Positions 1 to 38,162 of a DNA stretch of 38,162 nucleotides are shown here, piece by piece. Below the pieces are notes generated by a model that saw only the letters and a program-made list of their open reading frames with translations, did not search any database and had not been told where the DNA came from. The stretch's first letter is position 1. Each line of letters begins with the position of its first letter. The stretch comes from Lachnospiraceae bacterium (lineage in GTDB: Bacteria > Bacillota > Clostridia > Lachnospirales > Lachnospiraceae), in assembly GCA_017548765.1 (NCBI GenBank), contig JAFYZH010000087.1:1-38162 (forward strand). Direction: 5' to 3'. A program made the translations under genes and the position numbers.

Positions 1-912
1 ACGGAAAATGCGATCGCTAACTATGCACATGAGAAACTTAGCGAGGGATACGACACTTCCGTCAATGAAGCAGATTTCCGTGTGGCACGCGGATCCTATT
101 TCCTGGTCCTGAAGGACAAATATGACGATACGGACGAAGCGCAGCGCGCGAAAGACGTATTGGCAGCGGTCCAGGCGGAATACGAGGAGAAGGATAAAAA
201 GATCGAGGATGTCGACTTCGATAAGATCGCTGATGAATTCTCCGATAAAGATGAGACTGTAACACCGACGACCGAAGCAGGCGAGACGGCCGCAGAAGGC
301 GAAACGACTGCAGCTGCCGAGGAAAAGCACTTGATCAAGGTGTATGGATATAAAAATACGACCATCTATATCGGCGGTAGCACTGGCAAACTGGCCGAGG
401 CAGCAAAAGATCTCGCTGTGGGTACGTTCGCGCAGACGGAAGACGATAATTACATCTACATTGTGTATGTAAGTGAGCCTACCGATGAGGACGCAACGCA
501 CTCCAGGATCCATTCGGAGATACACTCGCGTAAGGAAGCGAAGTTTGCAGAAAGGTATGCAGAACTGCTGAAGGATGCTCCGAAGATCGAGGTGAAAGAC
601 TCCACCTATGATAAGAACTTCGTTTACCAGGAGATCGCTTATCCTACGACAGAGGCACCTTCTACCGAAGAGCCTACGACTGAGGCGGCTACTGAAGAAG
701 TGACGACTGCTGAAGCTACGACGGTTGAGGATACCACCGCCGAGGCTACAACAGAAGAAGAAACGACCGAAGAGGCAGCAACGGAAGAGGCTTCAACTGA
801 GGCAGAAATCAAAGATGCGACGTCCGAGGAAGTACCGGCTGAGGAGACCTCTGCGGAGACCTCTGCAGAGGCAGAAGAGCCCACCGAAGCAACAACGGTG
901 GTTGAAGAGTGA
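1..912 (+). CDS. C-terminal part of a secreted foldase-like (PrsA/SurA-type) protein
   Basis: The reading frame is open from base 1, so the true start lies outside the window; GTG at 82 is internal. The visible 303 residues contain a segment (about residues 105-165) resembling the end of a parvulin-type peptidyl-prolyl isomerase domain (VGTFAQTEDDNYIYIVYVSE, then a charged helix EAKFAERYAELLKDAPKIEV, as in PrsA C-termini). The last ~90 residues are a Thr/Glu/Ala-rich low-complexity tail of TTEA-type repeats, probably disordered. By family knowledge such proteins are exported and assist folding outside the membrane. A foldase gene near hup/rqcP/divIC is a familiar order in Clostridia, which supports the call. 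The N-terminal signal sequence and most of the domain are not visible, so the assignment is moderate; another extracellular protein with a similar tail is possible. Confidence 0.6.
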   Translation, partial: TENAIANYAHEKLSEGYDTSVNEADFRVARGSYFLVLKDKYDDTDEAQRAKDVLAAVQAEYEEKDKKIEDVDFDKIADEFSDKDETVTPTTEAGETAAEGETTAAAEEKHLIKVYGYKNTTIYIGGSTGKLAEAAKDLAVGTFAQTEDDNYIYIVYVSEPTDEDATHSRIHSEIHSRKEAKFAERYAELLKDAPKIEVKDSTYDKNFVYQEIAYPTTEAPSTEEPTTEAATEEVTTAEATTVEDTTAEATTEEETTEEAATEEASTEAEIKDATSEEVPAEETSAETSAEAEEPTEATTVVEE

Positions 913-984
913 TAATATGCCCGTAAAATGTCCGTTTTTCAAGGCTTTTTCAGCATTTTCCGCTGTAAAACTTGACGGAAATAC

Positions 985-1013
985 TTGAATGGTCGGGGAA
1001 TGTGTGATATAAT
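985..1013 (+). promoter_or_regulatory. sigma-A promoter for hup-rqcP
   Basis: TTGAAT at 985-990 and TATAAT at 1008-1013 are separated by exactly 17 bp, with TGTG just upstream of the -10. Transcription would start near 1020, giving a leader of about 55 nt before hup. Confidence 0.8.
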
Positions 1014-1027
1014 ACGGGGCGTATGGG

Positions 1028-1045
1028 CGTGAAAGTGCTTTCACG
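1028..1045 (+). promoter_or_regulatory. Palindrome just downstream of the hup start site
   Basis: CGTGAAAG-TG-CTTTCACG is a perfect 8+8 bp inverted repeat with a 2-bp centre, located about 15 bp after the -10 box. The position fits either an operator (dimeric repressor) or a 5' hairpin in the hup leader. No regulator is identified. Confidence 0.5.
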
Positions 1046-1074
1046 TACAAAAAATACAATTGGAGGAATGATCC

Positions 1075-1350
1075 ATGAATAAGAAAGAATTAGTAGCTGC
1101 AGTTGCAGCAAAGAGCGAATTGTCTCAGAAGGATGCTGAGAAGGCATTAAAGGCTGTATTTGATGTTGTTACCGCAGAGCTTGTAGCTGGCCAGAAGGTA
1201 GCTGTTCCCGGTTTCGGTACATTCGAAGTAGCTCATAAGGAAGCTAGAACCGGCCGCAACCCTAAGACTAAGGAAACCATCAAGATCGCTGCTTCTAACG
1301 CAGCTAAGTTCAAGGCAGCTAAGGCTTTGAAGGATTCTCTTAACGCTTAA
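1075..1350 (+). CDS. hup: HU family DNA-binding protein
   Basis: This encodes the histone-like nucleoid protein HU, which binds and bends DNA as a dimer. The 91-residue product has the family's usual length (about 90) and full architecture: N-terminal helical dimerisation part starting MNKKELVAAVA, the VPGFGTFEV turn, and the DNA-contacting arm with RTGRNPKT around residues 61-68. ATG at 1075 is preceded by GGAGG at about 1062. The gene is codon-biased toward a highly expressed style (many AAG, GCT, GCA codons) and has its own consensus promoter. Its stop codon overlaps the rqcP start by one base, so the two are translationally coupled. Confidence 0.97.
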   Translation: MNKKELVAAVAAKSELSQKDAEKALKAVFDVVTAELVAGQKVAVPGFGTFEVAHKEARTGRNPKTKETIKIAASNAAKFKAAKALKDSLNA

Positions 1351-1604
1351 TGAGATTAGACAAATATTTAAAGGTTTCCCGTCTGATAAAGAGGAGGACC
1401 GTTGCGAATGAAGCCTGCGACGCAGGCCGCGTGAGCATCAACGGTAAGGTCGCGAAAGCATCACAGGAAGTGAAGGCCGGCGACATCATCTCCATCGGTT
1501 TCGGACAGAAAACCGTTGAAGTCGAGGTTTTGGAGGTCACGGAAGTCGTTCGTAAGGACGAGGCAAAGGAAATGTTCCGTTTGCTTCCTACCAGCCAGAA
1601 CTAG
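1350..1604 (+). CDS. rqcP: S4-domain ribosome quality control protein RqcP (YabO)
   Basis: The 84-residue protein is a single S4 RNA-binding domain: MRLDKYLKVSRLIKRRTVANE at the N-terminus, then AGRVSINGKVAKASQEVKAGD, the classical S4 signature. RqcP/YabO proteins of Firmicutes act with RqcH on stalled 50S subunits to add C-terminal alanine tails (established for Bacillus subtilis). The ATG overlaps the hup stop (TAATG), so translation probably depends on coupling. In sporulating relatives the next genes are yabP and yabQ; here the gene is followed directly by a terminator. Confidence 0.93.
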   Translation: MRLDKYLKVSRLIKRRTVANEACDAGRVSINGKVAKASQEVKAGDIISIGFGQKTVEVEVLEVTEVVRKDEAKEMFRLLPTSQN

Positions 1605-1612
1605 ATGGAATA

Positions 1613-1641
1613 AAGGGGGTGCCCTTGGGGCACTCCCTTTT
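1613..1641 (+). terminator. Terminator after rqcP
   Basis: A GC-rich stem (GGGGGTGCC / GGCACTCCC around a CTTGG loop) is followed by TTTTAT. It closes the hup-rqcP transcript. Confidence 0.8.
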
Positions 1642-2148
1642 ATATTGCCCCGCGAACCCTGTTCCCGGCGGGGTTTCTCTTCATATATGTGCTCCCGCGG
1701 CGGACAGTTCGCTGCGCGGTGAAAAACATTCCGCTCATGTCAAAGCCGGATCTCGCGGGCCCGCTTCGATTGAGTCCGTTTTCTGATGAAAACGCCCTCA
1801 ACTTGCGCAAAAACCGGTCTCGGAGACACGGTTTTTGCCGCGGATCCGGCTTTTCATTCGCGGGTTTTTCATCCGCTCGTTCACATGCCGCCGGGTGAGC
1901 GCATATATACAGCGATACGCCGGAAACAGGCGTCGCGGCGATACACATCGAAGGGAGTACCTCAGGGGCACTCCCTTTATTCTTGGGAGAAGAGGGAGAG
2001 AAGAATTCCTGGAGGGCAAAAGGGGTAGAAACTTTCGCTTTTTGGAAAAAATCTGGTTTTGATGTGGGAAGAGAGGTCGTGCTGGGGTGTATTTGGGAGT
2101 GGTTTGGTGGGAATATACAATATGTAGTGGTAAATTCGTAAAAACCTC
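1642..2148. other. Gene-free gap with repeated hairpins between rqcP and divIC
   Basis: No convincing CDS was found; the open frames on both strands have no family features or good ribosome binding sites. The stretch is rich in hairpins: CCCCGC/GCGGGG at about 1638-1663; AAAAACCG/CGGTTTTT around 1810-1837; CGCC/GGCG in 1916-1940; and a terminator-like stem AAGGGAGT/ACTCCCTT at 1951-1978 followed by TTTAT. The last stem resembles the rqcP terminator in sequence, as if the terminator region was duplicated. From 1982 to 2140 the DNA is purine-rich with nothing recognisable. In spore formers this gap usually carries yabP and yabQ. Confidence 0.55.
1951..1981 (+). terminator. Second terminator-like hairpin
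   Basis: The perfect arms AAGGGAGT / ACTCCCTT enclose a loop that can pair further (CC/GG), followed by TTTAT. It resembles the terminator at 1613-1641. No gene ends directly before it. Confidence 0.55.
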
Positions 2149-2177
2149 TTGAAATTGTAGTTGCATTGATATATACT
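2149..2177 (+). promoter_or_regulatory. Promoter for divIC
   Basis: TTGAAA at 2149-2154 and TATACT at 2172-2177 have a 17-bp spacer. The start site would be near 2184, about 64 nt before the divIC ATG. Confidence 0.75.
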
Positions 2178-2247
2178 GAATGTGGAGTTTTGTAATTTTC
2201 GTTCATCGTCAGAGAAACTGCTACACGATAGAAAGGAGGCATGGGCC

Positions 2248-2613
2248 ATGGCGAATAATAAACGCCGTAAGCGTCGTAAAAGGACCGGAATGCGAAAGCT
2301 GCCGCTCTTGATCGTTGCCATGGTTGCTGTAGTCCTCAGTGTGGCGATCTACTCGCAGAGAGAAGACCTGCTGCATAAGTCGTCGTTGCAGGATGAGCGT
2401 ATCCGTGATCTGGAACTGCAGATACAAAAAGAGGAGATCCGCCGGGCGGAGATCCTGGATTATGAGAATTATGTGAATTCTCCGCAGTTTGTCGAGGATA
2501 AGGCGCGCGAGAAGTTCGGCCTCGTTTACGAAGATGAGGTGATCATTCGCGAAGGAAAAGAAAAAGAGTGGGTGGAACCGCCGACACAGAGCGCTTCCGC
2601 ATCAGGAGAATAA
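2248..2613 (+). CDS. divIC: Septum formation initiator, DivIC/FtsB family
   Basis: The 121-residue bitopic protein has a very basic cytosolic N-terminus (NNKRRKRRKRTGMRK), one TM segment at about residues 18-36, and an extracellular coiled coil (SLQDERIRDLELQIQKEEIRRAEI), then the YVNSPQFVEDKAREKFGLVYEDE region typical of DivIC/FtsB. The family works with FtsL and DivIB/FtsQ in the divisome. ATG at 2248 is chosen because AGGAGG lies at 2234-2239 with an 8-base gap; the frame is open further upstream, but that part overlaps the promoter. A nearer ATG at 2241 is out of frame. Confidence 0.88.
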   Translation: MANNKRRKRRKRTGMRKLPLLIVAMVAVVLSVAIYSQREDLLHKSSLQDERIRDLELQIQKEEIRRAEILDYENYVNSPQFVEDKAREKFGLVYEDEVIIREGKEKEWVEPPTQSASASGE

Positions 2614-2623
2614 AGCTTTTCGC

Positions 2624-2658
2624 TGTCGCTTTTGTGGTTTCCCAAGGGCGACAGTTTT
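2624..2658 (+). terminator. Terminator after divIC
   Basis: CTGTCGC / GCGACAG stem (7 bp) with a long loop, followed by TTTTG. Confidence 0.65.
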
Positions 2659-2667
2659 GCATTTACG

Positions 2668-2700
2668 GCGCCCGGATACCGGCAGGTACCGGGTGCTTTT
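2668..2700 (+). terminator. Strong second terminator after divIC
   Basis: GCGCCCGG..TACC pairs with GGTACCGGGTGC around a GGCA loop and is followed by TTTT. It lies directly after the first stem, so the divIC unit is well insulated from the next gene. Confidence 0.75.
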
Positions 2701-2728
2701 GTATATAGCCCGAAGTAGGAAGGGCTTT

Positions 2729-2753
2729 TGACGGCATCCGCCGGATGGCGTCA
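2729..2753 (+). promoter_or_regulatory. Hairpin in the leader of the YczE-like gene
   Basis: TGACGGCATCC / GGATGGCGTCA pairs at 10 of 11 positions around GCC and ends just before the purine-rich ribosome binding region of the gene at 2765. A smaller stem (AGCCC/GGGCT) lies directly upstream at 2707-2726. No promoter was recognised between the divIC terminators and this gene. Confidence 0.4.
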
Positions 2754-2764
2754 GAAAGGGAAGC

Positions 2765-3418
2765 ATGAGACAGAAGATCATCATCGGATGGCTGCGCATC
2801 GTAGCGGGGCTGTTCGTATTCGCGTTCGGCGTACATTTGACGATCTACGCCAATATCGGCCTGGCGCCGTGGGATTGCCTCGGAATGGGGATATCCTATC
2901 ATACGCCCTTCAATTACGGCGTTTCCATGACACTGATGGCGCTGGCGATCCTGGTGATCGACGTATGTATGAAAGAACGGATCGGCTACGGCACCATCAT
3001 CGATGCGTTGCTGACGGGGAATTTCGTCCAGTTGTTTAACAGTTTCAATCCTCTGGCGGAAAATGATAACCTTTGGCTCGGCATCGCGATCATGCTGGGA
3101 GGCTTCGTTTTCATGGCGTTCGGCATGGCGATCTATATGAAGAGCGAACAGGGCTGTGGCCCGAGGGATGCGCTTTTAGTCGGGCTTGGTAAACGCCTGC
3201 CGAAGCTTCCGATCGGCCTCGTCGAGATCATCCTGTGGGCGATGGTCCTCCTGGTCGGCTGGCTCCTGGAAGGCCCGGTCGGCATTGGCACGTTGATCAG
3301 TACCTTCGGCGCCGGTCTCGTGCTTCAGGCAGTCTACATCGTGATCCGTTTTGAACCTCGAAAACTGAAGCACCGGGATCTGTGGGAAACCACAAAACAG
3401 TTACGAAACGGGAAATGA
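2765..3418 (+). CDS. YczE/YitT-like integral membrane protein
   Basis: The 217-residue protein is hydrophobic with about five TM segments (roughly residues 8-28, 50-68, 102-122, 150-168, 175-195). It carries family-typical features: GLAPWDCLGMGIS near residue 33, where the 'APWD' turn follows TM1, and EQGCGPRDALLVGLGKRLPKLPIG around residue 127. Members of the YczE/YyaS/YitT group are uncharacterised membrane proteins in most Firmicutes. ATG at 2765 follows GAAAGGGAAGC. It stands alone between the divIC terminators and the transporter promoter. Function is unknown. Confidence 0.8.
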   Translation: MRQKIIIGWLRIVAGLFVFAFGVHLTIYANIGLAPWDCLGMGISYHTPFNYGVSMTLMALAILVIDVCMKERIGYGTIIDALLTGNFVQLFNSFNPLAENDNLWLGIAIMLGGFVFMAFGMAIYMKSEQGCGPRDALLVGLGKRLPKLPIGLVEIILWAMVLLVGWLLEGPVGIGTLISTFGAGLVLQAVYIVIRFEPRKLKHRDLWETTKQLRNGK

Positions 3419-3434
3419 ATCCGGCCGTTTTTTT
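3406..3434 (+). terminator. Weak terminator after the YczE-like gene
   Basis: AAACGG / CCGTTT (6 bp) encloses the stop codon and is followed by TTTT. The stem is short. Confidence 0.45.
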
Positions 3435-3437
3435 GCG

Positions 3438-3466
3438 TTGACACATTTCGCGGACTGTGCTATAAT
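3438..3466 (+). promoter_or_regulatory. Consensus sigma-A promoter for the transporter gene
   Basis: TTGACA at 3438-3443 and TATAAT at 3461-3466 with a 17-bp spacer; both boxes are perfect consensus. It probably drives the transporter and the downstream kinase-like gene. Confidence 0.9.
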
Positions 3467-3504
3467 CACACCTGTTTTTTAAAAAAACAAAAAGAGGCAT
3501 ACCT

Positions 3505-4857
3505 ATGATCATAGCGCAGATTATTGCGATACTTATATTCCTCGGAATGTTCATCATGATCATTCTGGATAAAATCGAAAGACATTATGTGGCGCTCGGA
3601 AGCGCCCTGCTGATGCTCGTCCTCACCTTTGGATTATGTTTGCAGGACGGCGCGGCCATACTGAGGACGCTCGCCTTCGGGGACTTTTTCAAACGGGATT
3701 TCTGGTATCAGGTCGAAGAGAGCGAGAGCGCAGGCATCAACTGGGCCACGATCCTCTTCATCGCCGGCATGATGCTGATGGTGGAGGGCATGGCCAGATC
3801 CGGCTTCTTCCGCTGGCTTTGCATGAAGATCGCCTTCCTCGTAAAATGCAGGACGATCCCGATCTTTATCACGTTTACGATCATGGCGGCGGTGCTGTCC
3901 ATGTTTATCGATAGTATAACCGTCATCATGTTTCTCGCCGCCGTGACGGTCGAACTGGCGAAACTGTTGAAATTCCATCCGGTCCCGATGATCCTCGCCG
4001 AGATCTTTTGCGCGAACTTAGGCGGCAGCGCCACGATGTGCGGAGATCCGCCGAACATCATCATCGGAACGTCCCTGGGCTTTTCTTTCTTTGACTTTCT
4101 GGAAAATACCGGTCTGGTGGCGGGTATCAGCCTCGTCGTATCTGTGATCTTCCTGTACTTTGCGTTCCGAAAGGAACTGAATGCAGGACAGGGTGCGAAA
4201 GTCGACCTGGCGGATCTTCCGAAACCTTCGGAGGCGATCAAAGATAAAAGAGGGTTTGTGATCAGCAGTATCATCTTCGGTTGTGCGGTCGTGCTTTTGA
4301 TCACGCATTCCATGACGCACCTTACGGTCGCGACCATCGGTTTGTTCGTCGGCGTGGTCACGCTGCTTGCATCCGGAAAACACGCACTCCGCTTGCTGAA
4401 GAAGGTCGATTATAAGACGCTGCTGTTCTTCACCGGCCTGTTTGTCGTCGTCAGCGGCTTGGAAGAAACGCAGATCCTGGAACGGATCGCCCGATTTATC
4501 GAGAATATCAGCGGCGGTAACATACGGCTCATGATCGTCATCATTATGTGGGTATCTGCGATCGCAAGTGCTTTCGTGGACAATATCCCCTTTGCGGCGA
4601 CGATGGTGCCGGTCATCAAAAATCTGTCCGAGGCCTCCGGGATACCGGTCGCCACGCTGGCCTGGACATTGGCCATCGGAACGGACATTGGCGGAAGCGC
4701 AACGCCGATCGGAGCCTCCGCAAATGTAGTCGGAACCGCCGTTTCGGTGAAGAACGGCTATCCGATCAGTTGGGGGAGATACTGCAGGAAACTGGTTCCT
4801 GCTACGATCATCGTATTGATCATTTCGACAGGATACCTATTCATTCGGTTCACTTGA
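3505..4857 (+). CDS. ArsB/NhaD-type (IT superfamily) ion transporter
   Basis: This 450-residue polytopic membrane protein has about 11-12 TM segments. Two hairpin-loop signatures of the ion transporter superfamily are visible: GGSATMCGDPPNIIIG from residue 173 and GGSATPIGASANVVG from residue 396, in the two pseudo-symmetric halves, plus SMFIDSITVIMFL and SAFVDNIPFAATMVP. Family members transport anions such as arsenite, or act as Na+/H+ antiporters or dicarboxylate carriers; the sequence alone does not decide the substrate. A linker between the halves (about residues 230-250) is charged. There is no arsR, arsC or arsenic-linked neighbour, so an arsenic role is not supported by context. The kinase-like gene follows after 15 nt. 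Confidence 0.85.
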   Translation: MIIAQIIAILIFLGMFIMIILDKIERHYVALGSALLMLVLTFGLCLQDGAAILRTLAFGDFFKRDFWYQVEESESAGINWATILFIAGMMLMVEGMARSGFFRWLCMKIAFLVKCRTIPIFITFTIMAAVLSMFIDSITVIMFLAAVTVELAKLLKFHPVPMILAEIFCANLGGSATMCGDPPNIIIGTSLGFSFFDFLENTGLVAGISLVVSVIFLYFAFRKELNAGQGAKVDLADLPKPSEAIKDKRGFVISSIIFGCAVVLLITHSMTHLTVATIGLFVGVVTLLASGKHALRLLKKVDYKTLLFFTGLFVVVSGLEETQILERIARFIENISGGNIRLMIVIIMWVSAIASAFVDNIPFAATMVPVIKNLSEASGIPVATLAWTLAIGTDIGGSATPIGASANVVGTAVSVKNGYPISWGRYCRKLVPATIIVLIISTGYLFIRFT

Positions 4858-4872
4858 TGAAAAGGAGGTTTT

Positions 4873-5472
4873 ATGTCTCAGTTCATTATTTCGGTCGGCC
4901 GTGAGTTCGGAAGCGGCGGCCGCGTCATCGCAGAAGCACTCGCCGCGCGGTTCAATGTGCCTTTATATGACCGCCATCTGATCACGAAGATCGCGGAAGA
5001 TATGGGCATGACGGAAGAGCAGGTGGAGAAATACAACGAGGTGCCGAAATTCAAATTTCTCTCCCGGACGGTAAACGGTTACAGCAATTCGATCGAAGAT
5101 CATATTGCCGATATGCAGTTTGAGATCTTGGAGGAGAAGGCGAAGAGCGGCGAGTCTTTCGTTGTGGTCGGAAGATGCTCCGAGATGAAGCTGAAGCATT
5201 ATCCCGCGCTGATCTCCCTGTTTATCCACGGTGACATGGAAGTGAAGACCGAACGTGTTATGAGGGTCTACGACCTGGATCGGGATGAGGCGAAGAAACT
5301 GATCCTGAAGAAGGATAAAAAGAGAAAACGCTACCACGACGATCATTGCGAAGGCAAATGGGGCGACTCCCGCTTTTACGATCTGTCGATCAACAGTTCA
5401 CGGCTCGGCATCGATACGACCGTGGATGTGCTGGAAGCATATATCAGGACGCGCATCGCGGCCATGCAGTAA
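4873..5472 (+). CDS. Cytidylate kinase-like family protein
   Basis: The 199-residue protein starts with SVGREFGSGGRVIAEALAARF, the P-loop type seen in the cytidylate-kinase-like family. It continues with LYDRHLITKIAE and ESFVVVGRCSEMKL, where the general NMP-kinase fold places the lid/CORE elements, and a basic stretch KKDKKRKRYHD around residue 140. The canonical Cmk of housekeeping pathways is longer and different, so nucleotide substrate is uncertain. AAAGGAGG lies just before ATG 4873. It sits 15 nt behind the transporter in an apparent two-gene operon that ends at a strong terminator. Confidence 0.8.
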   Translation: MSQFIISVGREFGSGGRVIAEALAARFNVPLYDRHLITKIAEDMGMTEEQVEKYNEVPKFKFLSRTVNGYSNSIEDHIADMQFEILEEKAKSGESFVVVGRCSEMKLKHYPALISLFIHGDMEVKTERVMRVYDLDRDEAKKLILKKDKKRKRYHDDHCEGKWGDSRFYDLSINSSRLGIDTTVDVLEAYIRTRIAAMQ

Positions 5473-5486
5473 ATAGAGAAAACAAA

Positions 5487-5519
5487 ACGGGGGCGCCCTT
5501 TGGGGGCGTCCCCGTATTT
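5487..5519. terminator. Bidirectional terminator between convergent genes
   Basis: ACGGGGGCGCC pairs with GGCGTCCCCGT around a short loop. On the plus strand it is followed by ATTTA; read from the minus strand it is followed by GTTTTGTTTT, so it probably also stops the rubrerythrin transcript. Confidence 0.75.
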
Positions 5520-5539
5520 ATGTGTTTATAATTGATCGA

Positions 5540-6085
5540 TCAGCTGAAGTAACGATCCAGGAAGCCCTGGAATGCCTTGCCGTGACGAGCTTCGTCCTTC
5601 GCCATCTCATGAACGGTGTCATGGATCGCATCGAGGTTCAGCTTCTTCGCGCGCATAGCCAGATCAAGCTTGCCGGCGGTAGCGCCGTTCTCGGCAGCAA
5701 CACGCTTCTGCAGGTTCTCCTTCGTGCTGGAACTTACAACTTCGCCGAGGAGCTCTGCGAACTTCGCAGCGTGCTCAGCCTCTTCGTAAGCAGCCTTCTC
5801 CCAGTACATACCGATCTCAGGATAACCCTCGCGGAATGCAGCTCTCGCCATAGCCAGATACATGCCGACTTCCGTGCATTCGCCGGTGAAGTTGTCACGC
5901 AGATCTTTGATGATGTCTTCAGGGGTGTTTACCTTACCGATGCCGATCTCGTGCTCGCAAGCCCAGGACATCTCCTCTACCAGTTCTTTGAATTTTTCAG
6001 CGGGTGCCATGCAGATGGGGCACTTCTCGGGCGGAGTGTCGCCTTCATGTACATATCCGCAGATCTCACATACAAATTTAGCCAT
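5540..6085 (-). CDS. rbr: Reverse rubrerythrin (N-terminal rubredoxin, C-terminal diiron domain)
   Basis: The 181-residue protein begins with a rubredoxin-type iron site (C6, C9, C22, C25 in CEICGY...KCPIC), followed by a four-helix diiron domain with EC near residue 70, EEAEHAAKF and DEARHGKAF. This is the reversed domain order known from anaerobic clostridia, where such proteins reduce hydrogen peroxide and oxygen with electrons from NAD(P)H via partner proteins. It acts in the cytosol in oxidative stress defence. On the minus strand GGGAGG precedes the ATG. It is monocistronic between the terminator at 5487-5519 and a promoter at 6148-6176. Confidence 0.93.
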
Positions 6086-6147
6086 AATTAGCCTCCCTTT
6101 TGGTTTTTAACACGATCATGATCTTCGAGTCAGATGATGTTTCAAGT

Positions 6148-6176
6148 ATGGTAGCACAAAACAGGAAAAAAGTCAA
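6148..6176 (-). promoter_or_regulatory. Promoter for the rubrerythrin gene
   Basis: On the minus strand TTGACT (6176-6171) and TACCAT (6153-6148) are separated by 17 bp, with a TGTGC extension before the -10. The leader is about 60 nt. No PerR-like palindrome was recognised. Confidence 0.65.
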
Positions 6177-6212
6177 TCTGAAAAGGGCAGATATGAACCT
6201 TTCTTTTGGGGG

Positions 6213-6261
6213 CAATGCATGTTATGCTTTGCGACAATGCATGATGTGCTTGCGACAATGC
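6213..6261 (+). repeat. Tandem direct repeats overlapping the permease promoter
   Basis: Two consecutive copies of a 21-22 bp unit (CAATGCATG...TTGCGA at 6213-6234 and 6235-6255) are followed by a partial third (CAATGC at 6256-6261). The word TTGCGACAATGC occurs at 6229-6240 and 6250-6261, exactly 21 bp (two helix turns) apart. The second copy covers the -35 box. This spacing suits binding sites for a tandem-dimer activator such as a response regulator (inference). Confidence 0.6.
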
Positions 6262-6278
6262 CCGGCATCCTGTATAAT
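6250..6278 (+). promoter_or_regulatory. Promoter for the FtsX-type permease
   Basis: TTGCGA at 6250-6255 and TATAAT at 6273-6278 with a 17-bp spacer. The weak -35 box lies inside the direct repeat, which suggests activation by a bound protein. Confidence 0.65.
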
Positions 6279-6350
6279 GTATTTGCCCCGTTTTGCAGGC
6301 GGACATAATGCCGCGCGGGACGAAGTTTGCAGGAAGTCAAGGGATTGATC

Positions 6351-9335
6351 ATGACCAGAGCAATGTGGACGGACTTGGTCCGTGAAATAAAACGAAGCCG
6401 CGCCCGGTTTTGGTCGCTGTTTGCGATCGTGGCTCTCGGGGTGGCTTTTTTCTCCGGCGTGCGCGCGAGCGAGCCGGATATGAGGTTATCATTGGACGAA
6501 TATTACGACACGCAGTCCTTCATGGATGTGCGTGTGATTTCCGACCTCGGAATGACGGAGAGAGACATCGAGGATCTGAAGGCGTTTGACTTCGTCGAGG
6601 AAGTCGAAGGGATCTATAACCTGGAGGTCCTCACCTCGCTTTCGTACCTGGCAGAGGATGGCGTGACGAAGACGGGTGATCAGGCGGAGGTCTCCATCCT
6701 GCTGATCAGTTCTACGGAACGCGTCGACAAGCCCTACCTGACAGAGGGACGTCTGCCGGAGGCGGCGGGCGAATGCCTGATCGATCACGCCATGGCGGAG
6801 AACTTCGGCGTGAAGGTCGGCGATACATTGAAATTGGAGTCCGGCGTGCGCGATCAAAAACTGATCGACGGCTCGCTTACGACGGATGAACTTACGGTGT
6901 GCGGCGTCTGCATGATCCCGGCGTATTTGGATCTGGAGCGCGGCAGCGGCAAGCTCGGCGACGGGCAGATCGACTACGTGGTACTGCCGGCCAGAGAGAC
7001 ATTTGCCGCAAAGGCATACTACGAGGTCGCGTTAACGCTGAAGGACGCGAAAGAGATGCAGACGGGCAGCGACGAGTACACGGCCCATGTGGAAGCGTGC
7101 ATGGAGCAGATCCGGGCGCTGGCCGACACGGCGTGCAAGCGGCGTGAGCAGGAGATCCGGGATGCGGCGCTGGCGGAAGCATTTGCCGGAGAGGACTACG
7201 AACTGGCATACAATACGCAGCGGGCGCTGGCGCTTGCAGATGCGAAACAGAAGGCCTATGAGGCCGGATATGAGGCGGAGTACGCGAAGACGCGCGAAGA
7301 GAATTTCAGCGCTGTTTATGAGGAGTGGAAGGCGGAATACCGCAAGCAGTTGCATGACCAGATGCTGGAGGAGCAGCGTGCGAGCATGGATCCGGAGCAG
7401 TGGAACCCGGCCGGGCTGATCGCGTTTGAGACGAACTTCATTATCTGGTTTTCGGGAATGGAAAGCCAGCTGTTCGAGCGTTTCAGCGAGCAGTACGACG
7501 CTGAGTTTGCCGGACGTTTTAAAGAAGAATTCGAGAAGGCCTGGAAGGAAGAGTACGAACCGGTGTTCGATGAGACCTTCCGGGAGCAGTTTGATGGATA
7601 TTTTGAGAAGATCGCGAAGGAGAAGATCGATAAAGAGGTGAAAACGCCGTCTTGGTACGTCCTCGATCGTTCTTCTGTTGCCGCGCATGCTTCGTTCTTG
7701 CTGGACGCGAAGCGGATCGGAAAGATCGGGCTCGTATTCCCGCTGTTGTTTTTCTTTGTTGCGGCCCTCGTTTCCATGACGACCATGACGCGTATGATCG
7801 AGGAGTCCCGCCTGATGATCGGCACGGAGAAATCCCTGGGCTACACCGGACTTTCCATCGCCGGAAAATTCATCCTCTATGCGATGTTTGCGACGCTCGG
7901 CGGCAGTCTGGTCGGCTTCCTGGCCGGCGAGAAGGTCTTCCCGTACGTCATCATTAAGGCATATTACATGCTCTACACAGGAATTCCGGTGCTTGCGATG
8001 CCGTACCATGCCTCCTACGCGCTCGTAGCGACCGCTATGGCGGTTTTCTGCATCTTCGCCGGACTATTTGCCGTCTGCATGCGAAATACGCTTTCTATGC
8101 CTGCTAAGCTCATGCGCCCGCCGGCGCCGAAGCCCGGCAAGCGCATCCTTTTGGAGCGCATCACACCGATCTGGTCGCGCCTGAGTTTCGCGCAGAAGGC
8201 CAGCGCCCGCAACGTGTTCCGTTATAAGAAGCGCATGTTCATGACCATCTTCGGCATCGGCGGCTGCATGGGCCTGCTGCTGGTCGGCTTCGGCCTGCGC
8301 GACTCGATCCTCGACATCGCGAAGTACCAGTACCGCGAGATCTTCCGCTATGACGCTGCGGCGACGACGGACCGGAAGAATACGACCGAGGCGGAATGGA
8401 AAGCATTTTCCGAGTACTTGCAGGGACAGGAAGGCATCACAAATACAAAATTCGTACATTCTGAGTACATCGACGTGGCGTCGGAGACCGCGCGCCGCGA
8501 GGCGACGATCCTCGTGCCCGAGAGCGCGGACGACCTGAGCCTGTTCTTCGATATGCGCGACCGCACGACGAAGAAACCCGTGGAGTTCCCGACGGAGACA
8601 GGGCATGTCGCGGTCAATGAAAAACTGGCGCGGATGCTGGAGCTGAAGGTGGGGGATACCCTGCGCATCTGCATGGACGAAGTGAACTACAAAGAGGTCG
8701 TCATTGACAGCATCTACGAAAACTATATTTTGCACTATGTGTGCATGAGCAGCGAGACCTATCGGTCGCTGTTCGGCGAGGCGCCCGACTATACCACCCT
8801 GTGGCTGAAGACGGAGAACCGGAACGAGGAATTCGAAACCAGGCTCGCAGCGGGCCTGCTCGAACATCCGGCCTGCCTGGGCGTCCAGATGACGTCCGCC
8901 CTGCAGGATAAGATCGACCGGATGCTGAAGAGCCTGAACCTCGTGGTCGTCGTGCTGATCGTGTCCGCCGGCCTGCTGGCGTTCGTAGTTTTATACAACT
9001 TGAATAATATCAACATTACAGAGCGCCGTCGCGAGATGGCGACCATTAAGGTGCTCGGATTCTTCGACGGTGAGGTCGCGGCCTATGTCTACCGGGACAG
9101 CGTTTTGCTGACGCTGTTCGGTTGCATCTTCGGCGTATTCTGCGGCTACCTTTTGCACCGCTTCGTTATCGAGACGGTGGAGATCGACCTGATGATGTTC
9201 GGACGCCGCATTTCCCTCGCAAGCGTGTTCTTCAGCATCCTCCTGACGATCGCATTTTCCGTGATCGTGCAGCTGCTGATGTACCGCAAGCTGAAGAAGA
9301 TTGACATGGTCGAATCACTGAAGAGCGTCGAATGA
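6351..9335 (+). CDS. Large FtsX-like ABC transporter permease with helical extracellular insertion
   Basis: This is a 994-residue permease. TM1 is at about residues 20-37; a first FtsX core is at about 458-577 (three TM segments, with SMTTMTRMIEESR between them); a TM near 631-650 opens the second half; and a second FtsX core is at about 863-977 containing ITERRREMATIKVLGF, a family hallmark. Between TM1 and the first core there is a large exported region, of which about residues 230-433 are highly charged and helical (repeated YEAEYA / EEWKAEY patterns). By family, such permeases need a cytosolic ATPase and act in export or mechanotransmission. No ATPase gene lies beside it: the neighbours are a minus-strand rubrerythrin and a dehydrogenase. 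ATG 6351 is preferred over TTG 6327 because AAGGGA lies 6 bases upstream. Confidence 0.88.
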   Translation: MTRAMWTDLVREIKRSRARFWSLFAIVALGVAFFSGVRASEPDMRLSLDEYYDTQSFMDVRVISDLGMTERDIEDLKAFDFVEEVEGIYNLEVLTSLSYLAEDGVTKTGDQAEVSILLISSTERVDKPYLTEGRLPEAAGECLIDHAMAENFGVKVGDTLKLESGVRDQKLIDGSLTTDELTVCGVCMIPAYLDLERGSGKLGDGQIDYVVLPARETFAAKAYYEVALTLKDAKEMQTGSDEYTAHVEACMEQIRALADTACKRREQEIRDAALAEAFAGEDYELAYNTQRALALADAKQKAYEAGYEAEYAKTREENFSAVYEEWKAEYRKQLHDQMLEEQRASMDPEQWNPAGLIAFETNFIIWFSGMESQLFERFSEQYDAEFAGRFKEEFEKAWKEEYEPVFDETFREQFDGYFEKIAKEKIDKEVKTPSWYVLDRSSVAAHASFLLDAKRIGKIGLVFPLLFFFVAALVSMTTMTRMIEESRLMIGTEKSLGYTGLSIAGKFILYAMFATLGGSLVGFLAGEKVFPYVIIKAYYMLYTGIPVLAMPYHASYALVATAMAVFCIFAGLFAVCMRNTLSMPAKLMRPPAPKPGKRILLERITPIWSRLSFAQKASARNVFRYKKRMFMTIFGIGGCMGLLLVGFGLRDSILDIAKYQYREIFRYDAAATTDRKNTTEAEWKAFSEYLQGQEGITNTKFVHSEYIDVASETARREATILVPESADDLSLFFDMRDRTTKKPVEFPTETGHVAVNEKLARMLELKVGDTLRICMDEVNYKEVVIDSIYENYILHYVCMSSETYRSLFGEAPDYTTLWLKTENRNEEFETRLAAGLLEHPACLGVQMTSALQDKIDRMLKSLNLVVVVLIVSAGLLAFVVLYNLNNINITERRREMATIKVLGFFDGEVAAYVYRDSVLLTLFGCIFGVFCGYLLHRFVIETVEIDLMMFGRRISLASVFFSILLTIAFSVIVQLLMYRKLKKIDMVESLKSVE

Positions 9336-9376
9336 TGTATAGAATTTGAACTTTTTCTTACTATTTCGTGAAGTCT

Positions 9377-9405
9377 AAGACAAAGCAAAATAAATATGCT
9401 ATAAT
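9377..9405 (+). promoter_or_regulatory. Promoter for the dehydrogenase-relQ operon
   Basis: TATAAT at 9400-9405 is perfect and preceded by ATGC; 17 bp upstream is AAGACA, a partial -35 match. The leader would be about 30 nt. Confidence 0.6.
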
Positions 9406-9439
9406 AGTCTTGTGAGAATGATCGGAAAGGAGAGAAAGT

Positions 9440-10207
9440 ATGTCGAAATATGCCGTGATCACAGGAGCATCGAGCGGGATCGGTGCCGAGTTTGCCAGAC
9501 AGTTGTCGGCGATGGGATATGAGACGATACTGGTGGCTCGCCGTGCGGACCGTTTGCGCAGTCTGCAGGACGAACTGGCGGCTCCTTCGAAGGTCGTAGA
9601 GGCGGATCTGTCCGTGCGCTCGGGATGTATGCGCGTGATGGACGCTTTGGAAGACCGGAACGTTGAGGTATTCATCAACTGCGCCGGATTCGGGGATTGC
9701 GGTAAGTTTATCGAGACCGACGAGGAGAAAGAATCCTCCATGGTGGATGTGAATATCAAAGCCGTTCATTTTTTCACAAAACGTGTGCTGAAATATTTCA
9801 AAGAAGAACGACAGGGTAAGGGATATCTTTTGAATGTGGCGTCTTCGGCGGGGCTTCTGCCGGCGGGGCCGTACATGGCGACCTATTATGCGACGAAGGC
9901 TTATGTGACCAGCCTAACGCGCGCGGTCAGCTATGAGATGAAGCAGGATAAAAGTCCGGTCTACGTCGGGTGTCTGTGTCCCGGACCGGTGAATACGGAA
10001 TTCAATGACGTGGCCAATGTCTCCTTCACGCTTCCGGGCATCTCTGCCGAGGCGTGCGTTTCCTATGCGATCAAAAAGATGTTTCAGAAGAAAACGGTGA
10101 TCGTCCCGTCGCTGCGCATGCGAGCTGCAGTGACTGCCGGACGCCTTCTGCCGCCGTGCGTGTCCATCCCCATAACGGCACGCCAGCAGAAGAAAAAACT
10201 AGGATAG
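9440..10207 (+). CDS. Short-chain dehydrogenase/reductase (SDR)
   Basis: The 255-residue protein has the classical SDR layout: TGASSGIGAEFARQL cofactor-binding motif at about residues 8-22, NCAGFG (NNAG equivalent) near residue 75, catalytic Ser in VASSAG near residue 135, and YYATK giving Tyr-Lys around 151-155, followed by PGPVNTEF. The ARRADR after beta-2 suggests an NADP preference. Substrate is unknown; the group resembles DltE/YqjQ-like reductases. ATG 9440 follows GGAAAGGAGAG. It is followed after 37 nt by relQ without a terminator, so they are probably co-transcribed. Confidence 0.9.
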   Translation: MSKYAVITGASSGIGAEFARQLSAMGYETILVARRADRLRSLQDELAAPSKVVEADLSVRSGCMRVMDALEDRNVEVFINCAGFGDCGKFIETDEEKESSMVDVNIKAVHFFTKRVLKYFKEERQGKGYLLNVASSAGLLPAGPYMATYYATKAYVTSLTRAVSYEMKQDKSPVYVGCLCPGPVNTEFNDVANVSFTLPGISAEACVSYAIKKMFQKKTVIVPSLRMRAAVTAGRLLPPCVSIPITARQQKKKLG

Positions 10208-10244
10208 GTTCGCAACGCGGACCTGTATACAAGGAGGTTAATTA

Positions 10245-10931
10245 ATGGCGGAACCCCATAATGAGGCGGATGAGTGGAAGACCATCATGTTTCTCTATAA
10301 TTCCGCACTGAAGCAGGTGAACGCGAAGATCGAGATCCTCAACGAGGAGTTCATCAATGTACATAATTACAACCCGATCGAACATGTTAAGACGCGTATC
10401 AAATCTGCGGAAAGTATCGTAAAAAAACTGAAAAAGCAGGGCCATGACGTGACCATCGAGAACATGGTGCGTTACGTGCATGACATCGCAGGCATTCGAA
10501 TCATATGTTCCTTCACATCGGACATCTACAAGATCGCCGATATGATCAGCAATCAGAACGATGTGCGGGTATTGATCATAAAGAATTACATCGATAACCC
10601 GAAGCCGAACGGGTATAAGAGCTACCACATGGTGGTCTCCGTTCCGATCTACCTTTCGGACGGCCCGGTGGAGACGAAGGTCGAGATCCAGATCCGTACC
10701 ATCGCGATGGACTTCTGGGCCAGCCTGGAGCATAAGATCTACTACAAGTACGAAGGAAACGCACCCGATCACATCCAGAACGAACTCTTTGAGTGCGCGA
10801 CGATGATCAACATGCTTGATAACCGCATGTTCCTTCTGAACGAAGAGATCAAGAAAAACGATGCAAAGAAAGCGTCCCTGCAAGAAGCGGCGGAGCCCGT
10901 GCGAAGCCCGGGCCGCGCAGCATATTCATAA
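10245..10931 (+). CDS. relQ: Small alarmone synthetase (RelQ/YjbM-type GTP pyrophosphokinase)
   Basis: This 228-residue protein is a stand-alone RelA/SpoT synthetase domain: IAGIRIICSF (about residues 81-90), KPNGYKSYHMVV (about 123-134), and EIQIRTIAMDFWASLEHKIYYK (about 148-169) with the catalytic Glu in EIQIRT. It lacks the HD hydrolase and the TGS/ACT regulatory domains of long Rel proteins. It makes (p)ppGpp-type alarmones from GTP/GDP and ATP in the cytosol. AGGAGG at 10232-10237 fixes ATG 10245. The last few residues (EAAEPVRSPGRAAYS) look non-conserved. Confidence 0.93.
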   Translation: MAEPHNEADEWKTIMFLYNSALKQVNAKIEILNEEFINVHNYNPIEHVKTRIKSAESIVKKLKKQGHDVTIENMVRYVHDIAGIRIICSFTSDIYKIADMISNQNDVRVLIIKNYIDNPKPNGYKSYHMVVSVPIYLSDGPVETKVEIQIRTIAMDFWASLEHKIYYKYEGNAPDHIQNELFECATMINMLDNRMFLLNEEIKKNDAKKASLQEAAEPVRSPGRAAYS

Positions 10932-10945
10932 TTGAATACGAATAG

Positions 10946-10977
10946 AGTGCAGTCGATGAAAGTCGGCTGCACTTTTT
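10946..10977 (+). terminator. Terminator after relQ
   Basis: AGTGCAG / CTGCACT (7 bp) with an inner loop, followed by TTTT. It ends the dehydrogenase-relQ unit immediately before the 64-bp repeat array. Confidence 0.75.
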
Positions 10978-11008
10978 GTATGAGTGAACGCGCAGCATCC
11001 CGGCCCAA

Positions 11009-11402
11009 ATGCGCGTAAGGAAGCAAGCTCGGGTGGGTCGTTCTTACGCGCAAAACGGGCTAAACTGCCAAAATGCGCGTAAGAAAGCAGGCTCGGGGAG
11101 GTAGATCTTACGCGCAAAACAAGCTAAACGTCCAAAATGCGCGTAAGAAAGTAGCACTAGGCAGGGTAATCTTACGCGCAAAACGGGCTAAACTGCCAAA
11201 ATGCGCGTAAGAAAGCAAGCTTGGGGAGGTTGATCCTACGCGCAAAATGGGCTAAACTGCCAAAATGCGCGTAAAGAAGCAAGCATGGGGAGGGTAATCT
11301 TACGCGCAAAACGGGCTAACCAGCCAAAATGCGCGTAAGGAAGCAAGCTCGGGCAGGTTGATCTTACGCACAAAACGTACCAACCAGCCGAAATGCGCGT
11401 AA
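11009..11402. repeat. Array of 64-bp tandem units with internal inverted repeats
   Basis: The word ATGCGCGTAA starts at 11009, 11073, 11137, 11201, 11265, 11329 and 11393, an exact 64-bp period over six full units plus a partial seventh. Inside each unit TGCGCGTAAG is followed after about 23 bp by its reverse complement CTTACGCGCA, and a 21-bp linker (AAACGGGCTAAACTGCCAAAA-type) leads to the next unit. The array is therefore about 13 copies of one 10-bp word in alternating orientation, spaced about 33 and 31 bp centre to centre. The arms are the best conserved part (one arm in unit 4 reads CCTACGCGCA, one in unit 6 CTTACGCACA); the 23-bp middle varies more. There is no ORF and no cas gene, so it is not a CRISPR array. 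Confidence 0.92.
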
Positions 11403-11445
11403 AAGATAAGTGAGGGAGTGAGAGTTAGAAAGGGGAGTGATCATC

Positions 11446-12243
11446 ATGGAAGATTACAGAAGCAAATTGGAGGAGCAGTTAAAGGAGATCGAGGCTTTGT
11501 TAGCGAGGTCGAACAACAAACTGGAGGAATTGCGGTCGGTTCCGGATCATGAGATAAGGCTTCATAAGAGCAACGGTCATGATCAATATCATTTGATCGA
11601 CAGAGCGACGGGCGAGAAACGTTATGTTAAAGCTTCCGAGATCCGATCTATATGCGACATAGCGCAGAAGGATTATGAAAAAAGGATAAGCAAGGAATTA
11701 ATGACGATGAAGCAAGGTTTGGAATTGTTTTTAAGGAATTACGATCTCCAAAGGCTGAACGGGGTCTACGAGCGCATGGCAAATGGAAGAAAAGCGCTTA
11801 TAGATCCTCTGATCGAGACGGACGAAATGTTCATGAAACGCTGGCAGGACGCCGTATACGAAGAGATGCAGTTTTACGATGAAACGGAGTTTTATACATG
11901 CAACGGGATACGTGTGCGTTCCAAATCGGAATTGATCATAGCGAATATGCTGGAACAGTATGGCATTCCGTTTAAGTATGAAAAACCATTGCAACTAAGA
12001 GGAATGGGGGAAGTTCGACCGGATTTCAGTTGCCTGAAAGTGAGATCGAGAAAAGAGGTGATCTGGGAACACTTCGGAATGATGGACAACTTAACATACG
12101 CAAACAAAAACGTGACGAAACTGGCCTGTTACCATCAGAATGGCTTTTATGTCGGAGAAAACCTGATCACGACTTTTGAGACATCACAAAACCAGATCAG
12201 TTCCAAACTAATAAGAGGCATGATAGAACAATACCTGCAATAG
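11446..12243 (+). CDS. PD-(D/E)XK nuclease-like hypothetical protein
   Basis: This 265-residue protein has an N-terminal coiled coil (MEDYRSKLEEQLKEIEALLA) and a C-terminal half with the pattern of the PD-(D/E)XK superfamily: E162 in RVRSKSELIIANMLEQYGIPF, YEKPLQL, D193 in VRPDFS, and E208 in EVIWEHFGMMDN, then LITTFE near the end. The usual Lys after the second acidic residue is not evident (EHF instead of ExK), a variation that does occur in the superfamily. Such proteins are common, uncharacterised genes in Lachnospiraceae. AGGGGAG with 8-base spacing supports ATG 11446 rather than GTG 11437. It lies directly after the 64-bp array with no recognisable promoter, so the array may act as its regulatory region. 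Confidence 0.6.
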   Translation: MEDYRSKLEEQLKEIEALLARSNNKLEELRSVPDHEIRLHKSNGHDQYHLIDRATGEKRYVKASEIRSICDIAQKDYEKRISKELMTMKQGLELFLRNYDLQRLNGVYERMANGRKALIDPLIETDEMFMKRWQDAVYEEMQFYDETEFYTCNGIRVRSKSELIIANMLEQYGIPFKYEKPLQLRGMGEVRPDFSCLKVRSRKEVIWEHFGMMDNLTYANKNVTKLACYHQNGFYVGENLITTFETSQNQISSKLIRGMIEQYLQ

Positions 12244-12262
12244 TATGGCAGGGCTTTTTCCA

Positions 12263-12291
12263 TTGACAGAAGCGGTCATTTGGGCTACAAT
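12263..12291 (+). promoter_or_regulatory. Promoter for the Sua5-rpiB operon
   Basis: TTGACA at 12263-12268 and TACAAT at 12286-12291 with a 17-bp spacer. The ~75-nt leader contains a nested inverted repeat (TCTGTC/GACAGA outside GGTT/AACC, about 12311-12345). Confidence 0.8.
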
Positions 12292-12375
12292 GAATCTGGG
12301 TTTAGGGCGATCTGTCCGCGGGATGGTTCGGCCGTAAACCGACAGAGTAGATTGATTTGAAACGAGGCAGTCAGA

Positions 12376-13476
12376 ATGCGGACGGAAGTGATCGCGATCG
12401 CGTCGAAGGACGATGAAGAGTTAAAACGAGCCGGGGCGGTGATCCGTGCCGGCGGTTTGGTCGCGTTTCCGACGGAGACCGTGTATGGGCTCGGGGGCAA
12501 TGCACTCGATGCGGATGCTTCCCGCCGGATCTACGCGGCGAAAGGACGCCCCTCGGATAACCCGCTGATCGTCCACATCTCGGACTTTTCGCAGGTATTT
12601 ATGTTGGCGGAGGAGGTGCCGGAGACGGCGAAACGGCTCGCAGATGCTTTCTGGCCGGGGCCTCTGACCATGATATTGAAGAAGGCGGAGCTCGTGCCGG
12701 AAACGACCACAGGCGGCCTGGATACCGTAGCGCTTCGGATGCCGAACCATCCGGCGGCGTTAGGACTCATCGAGCAGGCCGGTGTGCCGATCGCAGCGCC
12801 GTCGGCAAACCGTTCGGGACGCCCCAGTCCCACGACGGCGGCCCATGTTTTTGAAGACATGGACGGGAAGATCCCCATGATCCTGGACGGCGGAGAAGTC
12901 GAGATCGGCGTCGAGTCGACCATCGTAGACCTGACCGGCGAGGTACCCATGGTACTGCGTCCCGGATACATTTCCCGCGAGATGTTGCAGGAAGTACTCG
13001 GGGTAGCGGTGGAGCTGGATCCCGCGATCGTCGTGAAGCCGGTGACGGACGAAGCGACCGAGACGCAGGAGGAGGACGGAGAGGCGCAGCCACTGCGGCC
13101 GCGCGCGCCGGGCATGCGTTACCGGCATTACGCGCCGAAGGCGCCGCTGATCCTGGTGAAAGGACCTGCACAGGCGGTGACGGCCTATATTCTGAAGCAG
13201 ATCGAAGAAGATAAAGACAAGCCCATCGGAGTGCTCTGCTCGGTGCAGACGGCGCACGCATATAAGGATGCGCGGCGCGTAGTCGTGGCGGGAGCGTTCG
13301 GCGACCTGCCGGCGCTGGCACACAACCTGTACGCGGACCTGCGCGACTTTGATGAGGTGGACATCGACCGCATCTACGCCGAAGACTTCGGCATCGCGGA
13401 AGATGAGAACCTGAAGGAGGCCCTGGAAAATCGTATGATGAAGGCCGCCGGAGGACATATTGTAACGGTAGGATAG
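12376..13476 (+). CDS. tsaC: L-threonylcarbamoyladenylate synthase (Sua5 type)
   Basis: It makes threonylcarbamoyl-AMP from threonine, bicarbonate and ATP for the t6A37 modification of ANN-decoding tRNAs. The 366-residue length marks the two-domain Sua5/YwlC form. The N-terminal YrdC domain shows FPTETVYGLGGNA (about residues 32-44), KGRPSDNPLIVHI (about 56-68), WPGPLTMIL and APSANRSGRPSPT; the C-terminal Sua5 domain starts at about residue 240 after RAPGMRYRHYAPKAPL. An acidic linker (TEATETQEEDGEAQ) lies between. It is the first gene of an operon with the next three genes. Confidence 0.95.
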   Translation: MRTEVIAIASKDDEELKRAGAVIRAGGLVAFPTETVYGLGGNALDADASRRIYAAKGRPSDNPLIVHISDFSQVFMLAEEVPETAKRLADAFWPGPLTMILKKAELVPETTTGGLDTVALRMPNHPAALGLIEQAGVPIAAPSANRSGRPSPTTAAHVFEDMDGKIPMILDGGEVEIGVESTIVDLTGEVPMVLRPGYISREMLQEVLGVAVELDPAIVVKPVTDEATETQEEDGEAQPLRPRAPGMRYRHYAPKAPLILVKGPAQAVTAYILKQIEEDKDKPIGVLCSVQTAHAYKDARRVVVAGAFGDLPALAHNLYADLRDFDEVDIDRIYAEDFGIAEDENLKEALENRMMKAAGGHIVTVG

Positions 13477-13480
13477 AATT

Positions 13481-14035
13481 ATGCTGGATTTTCAACGGAT
13501 CGTTTTCATATGTATGGATAATACATCGGGAAGCATCATGGCCGAATCGATCTTTAACAGTGTGATGGAACAGCTGGATCCGTCGCAACAGATCGGCGTG
13601 TGCTCCCGCGGCCTGGTGGTGCTGTTCCCTGAGCCCTTAAACCCGGGCGTGGCCCAGGTGCTCTCGGAAAATCACCTGAAGATCTCGAAGGAGCATTCCG
13701 AGGAGATCACGGCGCGCGATGTTGCGGGTGGCGAGACCCTGCTTCTGTGCATGACGGACCGCGAGAAAAAGATGACAAAAGAACGTTTTCCGACTGTGCT
13801 CAACCTCTACACGCTGAGTGAATTTGCCGGCGAACAGGGCGAGATGCGTATGCCGTTCGGCAACGACATGGAAGCCTACGGAGAGGCATTCGAGCGCATG
13901 GACATGCTCGTAAAACTGACCGTGCAGCGTCTGGTAGGCACGGGGCAGAGTGAAGAAGCAGACGAAACGGATAAAGAATTTAAATTCGGTAAGACCGAAG
14001 GAAAGGCGGAAATAAACAATGATAGCATTAGGTAG
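13481..14035 (+). CDS. Low-molecular-weight phosphatase-like protein with lost catalytic residues
   Basis: Position after Sua5 and the sequence IVFICMDNTSGSIMAE match the YwlE-type low-molecular-weight tyrosine/arginine phosphatase family. The P-loop CX5R(S/T) keeps C11 but has G17 where the essential Arg should be. The general acid Asp of the DPFG loop is replaced by Met (M124 in RMPFGNDMEAY). Both changes predict no normal phosphatase activity, so it may bind phospho-residues, act as a scaffold, or have a new role. The C-terminal 25 residues are acidic and probably disordered. It starts 4 nt after Sua5 and its end overlaps the rpiB start by 17 nt, so it is translated with intact neighbours and is not an obvious pseudogene. 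Confidence 0.78.
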   Translation: MLDFQRIVFICMDNTSGSIMAESIFNSVMEQLDPSQQIGVCSRGLVVLFPEPLNPGVAQVLSENHLKISKEHSEEITARDVAGGETLLLCMTDREKKMTKERFPTVLNLYTLSEFAGEQGEMRMPFGNDMEAYGEAFERMDMLVKLTVQRLVGTGQSEEADETDKEFKFGKTEGKAEINNDSIR

Positions 14036-14450
14036 TGATCACGGCGGTTTCGCCCTGAAGCAGGAGATCATGAAGCATTTTGACGAGCTGGGGATCGCAT
14101 ATCGCGATTTCGGTTGCTACGACGAGTCATCGGTACATTATCCGATCTATGCAAAGGAAGTTGCAAAAGCAGTCCTGTCCGGCGAATGCGAGAAGGGTAT
14201 CCTCGTATGTTCGACGGGCCTGGGAATTTCTATGGCTGCCAACCGTTTCGCCGGCATCCGCGCGGCTGTCTGCACCGACCCCTTCTGCGCGAAGATGACG
14301 CGCCTGCACAACGACGCGAACGTCCTGTGCCTGGGCGGTCTGGTCGTAGGTAAGGGCCTGGCGCTGGAGATCGTCGACACCTTCCTCAACACAGAGTTTT
14401 CCAACGGAGAGCGCCACATTCAGCGCATCAAGATGATCGAGAACGAATAG
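14019..14450 (+). CDS. rpiB: Ribose-5-phosphate isomerase B (RpiB/LacAB family)
   Basis: It interconverts ribose-5-phosphate and ribulose-5-phosphate in the pentose phosphate pathway. The 143-residue protein has the RpiB signatures GSDHGGFALK at residues 5-14, the active-site loop LVCSTGLGISMAANR around residues 63-77 with the catalytic Cys, and RLHNDANVLCLGG around 94-106. Family members acting on other sugar phosphates exist, but the Sua5 / YwlE-like / rpiB order supports RpiB. It overlaps the preceding gene by 17 nt. Confidence 0.93.
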   Translation: MIALGSDHGGFALKQEIMKHFDELGIAYRDFGCYDESSVHYPIYAKEVAKAVLSGECEKGILVCSTGLGISMAANRFAGIRAAVCTDPFCAKMTRLHNDANVLCLGGLVVGKGLALEIVDTFLNTEFSNGERHIQRIKMIENE

Positions 14451-14459
14451 GAGGCCCCT

Positions 14460-14942
14460 ATGAAACGATTGGATTATATTTCCTGGGACGAGTATTTCAT
14501 GGGAGTGGCCATGCTGGCTGCCATGCGCTCGAAGGACCCGGGGACGCAGGTCGGCGCCTGCATCGTCAGCCCGGAAAATAAGATCCTCACCGTCGGATAC
14601 AACGGCTTCCCCATCGGCTGCTCGGACGACGAGTTCCCGTGGGACCGTGAGGCAGAGGATCCGTACGACACAAAATACCAGTATGTGACCCATGCGGAGA
14701 TGAACGCGATCCTGAATTTCCGCGGAGGCCGGCTGGATGACGCCCGCGTTTATGTAACACTCTTCCCGTGTAACGAGTGCACGAAGGCGATCATCCAATC
14801 CGGTATCAAGGAGATCATCTACAACTGCGATAAATATGCCGATACGCCGTCCATCCGCGCCAGCAAGCGCATGCTGGATGCCGCCGGCGTGAAGTATCGC
14901 CAATACGAAGCCGGCGGGCGGTTCATCGAACTGCACCTGTAG
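14460..14942 (+). CDS. comEB: dCMP deaminase family protein (ComEB-like)
   Basis: It probably deaminates dCMP to dUMP, feeding thymidylate synthesis in the cytosol. Zinc ligands are visible: HAE in THAEMNAILN (about residue 79) and PCNEC in FPCNECTKAI (about 103-107). The N-terminal RLDYISWDEYFMGVAMLAAMRSKDPGTQVGA is typical. Its 160 residues match family length. AGGAGG overlaps the end of rpiB and lies 5 bases before the ATG. It is the last gene of the operon, closed by a strong terminator. Confidence 0.92.
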   Translation: MKRLDYISWDEYFMGVAMLAAMRSKDPGTQVGACIVSPENKILTVGYNGFPIGCSDDEFPWDREAEDPYDTKYQYVTHAEMNAILNFRGGRLDDARVYVTLFPCNECTKAIIQSGIKEIIYNCDKYADTPSIRASKRMLDAAGVKYRQYEAGGRFIELHL

Positions 14943-14952
14943 GCAGAGACGG

Positions 14953-14988
14953 GCAGGGGAGATGTGAAGCATTTTCCCTGCTTTTTTT
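14953..14988 (+). terminator. Terminator of the Sua5-dCMP deaminase operon
   Basis: GCAGGGGA pairs with TTTTCCCTGC and is followed by seven T residues. A further inverted repeat (AATGGG/CCCATT, about 15004-15030) lies downstream in the leader of the sigma factor gene. Confidence 0.85.
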
Positions 14989-15068
14989 GATTTTTTGTGT
15001 AGGAATGGGTGGCGTAACTGCGTTCCCATTTTGAAGATATCTTTTGATCCCCATGGGAGGTAGCAAAA

Positions 15069-15617
15069 TTGACGCTTTGTTTGATGGCGTTTGACACGCC
15101 GGCGGAGAAGAATTTATTTACCAAACTATACGAACGGTATCAGTACTACATGCTCTATCTGGCCAATGGTATCCTGCAGAACCACTCATTGGCCGAAGAC
15201 GCAGTTCAGGATGCATTTCTTACATTGACCCGCTATATGGACCGCGTAGAGGACGTGGAGTCCCCGCGCACCCGCAACTTTCTGGCGACGATCACGAAGA
15301 GCCGTGCCGTCGACTTGTTGCGAAAAGAGAAACGCTACATGGAGGCGGTCGACATCGATGACGAGAGCTACCGCATCGAGAGTAAGGAAGAGCAGCCGCT
15401 GGAGCAGTTGATCCGCGAGTCGGAGCATGCACAGTTGCGTGCGTGCATTAAAAAACTGACGCCGGAGCACCAAACCGTTTTGGAATTGAAATACGTACAT
15501 GGACTGAAGGAACGCGAGATCGCGGAGATCCTGGGTGTGCCGACGAAGACGGCCGGCATGCGGATCCTGCGGGCACGCGAGAAGCTTCGGGGCATGCTTA
15601 ACGGAAAGGAGGAGTGA
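15069..15617 (+). CDS. ECF-type RNA polymerase sigma factor
   Basis: The 182-residue protein has sigma-70 region 2 (LYLANGILQNHSLAEDAVQDAFLTLTRYM, about residues 29-57; RNFLATITKSRAVDLLRKEKR, about 68-88) and region 4 with a helix-turn-helix (LTPEHQTVLELKYVHGLKEREIAEILGVPTKTAGMRILRAREKL, about 132-176). Region 3 is absent, as in group 4 (ECF) factors. TTG at 15069 is chosen as start because GGGAGG at 15055-15060 has an 8-base gap to it, while ATG 15084 would be 23 bases away. A TTG start suggests low expression. It is followed after 3 nt by a putative anti-sigma factor, the normal pairing. No clear sigma-A promoter was found upstream, so autoregulation is possible. Confidence 0.9.
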   Translation: MTLCLMAFDTPAEKNLFTKLYERYQYYMLYLANGILQNHSLAEDAVQDAFLTLTRYMDRVEDVESPRTRNFLATITKSRAVDLLRKEKRYMEAVDIDDESYRIESKEEQPLEQLIRESEHAQLRACIKKLTPEHQTVLELKYVHGLKEREIAEILGVPTKTAGMRILRAREKLRGMLNGKEE

Positions 15618-15620
15618 GTC

Positions 15621-16577
15621 ATGATGAGTGAAGACGAATTAATGAAACAGGCGTTGGAAGACGAACTGGAAGATTCCTATCAGGAGTACCTGACGTATGC
15701 GCTGAAAGGCGAAACGCAGGACCTTATGCAGACGAGCTCCGAATTCCGCCATAATATGGAGGCGATGTGCCGGGAGGCTGAGAACACCGAATCCAAGGTC
15801 GTTCAGGTAAAGCCGAAAAAGAATAAACTCGCTTTCCGCGTGAAACTCATTTCCGGCCTGGCTGCCGCGGCTGCCGTGATCCTGCTTTGTGTTGCCGGCG
15901 TGAGTATGCTCAATAGAGGCTTGGTGTATGAGGATAGATCTGACAGCCAAAATCTGATCGCACAGAATGACCCTGAACAGAACATCAGAGAAGAATTCGC
16001 TGCAGGCACGAAAGCGATCACGGCAGATATCACGGGCGATGTACCGGAGGGAGATAAGAAAAACGGATACGACCAGCTGACAGATCACCAACCCTATCCT
16101 GCAGTCGCAGCCGAAACAAGCACAGGATCGAAAACTCAGACCGTGGAAAGCATGCTCTATCGTACGGAATTTGTTGCGCTGCAGAAGGAAAATGAAGAGA
16201 ATAACGCAGTTGACGGCTTACCGGGCAGCGAGAGCAGCCACCTTAGTTTGAATCCGACCCGAAGGGCTGATCATGGTGGCGGAACCTTTTCCAATGATGG
16301 TGGCTCAGATCCGGCGGAGGGTTTGCCGGTACAGATCGAGGTATTCCTCGCCGCTGATGATGGCGTCGTACCGTCGAAGATCCTCGCACTCTATGTGGAA
16401 GGCACCCGCGTATCATTTTCCGAGACCTCAAGGCAGGAGCAGGTGGATGGCGCCCTGGTCCAGCTGGAATATCGAGAGACATCCGATCAGGAAACAGCGC
16501 CGAAAGAAGGCCGAAACATCATCCTGATCGTGCTCTACGGGGACCGACGGCAGATCCTGCTTTATCGCATCGTGTAA
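15621..16577 (+). CDS. Putative membrane-bound anti-sigma factor
   Basis: This 318-residue protein has a cytosolic N-terminal part (residues 1-74, acidic then basic KPKKNKLAFRVK), a single TM segment at about 75-96 (LISGLAAAAAVILLCVAGVSML) and an extracellular part of about 220 residues without recognised domains; the last 100 residues look beta-rich. No zinc-binding HxxxCxxC motif is seen. The role is inferred from topology and from its place 3 nt behind the ECF sigma gene. AGGAGG lies 8 bases before ATG 15621; a second ATG follows at 15624. Confidence 0.65.
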   Translation: MMSEDELMKQALEDELEDSYQEYLTYALKGETQDLMQTSSEFRHNMEAMCREAENTESKVVQVKPKKNKLAFRVKLISGLAAAAAVILLCVAGVSMLNRGLVYEDRSDSQNLIAQNDPEQNIREEFAAGTKAITADITGDVPEGDKKNGYDQLTDHQPYPAVAAETSTGSKTQTVESMLYRTEFVALQKENEENNAVDGLPGSESSHLSLNPTRRADHGGGTFSNDGGSDPAEGLPVQIEVFLAADDGVVPSKILALYVEGTRVSFSETSRQEQVDGALVQLEYRETSDQETAPKEGRNIILIVLYGDRRQILLYRIV

Positions 16578-16621
16578 GGGCATCTGACATACAAAAAACA
16601 ATATACGGACAATAAATGCAA

Positions 16622-16668
16622 AACGCTTGTGTACGGTGGTTTCCGTCCGCAAGCGTTATTGCTTTTTC
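16622..16668 (+). terminator. Terminator of the sigma/anti-sigma unit
   Basis: AACGCTTG pairs with CAAGCGTT across a long loop (itself containing ACGG/CCGT), followed by ATTGCTTTTTC. The next promoter begins at its end. Confidence 0.75.
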
Positions 16669-16697
16669 TTGACTTTTTCGTCTCAAAATTCTATAAT
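16669..16697 (+). promoter_or_regulatory. Promoter of the five-gene membrane operon
   Basis: TTGACT at 16669-16674 and TATAAT at 16692-16697 with a 17-bp spacer, close to sigma-A consensus. The leader is about 40 nt. The operon is therefore separately transcribed from the ECF sigma pair. Confidence 0.85.
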
Positions 16698-16744
16698 GTA
16701 TACGGGTAAGTGTCTATAAACCCGGGAAGTAAGGAAACAGGGAT

Positions 16745-17374
16745 ATGGTATACGATAAAGGTACAGTAGCAACTCAGGGACCGTCCGTAGCAGATCTGGA
16801 GAAGGACCTGAATTATTATAGGACCGAGTTAGAGGTCGTACAACTGAAGAAGGCAGAAGCGATCACGTATTCCTTGAAGATGGCAGTGCTGGTCGTAGTC
16901 GCATTGGCCCTCACGATCCTCGCGGATAGAATGATGAAGAAGAATGAGGCCTTTCATATTCCGGGCGTCATGCTCATCGTATTTTGCGTCGCGGCGATCG
17001 GGTTCGGCATGCTGATGCTGATCGTGCGGGTACCCATGATCGTATCACAGCGTCATGTGGATACCGGCGTGATGATGCATCCGGCTGCGTTGAAGCATGA
17101 CTATGAGTGCATCATCATGGAAAAGGAAAAGCTTCTGGCGCAGGCGAAGGAGAGAGAAGAGCAGATCGCCTTCAGTTCGGAAGCGCGCGAGATCGAATTC
17201 GAGGCGGAGCGTCAGATGGCGGCTGCCGAATATGGTTTCGGCCAGAACCTGCAGTTAGGGGACGAAAGCGGGATCTCCGAGGACGACACATTCGGACTGA
17301 CCATTTCGTTGGAAGATGCGCTTTCCGAGATCGATAGTTTTACGGAAGAAGAGGAAGAAGTAACAGCGGAATAA
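16745..17374 (+). CDS. Membrane protein 1 of the LEDA-motif operon
   Basis: I do not recognise this family. The 209 residues comprise an N-terminal predicted coiled coil (about 15-43), TM1 (about 44-62), a short outside loop of about 12 residues, TM2 (about 72-94), a long charged cytosolic helix (about 110-170, EKEKLLAQAKEREEQIAF...EAERQMAAAEYGF) and a linker. It ends with GLTISLEDALSEIDSF at about 184-199 and an acidic tail. Both ends are predicted to be cytosolic. The C-terminal motif is almost identical to that of the third gene in this operon and similar to the ends of the other three. It is the first gene after the promoter at 16669; the next gene follows after 20 nt. Confidence 0.85.
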   Translation: MVYDKGTVATQGPSVADLEKDLNYYRTELEVVQLKKAEAITYSLKMAVLVVVALALTILADRMMKKNEAFHIPGVMLIVFCVAAIGFGMLMLIVRVPMIVSQRHVDTGVMMHPAALKHDYECIIMEKEKLLAQAKEREEQIAFSSEAREIEFEAERQMAAAEYGFGQNLQLGDESGISEDDTFGLTISLEDALSEIDSFTEEEEEVTAE

Positions 17375-17394
17375 GGTTCATCAGGGGAAATAAA

Positions 17395-18045
17395 ATGGCG
17401 ATTTTAGGGGATCGTGTTGCGCAGCAACAGTATTTGATACGCAAGGAGGCACTGGATAAACAGGAGTTCGCGCTTAAAGACGCCGAACGGGAACACCGTC
17501 GATATCGTATGTGGTTCATCGCAAGCCTGATCATCATGTTGGGCTTGTATTATCTGACAAACATACAGGACGTCTTCGAGATCGAGAAGGTTAAGAAGGA
17601 TGACTCCATGGAGTATGCCCTGTTCATGGGCGGTTTCACCATGGTGTTGGTATGGGTCTATGTGACCTATGCCTTGATCCTGTTCTTCGGTGTGATCGCA
17701 TGTGTAGGTTTGTATCGCACGTTGGTCGTGCGGGATGGAGTGGACGGACGCCGGATGTTTTATGTGGCGTATGTCAAACTCCAAAAACAACGGATCCTGC
17801 AGGCTCGTGAGGCGATGGTCGAACAGAAGAGCCGCGCCCGCGAGGAACGGGAGCGCGCCGAGATGGCGACGAAACTGCAGATGGACAGTTTCATTGCGAT
17901 GAAGAACCGCAATGACGGACAGATGGTGACGGAAGACCTGAAACCGAAGGCGGACGGCATTGCCCGCGATTCCAACGGAAACCTGGTCATCCCGATCGAG
18001 GACGCGATACGCTCCATCTATGGTGAAGACGACGATTTAGAGTAA
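17395..18045 (+). CDS. Membrane protein 2 of the LEDA-motif operon
   Basis: The family is unknown. The 216 residues have the same plan as gene 1: N-terminal basic/coiled segment (QQQYLIRKEALDKQEFALKD), TM1 at about 39-57, an outside loop of about 22 residues, TM2 at about 80-107, a cytosolic charged helix (LQKQRILQAREAMVEQKSRA then REERERAEMATKLQ) and a C-terminal motif NLVIPIEDAIRSIYGEDDDLE-type at 196-216. The motif differs from gene 1 by Pro for Ser before the hydrophobic-Glu-Asp-Ala core. Spacing to the third gene is 15 nt. GGGGAAATAAA before ATG is a modest ribosome binding site. Confidence 0.85.
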   Translation: MAILGDRVAQQQYLIRKEALDKQEFALKDAEREHRRYRMWFIASLIIMLGLYYLTNIQDVFEIEKVKKDDSMEYALFMGGFTMVLVWVYVTYALILFFGVIACVGLYRTLVVRDGVDGRRMFYVAYVKLQKQRILQAREAMVEQKSRAREERERAEMATKLQMDSFIAMKNRNDGQMVTEDLKPKADGIARDSNGNLVIPIEDAIRSIYGEDDDLE

Positions 18046-18060
18046 GGGGATGTGGATAGA

Positions 18061-20151
18061 ATGGATGAAACCGGTATAAGCAAAGCCGAACAGGTCACCC
18101 TGCTAAAAGGGCTGATCGAAGAGGGGGTCCGGCAGAAGAGAGAGATAGTTTTCAAGCACCGGGAAGCATTCGAAGAGATGCTGCGCTATGGTGTCCTGAT
18201 CGCATTTCTCATCAGTATAGGATTGGTGAGCATTCTCCGGGATGCTCTGGTCTCCCACGGACTCAAATCCAGGGATGCGACCAGTCTGGTCGCCGGGCAT
18301 TTGCTCGGAGGCTTTTTGGATATTTTCTTTTTTATCATTGCTATCGTAGTGATCGCTTTCGGATGCATGTTTTTGCGTGCTTTTTCGAAGTATGCGAGCC
18401 CGATCCGCATGAAGGACGGGACCGAGCTGTCCTTTAAGGAGGCGGCTGCAGCGATCGACAGCCAGACCAAAAGAAATTTCCGGAAACTCATCGAGATCCG
18501 CCAGGGCATGACGCCCGCGGAAGCGGATGCCTCACGTATAGAACCGTATCGTTTTGACACGGTAAATACGGGATATTATACGGATGCGGTGCGTTTGACC
18601 GTCCCTCAGATCGAGAAGAATAAAGGGGAGATAAATGAACGCCGGGAAAATGTAGTCCGTGACCTGGATGAGATCCGGGTCCACCGGAAAGCGAACATGC
18701 AGTTGATGATCATCGCGACCGCGGCTGCTGTTGCATCCCGTATCCTGGACGGCCCGATCGCTAACTTTTTACCGACCGAGTTTTGGAAGATATGGATGGT
18801 GCTCTCGTACCTGATCTTCTATGCGGGCATCATTTTCGCGGTGTTTTACGGTATCCGCTTTCTTTACGAGAGGAAGGATAACCGTATGATCTCGTCGATC
18901 ACATTGATCGACCGGTATGAGACTACGATCGAAAACTATAACTACCTTCTTACAGACATTGAATTCATGCTGGTCTGCGCACAGAGACGTAAAGATCCTT
19001 CATGGAATAAGCCCGTGATCGATGTTAACGAAACGAAGACGATCTCCATGGCCGAACTGACCGAGGCGGTCGCTGAGGCTGAAAGTGCATGGCAGGCATC
19101 GAAGGATGAGGTCCGGTCCGGCTCTATGAACGGGGCTGAACCCAAAGCTGCCCAAAAGGAGAATCCATACGATCTTTCCTATGGCAGCGCCAATATCGAT
19201 ATAGGTCTTTCCGGCTCATTTGCCGCATCCGGGGCAGAGCCGATCGATCTTATGCCGGGCATGGGAAGTCCGGCGAGTCCGCAGGAGCGTAAAGACGAGC
19301 CTTCCGGTGTGCAGGAAGAGGGCGATGTCGAGCGCACGGCGCCGAAGGCAGAAGAGCCTAAAGCGGTTGAAGAAGCGGATACGATCGATGCAGCAGAAGC
19401 GATGTCCGAAGTGAAAACCGAGGAACAGAGCGAAGAAGAGATCGCTGCGGAAGAGAAGAAAAAACTGGAGGAATATATGCGGGATTTGAAGAAAAGGGCA
19501 CAGGAAGAAGCAGAGTTTTCTGCTGAGTTGGAAAACGAGATGGAGAGGATCCGTCGGATGCCACAGGAGGAGATCGTTGAAGAAAAAACGGAAGCTCCGC
19601 AGCATCCGGCCAGCAGCAATCTGTTCTATTATCCGACTGCGGATTCACGTGAGCAGTCACCCTACGTGGAGCAGGAAGAAGCAGGAAACAGTTATATCAA
19701 TCATTCCGCTCATGCGGCAGCGGAACTGGCGGGAGATGAACCCGCAGCATTCCGCCATCGCACAGGCGGTGAGAAGGATAAATACAACTATGACGGCCGT
19801 CCGAAGAAGTCGACGGTACTCCGTCGGGCAGCCATGTCGTCCGATCAGGATCCGGTAGCACCTGTAGAGGTTTCTGAGCAGGAGATCCCGATCCGTCCCG
19901 CGACGGAAGAGCCGAAGGAAGAAGAGAAGAAAGCCAGCCTGCGTACCAGCGACGAATTCACGTCGACCATGACCGAGCATATCCGTTCCCTTCAGGAAGA
20001 GTATGGGAAGAAGGAAACCGGTTCGCTCGATCTCAGGAACGCTTCGACCGGGGAGGGGTCGCACGTTCGCATGGACCGTGATCAGGGTCTTACCATTTCG
20101 CTGGAAGATGCGCTGAAAGACCTCGAGTCATTTACAGACGACGAGGAATGA
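18061..20151 (+). CDS. Membrane protein 3 of the LEDA-motif operon (double hairpin, long acidic tail)
   Basis: The family is unknown. This is the largest member (696 residues). It contains two TM hairpins, about residues 44-59 with 83-105 and about 218-235 with 247-268, each followed by a charged helix, so it looks like two copies of the module of its neighbours fused. Residues from about 360 to 670 are strongly acidic and low in hydrophobics (many EEKK, AEEPK, EETE runs), probably disordered and coiled-coil in part. It ends with GLTISLEDALKDLESFTDDEE at 676-696, nearly the same as gene 1. A related-looking segment TISMAELTEAVAEAE occurs after the second hairpin. AGGGGA at 18045-18050 lies 10 bases before ATG 18061, which is preferred over GTG 18052. 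Confidence 0.85.
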   Translation: MDETGISKAEQVTLLKGLIEEGVRQKREIVFKHREAFEEMLRYGVLIAFLISIGLVSILRDALVSHGLKSRDATSLVAGHLLGGFLDIFFFIIAIVVIAFGCMFLRAFSKYASPIRMKDGTELSFKEAAAAIDSQTKRNFRKLIEIRQGMTPAEADASRIEPYRFDTVNTGYYTDAVRLTVPQIEKNKGEINERRENVVRDLDEIRVHRKANMQLMIIATAAAVASRILDGPIANFLPTEFWKIWMVLSYLIFYAGIIFAVFYGIRFLYERKDNRMISSITLIDRYETTIENYNYLLTDIEFMLVCAQRRKDPSWNKPVIDVNETKTISMAELTEAVAEAESAWQASKDEVRSGSMNGAEPKAAQKENPYDLSYGSANIDIGLSGSFAASGAEPIDLMPGMGSPASPQERKDEPSGVQEEGDVERTAPKAEEPKAVEEADTIDAAEAMSEVKTEEQSEEEIAAEEKKKLEEYMRDLKKRAQEEAEFSAELENEMERIRRMPQEEIVEEKTEAPQHPASSNLFYYPTADSREQSPYVEQEEAGNSYINHSAHAAAELAGDEPAAFRHRTGGEKDKYNYDGRPKKSTVLRRAAMSSDQDPVAPVEVSEQEIPIRPATEEPKEEEKKASLRTSDEFTSTMTEHIRSLQEEYGKKETGSLDLRNASTGEGSHVRMDRDQGLTISLEDALKDLESFTDDEE

Positions 20152-20196
20152 GCAATCTTATAGGAAAATGAAAAAACGGGAATTGAAACAAGAAGC

Positions 20197-20829
20197 ATGA
20201 ATTTGGATTACGCTAAACATCAACAAATGATCCGCGAAACGCATGATAAGCTGGTGGATCATGAAGAAGAGTATTCGAGTGCGGTAAAAACGCACGAAAA
20301 ACAAACCCATAACATACTGATGTGCACGATCGCGATCGTCGTATTGCTGGTCGTCACGGGCATCTTCCGGTTAATGGATGATGGTGTGCAAAGCTACGAT
20401 AAAAAGAACGTAGTCGGCGTGGCCGGGGAGATGACCCTCATCGGGTATGGACTGACATCGGTCGCCAAATACATAATGTACGCCGGCATCATTGTCCTGG
20501 GAGTCATTATCATCATCAACCTGCGGAGGCGGTTTTTCTACATCGATCCGGTCAGCCGTGACCGACAGAGTTACGCGCAGTTCGTGGTCCTTCAGGAGGA
20601 AGTGATCCGAAGACTCCGGGCGGAGGAGAAGAAACTCGAAGAAGAGGCGAGGGCCATGGAGCAGGCTGCGAAGCAGGCAGCATTGACCGAAGACAAAAAG
20701 ACGTTCGGAGACCGGCCGGAGGAGAACTTGTTTTCCGAGACCGGCGTGATGGACGGGGTCAGCAATACCGATGGAGATCTGGTGTTATCCATAGAAGATG
20801 CATGGGATAGCATCCGAGAGGAGGAGTAA
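20197..20829 (+). CDS. Membrane protein 4 of the LEDA-motif operon
   Basis: The family is unknown. The 210 residues have an N-terminal helix (HQQMIRETHDKLVDHEEEYS), TM1 at about 39-58, an outside loop of about 28 residues, TM2 at about 88-108, then RRRFFYIDPVSRDRQSYAQF and a long charged helix (EEVIRRLRAEEKKLEEEARA). It ends with DLVLSIEDAWDSIREEE at 194-210. The segment after TM2 aligns with that of gene 5 (RRxF..YDP...Y), direct evidence of shared ancestry between these two. The gap from gene 3 is 45 nt with no terminator, and the ribosome binding site (AAGAAG) is weak. Confidence 0.85.
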   Translation: MNLDYAKHQQMIRETHDKLVDHEEEYSSAVKTHEKQTHNILMCTIAIVVLLVVTGIFRLMDDGVQSYDKKNVVGVAGEMTLIGYGLTSVAKYIMYAGIIVLGVIIIINLRRRFFYIDPVSRDRQSYAQFVVLQEEVIRRLRAEEKKLEEEARAMEQAAKQAALTEDKKTFGDRPEENLFSETGVMDGVSNTDGDLVLSIEDAWDSIREEE

Positions 20830-20830
20830 T

Positions 20831-21433
20831 ATGAAAATCAACAAAAGCAATCTGAAAGATGTCGATCTGCAACGTATCAAGAAGATGGTCTCGAACCTTG
20901 AGATCGCGCGCGTAGAGATCAAAAAGAACCGCGTCAGGGAGATCTTCCGTGTAATTTTCTACGTTGTGCTCGTATTTGCGCTTTTCTTCTCTTGGGCTGT
21001 TTCGGACTACATGGACGAATATCGCCAAAATGATATGGCTTTTGTGGCCAATATGTTCGGCACATTGATCATTATTCTTTTGATCGCCCTCGTGGTGATG
21101 ATCATCATGACCGTCCGCCGTATCTTCGTCGTTTACGATCCGTACAACAACCAGTGGTTGCGGTATGAACACGTTATCAAGAAGTACGATGAGAAGATCA
21201 AGAGACAGCAGATGATCCTGGACCTGGCAGAAGGTAAGAAAGTATCTGCCGAAGGCCTGAATGAAAACGGTGAGAAACTCAATGTGGAGATCCTCAACCA
21301 GGAGCTGGACGAACCGGTGAAGGAATGGAAGATCTTCGAGGAAGAGGGCGAGGTCATTTACGAGGAAGTCATCCATGATTCCACGACGATGTCGATGGAA
21401 GAGGTGGCCGAACTGCTTCGCGAGGATGATTGA
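20831..21433 (+). CDS. Membrane protein 5 of the LEDA-motif operon
   Basis: The family is unknown. The 200 residues start with a basic helical N-terminus (DLQRIKKMVSNLEIARVEIK), TM1 at about 40-58, a short outside loop, TM2 at about 74-95, RRIFVVYDPYNNQWLRYEHV and a charged helix (KKYDEKIKRQQMILDLAEGK). It ends with TTMSMEEVAELLREDD at 185-200, the most diverged version of the shared C-terminal motif. GAGGAGG just upstream and a 1-nt gap from gene 4 support ATG 20831 and tight translational coupling. It is the last gene before the rplM promoter; no terminator is evident between them. Confidence 0.85.
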   Translation: MKINKSNLKDVDLQRIKKMVSNLEIARVEIKKNRVREIFRVIFYVVLVFALFFSWAVSDYMDEYRQNDMAFVANMFGTLIIILLIALVVMIIMTVRRIFVVYDPYNNQWLRYEHVIKKYDEKIKRQQMILDLAEGKKVSAEGLNENGEKLNVEILNQELDEPVKEWKIFEEEGEVIYEEVIHDSTTMSMEEVAELLREDD

Positions 21434-21453
21434 AAAAAAGTATAGAAAACCGC

Positions 21454-21482
21454 TTGACATATGTCAGCGGCTGTTATATAAT
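21454..21482 (+). promoter_or_regulatory. Consensus promoter of rplM-rpsI
   Basis: TTGACA at 21454-21459 and TATAAT at 21477-21482 are both perfect with a 17-bp spacer, as expected for a ribosomal protein operon. Confidence 0.92.
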
Positions 21483-21489
21483 CCTTTAA

Positions 21490-21622
21490 TGTGACGTCTT
21501 CTGCGGTGAAGTCGCCCGGTATACCATGCCCCGGAATATCAGGTGAGCTTATGCGGGACTCGACACGAAGTAAACGAATGACAAAAACACGGTTTTCCGT
21601 GCTACCATAATGGAGGTTAACC
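21490..21622 (+). promoter_or_regulatory. Long 5' leader of rplM, possible autoregulatory structure
   Basis: About 130 nt separate the promoter and rplM. The leader can form stems, the clearest being CACGG/CCGTG around TTTT at about 21591-21603 just before the GGAGG. L13 leaders that regulate rplM-rpsI are known in Firmicutes, and position fits, but I cannot match the consensus by eye. Confidence 0.4.
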
Positions 21623-21623
21623 A

Positions 21624-22052
21624 ATGAAGAGTTTCATGGCCAGTCCGGCTACGATTGAAAGAAAATGGTATGTAGTTGATGCAGCCGGTTGTACACTGGG
21701 ACGTTTGACATCCGGTGTTGCCGCTGTTTTAAGAGGAAAGAATAAGCCTACTTTTACACCTCACATCGATACAGGTGACTATGTGATCGTTATCAACGCT
21801 GAGAAGATCAAGGTTACCGGTAAGAAACTGGATCAGAAGATCTATTACAGCCACTCCGATTATCCGGGTGGAATGAGAGAGACAACCTTAAGAGAGATGC
21901 TTGCTAAGAAGCCTGAGAAGGTGATCGAGCTTGCCGTACACGGTATGCTTCCGAAGGGACCTTTGGGCAGACAGATGATCAAGAAGCTTCATGTAGTTGC
22001 CGGTGAGGAGCATCCTTACGCAGCTCAGAAGCCCGAAGTATTGACATTCTAA
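21624..22052 (+). CDS. rplM: 50S ribosomal protein L13
   Basis: The 142-residue product is a full-length L13: [21 protein letters not shown] near the N-terminus, the [16 protein letters not shown] segment, [12 protein letters not shown], and [14 protein letters not shown] near the C-terminus. It binds 23S rRNA early in large-subunit assembly. It uses highly biased codons (AAG, GGT, CTT). GGAGG precedes ATG at 21624. rpsI follows after 25 nt. Confidence 0.98.
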
Positions 22053-22077
22053 TTGAGGTTGAAAGGAGAGTAATAAG

Positions 22078-22467
22078 ATGGCAGATAAGTTTTACGGCAC
22101 AGGCAGAAGAAAGAAGAGCATTGCCCGTGTATATATTACGCCCGGTACAGGTGTTGTTACGATCAACAAGCGTCCTATGGACGAGTATTTCGGCCTTGAG
22201 ACCTTGAAGGTTATCGTTCGTCAGCCCCTCGCAGCTACCGAGAATACAGAGAAGTTCGACGTACTCGTAAACGTACGCGGCGGCGGTATCTCCGGCCAGG
22301 CCGGTGCGATCCGTCACGGTATCGCAAGAGCGCTCTGCAAGGCAGACGCTGAATTCCGTCCCATTCTTAAGAAGGCAGGTTTCCTGACCCGTGATCCTCG
22401 TATGAAGGAAAGAAAGAAGTACGGTTTGAAAGCAGCGAGACGTGCACCTCAGTTCTCTAAGAGATAA
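22078..22467 (+). CDS. rpsI: 30S ribosomal protein S9
   Basis: The 129-residue protein is a complete S9: [19 protein letters not shown] at the start, [21 protein letters not shown] in the middle, and [17 protein letters not shown] at the end. The Arg/Lys-rich C-terminal tail reaches the P-site tRNA in the ribosome. AAAGGAGAG precedes ATG 22078. A second copy of the terminal Gln-Phe-Ser-Lys-Arg-stop codons is present 165 bp downstream (see separate entry). Confidence 0.98.
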
Positions 22468-22634
22468 TTATTTTGCAATCAATAGAAACCTCCCCACACG
22501 TGGGGAGGTTTTTTGATTGCAATCTCACTATCGTGAGAAGCGGAGGCCTTCTCAGCGTAGCCTCGAAGGTCTCCGCTAAAAACGTGCCACCGGCACGTTT
22601 TTTTAACGCTACGACAGTTCAGCAAGAGATAATT
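22450..22634 (+). repeat. Direct repeat of the rpsI 3' end
   Basis: CAGTTC TCT AAGAGATAATT at 22450-22469 (end of rpsI) recurs as CAGTTC AGC AAGAGATAATT at 22615-22634. Both encode Q-F-S-K-R-stop; only the Ser codon differs (TCT versus AGC). In the second copy the frame upstream reads R-Q-F-S-K-R. This looks like the two flanks left by an element that inserted at the rpsI 3' end and replaced the native tail, or a recombination scar. Confidence 0.7.
22473..22522. terminator. Very long symmetric terminator after rpsI
   Basis: AAACCTCCCCAC/GTGGGGAGGTTT (12 bp, centre AC) is extended by TTGCAATCAA/TTGATTGCAA on the outside, giving about 22 paired bases with a small internal loop. On the plus strand the inner stem is followed by TTTTT. 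The symmetry allows use on both strands. Confidence 0.85.
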
Positions 22635-22689
22635 TCATCCTTGTATATACTCAAACCCCTGGAAAATCAAAGCTTTCCGGGGGTTTTTT
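22523..22689. terminator. Stack of further hairpins and terminators
   Basis: Directly after the first terminator come TCTCAC/GTGAGA (22523-22538), AGCGGAG.CCTT/AAGG.CTCCGCT (22539-22577), AAAACGTGCC/GGCACGTTTT followed by TTTT (22579-22604), and CCCC.GGAAA/TTTCC.GGGG followed by TTTTTT (22653-22689). At least two of these are good intrinsic terminators. The rpsI 3'-end repeat lies between the last two. Confidence 0.75.
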
Positions 22690-23010
22690 ATGTCGAATCT
22701 TTTTGAGAGGTTTTGAAGGCATTTGATGGAATTTGATCAAAAAAACCGTGTTACAAGAGGGGTCAATTGCCTGTTTGTGTTACAAAAAGGGTCACAAGTA
22801 GGAGCGAAAGAAGTAAAAAACCCTTAAAATCCGACGGGTCGTTGAAACGGCATACTTGACAGAGAAATGGCCTATTTTTTCCCCGAAACGGTGTCTCCGT
22901 GAAAGTGCTTACAAGTTCCTGCATTTTTGAAAGAATTTGATGGATTTTGAAGGAAGCCGACCGGGGCTGACCGGTTTCGGCGGGACAAATAACTGTAGCA
23001 AGGCGCATAT
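22690..23010. other. Gene-free stretch with short direct repeats
   Basis: No CDS is supported. It contains GTGTTACAAGAGGGGTCA at 22748-22765 and GTGTTACAAAAAGGGTCA at 22777-22794 (29 bp apart), and two similar copies of a TTTGATGGAATTTGA-like segment (about 22719-22735 and 22930-22950). CGTGAAAGTGCTT at 22898-22910 equals 13 bases of the hup palindrome. The style suggests remains of a mobile element. Confidence 0.5.
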
Positions 23011-23181
23011 ATGCCTACACGGAAGATAACAATACATGATGCTATAGGTCATGAGGAAAAAGGGTTTATCTTATGTACTTGGAATGAAAACCATGTTGAT
23101 AATGCTCATTATAGTTTTTTCCAGACATCAAGTACCAGCAATATGATAACTGTATACAATGATTATTCAATGAAGGTATAA
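23011..23181 (+). CDS. Tiny hypothetical ORF
   Basis: A 56-codon frame starts MPTRKITIHDAIGHEEKG and ends YNDYSMKV. The composition is AT-rich compared with upstream genes. There is no good ribosome binding site (AAGGCGCATAT precedes the ATG), so it may be a fragment of a longer lost gene. No family is recognised. Confidence 0.35.
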   Translation: MPTRKITIHDAIGHEEKGFILCTWNENHVDNAHYSFFQTSSTSNMITVYNDYSMKV

Positions 23182-23208
23182 AAAAGTAGAAACTATTTTG
23201 AGGAGTAC

Positions 23209-23400
23209 ATGGTTAAAGACATAGAAATTGATGGAAACAACTACTTTTGGTCCGGTGGTGAGATGGTGCTTTTTGATGGCGAATTCGAAGGCGAAACTAG
23301 CACAGGCGAAATCACATACAAGCAGTTGTTGGAGATTATGGGGATGAACCATAAGGATCAAACAAACACCTTCATTCGGGGATATGAGTTGCTCAATTGA
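23209..23400 (+). CDS. Small acidic hypothetical protein
   Basis: The 63-residue product (starting MVKDIEIDGNNYFWSGGE, ending FIRGYELLN) is acidic, with no TM segment or signal peptide. TGAGGAG lies 4-5 bases before ATG 23209, a real ribosome binding site, which supports translation. It follows the tiny ORF at 23011-23181 after 27 nt and is closed by a strong hairpin at 23462-23486. No family is recognised; an immunity- or antitoxin-like small protein of a mobile region is possible but not shown. Confidence 0.5.
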   Translation: MVKDIEIDGNNYFWSGGEMVLFDGEFEGETSTGEITYKQLLEIMGMNHKDQTNTFIRGYELLN

Positions 23401-23461
23401 GCTACTCAATTATCATAGAGGTGCATGTCAAGGTTTTGTTGCGCCCAGAATAAAACAACTA

Positions 23462-23490
23462 GAGCGTAGCCCGTTGGGCTACGCTCCTTT
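23462..23490. terminator. Terminator between the small ORF and the HAD gene
   Basis: GAGCGTAGCCC/GGGCTACGCTC is a perfect 11-bp stem around GTT, followed by CTTTT on the plus strand. On the minus strand it overlaps the last codons of the HAD-like gene and is followed by TAGTTGTTTTATT. Confidence 0.8.
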
Positions 23491-23805
23491 TACTTCCCCT
23501 GGTAACATCGCTCGATCGTCGATATACCAATCGCAGGTTATCTTTCTGGAATTGTTGCCGTACAGCTCAACGATCTCCGGCAGGTTGTCATTGACCGCGT
23601 CAAAGAGGAGACCGTGATCTTTGCACCATAAGATGGCGCGCTCGAGGGCGTCGCCGGCGCGGCAGGTCCAGAGGATCAGCTTGTTGCCGATGCGCTGCTG
23701 GGTCTTCAGGTATTCGATGAGGGGGATGTTGGGTTCTCCGAGTTCGGGCCAATTGCTGAAGCAAAGGGTGCCGTCGAAGTCTACCGCGATGATCTGGTAG
23801 TTCAT
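23479..23805 (-). CDS. Small HAD-like hydrolase, phage type
   Basis: The 108-residue protein has HAD motif I (VDFDGTL, residues 8-14 with the nucleophile and acid/base Asp pair), a motif II-like KLILWTCRAG near residue 43-52, and a C-terminal DWYIDDRA acidic motif. This compact type, with WCKDHGLLFDAVNDNLPE, is common in phages and mobile regions and is of unknown substrate. The stop codon falls inside the terminator stem. On the minus strand GGAG lies before ATG 23805; it follows the S24 repressor gene after 35 nt, so both are probably one transcript. Confidence 0.75.
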   Translation of the reverse strand: MNYQIIAVDFDGTLCFSNWPELGEPNIPLIEYLKTQQRIGNKLILWTCRAGDALERAILWCKDHGLLFDAVNDNLPEIVELYGNNSRKITCDWYIDDRAMLPGEVKGA

Positions 23806-23840
23806 AGGATCAACTCCATTCGTTTGGAAAAATGCAAGGT

Positions 23841-24542
23841 TTATTCGGCGAGCTTGCCGAAGATTTTGAAGGTGCTTCCTTCCAGGACCGGGATGGGCTT
23901 ATACTGCGTGTTCAGCGATATGAGGTAGGTGCCGGAGCGCTTCTGAGACAGTTTTTTAAAGTAGGTCATGCCGTTGAGAAAGAAGAGACCCAGGTCGCCG
24001 TCCTCGAGGTAATCGGTCCGCTTGATCCAGATGAGGTCCTCGTTGTGGAAGCGGGGCTCCATGCTATCGCCGGACAGGTATACGCCGAAGTCGGCGTTCT
24101 GCGGAATGGGGTCGTAGAATTCCATCTGTTCGAAGTTTTCGTCCTCGAGGAAGTTGCCGGTGCCGGCCGATGTCCGCATGAGCGCGACGGGCATGATCCT
24201 GGGGCGAATGCGGATGACCTCTGCCACGGGCTTCCGGTATTCGCCCGACTTCTTCAGCAGGTCAATGTATTCCATGGCCTTCTGCACGCCGGCCTCGTTC
24301 AGATCCCAGAAGGGATCGCGCGGGTTCTCGCCGATGAATTCCGTGTAGATGTCCGATATGTCTAAAATCTCACACAGGGCCAGTAACTGCGCCGCCGTAG
24401 GAGTGTTGGTATTTTTTTCCCAGGAACTTACGGCGGCGTTCTTTACGTGGATGCCGTAGGCCTGCAGCCTCTCTGTGATATCGATCTGGGATAGATGCTT
24501 ATTCTTTCTGTGCTTCGCTAGCACATCACCGATGTTCTTCAT
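23841..24542 (-). CDS. XRE-family repressor with S24 (LexA/CI-like) autoprotease domain
   Basis: The 233-residue protein has an N-terminal helix-turn-helix (residues about 5-65: MKNIGDVLAKHRKNKHLSQI, NAAVSSWEKNTNTPT) and a C-terminal S24 peptidase domain with a candidate Ala126-Gly127 scissile bond (TSAGTGNF), Ser160 in SGDSMEP and Lys196/197 in TYFKKL as the catalytic dyad. Family members are phage or SOS-type repressors that cleave themselves upon RecA activation. MKNIG at 24542 is chosen because GAGGT lies upstream; the longer open frame would run through the promoter at 24626-24654. It is adjacent to a phage-type HAD gene. Confidence 0.85.
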   Translation of the reverse strand: MKNIGDVLAKHRKNKHLSQIDITERLQAYGIHVKNAAVSSWEKNTNTPTAAQLLALCEILDISDIYTEFIGENPRDPFWDLNEAGVQKAMEYIDLLKKSGEYRKPVAEVIRIRPRIMPVALMRTSAGTGNFLEDENFEQMEFYDPIPQNADFGVYLSGDSMEPRFHNEDLIWIKRTDYLEDGDLGLFFLNGMTYFKKLSQKRSGTYLISLNTQYKPIPVLEGSTFKIFGKLAE

Positions 24543-24625
24543 CTGCGACCTCTTTTCTGCGTAGGTGGGGCTTGACGATGCGTATTCGAAAGACGGCATC
24601 GTAAGCAAATCAATTCTGTATATAG

Positions 24626-24654
24626 AATATAGCACATTTTGTAGAGGGAATCAA
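24626..24654 (-). promoter_or_regulatory. Promoter of the S24 repressor gene
   Basis: On the minus strand TTGATT (24654-24649) and TATATT (24631-24626) have a 17-bp spacer and a TGTGC extended -10. Just downstream is the near-palindrome TCTGTATATAGA (24615-24626), a possible autoregulatory operator. The remaining DNA to 24790 shows nothing clear. Confidence 0.65.
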
Positions 24655-24832
24655 GAGGAAATCAACGGAAAATGTAAAAATGGATAGATGAGTTTGCTGG
24701 AATCTGCTCTGCATTGACTGGGTTGGGTACGATAGGAAGATCGAAAAGTGGCGTTCGGGACTGCTTTTTGAAATACAAACGGATGGTGTATTTTGCCACA
24801 CCTTGCTATAGATTCTCTCTCGGAAGATATGC

Positions 24833-24838
24833 TATAAT
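24833..24838 (+). promoter_or_regulatory. Extended -10 promoter for the exported-protein pair
   Basis: TATAAT at 24833-24838 is preceded by TGC, an extended -10. No good -35 lies at 17 bp. TTTTGCCACACCTTG at 24791-24805 upstream is shared (14 of 15) with 28285-28299 upstream of the next gene. Confidence 0.5.
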
Positions 24839-24894
24839 GGGATTAATAGTAACACGGGAACAACACAAATAGTTATATACTTCGAGAGGTGGAC

Positions 24895-25605
24895 ATGGAA
24901 CAAAAAAAGAAAGTGGACCCCTGGAGGGTTTTAATCATTTCCCTTGTAGCCATTGATCTGATCTTTCTGATCTGGATCTTGGTGTCGGCTTTGAATAAGG
25001 AGTCGGCTGTCGGTGGCGTAGATACTTTAGCCGCGTTGGATGCTTCATTCCTTGTTTCGAAGGATACGGTAGAAAGTACAGAGCTGCAAACGCAAAAGGA
25101 TGACGTAACAACCACTTCGGTCACGCTAACAAAGGCGACAGTGGAAGAAACCACGCAGAACGAAACCACTGAAGCGGCCTATAATACAATGGAACGCCCC
25201 GGGATATCCGCGTTTGATGACTGGAAGGCTTTCAAGGAGACTATCCCCGAAAATGCCAGGAAGATAACGAAGCAGAGTGAAGTAGGCGGTTTTTGGAAAG
25301 GATATGTCGAATATGATTGGGCGGAAGAACTGTGTAATTTCAGCATCTCTTTCGATAAAGAAAACGTGCTGACTTTTACGCAGGACTGGTATAGGATTCG
25401 AAACAATAATGAGGATTGGCGCAGCGAGGAAGAGATGGATGATGTTGTCTACACCGGACAATGGGCAGACGGAGCTCTGGTTGTTATCGGGGACATCAAT
25501 ATCCGTATAGATTCATTCTTTGAGTTTGATGGAAAGCAATACGCCTATGGAGTAATGGAGGTTCCGAATGGACCTTCGGCCATTGTTGGCATGGTTCGGC
25601 CATAG
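24895..25605 (+). CDS. Membrane-anchored extracellular hypothetical protein
   Basis: The 236-residue protein has a short basic cytosolic N-terminus, one TM anchor at about residues 12-33, a Thr-rich linker (about 60-95, EETTQNETTEA) and a C-terminal domain of about 130 residues that looks beta-rich (WKGYVEYDWAEELCNFSISF, VVYTGQWADGALVVIGDINI). No family is recognised. AGAGG at 24885-24889 supports ATG 24895 over GTG 24889. The next gene begins 14 nt after the stop, so the two are co-translated and may work together outside the cell. Confidence 0.75.
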   Translation: MEQKKKVDPWRVLIISLVAIDLIFLIWILVSALNKESAVGGVDTLAALDASFLVSKDTVESTELQTQKDDVTTTSVTLTKATVEETTQNETTEAAYNTMERPGISAFDDWKAFKETIPENARKITKQSEVGGFWKGYVEYDWAEELCNFSISFDKENVLTFTQDWYRIRNNNEDWRSEEEMDDVVYTGQWADGALVVIGDINIRIDSFFEFDGKQYAYGVMEVPNGPSAIVGMVRP

Positions 25606-25619
25606 AAGGGGGTATCGGT

Positions 25620-28223
25620 ATGGATGATGCGAGAAATGCTTCGAAAAATCCTAACATAACAAAGCGAAAAAGAATCGTATGGATTGCCGTTTTAAGCGTG
25701 CTTTTCATTGTGGAGTTATGCATTGCCGCATTTGTGTGTCCGGGTTTTCTGATCGAGAAGAAATACACTCCTCAAATCGAAGTGAGCGCAGATGATGGAT
25801 TGCCTGAGTTGGCGGAAGAAGACTATTCGATCATTCGAGAAGAGGAAAGCAATGAGAGAGTTGGGGCTTCTGACATCCGTTTTGGCAAGACGGGGAACAC
25901 GTCTGTGCTAGAAGTAAGCAGTGAAAAGTCGGTAGTTACTTTTGAAAACGGGGTAAATATGGACTTTGGTTCCTGCTTGCTATCGGAGAAAACTCAGAAG
26001 GTTTCCGTGGAAAGACTGGGAACTTCGTATGATGAGATGTATGAGGCGGAAGGATACGATTTCCTGATCGATGGAGGTGATGCGACGTTCGAGGGGATTG
26101 TTGCGGTCACCATACCGTATCCGAAAACGTGGGGTGACAACGTATTTGTCCAGTATTATGATGAACAGACGGGAACGTGGGAGATCTTCGCCGGCGAGCC
26201 GAATGGGGATGGGACCGTCACGTTTTATACGGACCATTTCTGTACGTATGCGGCTTTCCGACGCAAGGTGGAGAGGGGAACTTCTGCATCCGGAAAACTG
26301 ATCGAGGAGATCCCTGGTGTTGATGAGTACCAGGAAACGGTTCGGATCAATTGGGATGTTCTGGCTAAAATGGTAAGAGAGGGGCAGGTGGATAAAGAGG
26401 CTTCACTCGCTGACTTGACCAGTCAGGGCAATTCCTATTTTGCCGATCGAATGATCACTACGCTTTCAAACGCCAACACGGGGCTTGATTATCTGGCAAA
26501 GGCTTCAAAGATGCCGGGGCTTTCTTCCAAGGTACTAGGACCTTTGGGACAGGCACTTACGATCGGAAAATTCATGTATCAGGGCCATAAATATGGTTGG
26601 AGTAAATCAATTTCGGATAATGGAACCGATTTGGTTATGCTGGGCGTTGGAATGGCATCTTCTGCGCCACCGCCGGTCGGCCCTGCTTGTATGGCTATAA
26701 CTGCCGGTTATTATTTGTACAGTACTACGTCGGCGATCGCAACCGATATTGGGAATAGTGGTTGGAACAGCGTGGCGGAGTATGCGTATCGGGACTTTTC
26801 AACGAAGTATCTGATATACAATAAGGTGACCGGCCAGATAGGGGCTCGTTATGTAAAGGATGCCTCTGAAGATGCAGCTACTCCGTTTCATAAGGATTAT
26901 ATCCCGCTTTCCAGTGGGGCGAGCGGTGCGGATACCGCCAACTGGTACACGGTTTTCGAGGATGCCATCGCCCGTGAAAAAGCCGGAAAGTTGGGGAAAT
27001 ATCGTAATGCCGGCGAATATGTAGAACATGTGATCGAGGAGTATGTGACTGCGTTCTGGCGTCTCTCGCCAAAGATGAAAGACCGCTATCTGTCCAACAC
27101 GCCAACCAGCGGCGTTATATCCCCGCTTTTAGGAGTGAAGCTTAAGGCGGATTATAAGGCGCCGAGTAAGGCGGATCAGGATCTGTATGTAGAAAATTTC
27201 CGGAAGGATTTGTGCGCATGGCTGAAACCCTATTTTGAGAAGGAACTGGATCAGCAATATGCCAATACCATGAATGCGGTATGGAAGCACTTTTACAATC
27301 TTGAGAATACGCTCAATGCGAAATACACTGTAAAACTGACGGTTCCGGGCAAGCAGTATTTTACGGACTCCGAATACTACGGGCACACGATCGGACTGTC
27401 GACCGGAGAAAAAGAGATTCCCGGCATTTACCTCGATCAAATGTATGGGACGGTGACATTTACCGGTGCGGCTTGGATCAAGGCGGGGTGTCCCACATAT
27501 CTTCGGATCATGGGTTCGAGGAGCAAGCCTATAGATAATACGGTGAATTATTTTGTGAAGGTGTTAAATTTGTCTCCTGGTCTGAATGAGGTGGTTTTGG
27601 AACCGGAAGAGATTGCCGGGACTTACAGTCTCTCTTACATGGATGACCGAGGTATCGCTTCGCGTGTTCTTGAGAACGGAAGTCCTGCCTTGAAAGAGGC
27701 TTTGGAAAGCAGCAAGTTGGTTGTCATGAAGGATGGTTCTTTTTCCTTGACGGGCAGTGGCTCGCGATCCCTGGAGATGCCTAAAAGTTACATGAGTGGA
27801 CTCATACCTCCCGGTGATGAAGAGGCAGACCCAGATCCGGTGGAGTGGACGCAGATGGACGGTTCATGTACGATAACGTTTGAATTGAAGGGACGTATCG
27901 ATGAATCCACTGGCAAAGGAAACGCAAGTCTGTCAGGCACGGGTAAACTTGTCGAAAAATACACCTATGGTCATAAATCCGGAAAAACCAGTAGCAGCAA
28001 TGTGAACGGAACAGCGACATTTTCCGGTTCGACTCAATCCGTTGTGCGGAAGACGGCTTCGGAGGGCGAAGACCTGATATATATCGATTTCTTCATAAGA
28101 AAGGAGAACGGGGAAACGATTTATGACTTGAACACGGAAACGACTATTACGGATAGCGACGGGACCGAAGGCCCCGAAAAGATTGGGTGGTGGCTGTCCT
28201 TCTGTTTCCGAAAGGATACATGA
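25620..28223 (+). CDS. Large membrane-anchored extracellular protein
   Basis: This 867-residue protein has one N-terminal TM anchor (about 19-40, after NITKRKRIV) and a long outside part. About residues 97-215 look like a beta-sandwich (GVNMDFGSCLLSEKTQKV, ...VAVTIPYPKTWGDNVFVQYY, WEIFAGEP) resembling ZU5-like modules (low certainty). About residues 300-390 form a glycine/alanine-rich hydrophobic helical region (LTIGKFMYQGHKYGWSKSI, MLGVGMASSAPPPVGPACMA) of a sort seen in toxin-like or pore regions. About 390-560 are helical, and the C-terminal 230 residues are beta-rich. No catalytic motif is recognised. GAAGGGGGT before ATG 25620 is a fair ribosome binding site. It forms an operon with the preceding gene. 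Confidence 0.75.
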   Translation: MDDARNASKNPNITKRKRIVWIAVLSVLFIVELCIAAFVCPGFLIEKKYTPQIEVSADDGLPELAEEDYSIIREEESNERVGASDIRFGKTGNTSVLEVSSEKSVVTFENGVNMDFGSCLLSEKTQKVSVERLGTSYDEMYEAEGYDFLIDGGDATFEGIVAVTIPYPKTWGDNVFVQYYDEQTGTWEIFAGEPNGDGTVTFYTDHFCTYAAFRRKVERGTSASGKLIEEIPGVDEYQETVRINWDVLAKMVREGQVDKEASLADLTSQGNSYFADRMITTLSNANTGLDYLAKASKMPGLSSKVLGPLGQALTIGKFMYQGHKYGWSKSISDNGTDLVMLGVGMASSAPPPVGPACMAITAGYYLYSTTSAIATDIGNSGWNSVAEYAYRDFSTKYLIYNKVTGQIGARYVKDASEDAATPFHKDYIPLSSGASGADTANWYTVFEDAIAREKAGKLGKYRNAGEYVEHVIEEYVTAFWRLSPKMKDRYLSNTPTSGVISPLLGVKLKADYKAPSKADQDLYVENFRKDLCAWLKPYFEKELDQQYANTMNAVWKHFYNLENTLNAKYTVKLTVPGKQYFTDSEYYGHTIGLSTGEKEIPGIYLDQMYGTVTFTGAAWIKAGCPTYLRIMGSRSKPIDNTVNYFVKVLNLSPGLNEVVLEPEEIAGTYSLSYMDDRGIASRVLENGSPALKEALESSKLVVMKDGSFSLTGSGSRSLEMPKSYMSGLIPPGDEEADPDPVEWTQMDGSCTITFELKGRIDESTGKGNASLSGTGKLVEKYTYGHKSGKTSSSNVNGTATFSGSTQSVVRKTASEGEDLIYIDFFIRKENGETIYDLNTETTITDSDGTEGPEKIGWWLSFCFRKDT

Positions 28224-28280
28224 CATTAATGAATCCAGCTGTGGTGCTTCGGCGTAATTGACATGATCCCCATTCCGTGG

Positions 28281-28308
28281 TTGCTTTTGCCACGCCTTGT
28301 GGTATAAT
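28281..28308 (+). promoter_or_regulatory. Promoter for the short B-repeat protein gene
   Basis: TATAAT at 28303-28308 with TTGCTT at 28281-28286 (16-bp spacer). The leader is about 115 nt. The shared motif TTTTGCCACGCCTTG lies between the boxes. Confidence 0.55.
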
Positions 28309-28427
28309 AGGAGGTAGATGCAGAAAGAACGAAAATAGTATACATCGTCGGTCCGTCTTCGCTATAGCCACAGAGGGAACGTTGTTGTATATCTATATAT
28401 AAATCAAACAAAAAGGAGTAGGGAAAA

Positions 28428-29504
28428 ATGAAGAATTTAACCAGGAAAATGCATTTCGTTCGGTATCTGTTGGCAGTGCTTCTGGCGGTGGTGTTATTTA
28501 CCCCGGACGTAGCTGAGGCGGCCAATCTGACCATCAAGAGCGGAGCGCGGAAGGATTACACCGCGAACGCAGACGGAGAGACCATCAACATTACATTGTC
28601 CGTTCCCAGCGGTAACCCGCAGCTCATGGGAAAACCGTCGTGGGTGAGCCAGTCGGGGTCCAGCGGAAGTTATAAGCTGGTCGTAGCGAAGAATACCTCG
28701 AATTCGGCGAGAACCGGCGACGTAGTTTATCGCGCCGGCAACTATGTGTACACACTGCGGATCACGCAAAAAGGGCAGCCGAAGAATACGGTGACCGTAA
28801 AGTTTAACACTAACGGTGGAAAGACCAGTGTCAATAGCAAAACGTACAAGATCGGAAAGAAATACGGAAGCCTCCCGGCGGGCCCCACTCCACCCACAGG
28901 TAAGAAATTTGTCGGATGGTATACAAAGGCAAGCGGTGGGACCAAGATCACGAAGGACAGCAAAGTAAGCGCTTCTACGAAGACCTTATATGCACATTAT
29001 CGAAATAAGGACTACACAGTTTCGTTCGACAGTTTAGGCGGCTCTTTTATTATTGCACACTATATTACGTATGGCACCCCGTATGGACATTTGGAAACTC
29101 CTGAAAAAGCCGGATATAAGTTCCTCGGCTGGTATACCGCTCCCATCGGTGGAAAGAAAATAACGAGTAAAACGAAGATGGCGACTGCCAATAATCATAC
29201 GTTATATGCACACTGGAAAGAGAAAGCAAAGTGCACCGTAACAATAAAATACCAAGGGAAAACTTTTAAATCCGAAAAGATTTATGAGGATGAAAAATAC
29301 GTTTTGCCCTATGGGCCGAATCCGCCGAAAGATCATCATTTCGTCGGCTGGAGAGTGTATTATTCGGATGGAATAAGATTAACGGGGATATACAAGCGTG
29401 GCGACACGATCAACATCCGATGCGATTGCACATTGGTTCCGGTATATGGATACGATTATGATATAGCTTTTGAGGATCCTTCACCGAAGTCCCTGTTGGA
29501 TTAA
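28428..29504 (+). CDS. Secreted protein with BACON-like domain and InlB B-repeats
   Basis: The 358-residue protein has a signal peptide (KKNLTRKMHF-type basic start, hydrophobic core LLAVLLAVVLF, likely cleavage at VAEA-AN near residue 32). Residues 33-120 form a BACON-like domain (WVSQSGSSGSYKLVV ... YTLRITQKGQ). Two clear InlB B / Listeria-Bacteroides repeats follow at about 121-193 and 194-265 (pattern FNTNGG...KKFVGWYTKASGG...LYAHY), then a degenerate third. Such repeats are found in adhesins and surface proteins. No LPXTG or other anchor is seen, so secretion is likely. AAGGAG precedes ATG 28428. The gene ends at a strong terminator. Confidence 0.88.
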   Translation: MKNLTRKMHFVRYLLAVLLAVVLFTPDVAEAANLTIKSGARKDYTANADGETINITLSVPSGNPQLMGKPSWVSQSGSSGSYKLVVAKNTSNSARTGDVVYRAGNYVYTLRITQKGQPKNTVTVKFNTNGGKTSVNSKTYKIGKKYGSLPAGPTPPTGKKFVGWYTKASGGTKITKDSKVSASTKTLYAHYRNKDYTVSFDSLGGSFIIAHYITYGTPYGHLETPEKAGYKFLGWYTAPIGGKKITSKTKMATANNHTLYAHWKEKAKCTVTIKYQGKTFKSEKIYEDEKYVLPYGPNPPKDHHFVGWRVYYSDGIRLTGIYKRGDTINIRCDCTLVPVYGYDYDIAFEDPSPKSLLD

Positions 29505-29532
29505 GAATTAACACTTACATATTTAGACATAG

Positions 29533-29567
29533 ACGCCCCTCCGGGTAACCGGAGGGGCGTTTTTTTG
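29533..29567 (+). terminator. Strong terminator after the short B-repeat gene
   Basis: ACGCCCCTCCGG/CCGGAGGGGCGT (12 bp, loop GTAA) followed by seven T residues. Confidence 0.92.
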
Positions 29568-29605
29568 CGCGAAACGGAGGGGACAGATAAAACTCATCCC
29601 TCTGC

Positions 29606-29868
29606 TTCTGCTGTAACATTTGAGGGTAAAACGTGTGTATATAAGTGAGGGCATATAAAAACGAGCTTGGCGCTTTATGGCGGAGATATTCCGAGAATGT
29701 TGTGCTCTATTTAATCCAGTGTATTTTTGCGAATCGGGTTGTAAATTATGGTAGTATATGATACACTGATGGAAGCTGTGGGGAACGGGGACCCCCTTAT
29801 GTGTGCGTGTGATAATCGGGAAGAGGGATCGAGAATTAGGAGAATAATGCGCGAAGACGCATTGTTAT
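29606..29868 (+). promoter_or_regulatory. Duplicated regulatory region, copy A: promoter and structured leader
   Basis: TTGTAA at 29739-29744 and TACACT at 29762-29767 (17-bp spacer) are embedded in sequence that recurs before the gene at 32559. Shared blocks include TATATAAGTGAGGGCATAT (29638-29656), TCTATTTAAT before the -35, and a ~100-nt leader from AGCTGTGGGGAACGGGG (29774) through TTAGGAGAATAATGCGCGAAG. The leader has GGGG/CCCC and AATGCG/CGCATT stems. The rest of the gap to 29923 has no gene. Confidence 0.8.
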
Positions 29869-29922
29869 ATTACGTTTCCGGCGTGGGACGGAAATAGGAA
29901 ATTAATTTGAAGGTAATCTACA

Positions 29923-32016
29923 ATGGGAAAAAAGAAACGGCGTACTCAACGAAGTACGACAAGCAGGTTTGGACGCATATGGGCAGGGCTCATGGCGATC
30001 CTTTTGGTGATTGGCGTGATGCCTGAGGGCGGTAGTGTGACGGTTGATGCAGCGGAATCAGCCAGTGCGATCGCAAACGAAACGATTAAAGATATTTTGG
30101 GATATGGTGATTATGTTCCGCAAATTACTAGGACCAGAATGAGGAGCTCTACAAAACCCAACGACACGTATTTATATAATGGAGGGTTTTACTATAGCAC
30201 TAAGAGTACTAATCTTTACGATGAAATTAAAAAAGAGTATTATAGCGGTGCTGGAGGTATTTGTACCTGGTGTGCCTTTACGAATTTACTGAACCGCAAG
30301 ATTGCTTTGGATGGAGGAACGAAAGCTGTTTTTGAAGCAAACAAATACGATATATTGAATGTTGCTAAAAGAATCGGGAATACCGATGAGGGCGTAAGGT
30401 TTTCTGTTTCCGGGCAAAATGATTATATATGGATTGGTAACAAAAGGGAGTTCGCTGATGTATATAATAAGTCCTTTGACAACGGCAAAGGTCGTTCGTA
30501 TACCGGCTATACTGAAGTAAAGGTCAACAATGTCCGCCTAGATAGTACTAGGAATTTGAAAGATGATACCTTAACTAAACGTATCAATGAGATTAAGGAA
30601 AAGTTAAAAAATGAACTTGATGCTCATCCTGAGGGTATTGTTATCCAGTTTTCAAACGACGTTGGTATGCATGGTATAGTGCTTACAGGTTATTACTATA
30701 CTAATGGCTATTTAAGTTTTTACACAGTTGATACCGGTGGATCTAATTATGGTGACGGATTTACCGCCTTAGAGGACTCGTATTTAGGAACGAATTATGG
30801 TAATAAAAGCTTCCAAGGCGTAAAAAGGATCGATAACATTGTTAAATATATTACATCCTACGTATATATTCAGTCCGCCTCTGGGAATTTATCTACACCT
30901 GGCCCTGTAGAGATCAATCATCTCTCTATTAATGGACAGACTAGTTCTATATGTCTTAATGAAGGAGATAGGGCCAATTTGACTGGAACAGTGATATCAA
31001 GTGCGAATATAACATCAGTCAGTGCTTTGATTACTAAAGAGGGAAGAGTTTTTTATAATACTCCTATTGCGCCTAACGTCCAAACAGTAGATCTTATAGA
31101 AAGCGCACTAAATAAGGGGGATGGGTGCATAACATTTGGAACCCTCGAGCCGGGTACGTATGAATTGACATTAACGGCAATGGACTCAAATGGGAAAACT
31201 GATACTAAAAAAATTACTTTTACGATTAATGGGCAGAGTGTTGCAGTAAATCCTGTTAGAATAAGTGGCCTTTCTCTCAAGGAGGATAGTACTTTTACTG
31301 AAGGTAATAGCCGGAATTTGATGGGGACCGTAACTTCGGGATCAGATATAACTTATGTGAGTGCAGTTGTAACCAATACGGCGGGATTTCGAAAAGAATA
31401 TGGGCCTATAACACCTAGTCAGCAAGCGACGGTAAACTCAAAATGTATAGATTTATACTCGAGTGCGTTAAATAGTTCTTTTGGTGGAAAATACAATATG
31501 CTTATTCGTTTTGGCGACTTTGGGCCTGGAGATTATACTCTTACGGTTACCGCTAAAGATGTGAGGAACACGGAAGATTCAAAACAAATAAAGTTTACGG
31601 TTACTTCTTCGCAAAACGCTAACGAAATAAAGATTGATTTGAGTAAATTTGCTTCTAGTCTCCCTTATAACAACCCATACAACATACAAGGAATGATAAC
31701 AGCTGGTTCGGAAATTTTGCAAGTTCAAGGTACGATTTATAATATTTTGAATCCTCTTTTTCCAGCGAAATACAGAGATGGCTTTAAAAAATCAGGAAGA
31801 CTGGATTGCACGGAAACTCAGAGCTCCTATATTGCCAGAAACAAACTTAATAGTTCACTTATGGCCAACAAAACCACATTCAATATAATTAATTCAAATA
31901 TTAATAGTTCCTTCTCAATGGCTGGACTTGCTAAGGGAATTTACACGTTTAGAGTCAAGGTTACACTGGTAAACGGAACTACTAAGACTGCATCAGTAGG
32001 ATTTTGTATTCGGTAG
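29923..32016 (+). CDS. Secreted protein with papain/C39-like peptidase domain and Ig-like repeats
   Basis: The 697-residue protein has a long basic N-terminus (GKKKRRTQRSTTSRFGR), a signal peptide core (about 22-35) and a likely cleavage at TVDA-AES near residue 44. The next ~270 residues contain a candidate cysteine peptidase: C114 or C117 in GICTWCAFTNLLNR, H250 in DVGMHGIVLTGYY, and D270 in FYTVDTGGSN, in the Cys-His-Asp order of papain-like and C39 folds (inference, not tested). From about residue 330 to the end there are three related beta-sandwich units, each starting around LSINGQTS / LSLKEDSTF / IDLSKFASSL and containing GTV-S/ITxVSA. Codon use is more AT-rich than the flanking genes. 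AAGGT before ATG is a weak ribosome binding site. Confidence 0.75.
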   Translation: MGKKKRRTQRSTTSRFGRIWAGLMAILLVIGVMPEGGSVTVDAAESASAIANETIKDILGYGDYVPQITRTRMRSSTKPNDTYLYNGGFYYSTKSTNLYDEIKKEYYSGAGGICTWCAFTNLLNRKIALDGGTKAVFEANKYDILNVAKRIGNTDEGVRFSVSGQNDYIWIGNKREFADVYNKSFDNGKGRSYTGYTEVKVNNVRLDSTRNLKDDTLTKRINEIKEKLKNELDAHPEGIVIQFSNDVGMHGIVLTGYYYTNGYLSFYTVDTGGSNYGDGFTALEDSYLGTNYGNKSFQGVKRIDNIVKYITSYVYIQSASGNLSTPGPVEINHLSINGQTSSICLNEGDRANLTGTVISSANITSVSALITKEGRVFYNTPIAPNVQTVDLIESALNKGDGCITFGTLEPGTYELTLTAMDSNGKTDTKKITFTINGQSVAVNPVRISGLSLKEDSTFTEGNSRNLMGTVTSGSDITYVSAVVTNTAGFRKEYGPITPSQQATVNSKCIDLYSSALNSSFGGKYNMLIRFGDFGPGDYTLTVTAKDVRNTEDSKQIKFTVTSSQNANEIKIDLSKFASSLPYNNPYNIQGMITAGSEILQVQGTIYNILNPLFPAKYRDGFKKSGRLDCTETQSSYIARNKLNSSLMANKTTFNIINSNINSSFSMAGLAKGIYTFRVKVTLVNGTTKTASVGFCIR

Positions 32017-32081
32017 AACATTTGCTGATTGAAAGTGGATGAGTAAATAATGAATAAGTATCCCACGGTGCTTTTTCTCTT

Positions 32082-32120
32082 AACAGCACGCTGATCGATC
32101 TGATCAGCGTGCTGTTTAAG
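32082..32120 (+). terminator. Long hairpin after the peptidase-like gene
   Basis: AACAGCACGCTGATC and GATCAGCGTGCTGTT are perfect 15-bp arms with a GATCT loop. Only a short T-rich run (TTTAAGTTTATG) follows, but the stem strength makes termination likely. Confidence 0.75.
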
Positions 32121-32232
32121 TTTATGTGCTTCATACTCTACCTTTGCTAAATTGCTTTGGAAGAGAAGAATTATAGCATTGGAATAAAAGCCTGTGTGGG
32201 TCTACGCCGAGAAAACAGAGGCTTTATGTCTT

Positions 32233-32504
32233 TCTGCTGTAAGGTTTGAGGTTAATTGGGGGATTATATAAGTGAGGGCATATGGATATTTGCCATGTGC
32301 AAAATAATAGGCTGGCATCCGCCTATGGAATGCTACAATCTATTTAATTAGGCGTATTTTTGTGAATTGGGTTGTAAATTACAGTAGTATATGATACACT
32401 TATAGGAGCTGTGGGGAACGGGGAAGCCCCTATGTGTGCGTGTGAAAATCGGGAAGAGGGACCGAGAGTTAGGAGAATAATGCGCGAAGGTGCGTTATTA
32501 TAGT
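32233..32504 (+). promoter_or_regulatory. Duplicated regulatory region, copy B: promoter and structured leader
   Basis: TTGTAA at 32372-32377 and TACACT at 32395-32400 (17-bp spacer), with TATATAAGTGAGGGCATAT at 32265-32283 and the leader from AGCTGTGGGGAACGGGG (about 32408) to AATGCGCGAAGGTGCGTT. Copy A and B differ in parts but keep pairing in the AATGCGC stem (A: CGCATT; B: GTGCGTT with GU pairs) and in the GGGG/CCCC stem, so the RNA structure seems to be selected. Confidence 0.8.
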
Positions 32505-32558
32505 TGTTTTCGGAGCGCATCGAAAACAAGAAAAACTTTATACTTAGGAGGAAAAGAA

Positions 32559-35500
32559 ATGAAACAGTCAAACGCTCTGAATAGAGCTAGAGTGTCCGTT
32601 TTGGCAGTGATCGTTCTCGTGTTGACGGTATTCGGCGTGAACCAAGTTGATGCAGCATCAACCATTAACGTAACATTTTCACAAAGCGGCGGAACGAGCT
32701 CGACGTATTCCAGAGATCCTTCGTTTTCACTTGAGAAGAGTGCTGGTTGGATTACAATCAGTACGTCGTCACCATCCAATTTTACGATCAAGGCATCGAG
32801 CAATACTACTGGCAAGGGACGTATCGGCTATGTATACGTGAAAAGACAGGGATCGGTTGTCACCACGTATAAGATCGTTCAGTCGGGTTCCACGAACCTC
32901 AGTGTTGGTATTGCAAAAGGAAGTACATCGACCTATGGTAAGAATTCGAACCAGTCGATTTCTGTCAGCGGCAGCTGGATCACGATCTATCGCCCGAATG
33001 ACTATAATTTCCGTATCGATTATTCGGCGAACACGACCGGAAGCACTAGAACTGGTTACGTGTATGTAAAAGAAGACTCGACGACATTTACCACGTATAA
33101 GATCACACAGAGTTCTTCCGTTACGGTTACATATGACAAAAATGGCGGCGGTTCGAGTTTTACCCGGACGATCTCCTATGGAAGCACCTATGGAAAAGTC
33201 GATAACCCGACCCGGACCGGGTATAATTTCGCTGGCTGGTATACGGCTAAATCTGGTGGAACTCAGGTAACAGAAACCACGAAAATGACCAGCACAGCAA
33301 ACCATACGCTGTATGCTCACTGGACGGCGAAGTCATATACGGTTTCCTTCAACAGTCAGGGAGGCACCTCGGTTTCTTCCAAAACCGTGTACTACGATGG
33401 CACCTATGGATCTTTGACCAATCCGACAAAGACTGGTTATACCTTTGCGGGCTGGTATACGGCAGCTAGTGGCGGCAGTCAGGTTATTTCTTCTACGAAG
33501 GTAACTCTCACTGCTAATCAGGTATTGTATGCGCATTGGACGGCAAATAGTTATACAGTGTCTTTTAACAGCCAGGGCGGTTCCTCTGTATCTTCGAAGA
33601 CGGTAACCTATGGAAGTAAATACGGAACCTTAAGCAGTCCCACAAAGACCGGATATACGTTTGCGGGTTGGTACACGGCGGCCAGCGGCGGAAGCCAGGT
33701 TAGCTCTTCAACTACGGTATCGACTGCGTCTAACCATACTGTATACGCGCACTGGACGGCAAATAAGTATACCGTGACCTACGATAAAAATGGCGGTAGC
33801 GGAGATAATTATTCCCGGTCTATCGCATATGGAAGCATATATGGAAAAACAGACAACCCGACTCGGACCGGATATACATTTACAGGTTGGTATACTGCTA
33901 AGTCCGGCGGAAGCCAGGTAACAGAGAGCACCCTTATGTCTACAGCGAATAACCACACGCTGTATGCACGATGGGTAGCAAAGACATATACCATTACATT
34001 TATCAGTAATGGCGGAACTACCGTGTCTTCCAAGGTTGTGACCTACGACAGCACCTACGGGTCATTAAGCAGTCCTACGAAGACCGGCTATACATTTGCA
34101 GGGTGGTTTACGGCTACAAGTGGCGGAAGTAAGATTACTTCGTCCACAAAGGTAACGATCACAGCAAATCAGACATTGTATGCGCATTGGACAGCAAATA
34201 ACATTACTGTGACCTATGATAAGAATGGTGGTTCCGGATCGAATCTTACCCGTTCGATCGCGTATGGAAGTAACTATGGAAAGGTAGATGACCCTACAAG
34301 AACCGGTTACACATTTAAAGGCTGGTATACCGCGAAGACTGGCGGAAGCCAGATCACGGAAACAACAAAAATGACCAGTACAACAAACCACACGTTGTAT
34401 GCACGATGGACGGCGAAGACATTTACGATCTCTTTCAGTAGTCAAGGCGGCGGTGCAGTATCTGCTAAAACAGTAACCTATGACAGCACCTACGGAGCAT
34501 TGGTTACTCCGAATAATGCAGGTTATGATTTTGCCGGTTGGTACACAGCAGCGAGTGGCGGTACTCAGGTCAAAGCCGATACCAAGGTAGCGATCACAGC
34601 GAACCAGACATTGTATGCGCACTGGACGCCGAAGAAACTTACGATATCCTTTGACAGCCAGGGCGGCTCTTCCGTATCTGCGAAGTCTGTGACCTTTGGT
34701 GACACCTACGGAACGTTACCGACGCCCACAAGAGCAAATTATACTTTTAATGGCTGGTATACTGCTGCGTGGGGAGGAACCAAGATTGCGGATACAACCA
34801 AGGTGACCGTCACAACTAATCAGACGCTGTATGCACTCTGGACGGGAAAAAAGGTTACGGTTACCTATGATTTGAATGGTGGAGATGGAGATAATCTCAT
34901 CCGTTCAATTGAATATGGAAAACCCTATGGAAAAGTCGGGGATCCGACTCGGACCGGTTATGAATTCCATGGATGGTACACATCGAAAACGTATGAAACT
35001 CAGGTGGTTGAAACTACGATTATGTCTACGGCTAAAAACCACACTTTGTATGCGAAATGGACCCCAAAGACATATACAGTAACTTTTAAGAACGGCGATA
35101 CCATCGTTTCGACAAAAAAAGTTGCATATGATAGTACGTATGGTACCATGCCTTTAGTGACGAAGACTGGACATGATCTGGTTGGATGGTATACGGCGGC
35201 GAGCGGTGGCAGTAAAGTTACTACTTCCACAAAAGTAAAGCTTACGGCAGATCAGACTTTGTATGCTCGATGGACCCCAAAGACGATTACGATATCTTTC
35301 GATAGCCAAGGTGGAAGTGTAGTTGATAATATTACGGTAATCTATGGCAATACATATGGGGAATTACCTGTTCCTGAATTCGATGGATATATCTTCGATG
35401 GTTGGTTTACGGAAAAAAATGGGGGAGATCGGGTTACTGAATATACAAAAGTGAAGTGCAGTGACTGGCAGACGTTATATGCGAAATGGACTGCTAAATC

Positions 35501-36920
35501 CAAGATTACTTTCAAACTTCACACGGATCCAATATTGGAAAAATATGCCCCTTATACGCGAATAATAGGAGATACATTCGGAACGCTCCCCCCTAAGCCT
35601 TCAATATCTCCTGAAGGATATATATTTGATGGATGGTATACAGAAAAGGAAGGCGGGAAGAAACTTACTCCGGATACTATTGTTACTTCTTCCATGAAAG
35701 ATATGTATGTACATTGGAAACCCAGAGACTGGACACCGGATAATTGGTCTCCAGCGCCGATAAAGGTGTTGATCATCAAATTTGATCCACTCATGGTTTC
35801 TGAAAGTGGAGAACCTCTTATTACGAAAAAGGGAAAAGCAATTAGACTACACGATTTGATGGAAACCATGGATCTAGAGAGAAAGACATATCTAGGCAAG
35901 TGGCATGATCCAGATCAACTTGCCGAGGACTTTGCGAAAGCAATGAAAGAAGTAAGCTCGGGATACGTTGAATATGATATTGTTGATAGTGTTACCCTTG
36001 AAGAGTTGCCGATGAGTACCCAAAACAGGCCCGGAAAGACGGAAAAAGAAACAAAGAATAATCCTCCGATGCAGTATTCTATTTCAGAGTATTTTGAGGC
36101 CTTTAAACAGGCATGCGGAAATGATGGTAATTATCCCGCTTACGGGGGATGGATTGATACAGGTTTTTCGTTTGACTATGATAAGTATTTCACGCAATTG
36201 AACGTATACGACAGGGTAAATCGTGGAGAAATTGATGAAGTGTGGATCTTTGCTGGGCCTTGTGCTGGTACAACACTTTGTGAGTCTATGATGACTGGTA
36301 AGGATGCGTTTTATTTGAACGGTTCTCCGTTAGTGAAGGCAGGACAAAGAAATTTCGTTACCTACGGTTTCAGCTACGAAAGAGACATTGACTGTATGCT
36401 GGAAGACGCAGGCCATCGAATGGAATGGACCATGAGCAGGGTTTATTCTGGCGTATCTAGATCGGATTGGGTAAATCCGGGCTTCGATATCAAAAAAGAT
36501 AATTATATAAAGAGCTATGACCGGAAATACGGGAAGACAACGTACAAGGATTATTCCGAACTAAATGCTTGGGAGAAGTTCTGGGCGCATGATCTTGTAA
36601 CGGATGGCAAAATCACTGCAGGTGTAGGTAGTGTTCATTGCGGCCCGAATGCGCGTGGTCAATATGACTGGAATAATAATGGAGGATATTTCGAAAAAAA
36701 GGAGCGTGATACGCCTATCAAAGTTGAGTCGTATTGCGATGATTGGTTCGATTATCCCTATCTTGCTGAGAATGCAAGGGAAATAGGCAGTGATGAATGG
36801 GAAGGAAATATAATAGGCCACCACAAGTGGTGGTTAAAACATATCCCTCGTGCGGGGGGAACTACGTATGGCAAGTACAATAACTGGTGGAAGTACTTTT
36901 TGTTTGAAGACCTAAAGTAG
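32559..36920 (+). CDS. Very large secreted protein: BACON-like domains, 12 InlB B-repeats, unusual C-terminal domain
   Basis: The 1453-residue protein starts with a signal peptide (SVLAVIVLVLTVFGVNQVDA, cleavage near residue 30). Residues about 30-185 hold two BACON-like domains (IGYVYVKRQGSVVTTYKIVQSG and TGYVYVKEDSTTFTTYKITQ segments). Residues about 187-1055 are 12 InlB B-type repeats of about 72 residues, with the last diverged. Residues about 1060-1453 are a separate domain with DEVWIFAGPCAGTT, FVTYGFSYERDIDCMLEDAG, HRMEWTMSRV, GVGSVHCGPNARGQYDWNNN, SYCDDWFDYPYL and HHKWWLKHIP, rich in His, Asp and Trp; I cannot name it. No LPXTG anchor is present. AGGAGG at about 32547 fixes ATG 32559; the longer upstream frame is leader. 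Confidence 0.85.
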   Translation: MKQSNALNRARVSVLAVIVLVLTVFGVNQVDAASTINVTFSQSGGTSSTYSRDPSFSLEKSAGWITISTSSPSNFTIKASSNTTGKGRIGYVYVKRQGSVVTTYKIVQSGSTNLSVGIAKGSTSTYGKNSNQSISVSGSWITIYRPNDYNFRIDYSANTTGSTRTGYVYVKEDSTTFTTYKITQSSSVTVTYDKNGGGSSFTRTISYGSTYGKVDNPTRTGYNFAGWYTAKSGGTQVTETTKMTSTANHTLYAHWTAKSYTVSFNSQGGTSVSSKTVYYDGTYGSLTNPTKTGYTFAGWYTAASGGSQVISSTKVTLTANQVLYAHWTANSYTVSFNSQGGSSVSSKTVTYGSKYGTLSSPTKTGYTFAGWYTAASGGSQVSSSTTVSTASNHTVYAHWTANKYTVTYDKNGGSGDNYSRSIAYGSIYGKTDNPTRTGYTFTGWYTAKSGGSQVTESTLMSTANNHTLYARWVAKTYTITFISNGGTTVSSKVVTYDSTYGSLSSPTKTGYTFAGWFTATSGGSKITSSTKVTITANQTLYAHWTANNITVTYDKNGGSGSNLTRSIAYGSNYGKVDDPTRTGYTFKGWYTAKTGGSQITETTKMTSTTNHTLYARWTAKTFTISFSSQGGGAVSAKTVTYDSTYGALVTPNNAGYDFAGWYTAASGGTQVKADTKVAITANQTLYAHWTPKKLTISFDSQGGSSVSAKSVTFGDTYGTLPTPTRANYTFNGWYTAAWGGTKIADTTKVTVTTNQTLYALWTGKKVTVTYDLNGGDGDNLIRSIEYGKPYGKVGDPTRTGYEFHGWYTSKTYETQVVETTIMSTAKNHTLYAKWTPKTYTVTFKNGDTIVSTKKVAYDSTYGTMPLVTKTGHDLVGWYTAASGGSKVTTSTKVKLTADQTLYARWTPKTITISFDSQGGSVVDNITVIYGNTYGELPVPEFDGYIFDGWFTEKNGGDRVTEYTKVKCSDWQTLYAKWTAKSKITFKLHTDPILEKYAPYTRIIGDTFGTLPPKPSISPEGYIFDGWYTEKEGGKKLTPDTIVTSSMKDMYVHWKPRDWTPDNWSPAPIKVLIIKFDPLMVSESGEPLITKKGKAIRLHDLMETMDLERKTYLGKWHDPDQLAEDFAKAMKEVSSGYVEYDIVDSVTLEELPMSTQNRPGKTEKETKNNPPMQYSISEYFEAFKQACGNDGNYPAYGGWIDTGFSFDYDKYFTQLNVYDRVNRGEIDEVWIFAGPCAGTTLCESMMTGKDAFYLNGSPLVKAGQRNFVTYGFSYERDIDCMLEDAGHRMEWTMSRVYSGVSRSDWVNPGFDIKKDNYIKSYDRKYGKTTYKDYSELNAWEKFWAHDLVTDGKITAGVGSVHCGPNARGQYDWNNNGGYFEKKERDTPIKVESYCDDWFDYPYLAENAREIGSDEWEGNIIGHHKWWLKHIPRAGGTTYGKYNNWWKYFLFEDLK
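33118..35723 (+). repeat. Intragenic tandem B-repeat array with ABB pattern
   Basis: Twelve repeat units of about 72 codons end in LYAHW or a variant. Two classes alternate: A (TYDKNGG...TRTGY.F.GWYTAK...NHTLYA.W) and B (SFNSQGG...KTGYTFAGWYTAASGG...ANQTLYAHW). In order they read ABB AB ABB ABB plus one diverged unit. Confidence 0.88.
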
Positions 36921-36948
36921 TACAATAACTCCATAAATCATGTCTCAC

Positions 36949-36982
36949 AAAAGCCCGTCGGAGCATCTCTGGCGGGCTTTTG
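36949..36982 (+). terminator. Terminator after the large B-repeat gene
   Basis: AAAAGCCCG/CGGGCTTTT (9 bp) with a loop of 15 nt, ending in TTTT. Confidence 0.8.
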
Positions 36983-37183
36983 GCGTCTCTGCACTTTTTC
37001 TGTCTAGTAGCCGAGGGGAATTACGAAAAAACACTAACTTAGCTCCAGCGGAAGTTAGTCTCAGATCGAATAAAAAGGTTTGGTTGAAGTGTAAAAATGA
37101 TCACAAATGGTAGGAAATTATACATAATCGGACACGTGGGGATGGTTGTCCTTTATGCTACAAGAACAAAAAAGGAAATAAAA

Positions 37184-37216
37184 CGAATCCCTCTGGCTAT
37201 ATGCCAGAGGGATTCG
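37184..37216 (-). terminator. Terminator for the minus-strand gene
   Basis: CGAATCCCTCTGGC/GCCAGAGGGATTCG is a perfect 14-bp stem with a 5-nt loop. On the minus strand it is followed by TTTTATTTCCTTTTTT, so it ends the transcript of the gene at 37324-37851. The rest of 36983-37183 has no supported gene. Confidence 0.8.
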
Positions 37217-37323
37217 GCGCCTTTCTGCGCTTATGACTCGGGCGGGAGTCTTTCAGAAGTTAGATATGGCATACAAAAACCATATCACGTCGAGCAGCAG
37301 ATGCGGCGTTAGTAAAAGATGCA

Positions 37324-37851
37324 CTAATCTACGGTATATCCGATATTATCGCTCGGGATCGAGAGCAGGCGCAGCATCTCGTCAAGTACGTCCGCAGAAT
37401 CAGCATTTCCTTCTGGATGGGGATCAGGTTCTTCGCCCTCTGCCCCGTTCAGGTAAGCGAGAGCGTATTCCATCCAGGCCTTCGTGTACTCGCCCTCCGC
37501 CTTCCACAGGATATCCGCTTCAGTCGGTCGGAAAACTCCGAGGTAATGTCCGCTGACGTAGGGTTCGGGTTCGTTTGATCTCTTGATTTTGTCACGAACC
37601 GAAAACCGGAACTCGAGCCGGCCGTCGATCAGTTCATCAACGCCATAGTAGTTGTATTCGAGGAACCCCAAGAAAGCATTCATCTGCTCCAGTACAGCGG
37701 GAAGATCCTCAACCTCAAGCGTTTCCCCTTCCTTCTTGAACCGTATATCGTTCAGGTACAGGTTGTTCGCGACGGCTGCTGGCCAGTCGTGTCCGGCGTG
37801 GGTGCAGATTACATCGATCGTTAACTTAGTTGCCAAGCTTGTAACTATCAT
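37324..37851 (-). CDS. Hypothetical protein
   Basis: The 175-residue protein has no signal peptide or TM segment. It starts MIVTSLATKLTIDVICTHAG, has an alpha/beta look with an acidic C-terminal part (NGAEGEEPDPHPEGNADSAD) and no catalytic motif I can name. An excellent AGGAGG lies before ATG 37851. It has its own terminator at 37184-37216 and is preceded by two mini-ORFs on the same strand. Confidence 0.8.
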   Translation of the reverse strand: MIVTSLATKLTIDVICTHAGHDWPAAVANNLYLNDIRFKKEGETLEVEDLPAVLEQMNAFLGFLEYNYYGVDELIDGRLEFRFSVRDKIKRSNEPEPYVSGHYLGVFRPTEADILWKAEGEYTKAWMEYALAYLNGAEGEEPDPHPEGNADSADVLDEMLRLLSIPSDNIGYTVD

Positions 37852-38162
37852 ATAGTTACCTCCTTTTCTTTGCGATTTTTCTCATGATATGTCTGAATGT
37901 TCGGTATGTCCTCCCGAAGAGGACGAAACTACATTGTCTAACCGCCTCGAAAGAGCCCGTGAAACATATGCTCACTCCTTCCCTCAGTGATTTAAAGCAT
38001 TCGTGTTGCAAACCTGAAACGTCAGATTGCGACTTCGCATATACCTTATGTACGTATTATGGGGGGGTAACCTCGGAATAGTCACGGATGTGCATTTTGC
38101 GTTCTGGAAATGGCTTTTTCCTTCATTTTTCCGTTTAAAAACAATTCTAGAATCGACGTGCT
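37852..38162 (-). promoter_or_regulatory. Leader with two mini-ORFs and a hairpin
   Basis: Upstream of the minus-strand gene are a 9-codon ORF at 37967-37938 (MFHGLFRGG) with AAGGAG 7 bases before its ATG, a stem-loop GTCCTC/GAGGAC with a TTCGG loop at 37908-37924, and a second 9-codon ORF (MRKIAKKRR) at 37885-37856 that overlaps the AGGAGG and stops 4 nt before the main ATG. This layout resembles a translational attenuator (inference). A weak -10 (CATAAT) lies near 38058 on the minus strand. No other gene is seen up to the window end. Confidence 0.45.

Follow-up and report, generated by a model that had tools for sequence, protein, structure and literature searches.

Five consecutive genes in a rumen Lachnospiraceae genome encode membrane proteins built on transmembrane (TM) hairpins, and four of them (g1 to g4) end in a common tail that, by sequence comparison, exceeds chance; the tail of the fifth (g5) and an internal motif-like site of g3 lie within chance. 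The best explanation, held at somewhat less than an even chance, is that the proteins form a heteromeric platform in the membrane, with arms that present a docking helix to a single cytosolic site common to them, somewhat as AmaP anchors Asp23. It is based on six genomes, all of one genus. The genes are located in a window (the whole stretch of DNA that was analysed) of 38,162 nucleotides, where the features of the region are the following.

15069 to 15617, plus strand: ECF sigma factor (Pfam Sigma70_r2 and r4), upstream neighbour outside the operon.
15621 to 16577, plus strand: single-TM protein downstream of the ECF sigma factor, no family match over cut-off in Pfam or NCBIfam.
16622 to 16668, plus strand: terminator-like hairpin AACGCTTG...CAAGCGTT with a T-rich run, separating the ECF sigma pair from the operon, read from the sequence.
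16669 to 16697, plus strand: sigma-70 type promoter of the five-gene operon, TTGACT-17-TATAAT, 11 of 12 consensus positions.
16745 to 17374, plus strand: g1, 209 aa, acidic arm and tail GLTISLEDALSEI followed by an acidic end; tail significant.
17395 to 18045, plus strand: g2, 216 aa, paralogue of g4, tail GNLVIPIEDAIRSI; tail significant by the matrix test and not by the HMM test.
18061 to 20151, plus strand: g3, 696 aa, with two hairpin domains and a long arm that is mostly disordered and holds conserved islands; its tail GLTISLEDALKDL is significant.
19021 to 19083, plus strand: internal motif-like site of g3 (KTISMAELTEAV), after the second hairpin domain; not significant.
20197 to 20829, plus strand: g4, 210 aa, TM hairpin, small beta hairpin, coil, disordered stretch and tail GDLVLSIEDAWDSI; tail significant.
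20831 to 21433, plus strand: g5, 200 aa, tail STTMSMEEVAELL; tail resemblance not significant.

The earlier note had described five consecutive genes with a strong promoter of their own and no enzyme gene, and all of this was borne out. The open reading frames follow one another on the same strand, the near-consensus promoter has -35 and -10 hexamers that are both identical in the six genomes of the genus, and neither Pfam nor NCBIfam places a family, enzymatic or other, over cut-off for any of the five proteins. The stem of the terminator-like hairpin, absent from the pattern-scan list, is largely kept in all six genomes. Among the window ORFs that were family-scanned (a subset), the direct neighbours of the operon are the ECF sigma pair on one side and, on the other, rplM or a Tad locus. 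The ECF sigma factor is also found upstream at loci L011, L012, L013 and L015, the contig of L014 ending before reaching it; the single-TM protein beside it is probably its anti-sigma factor, judging from position and TM segment. A gene that we take to be RelA-like lies about 6 kb upstream of the operon. For g3, the start at ATG 18061 is more likely than GTG 18052: it has a better-spaced AAGGGG, and in L013, L014 and L015 the frame has no start ahead of the equivalent ATG. For g5, position 20831 is a more likely start than 20798.

According to hydropathy, each of the five proteins carries charged stretches at the N-terminal and C-terminal sides and has one or more TM hairpins. Their initial description as two-TM proteins fits those with a single hairpin by hydropathy, i.e. 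g1 (42-60, 75-93), g2 (39-57, 83-101), g4 (39-57, 89-107) and g5 (38-56, 75-93), but not the long-armed g3, in which hydropathy and AlphaFold place two hairpins (41-59 and 81-99, 215-233 and 244-262). AlphaFold models of g3 and g4, the only two modelled, contain short tail helices after disordered stretches (681-689 and 199-209, respectively). Model quality is low (mean pLDDT 53 from 5 sequences for g3 and 63 from 11 for g4; about 53 and 47 in the tail-helix blocks), and both the tail helix and the overall fold are low-confidence predictions.

The tails follow the pattern S/P-x-E-D/E-A/V, and their ends are mostly acidic. A 12-residue core was chosen by eye and tested afterwards. With a matrix derived from the other families, the tails of g1, g2, g3 and g4 were each matched by none of 235 background C-termini and none of 20,000 shuffles. 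The g5 tail was reached by 8 of the 235 C-termini, by 46 of 235 over whole proteins and by 983 of 20,000 shuffles; for the internal g3 site, a TISM-type element found in all five aligned orthologues, the figures were 7, 50 and 697. The stricter left-out HMM test on 994 ORFs recovered g1 (E 0.019), g3 (E 0.0095) and g4 (E 0.0057), and did not recover g2, g5 or the internal g3 site. The claim that every one of the five proteins ends in the shared motif is thus upheld for g1 to g4, the g5 tail being indistinguishable from chance.

Conservation of the tails across genomes had been set beforehand as a test, and all five tails are present in the six genomes of the genus (6/6). The alignments of g3, g4 and g5 cover five of these, G005, whose g3 is split over two contigs, being left out; its tails, read separately, agree with the aligned ones. 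The ratio pN/pS in the tail core and in the 40 residues before it is 0.195 versus 0.374 in g1, 0.064 versus 0.173 in g2, 0.024 versus 0.387 in g3, 0.131 versus 0.351 in g4 and 0.035 versus 0.071 in g5, with ample synonymous change (pS 0.36-0.64). In these alignments the cores of g1 to g4 evolve more slowly than the preceding arms, as a constrained island behind a loose arm. A tail profile run across the six genomes returned the 36 operon sites by construction, since it was built from the same sequences, so that only the absence of the tail elsewhere is informative: the search for other proteins bearing the tail yielded two poor matches only (E 0.87 and 1.09). In other genera the profile gave 17 weak matches, one per genome, at the profile level. 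Two findings named in advance as speaking against the idea were both absent: no tail is missing in the genus and no family in the libraries searched takes in the five proteins.

In the docking reading, the operon would be transcribed constitutively to give a set of membrane anchors with both ends inside and short outer loops. These anchors would gather into one heteromeric platform around the double-hairpin g3, its hub. Each anchor would extend a stalk and then a flexible, acidic arm into the cytosol. The amphipathic helix at the end of the arm, with S or P and E-D/E as its caps, may serve as docking peptide for a single cytosolic site common to the tails; several tail copies per complex would permit multivalent recruitment. 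The earlier note had proposed a docking or assembly tag, and the conserved tails, constrained cores and rare motif speak for it, but g5 falls within chance. We infer the binding of the tail to a single cytosolic partner, as well as the topology, the formation of one complex and the place of g5 in the same scheme.

The main rival, in our judgement somewhat unlikely, takes the tails as assembly tags that bind the platform's own members, tail to tail or to the stalk or N-helix, with no outside partner. It would suit the confinement of the motif to the operon within the six genomes, the two poor matches apart, and an operon devoid of any extra gene: a partner gene conserved with the operon, as the earlier note had envisaged, was not found within it. 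The two hairpins and two motif-like sites of g3, set beside one of each in the single-hairpin proteins, would also agree with such tags, the second g3 site being not significant alone. However, the tails stand behind acidic, largely disordered arms, which suits reach away from the membrane, and the quality of the single-chain models is too low to tell whether or not the tail packs.

An unlikely alternative is common descent only. The five genes would then be duplicates of old date, their tail would be a C-terminal element that was inherited and has been retained for stability, and no partner would be shared. Indeed, g2 and g4 are clear full-length paralogues: blastp between genomes gives E 1.9e-12 to 1.5e-5, and hhalign with the tails removed gives E 7.2e-9 against 0.1 for the reversed control. 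Their tails are alike through whole-protein descent, so this likeness need not mean a common partner, and the statement that the proteins diverge outside the motif holds in part only. Aligned without tails, g1-g2 (E 6.6e-5, control 0.0095) and, weakly, g4-g5 (E 6.9e-4, control 0.0071) and g3a-g5 (E 1.2e-3, control 0.22) point the same way. Yet g1 and g3, closest to each other in the tail, have a profile match confined to that region (46 columns, E 9.9e-8) and none between their hairpin domains without tails (E 0.024 and 0.23), which indicates that the tail was kept or shared apart from the body; bodies and arms have also changed more than tails. The tail that g1 and g3 have in common counts for the docking reading. 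That the tail marks these proteins for a protease, a chaperone or a membrane-insertion factor, outside the working mechanism, is improbable: the C-terminal position, acidic end and conservation of the tail on proteins from one transcript would fit, but other proteins should then carry the signal as well, and only the two poor matches were seen.

The five genes travel together in six of six genomes, all from one rumen Lachnospiraceae genus. A scan by two short peptide patterns reaches close relatives only, and its five loci probably belong to the same five congeners and bring no new evidence. In sampled family scans (180 to 397 genomes), no orthologue was found outside the genus, only one weak, tail-less relative of g5. 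This best relative is a single 197-aa two-TM protein from another Lachnospiraceae genus (L038, G121) with the same TM2, DP turn and IKK-D-IK helix as g5; unlike g5, it is encoded by a stand-alone gene, has another N-terminus and lacks the tail. Both g5 (21.8 bits) and this relative (16.1 bits) touch DUF5305, whose cut-off is 29. Used as a query, the relative has many matches in frames of about 300-320 residues, which from their length and topology we take to resemble CorA transporters. The joint profile of g2 and g4 has matches in G075, G167 and G256 (E 0.0017-0.0086, profile level). Several candidates were rejected. The g1 match in G038 (E 8.3e-4) falls inside a gene that we judge from its sequence to be DnaK-like; of the five matches that the g1 profile has in other genera, the four examined are each a coiled-coil protein adjoining a presumably coaD-like gene; the g5 match in G179 is, we assume, an ABC-type ATPase. 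Concerning a mobile origin, g2 has no relatives in viral contigs or phages (viral scan by two short peptide patterns only) and g3 has none in plasmids.

Searches of Pfam, NCBIfam, PADLOC and PHROGs returned nothing beyond weak or sub-threshold matches, most of which fall on TM or coiled-coil stretches. The PDB sequence search gave no match for the g2 profile and two for g3 (E 0.69 and 0.84), and Foldseek with the low-confidence model of g4 gave no match within E 0.001. The type VII secretion protein EssA was discarded, g4 scoring 16.9 bits (E 0.0061) over residues 12-60 only, with a Pfam cut-off of 24.1 bits. A Tad pilus component, suggested by the Tad locus after g5 in G003 and G005, was rejected because the link is missing in four of six genomes: Tad genes adjoin the operon in two, G004 carries a 98%-identical TadA locus on another contig, and the other three have, elsewhere, nothing closer than a TadA of 51-53% identity or ATPases still more distant. 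At six loci of other genera beside a tadZ-like gene (L126-L131), no series of two-TM genes was seen. Full-text literature searches directed at the operon, at possible families and at the mechanism brought up no title or abstract beginning that describes the operon.

SLATT proteins are two-TM proteins of nucleotide-linked conflict systems, and their two-TM domains share the order of helix, TM hairpin and cytosolic helix. The operon proteins, however, do not match SLATT in Pfam at E up to 1 and have no hit in PADLOC within E 0.1; NCBIfam SLATT_1 is touched by one of 11 g2/g4 members (E 0.058), which does not place them in SLATT. As for a nucleotide synthase, SLOG or TIR gene nearby, the genes directly beside the operon are, among the window ORFs scanned, the ECF sigma pair and rplM or a Tad locus, with the presumed RelA-like gene farther upstream. 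The NCBIfam families MSC_0882 and MAG1210, of Mollicutes origin, are weakly matched, the former by 6 of 11 g2/g4 members (best E 8.6e-5), the latter by 5 of 11 (best E 0.017) and by 4 of 5 g5 members (best E 0.0044), far under the cut-offs of 60 and 275 bits (g2 reaches 17.4 bits for MSC_0882). As MSC_0882 gives similar E-values in 17 of 291 class genomes, none over cut-off, its matches are at noise level.

The docking pentapeptide of chemoreceptors is of the xWxxF type; the operon motif is different and longer, and not of this type at the extreme C-terminus. Unlike chemoreceptors, the five proteins have no large outer domain and, in Pfam and NCBIfam, no MCP signalling domain. The likeness lies in the same short C-terminal peptide on several membrane proteins, an analogy of mechanism only: several chemoreceptors of one cell bear a C-terminal pentapeptide, directed at CheR/CheB, by which they draw in a cytosolic protein common to them (PMC7390727). 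AmaP of Staphylococcus aureus is described as a small membrane protein that anchors cytosolic Asp23 at the inner membrane face and is encoded in one operon with it (PMC6954212). The NCBIfam AmaP model is touched by all five g5 members (best E 0.0035); the window's g5 matches it over the TM hairpin with 14.9 bits, below the cut-off of 55. Unlike the single AmaP, the operon encodes five anchors with a terminal motif and no partner gene, and inspection by eye of the operon's ORFs and of the genes directly beside it showed no recognisable Asp23-like gene.

More ambitiously, and doubtfully, the platform may be a lineage-specific membrane organiser: a multi-subunit hairpin-anchor scaffold clustering one cytosolic protein by multivalent terminal-helix display, with the hub g3 adding docking islands (HPASSNLFYYPT, GGEKDKYxYDGRPKK). 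If true, it would be a bacterial recruitment system whose sequences bear no recognisable relation to those of any system described. Peptides as short as the tails are easy to synthesise and would allow the partner to be sought directly; its identity would give a function to a gene set unnamed in the family libraries searched. Anchors of cytosolic proteins are known singly, as AmaP, or with a shared terminal peptide, as chemoreceptors; here a whole operon, in all six genomes of the genus examined, seems built around one terminal motif.

The five open reading frames at 16745-21433 lie on one strand, separated by gaps of 20, 15, 45 and 1 bases, the start of g3 being placed at ATG 18061 and that of g5 at ATG 20831. 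They form a real operon without known family, found in all six genomes examined of one rumen Lachnospiraceae genus (G000-G005), with all five genes in each and a spread across two contigs in G005. Since a terminator-like hairpin, mostly retained in the genus, precedes the operon together with a promoter (TTGACT-17-TATAAT) whose hexamers are both invariant in 6/6 genomes, separate transcription from the upstream ECF sigma pair is probable. This pair, an ECF sigma factor and a single-TM protein (probably sigma/anti-sigma), is found upstream of the operon in the window and at four loci of other genomes (L011, L012, L013 and L015); the L014 contig stops there. In the window it occupies 15069-16577, just upstream of the operon; the single-TM protein has no family match and the arrangement is kept across the genus.

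Profile searches found no orthologue outside the genus for g1 or g3 (180 family genomes each), g2 and g4 (250) or g5 (200), each sample including genus members. A weak g5 relative is a two-TM protein of another genus, devoid of the tail. Among named species genomes, two g5 peptide patterns retrieved five loci (Lachnospiraceae bacterium UBA1201, RGIG7058, RGIG8251 and RGIG7973; uncultured Clostridiales bacterium RUG508), which are the same five congeners, G001-G005; 3/5 record titles name sheep or water-buffalo rumen.

Hydropathy indicates one TM hairpin in g1, g2, g4 and g5 and two in g3, and both protein ends are inferred to be inside the cell. The AlphaFold model of g4 (mean pLDDT 63) runs from a long helix through TM1, TM2, a small beta hairpin, coil and a disordered stretch to a terminal helix (199-209). 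That of g3 (mean pLDDT 53) comprises two copies of a helix-hairpin-helix unit, then a largely disordered arm of ~330 residues with helices at 453-499 and 620-649; the motif helices are 330-348 (a motif-like internal site) and 681-689 (tail). Apart from the tail, the g3 arm holds conserved islands, e.g. PQHPASSNLFYYPTA and GGEKDKYNYDGRPKK, the latter invariant at 14/15 columns in five genomes. The final 60 residues of g1-g5 carry a net charge of -6 to -18.

Aligned 12-residue cores, with pN/pS (nonsynonymous vs synonymous change within the genus) for the core and for the 40 preceding residues
g1, 16745-17374: tail LTISLEDALSEI; 0.195, 0.374
g2, 17395-18045: tail LVIPIEDAIRSI; 0.064, 0.173
g3, 18061-20151: tail LTISLEDALKDL; 0.024, 0.387
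g4, 20197-20829: tail LVLSIEDAWDSI; 0.131, 0.351
g5, 20831-21433: tail TTMSMEEVAELL; 0.035, 0.071
g3 internal site: KTISMAELTEAV; 0.197 vs 0.350 in the arm behind it

Each family was scored by a matrix built from the other families, against 235 background proteins and 20,000 shuffles each. The g1-g4 tails scored above all of these. The g5 tail showed no excess over chance (matched by 8/235 C-termini, 46/235 whole proteins and 983/20,000 shuffles), and the g3 internal site fell within chance (7/235, 50/235 and 697/20,000, respectively). A left-out HMM test on 994 ORFs recovered the g1, g3 and g4 tails and missed those of g2 and g5 and the internal site. The earlier note had all five proteins sharing one motif: both tests uphold this for g1, g3 and g4, one test and paralogy with g4 for g2, and g5 is unsupported. 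The tail observation is good for four of the five proteins, g2 being the weakest, and selection backs it. The core-to-arm contrast is small in g5 because the entire protein is conserved (pN/pS 0.103).

In the six genus genomes the tail profile gave 38 matches: 36 in the operon (six sites per genome) and two elsewhere (E 0.87 and 1.09). Across 397 family genomes, 17 non-genus genomes had one weak match apiece (E 0.001-0.05), and no clustered matches occurred outside the genus.

The tail may be a docking peptide, shown in many copies on a single membrane platform. The features expected of such a peptide are seen here: the arm is acidic and flexible, the predicted terminal helix is under constraint and has the capping pattern S/P-x-E-D/E, and the tail recurs on several proteins of one transcript while being rare elsewhere. 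The docking role first suggested by the earlier note is plausible though unproven, favored by the tail in g1-g4 and the selection on it. That the tail docks an outside protein is our tentative preference; that it docks members of its own platform is the main rival and less likely. Common descent with no common partner is more doubtful still: g2 and g4 resemble each other along most of the chain, including the tail, but the reading is weakened because the g1-g3 profile match is restricted to the tail region, their hairpin domains giving no profile match to each other.

Downstream of the operon lies rplM-rpsI in G000, G001, G002 and G004, rplM having its own full-consensus promoter (12/12). In two of the six genomes (G003 and G005) a Tad locus directly follows g5, then rplM; in a third, G004, one with a 98%-identical TadA sits on a different contig from the operon. 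The locus is treated as a neighbour of the operon in some species and no part of it.

Tad pilus locus
L013, 2-7189
L031, 1219-17982
L043, 1735-10693

In G003, Pfam names TadZ, a TadA-type ATPase, prepilin peptidase, TPR/WG, DUF6382-FHA, PP2C and kinase genes; others we take to be TadB, TadC and TadE-like from their sequence and order. The FHA, PP2C and Ser/Thr kinase genes are accompanied there by a 2,491-aa Ig-like surface protein. Elsewhere, a minisatellite of 64-bp units, each with the inverted pair TTACGCGCAA / TGCGCGTAAG, occurs in two genomes (window 11003-11402, 6.2 copies; L011 1651-2144, 7.7 copies) between a presumed RelA-like synthetase gene and the next gene. The 1,476-aa protein encoded at window 32490-36920 matches the Listeria-Bacteroides repeat (Flg_new) 12 times and also gives matches to BACON domains. 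In one congener (L012 974-5192), four similar lipoprotein-like genes, interspersed with one other gene, lie downstream of rpsI; the one tested matched DUF6273.

Two known systems come nearest in working principle; for each, a test of a defining feature gave a negative result in these proteins. They are the C-terminal pentapeptide of chemoreceptors (PMC7390727) and AmaP, which anchors Asp23 on the cytosolic side of the membrane (PMC6954212).
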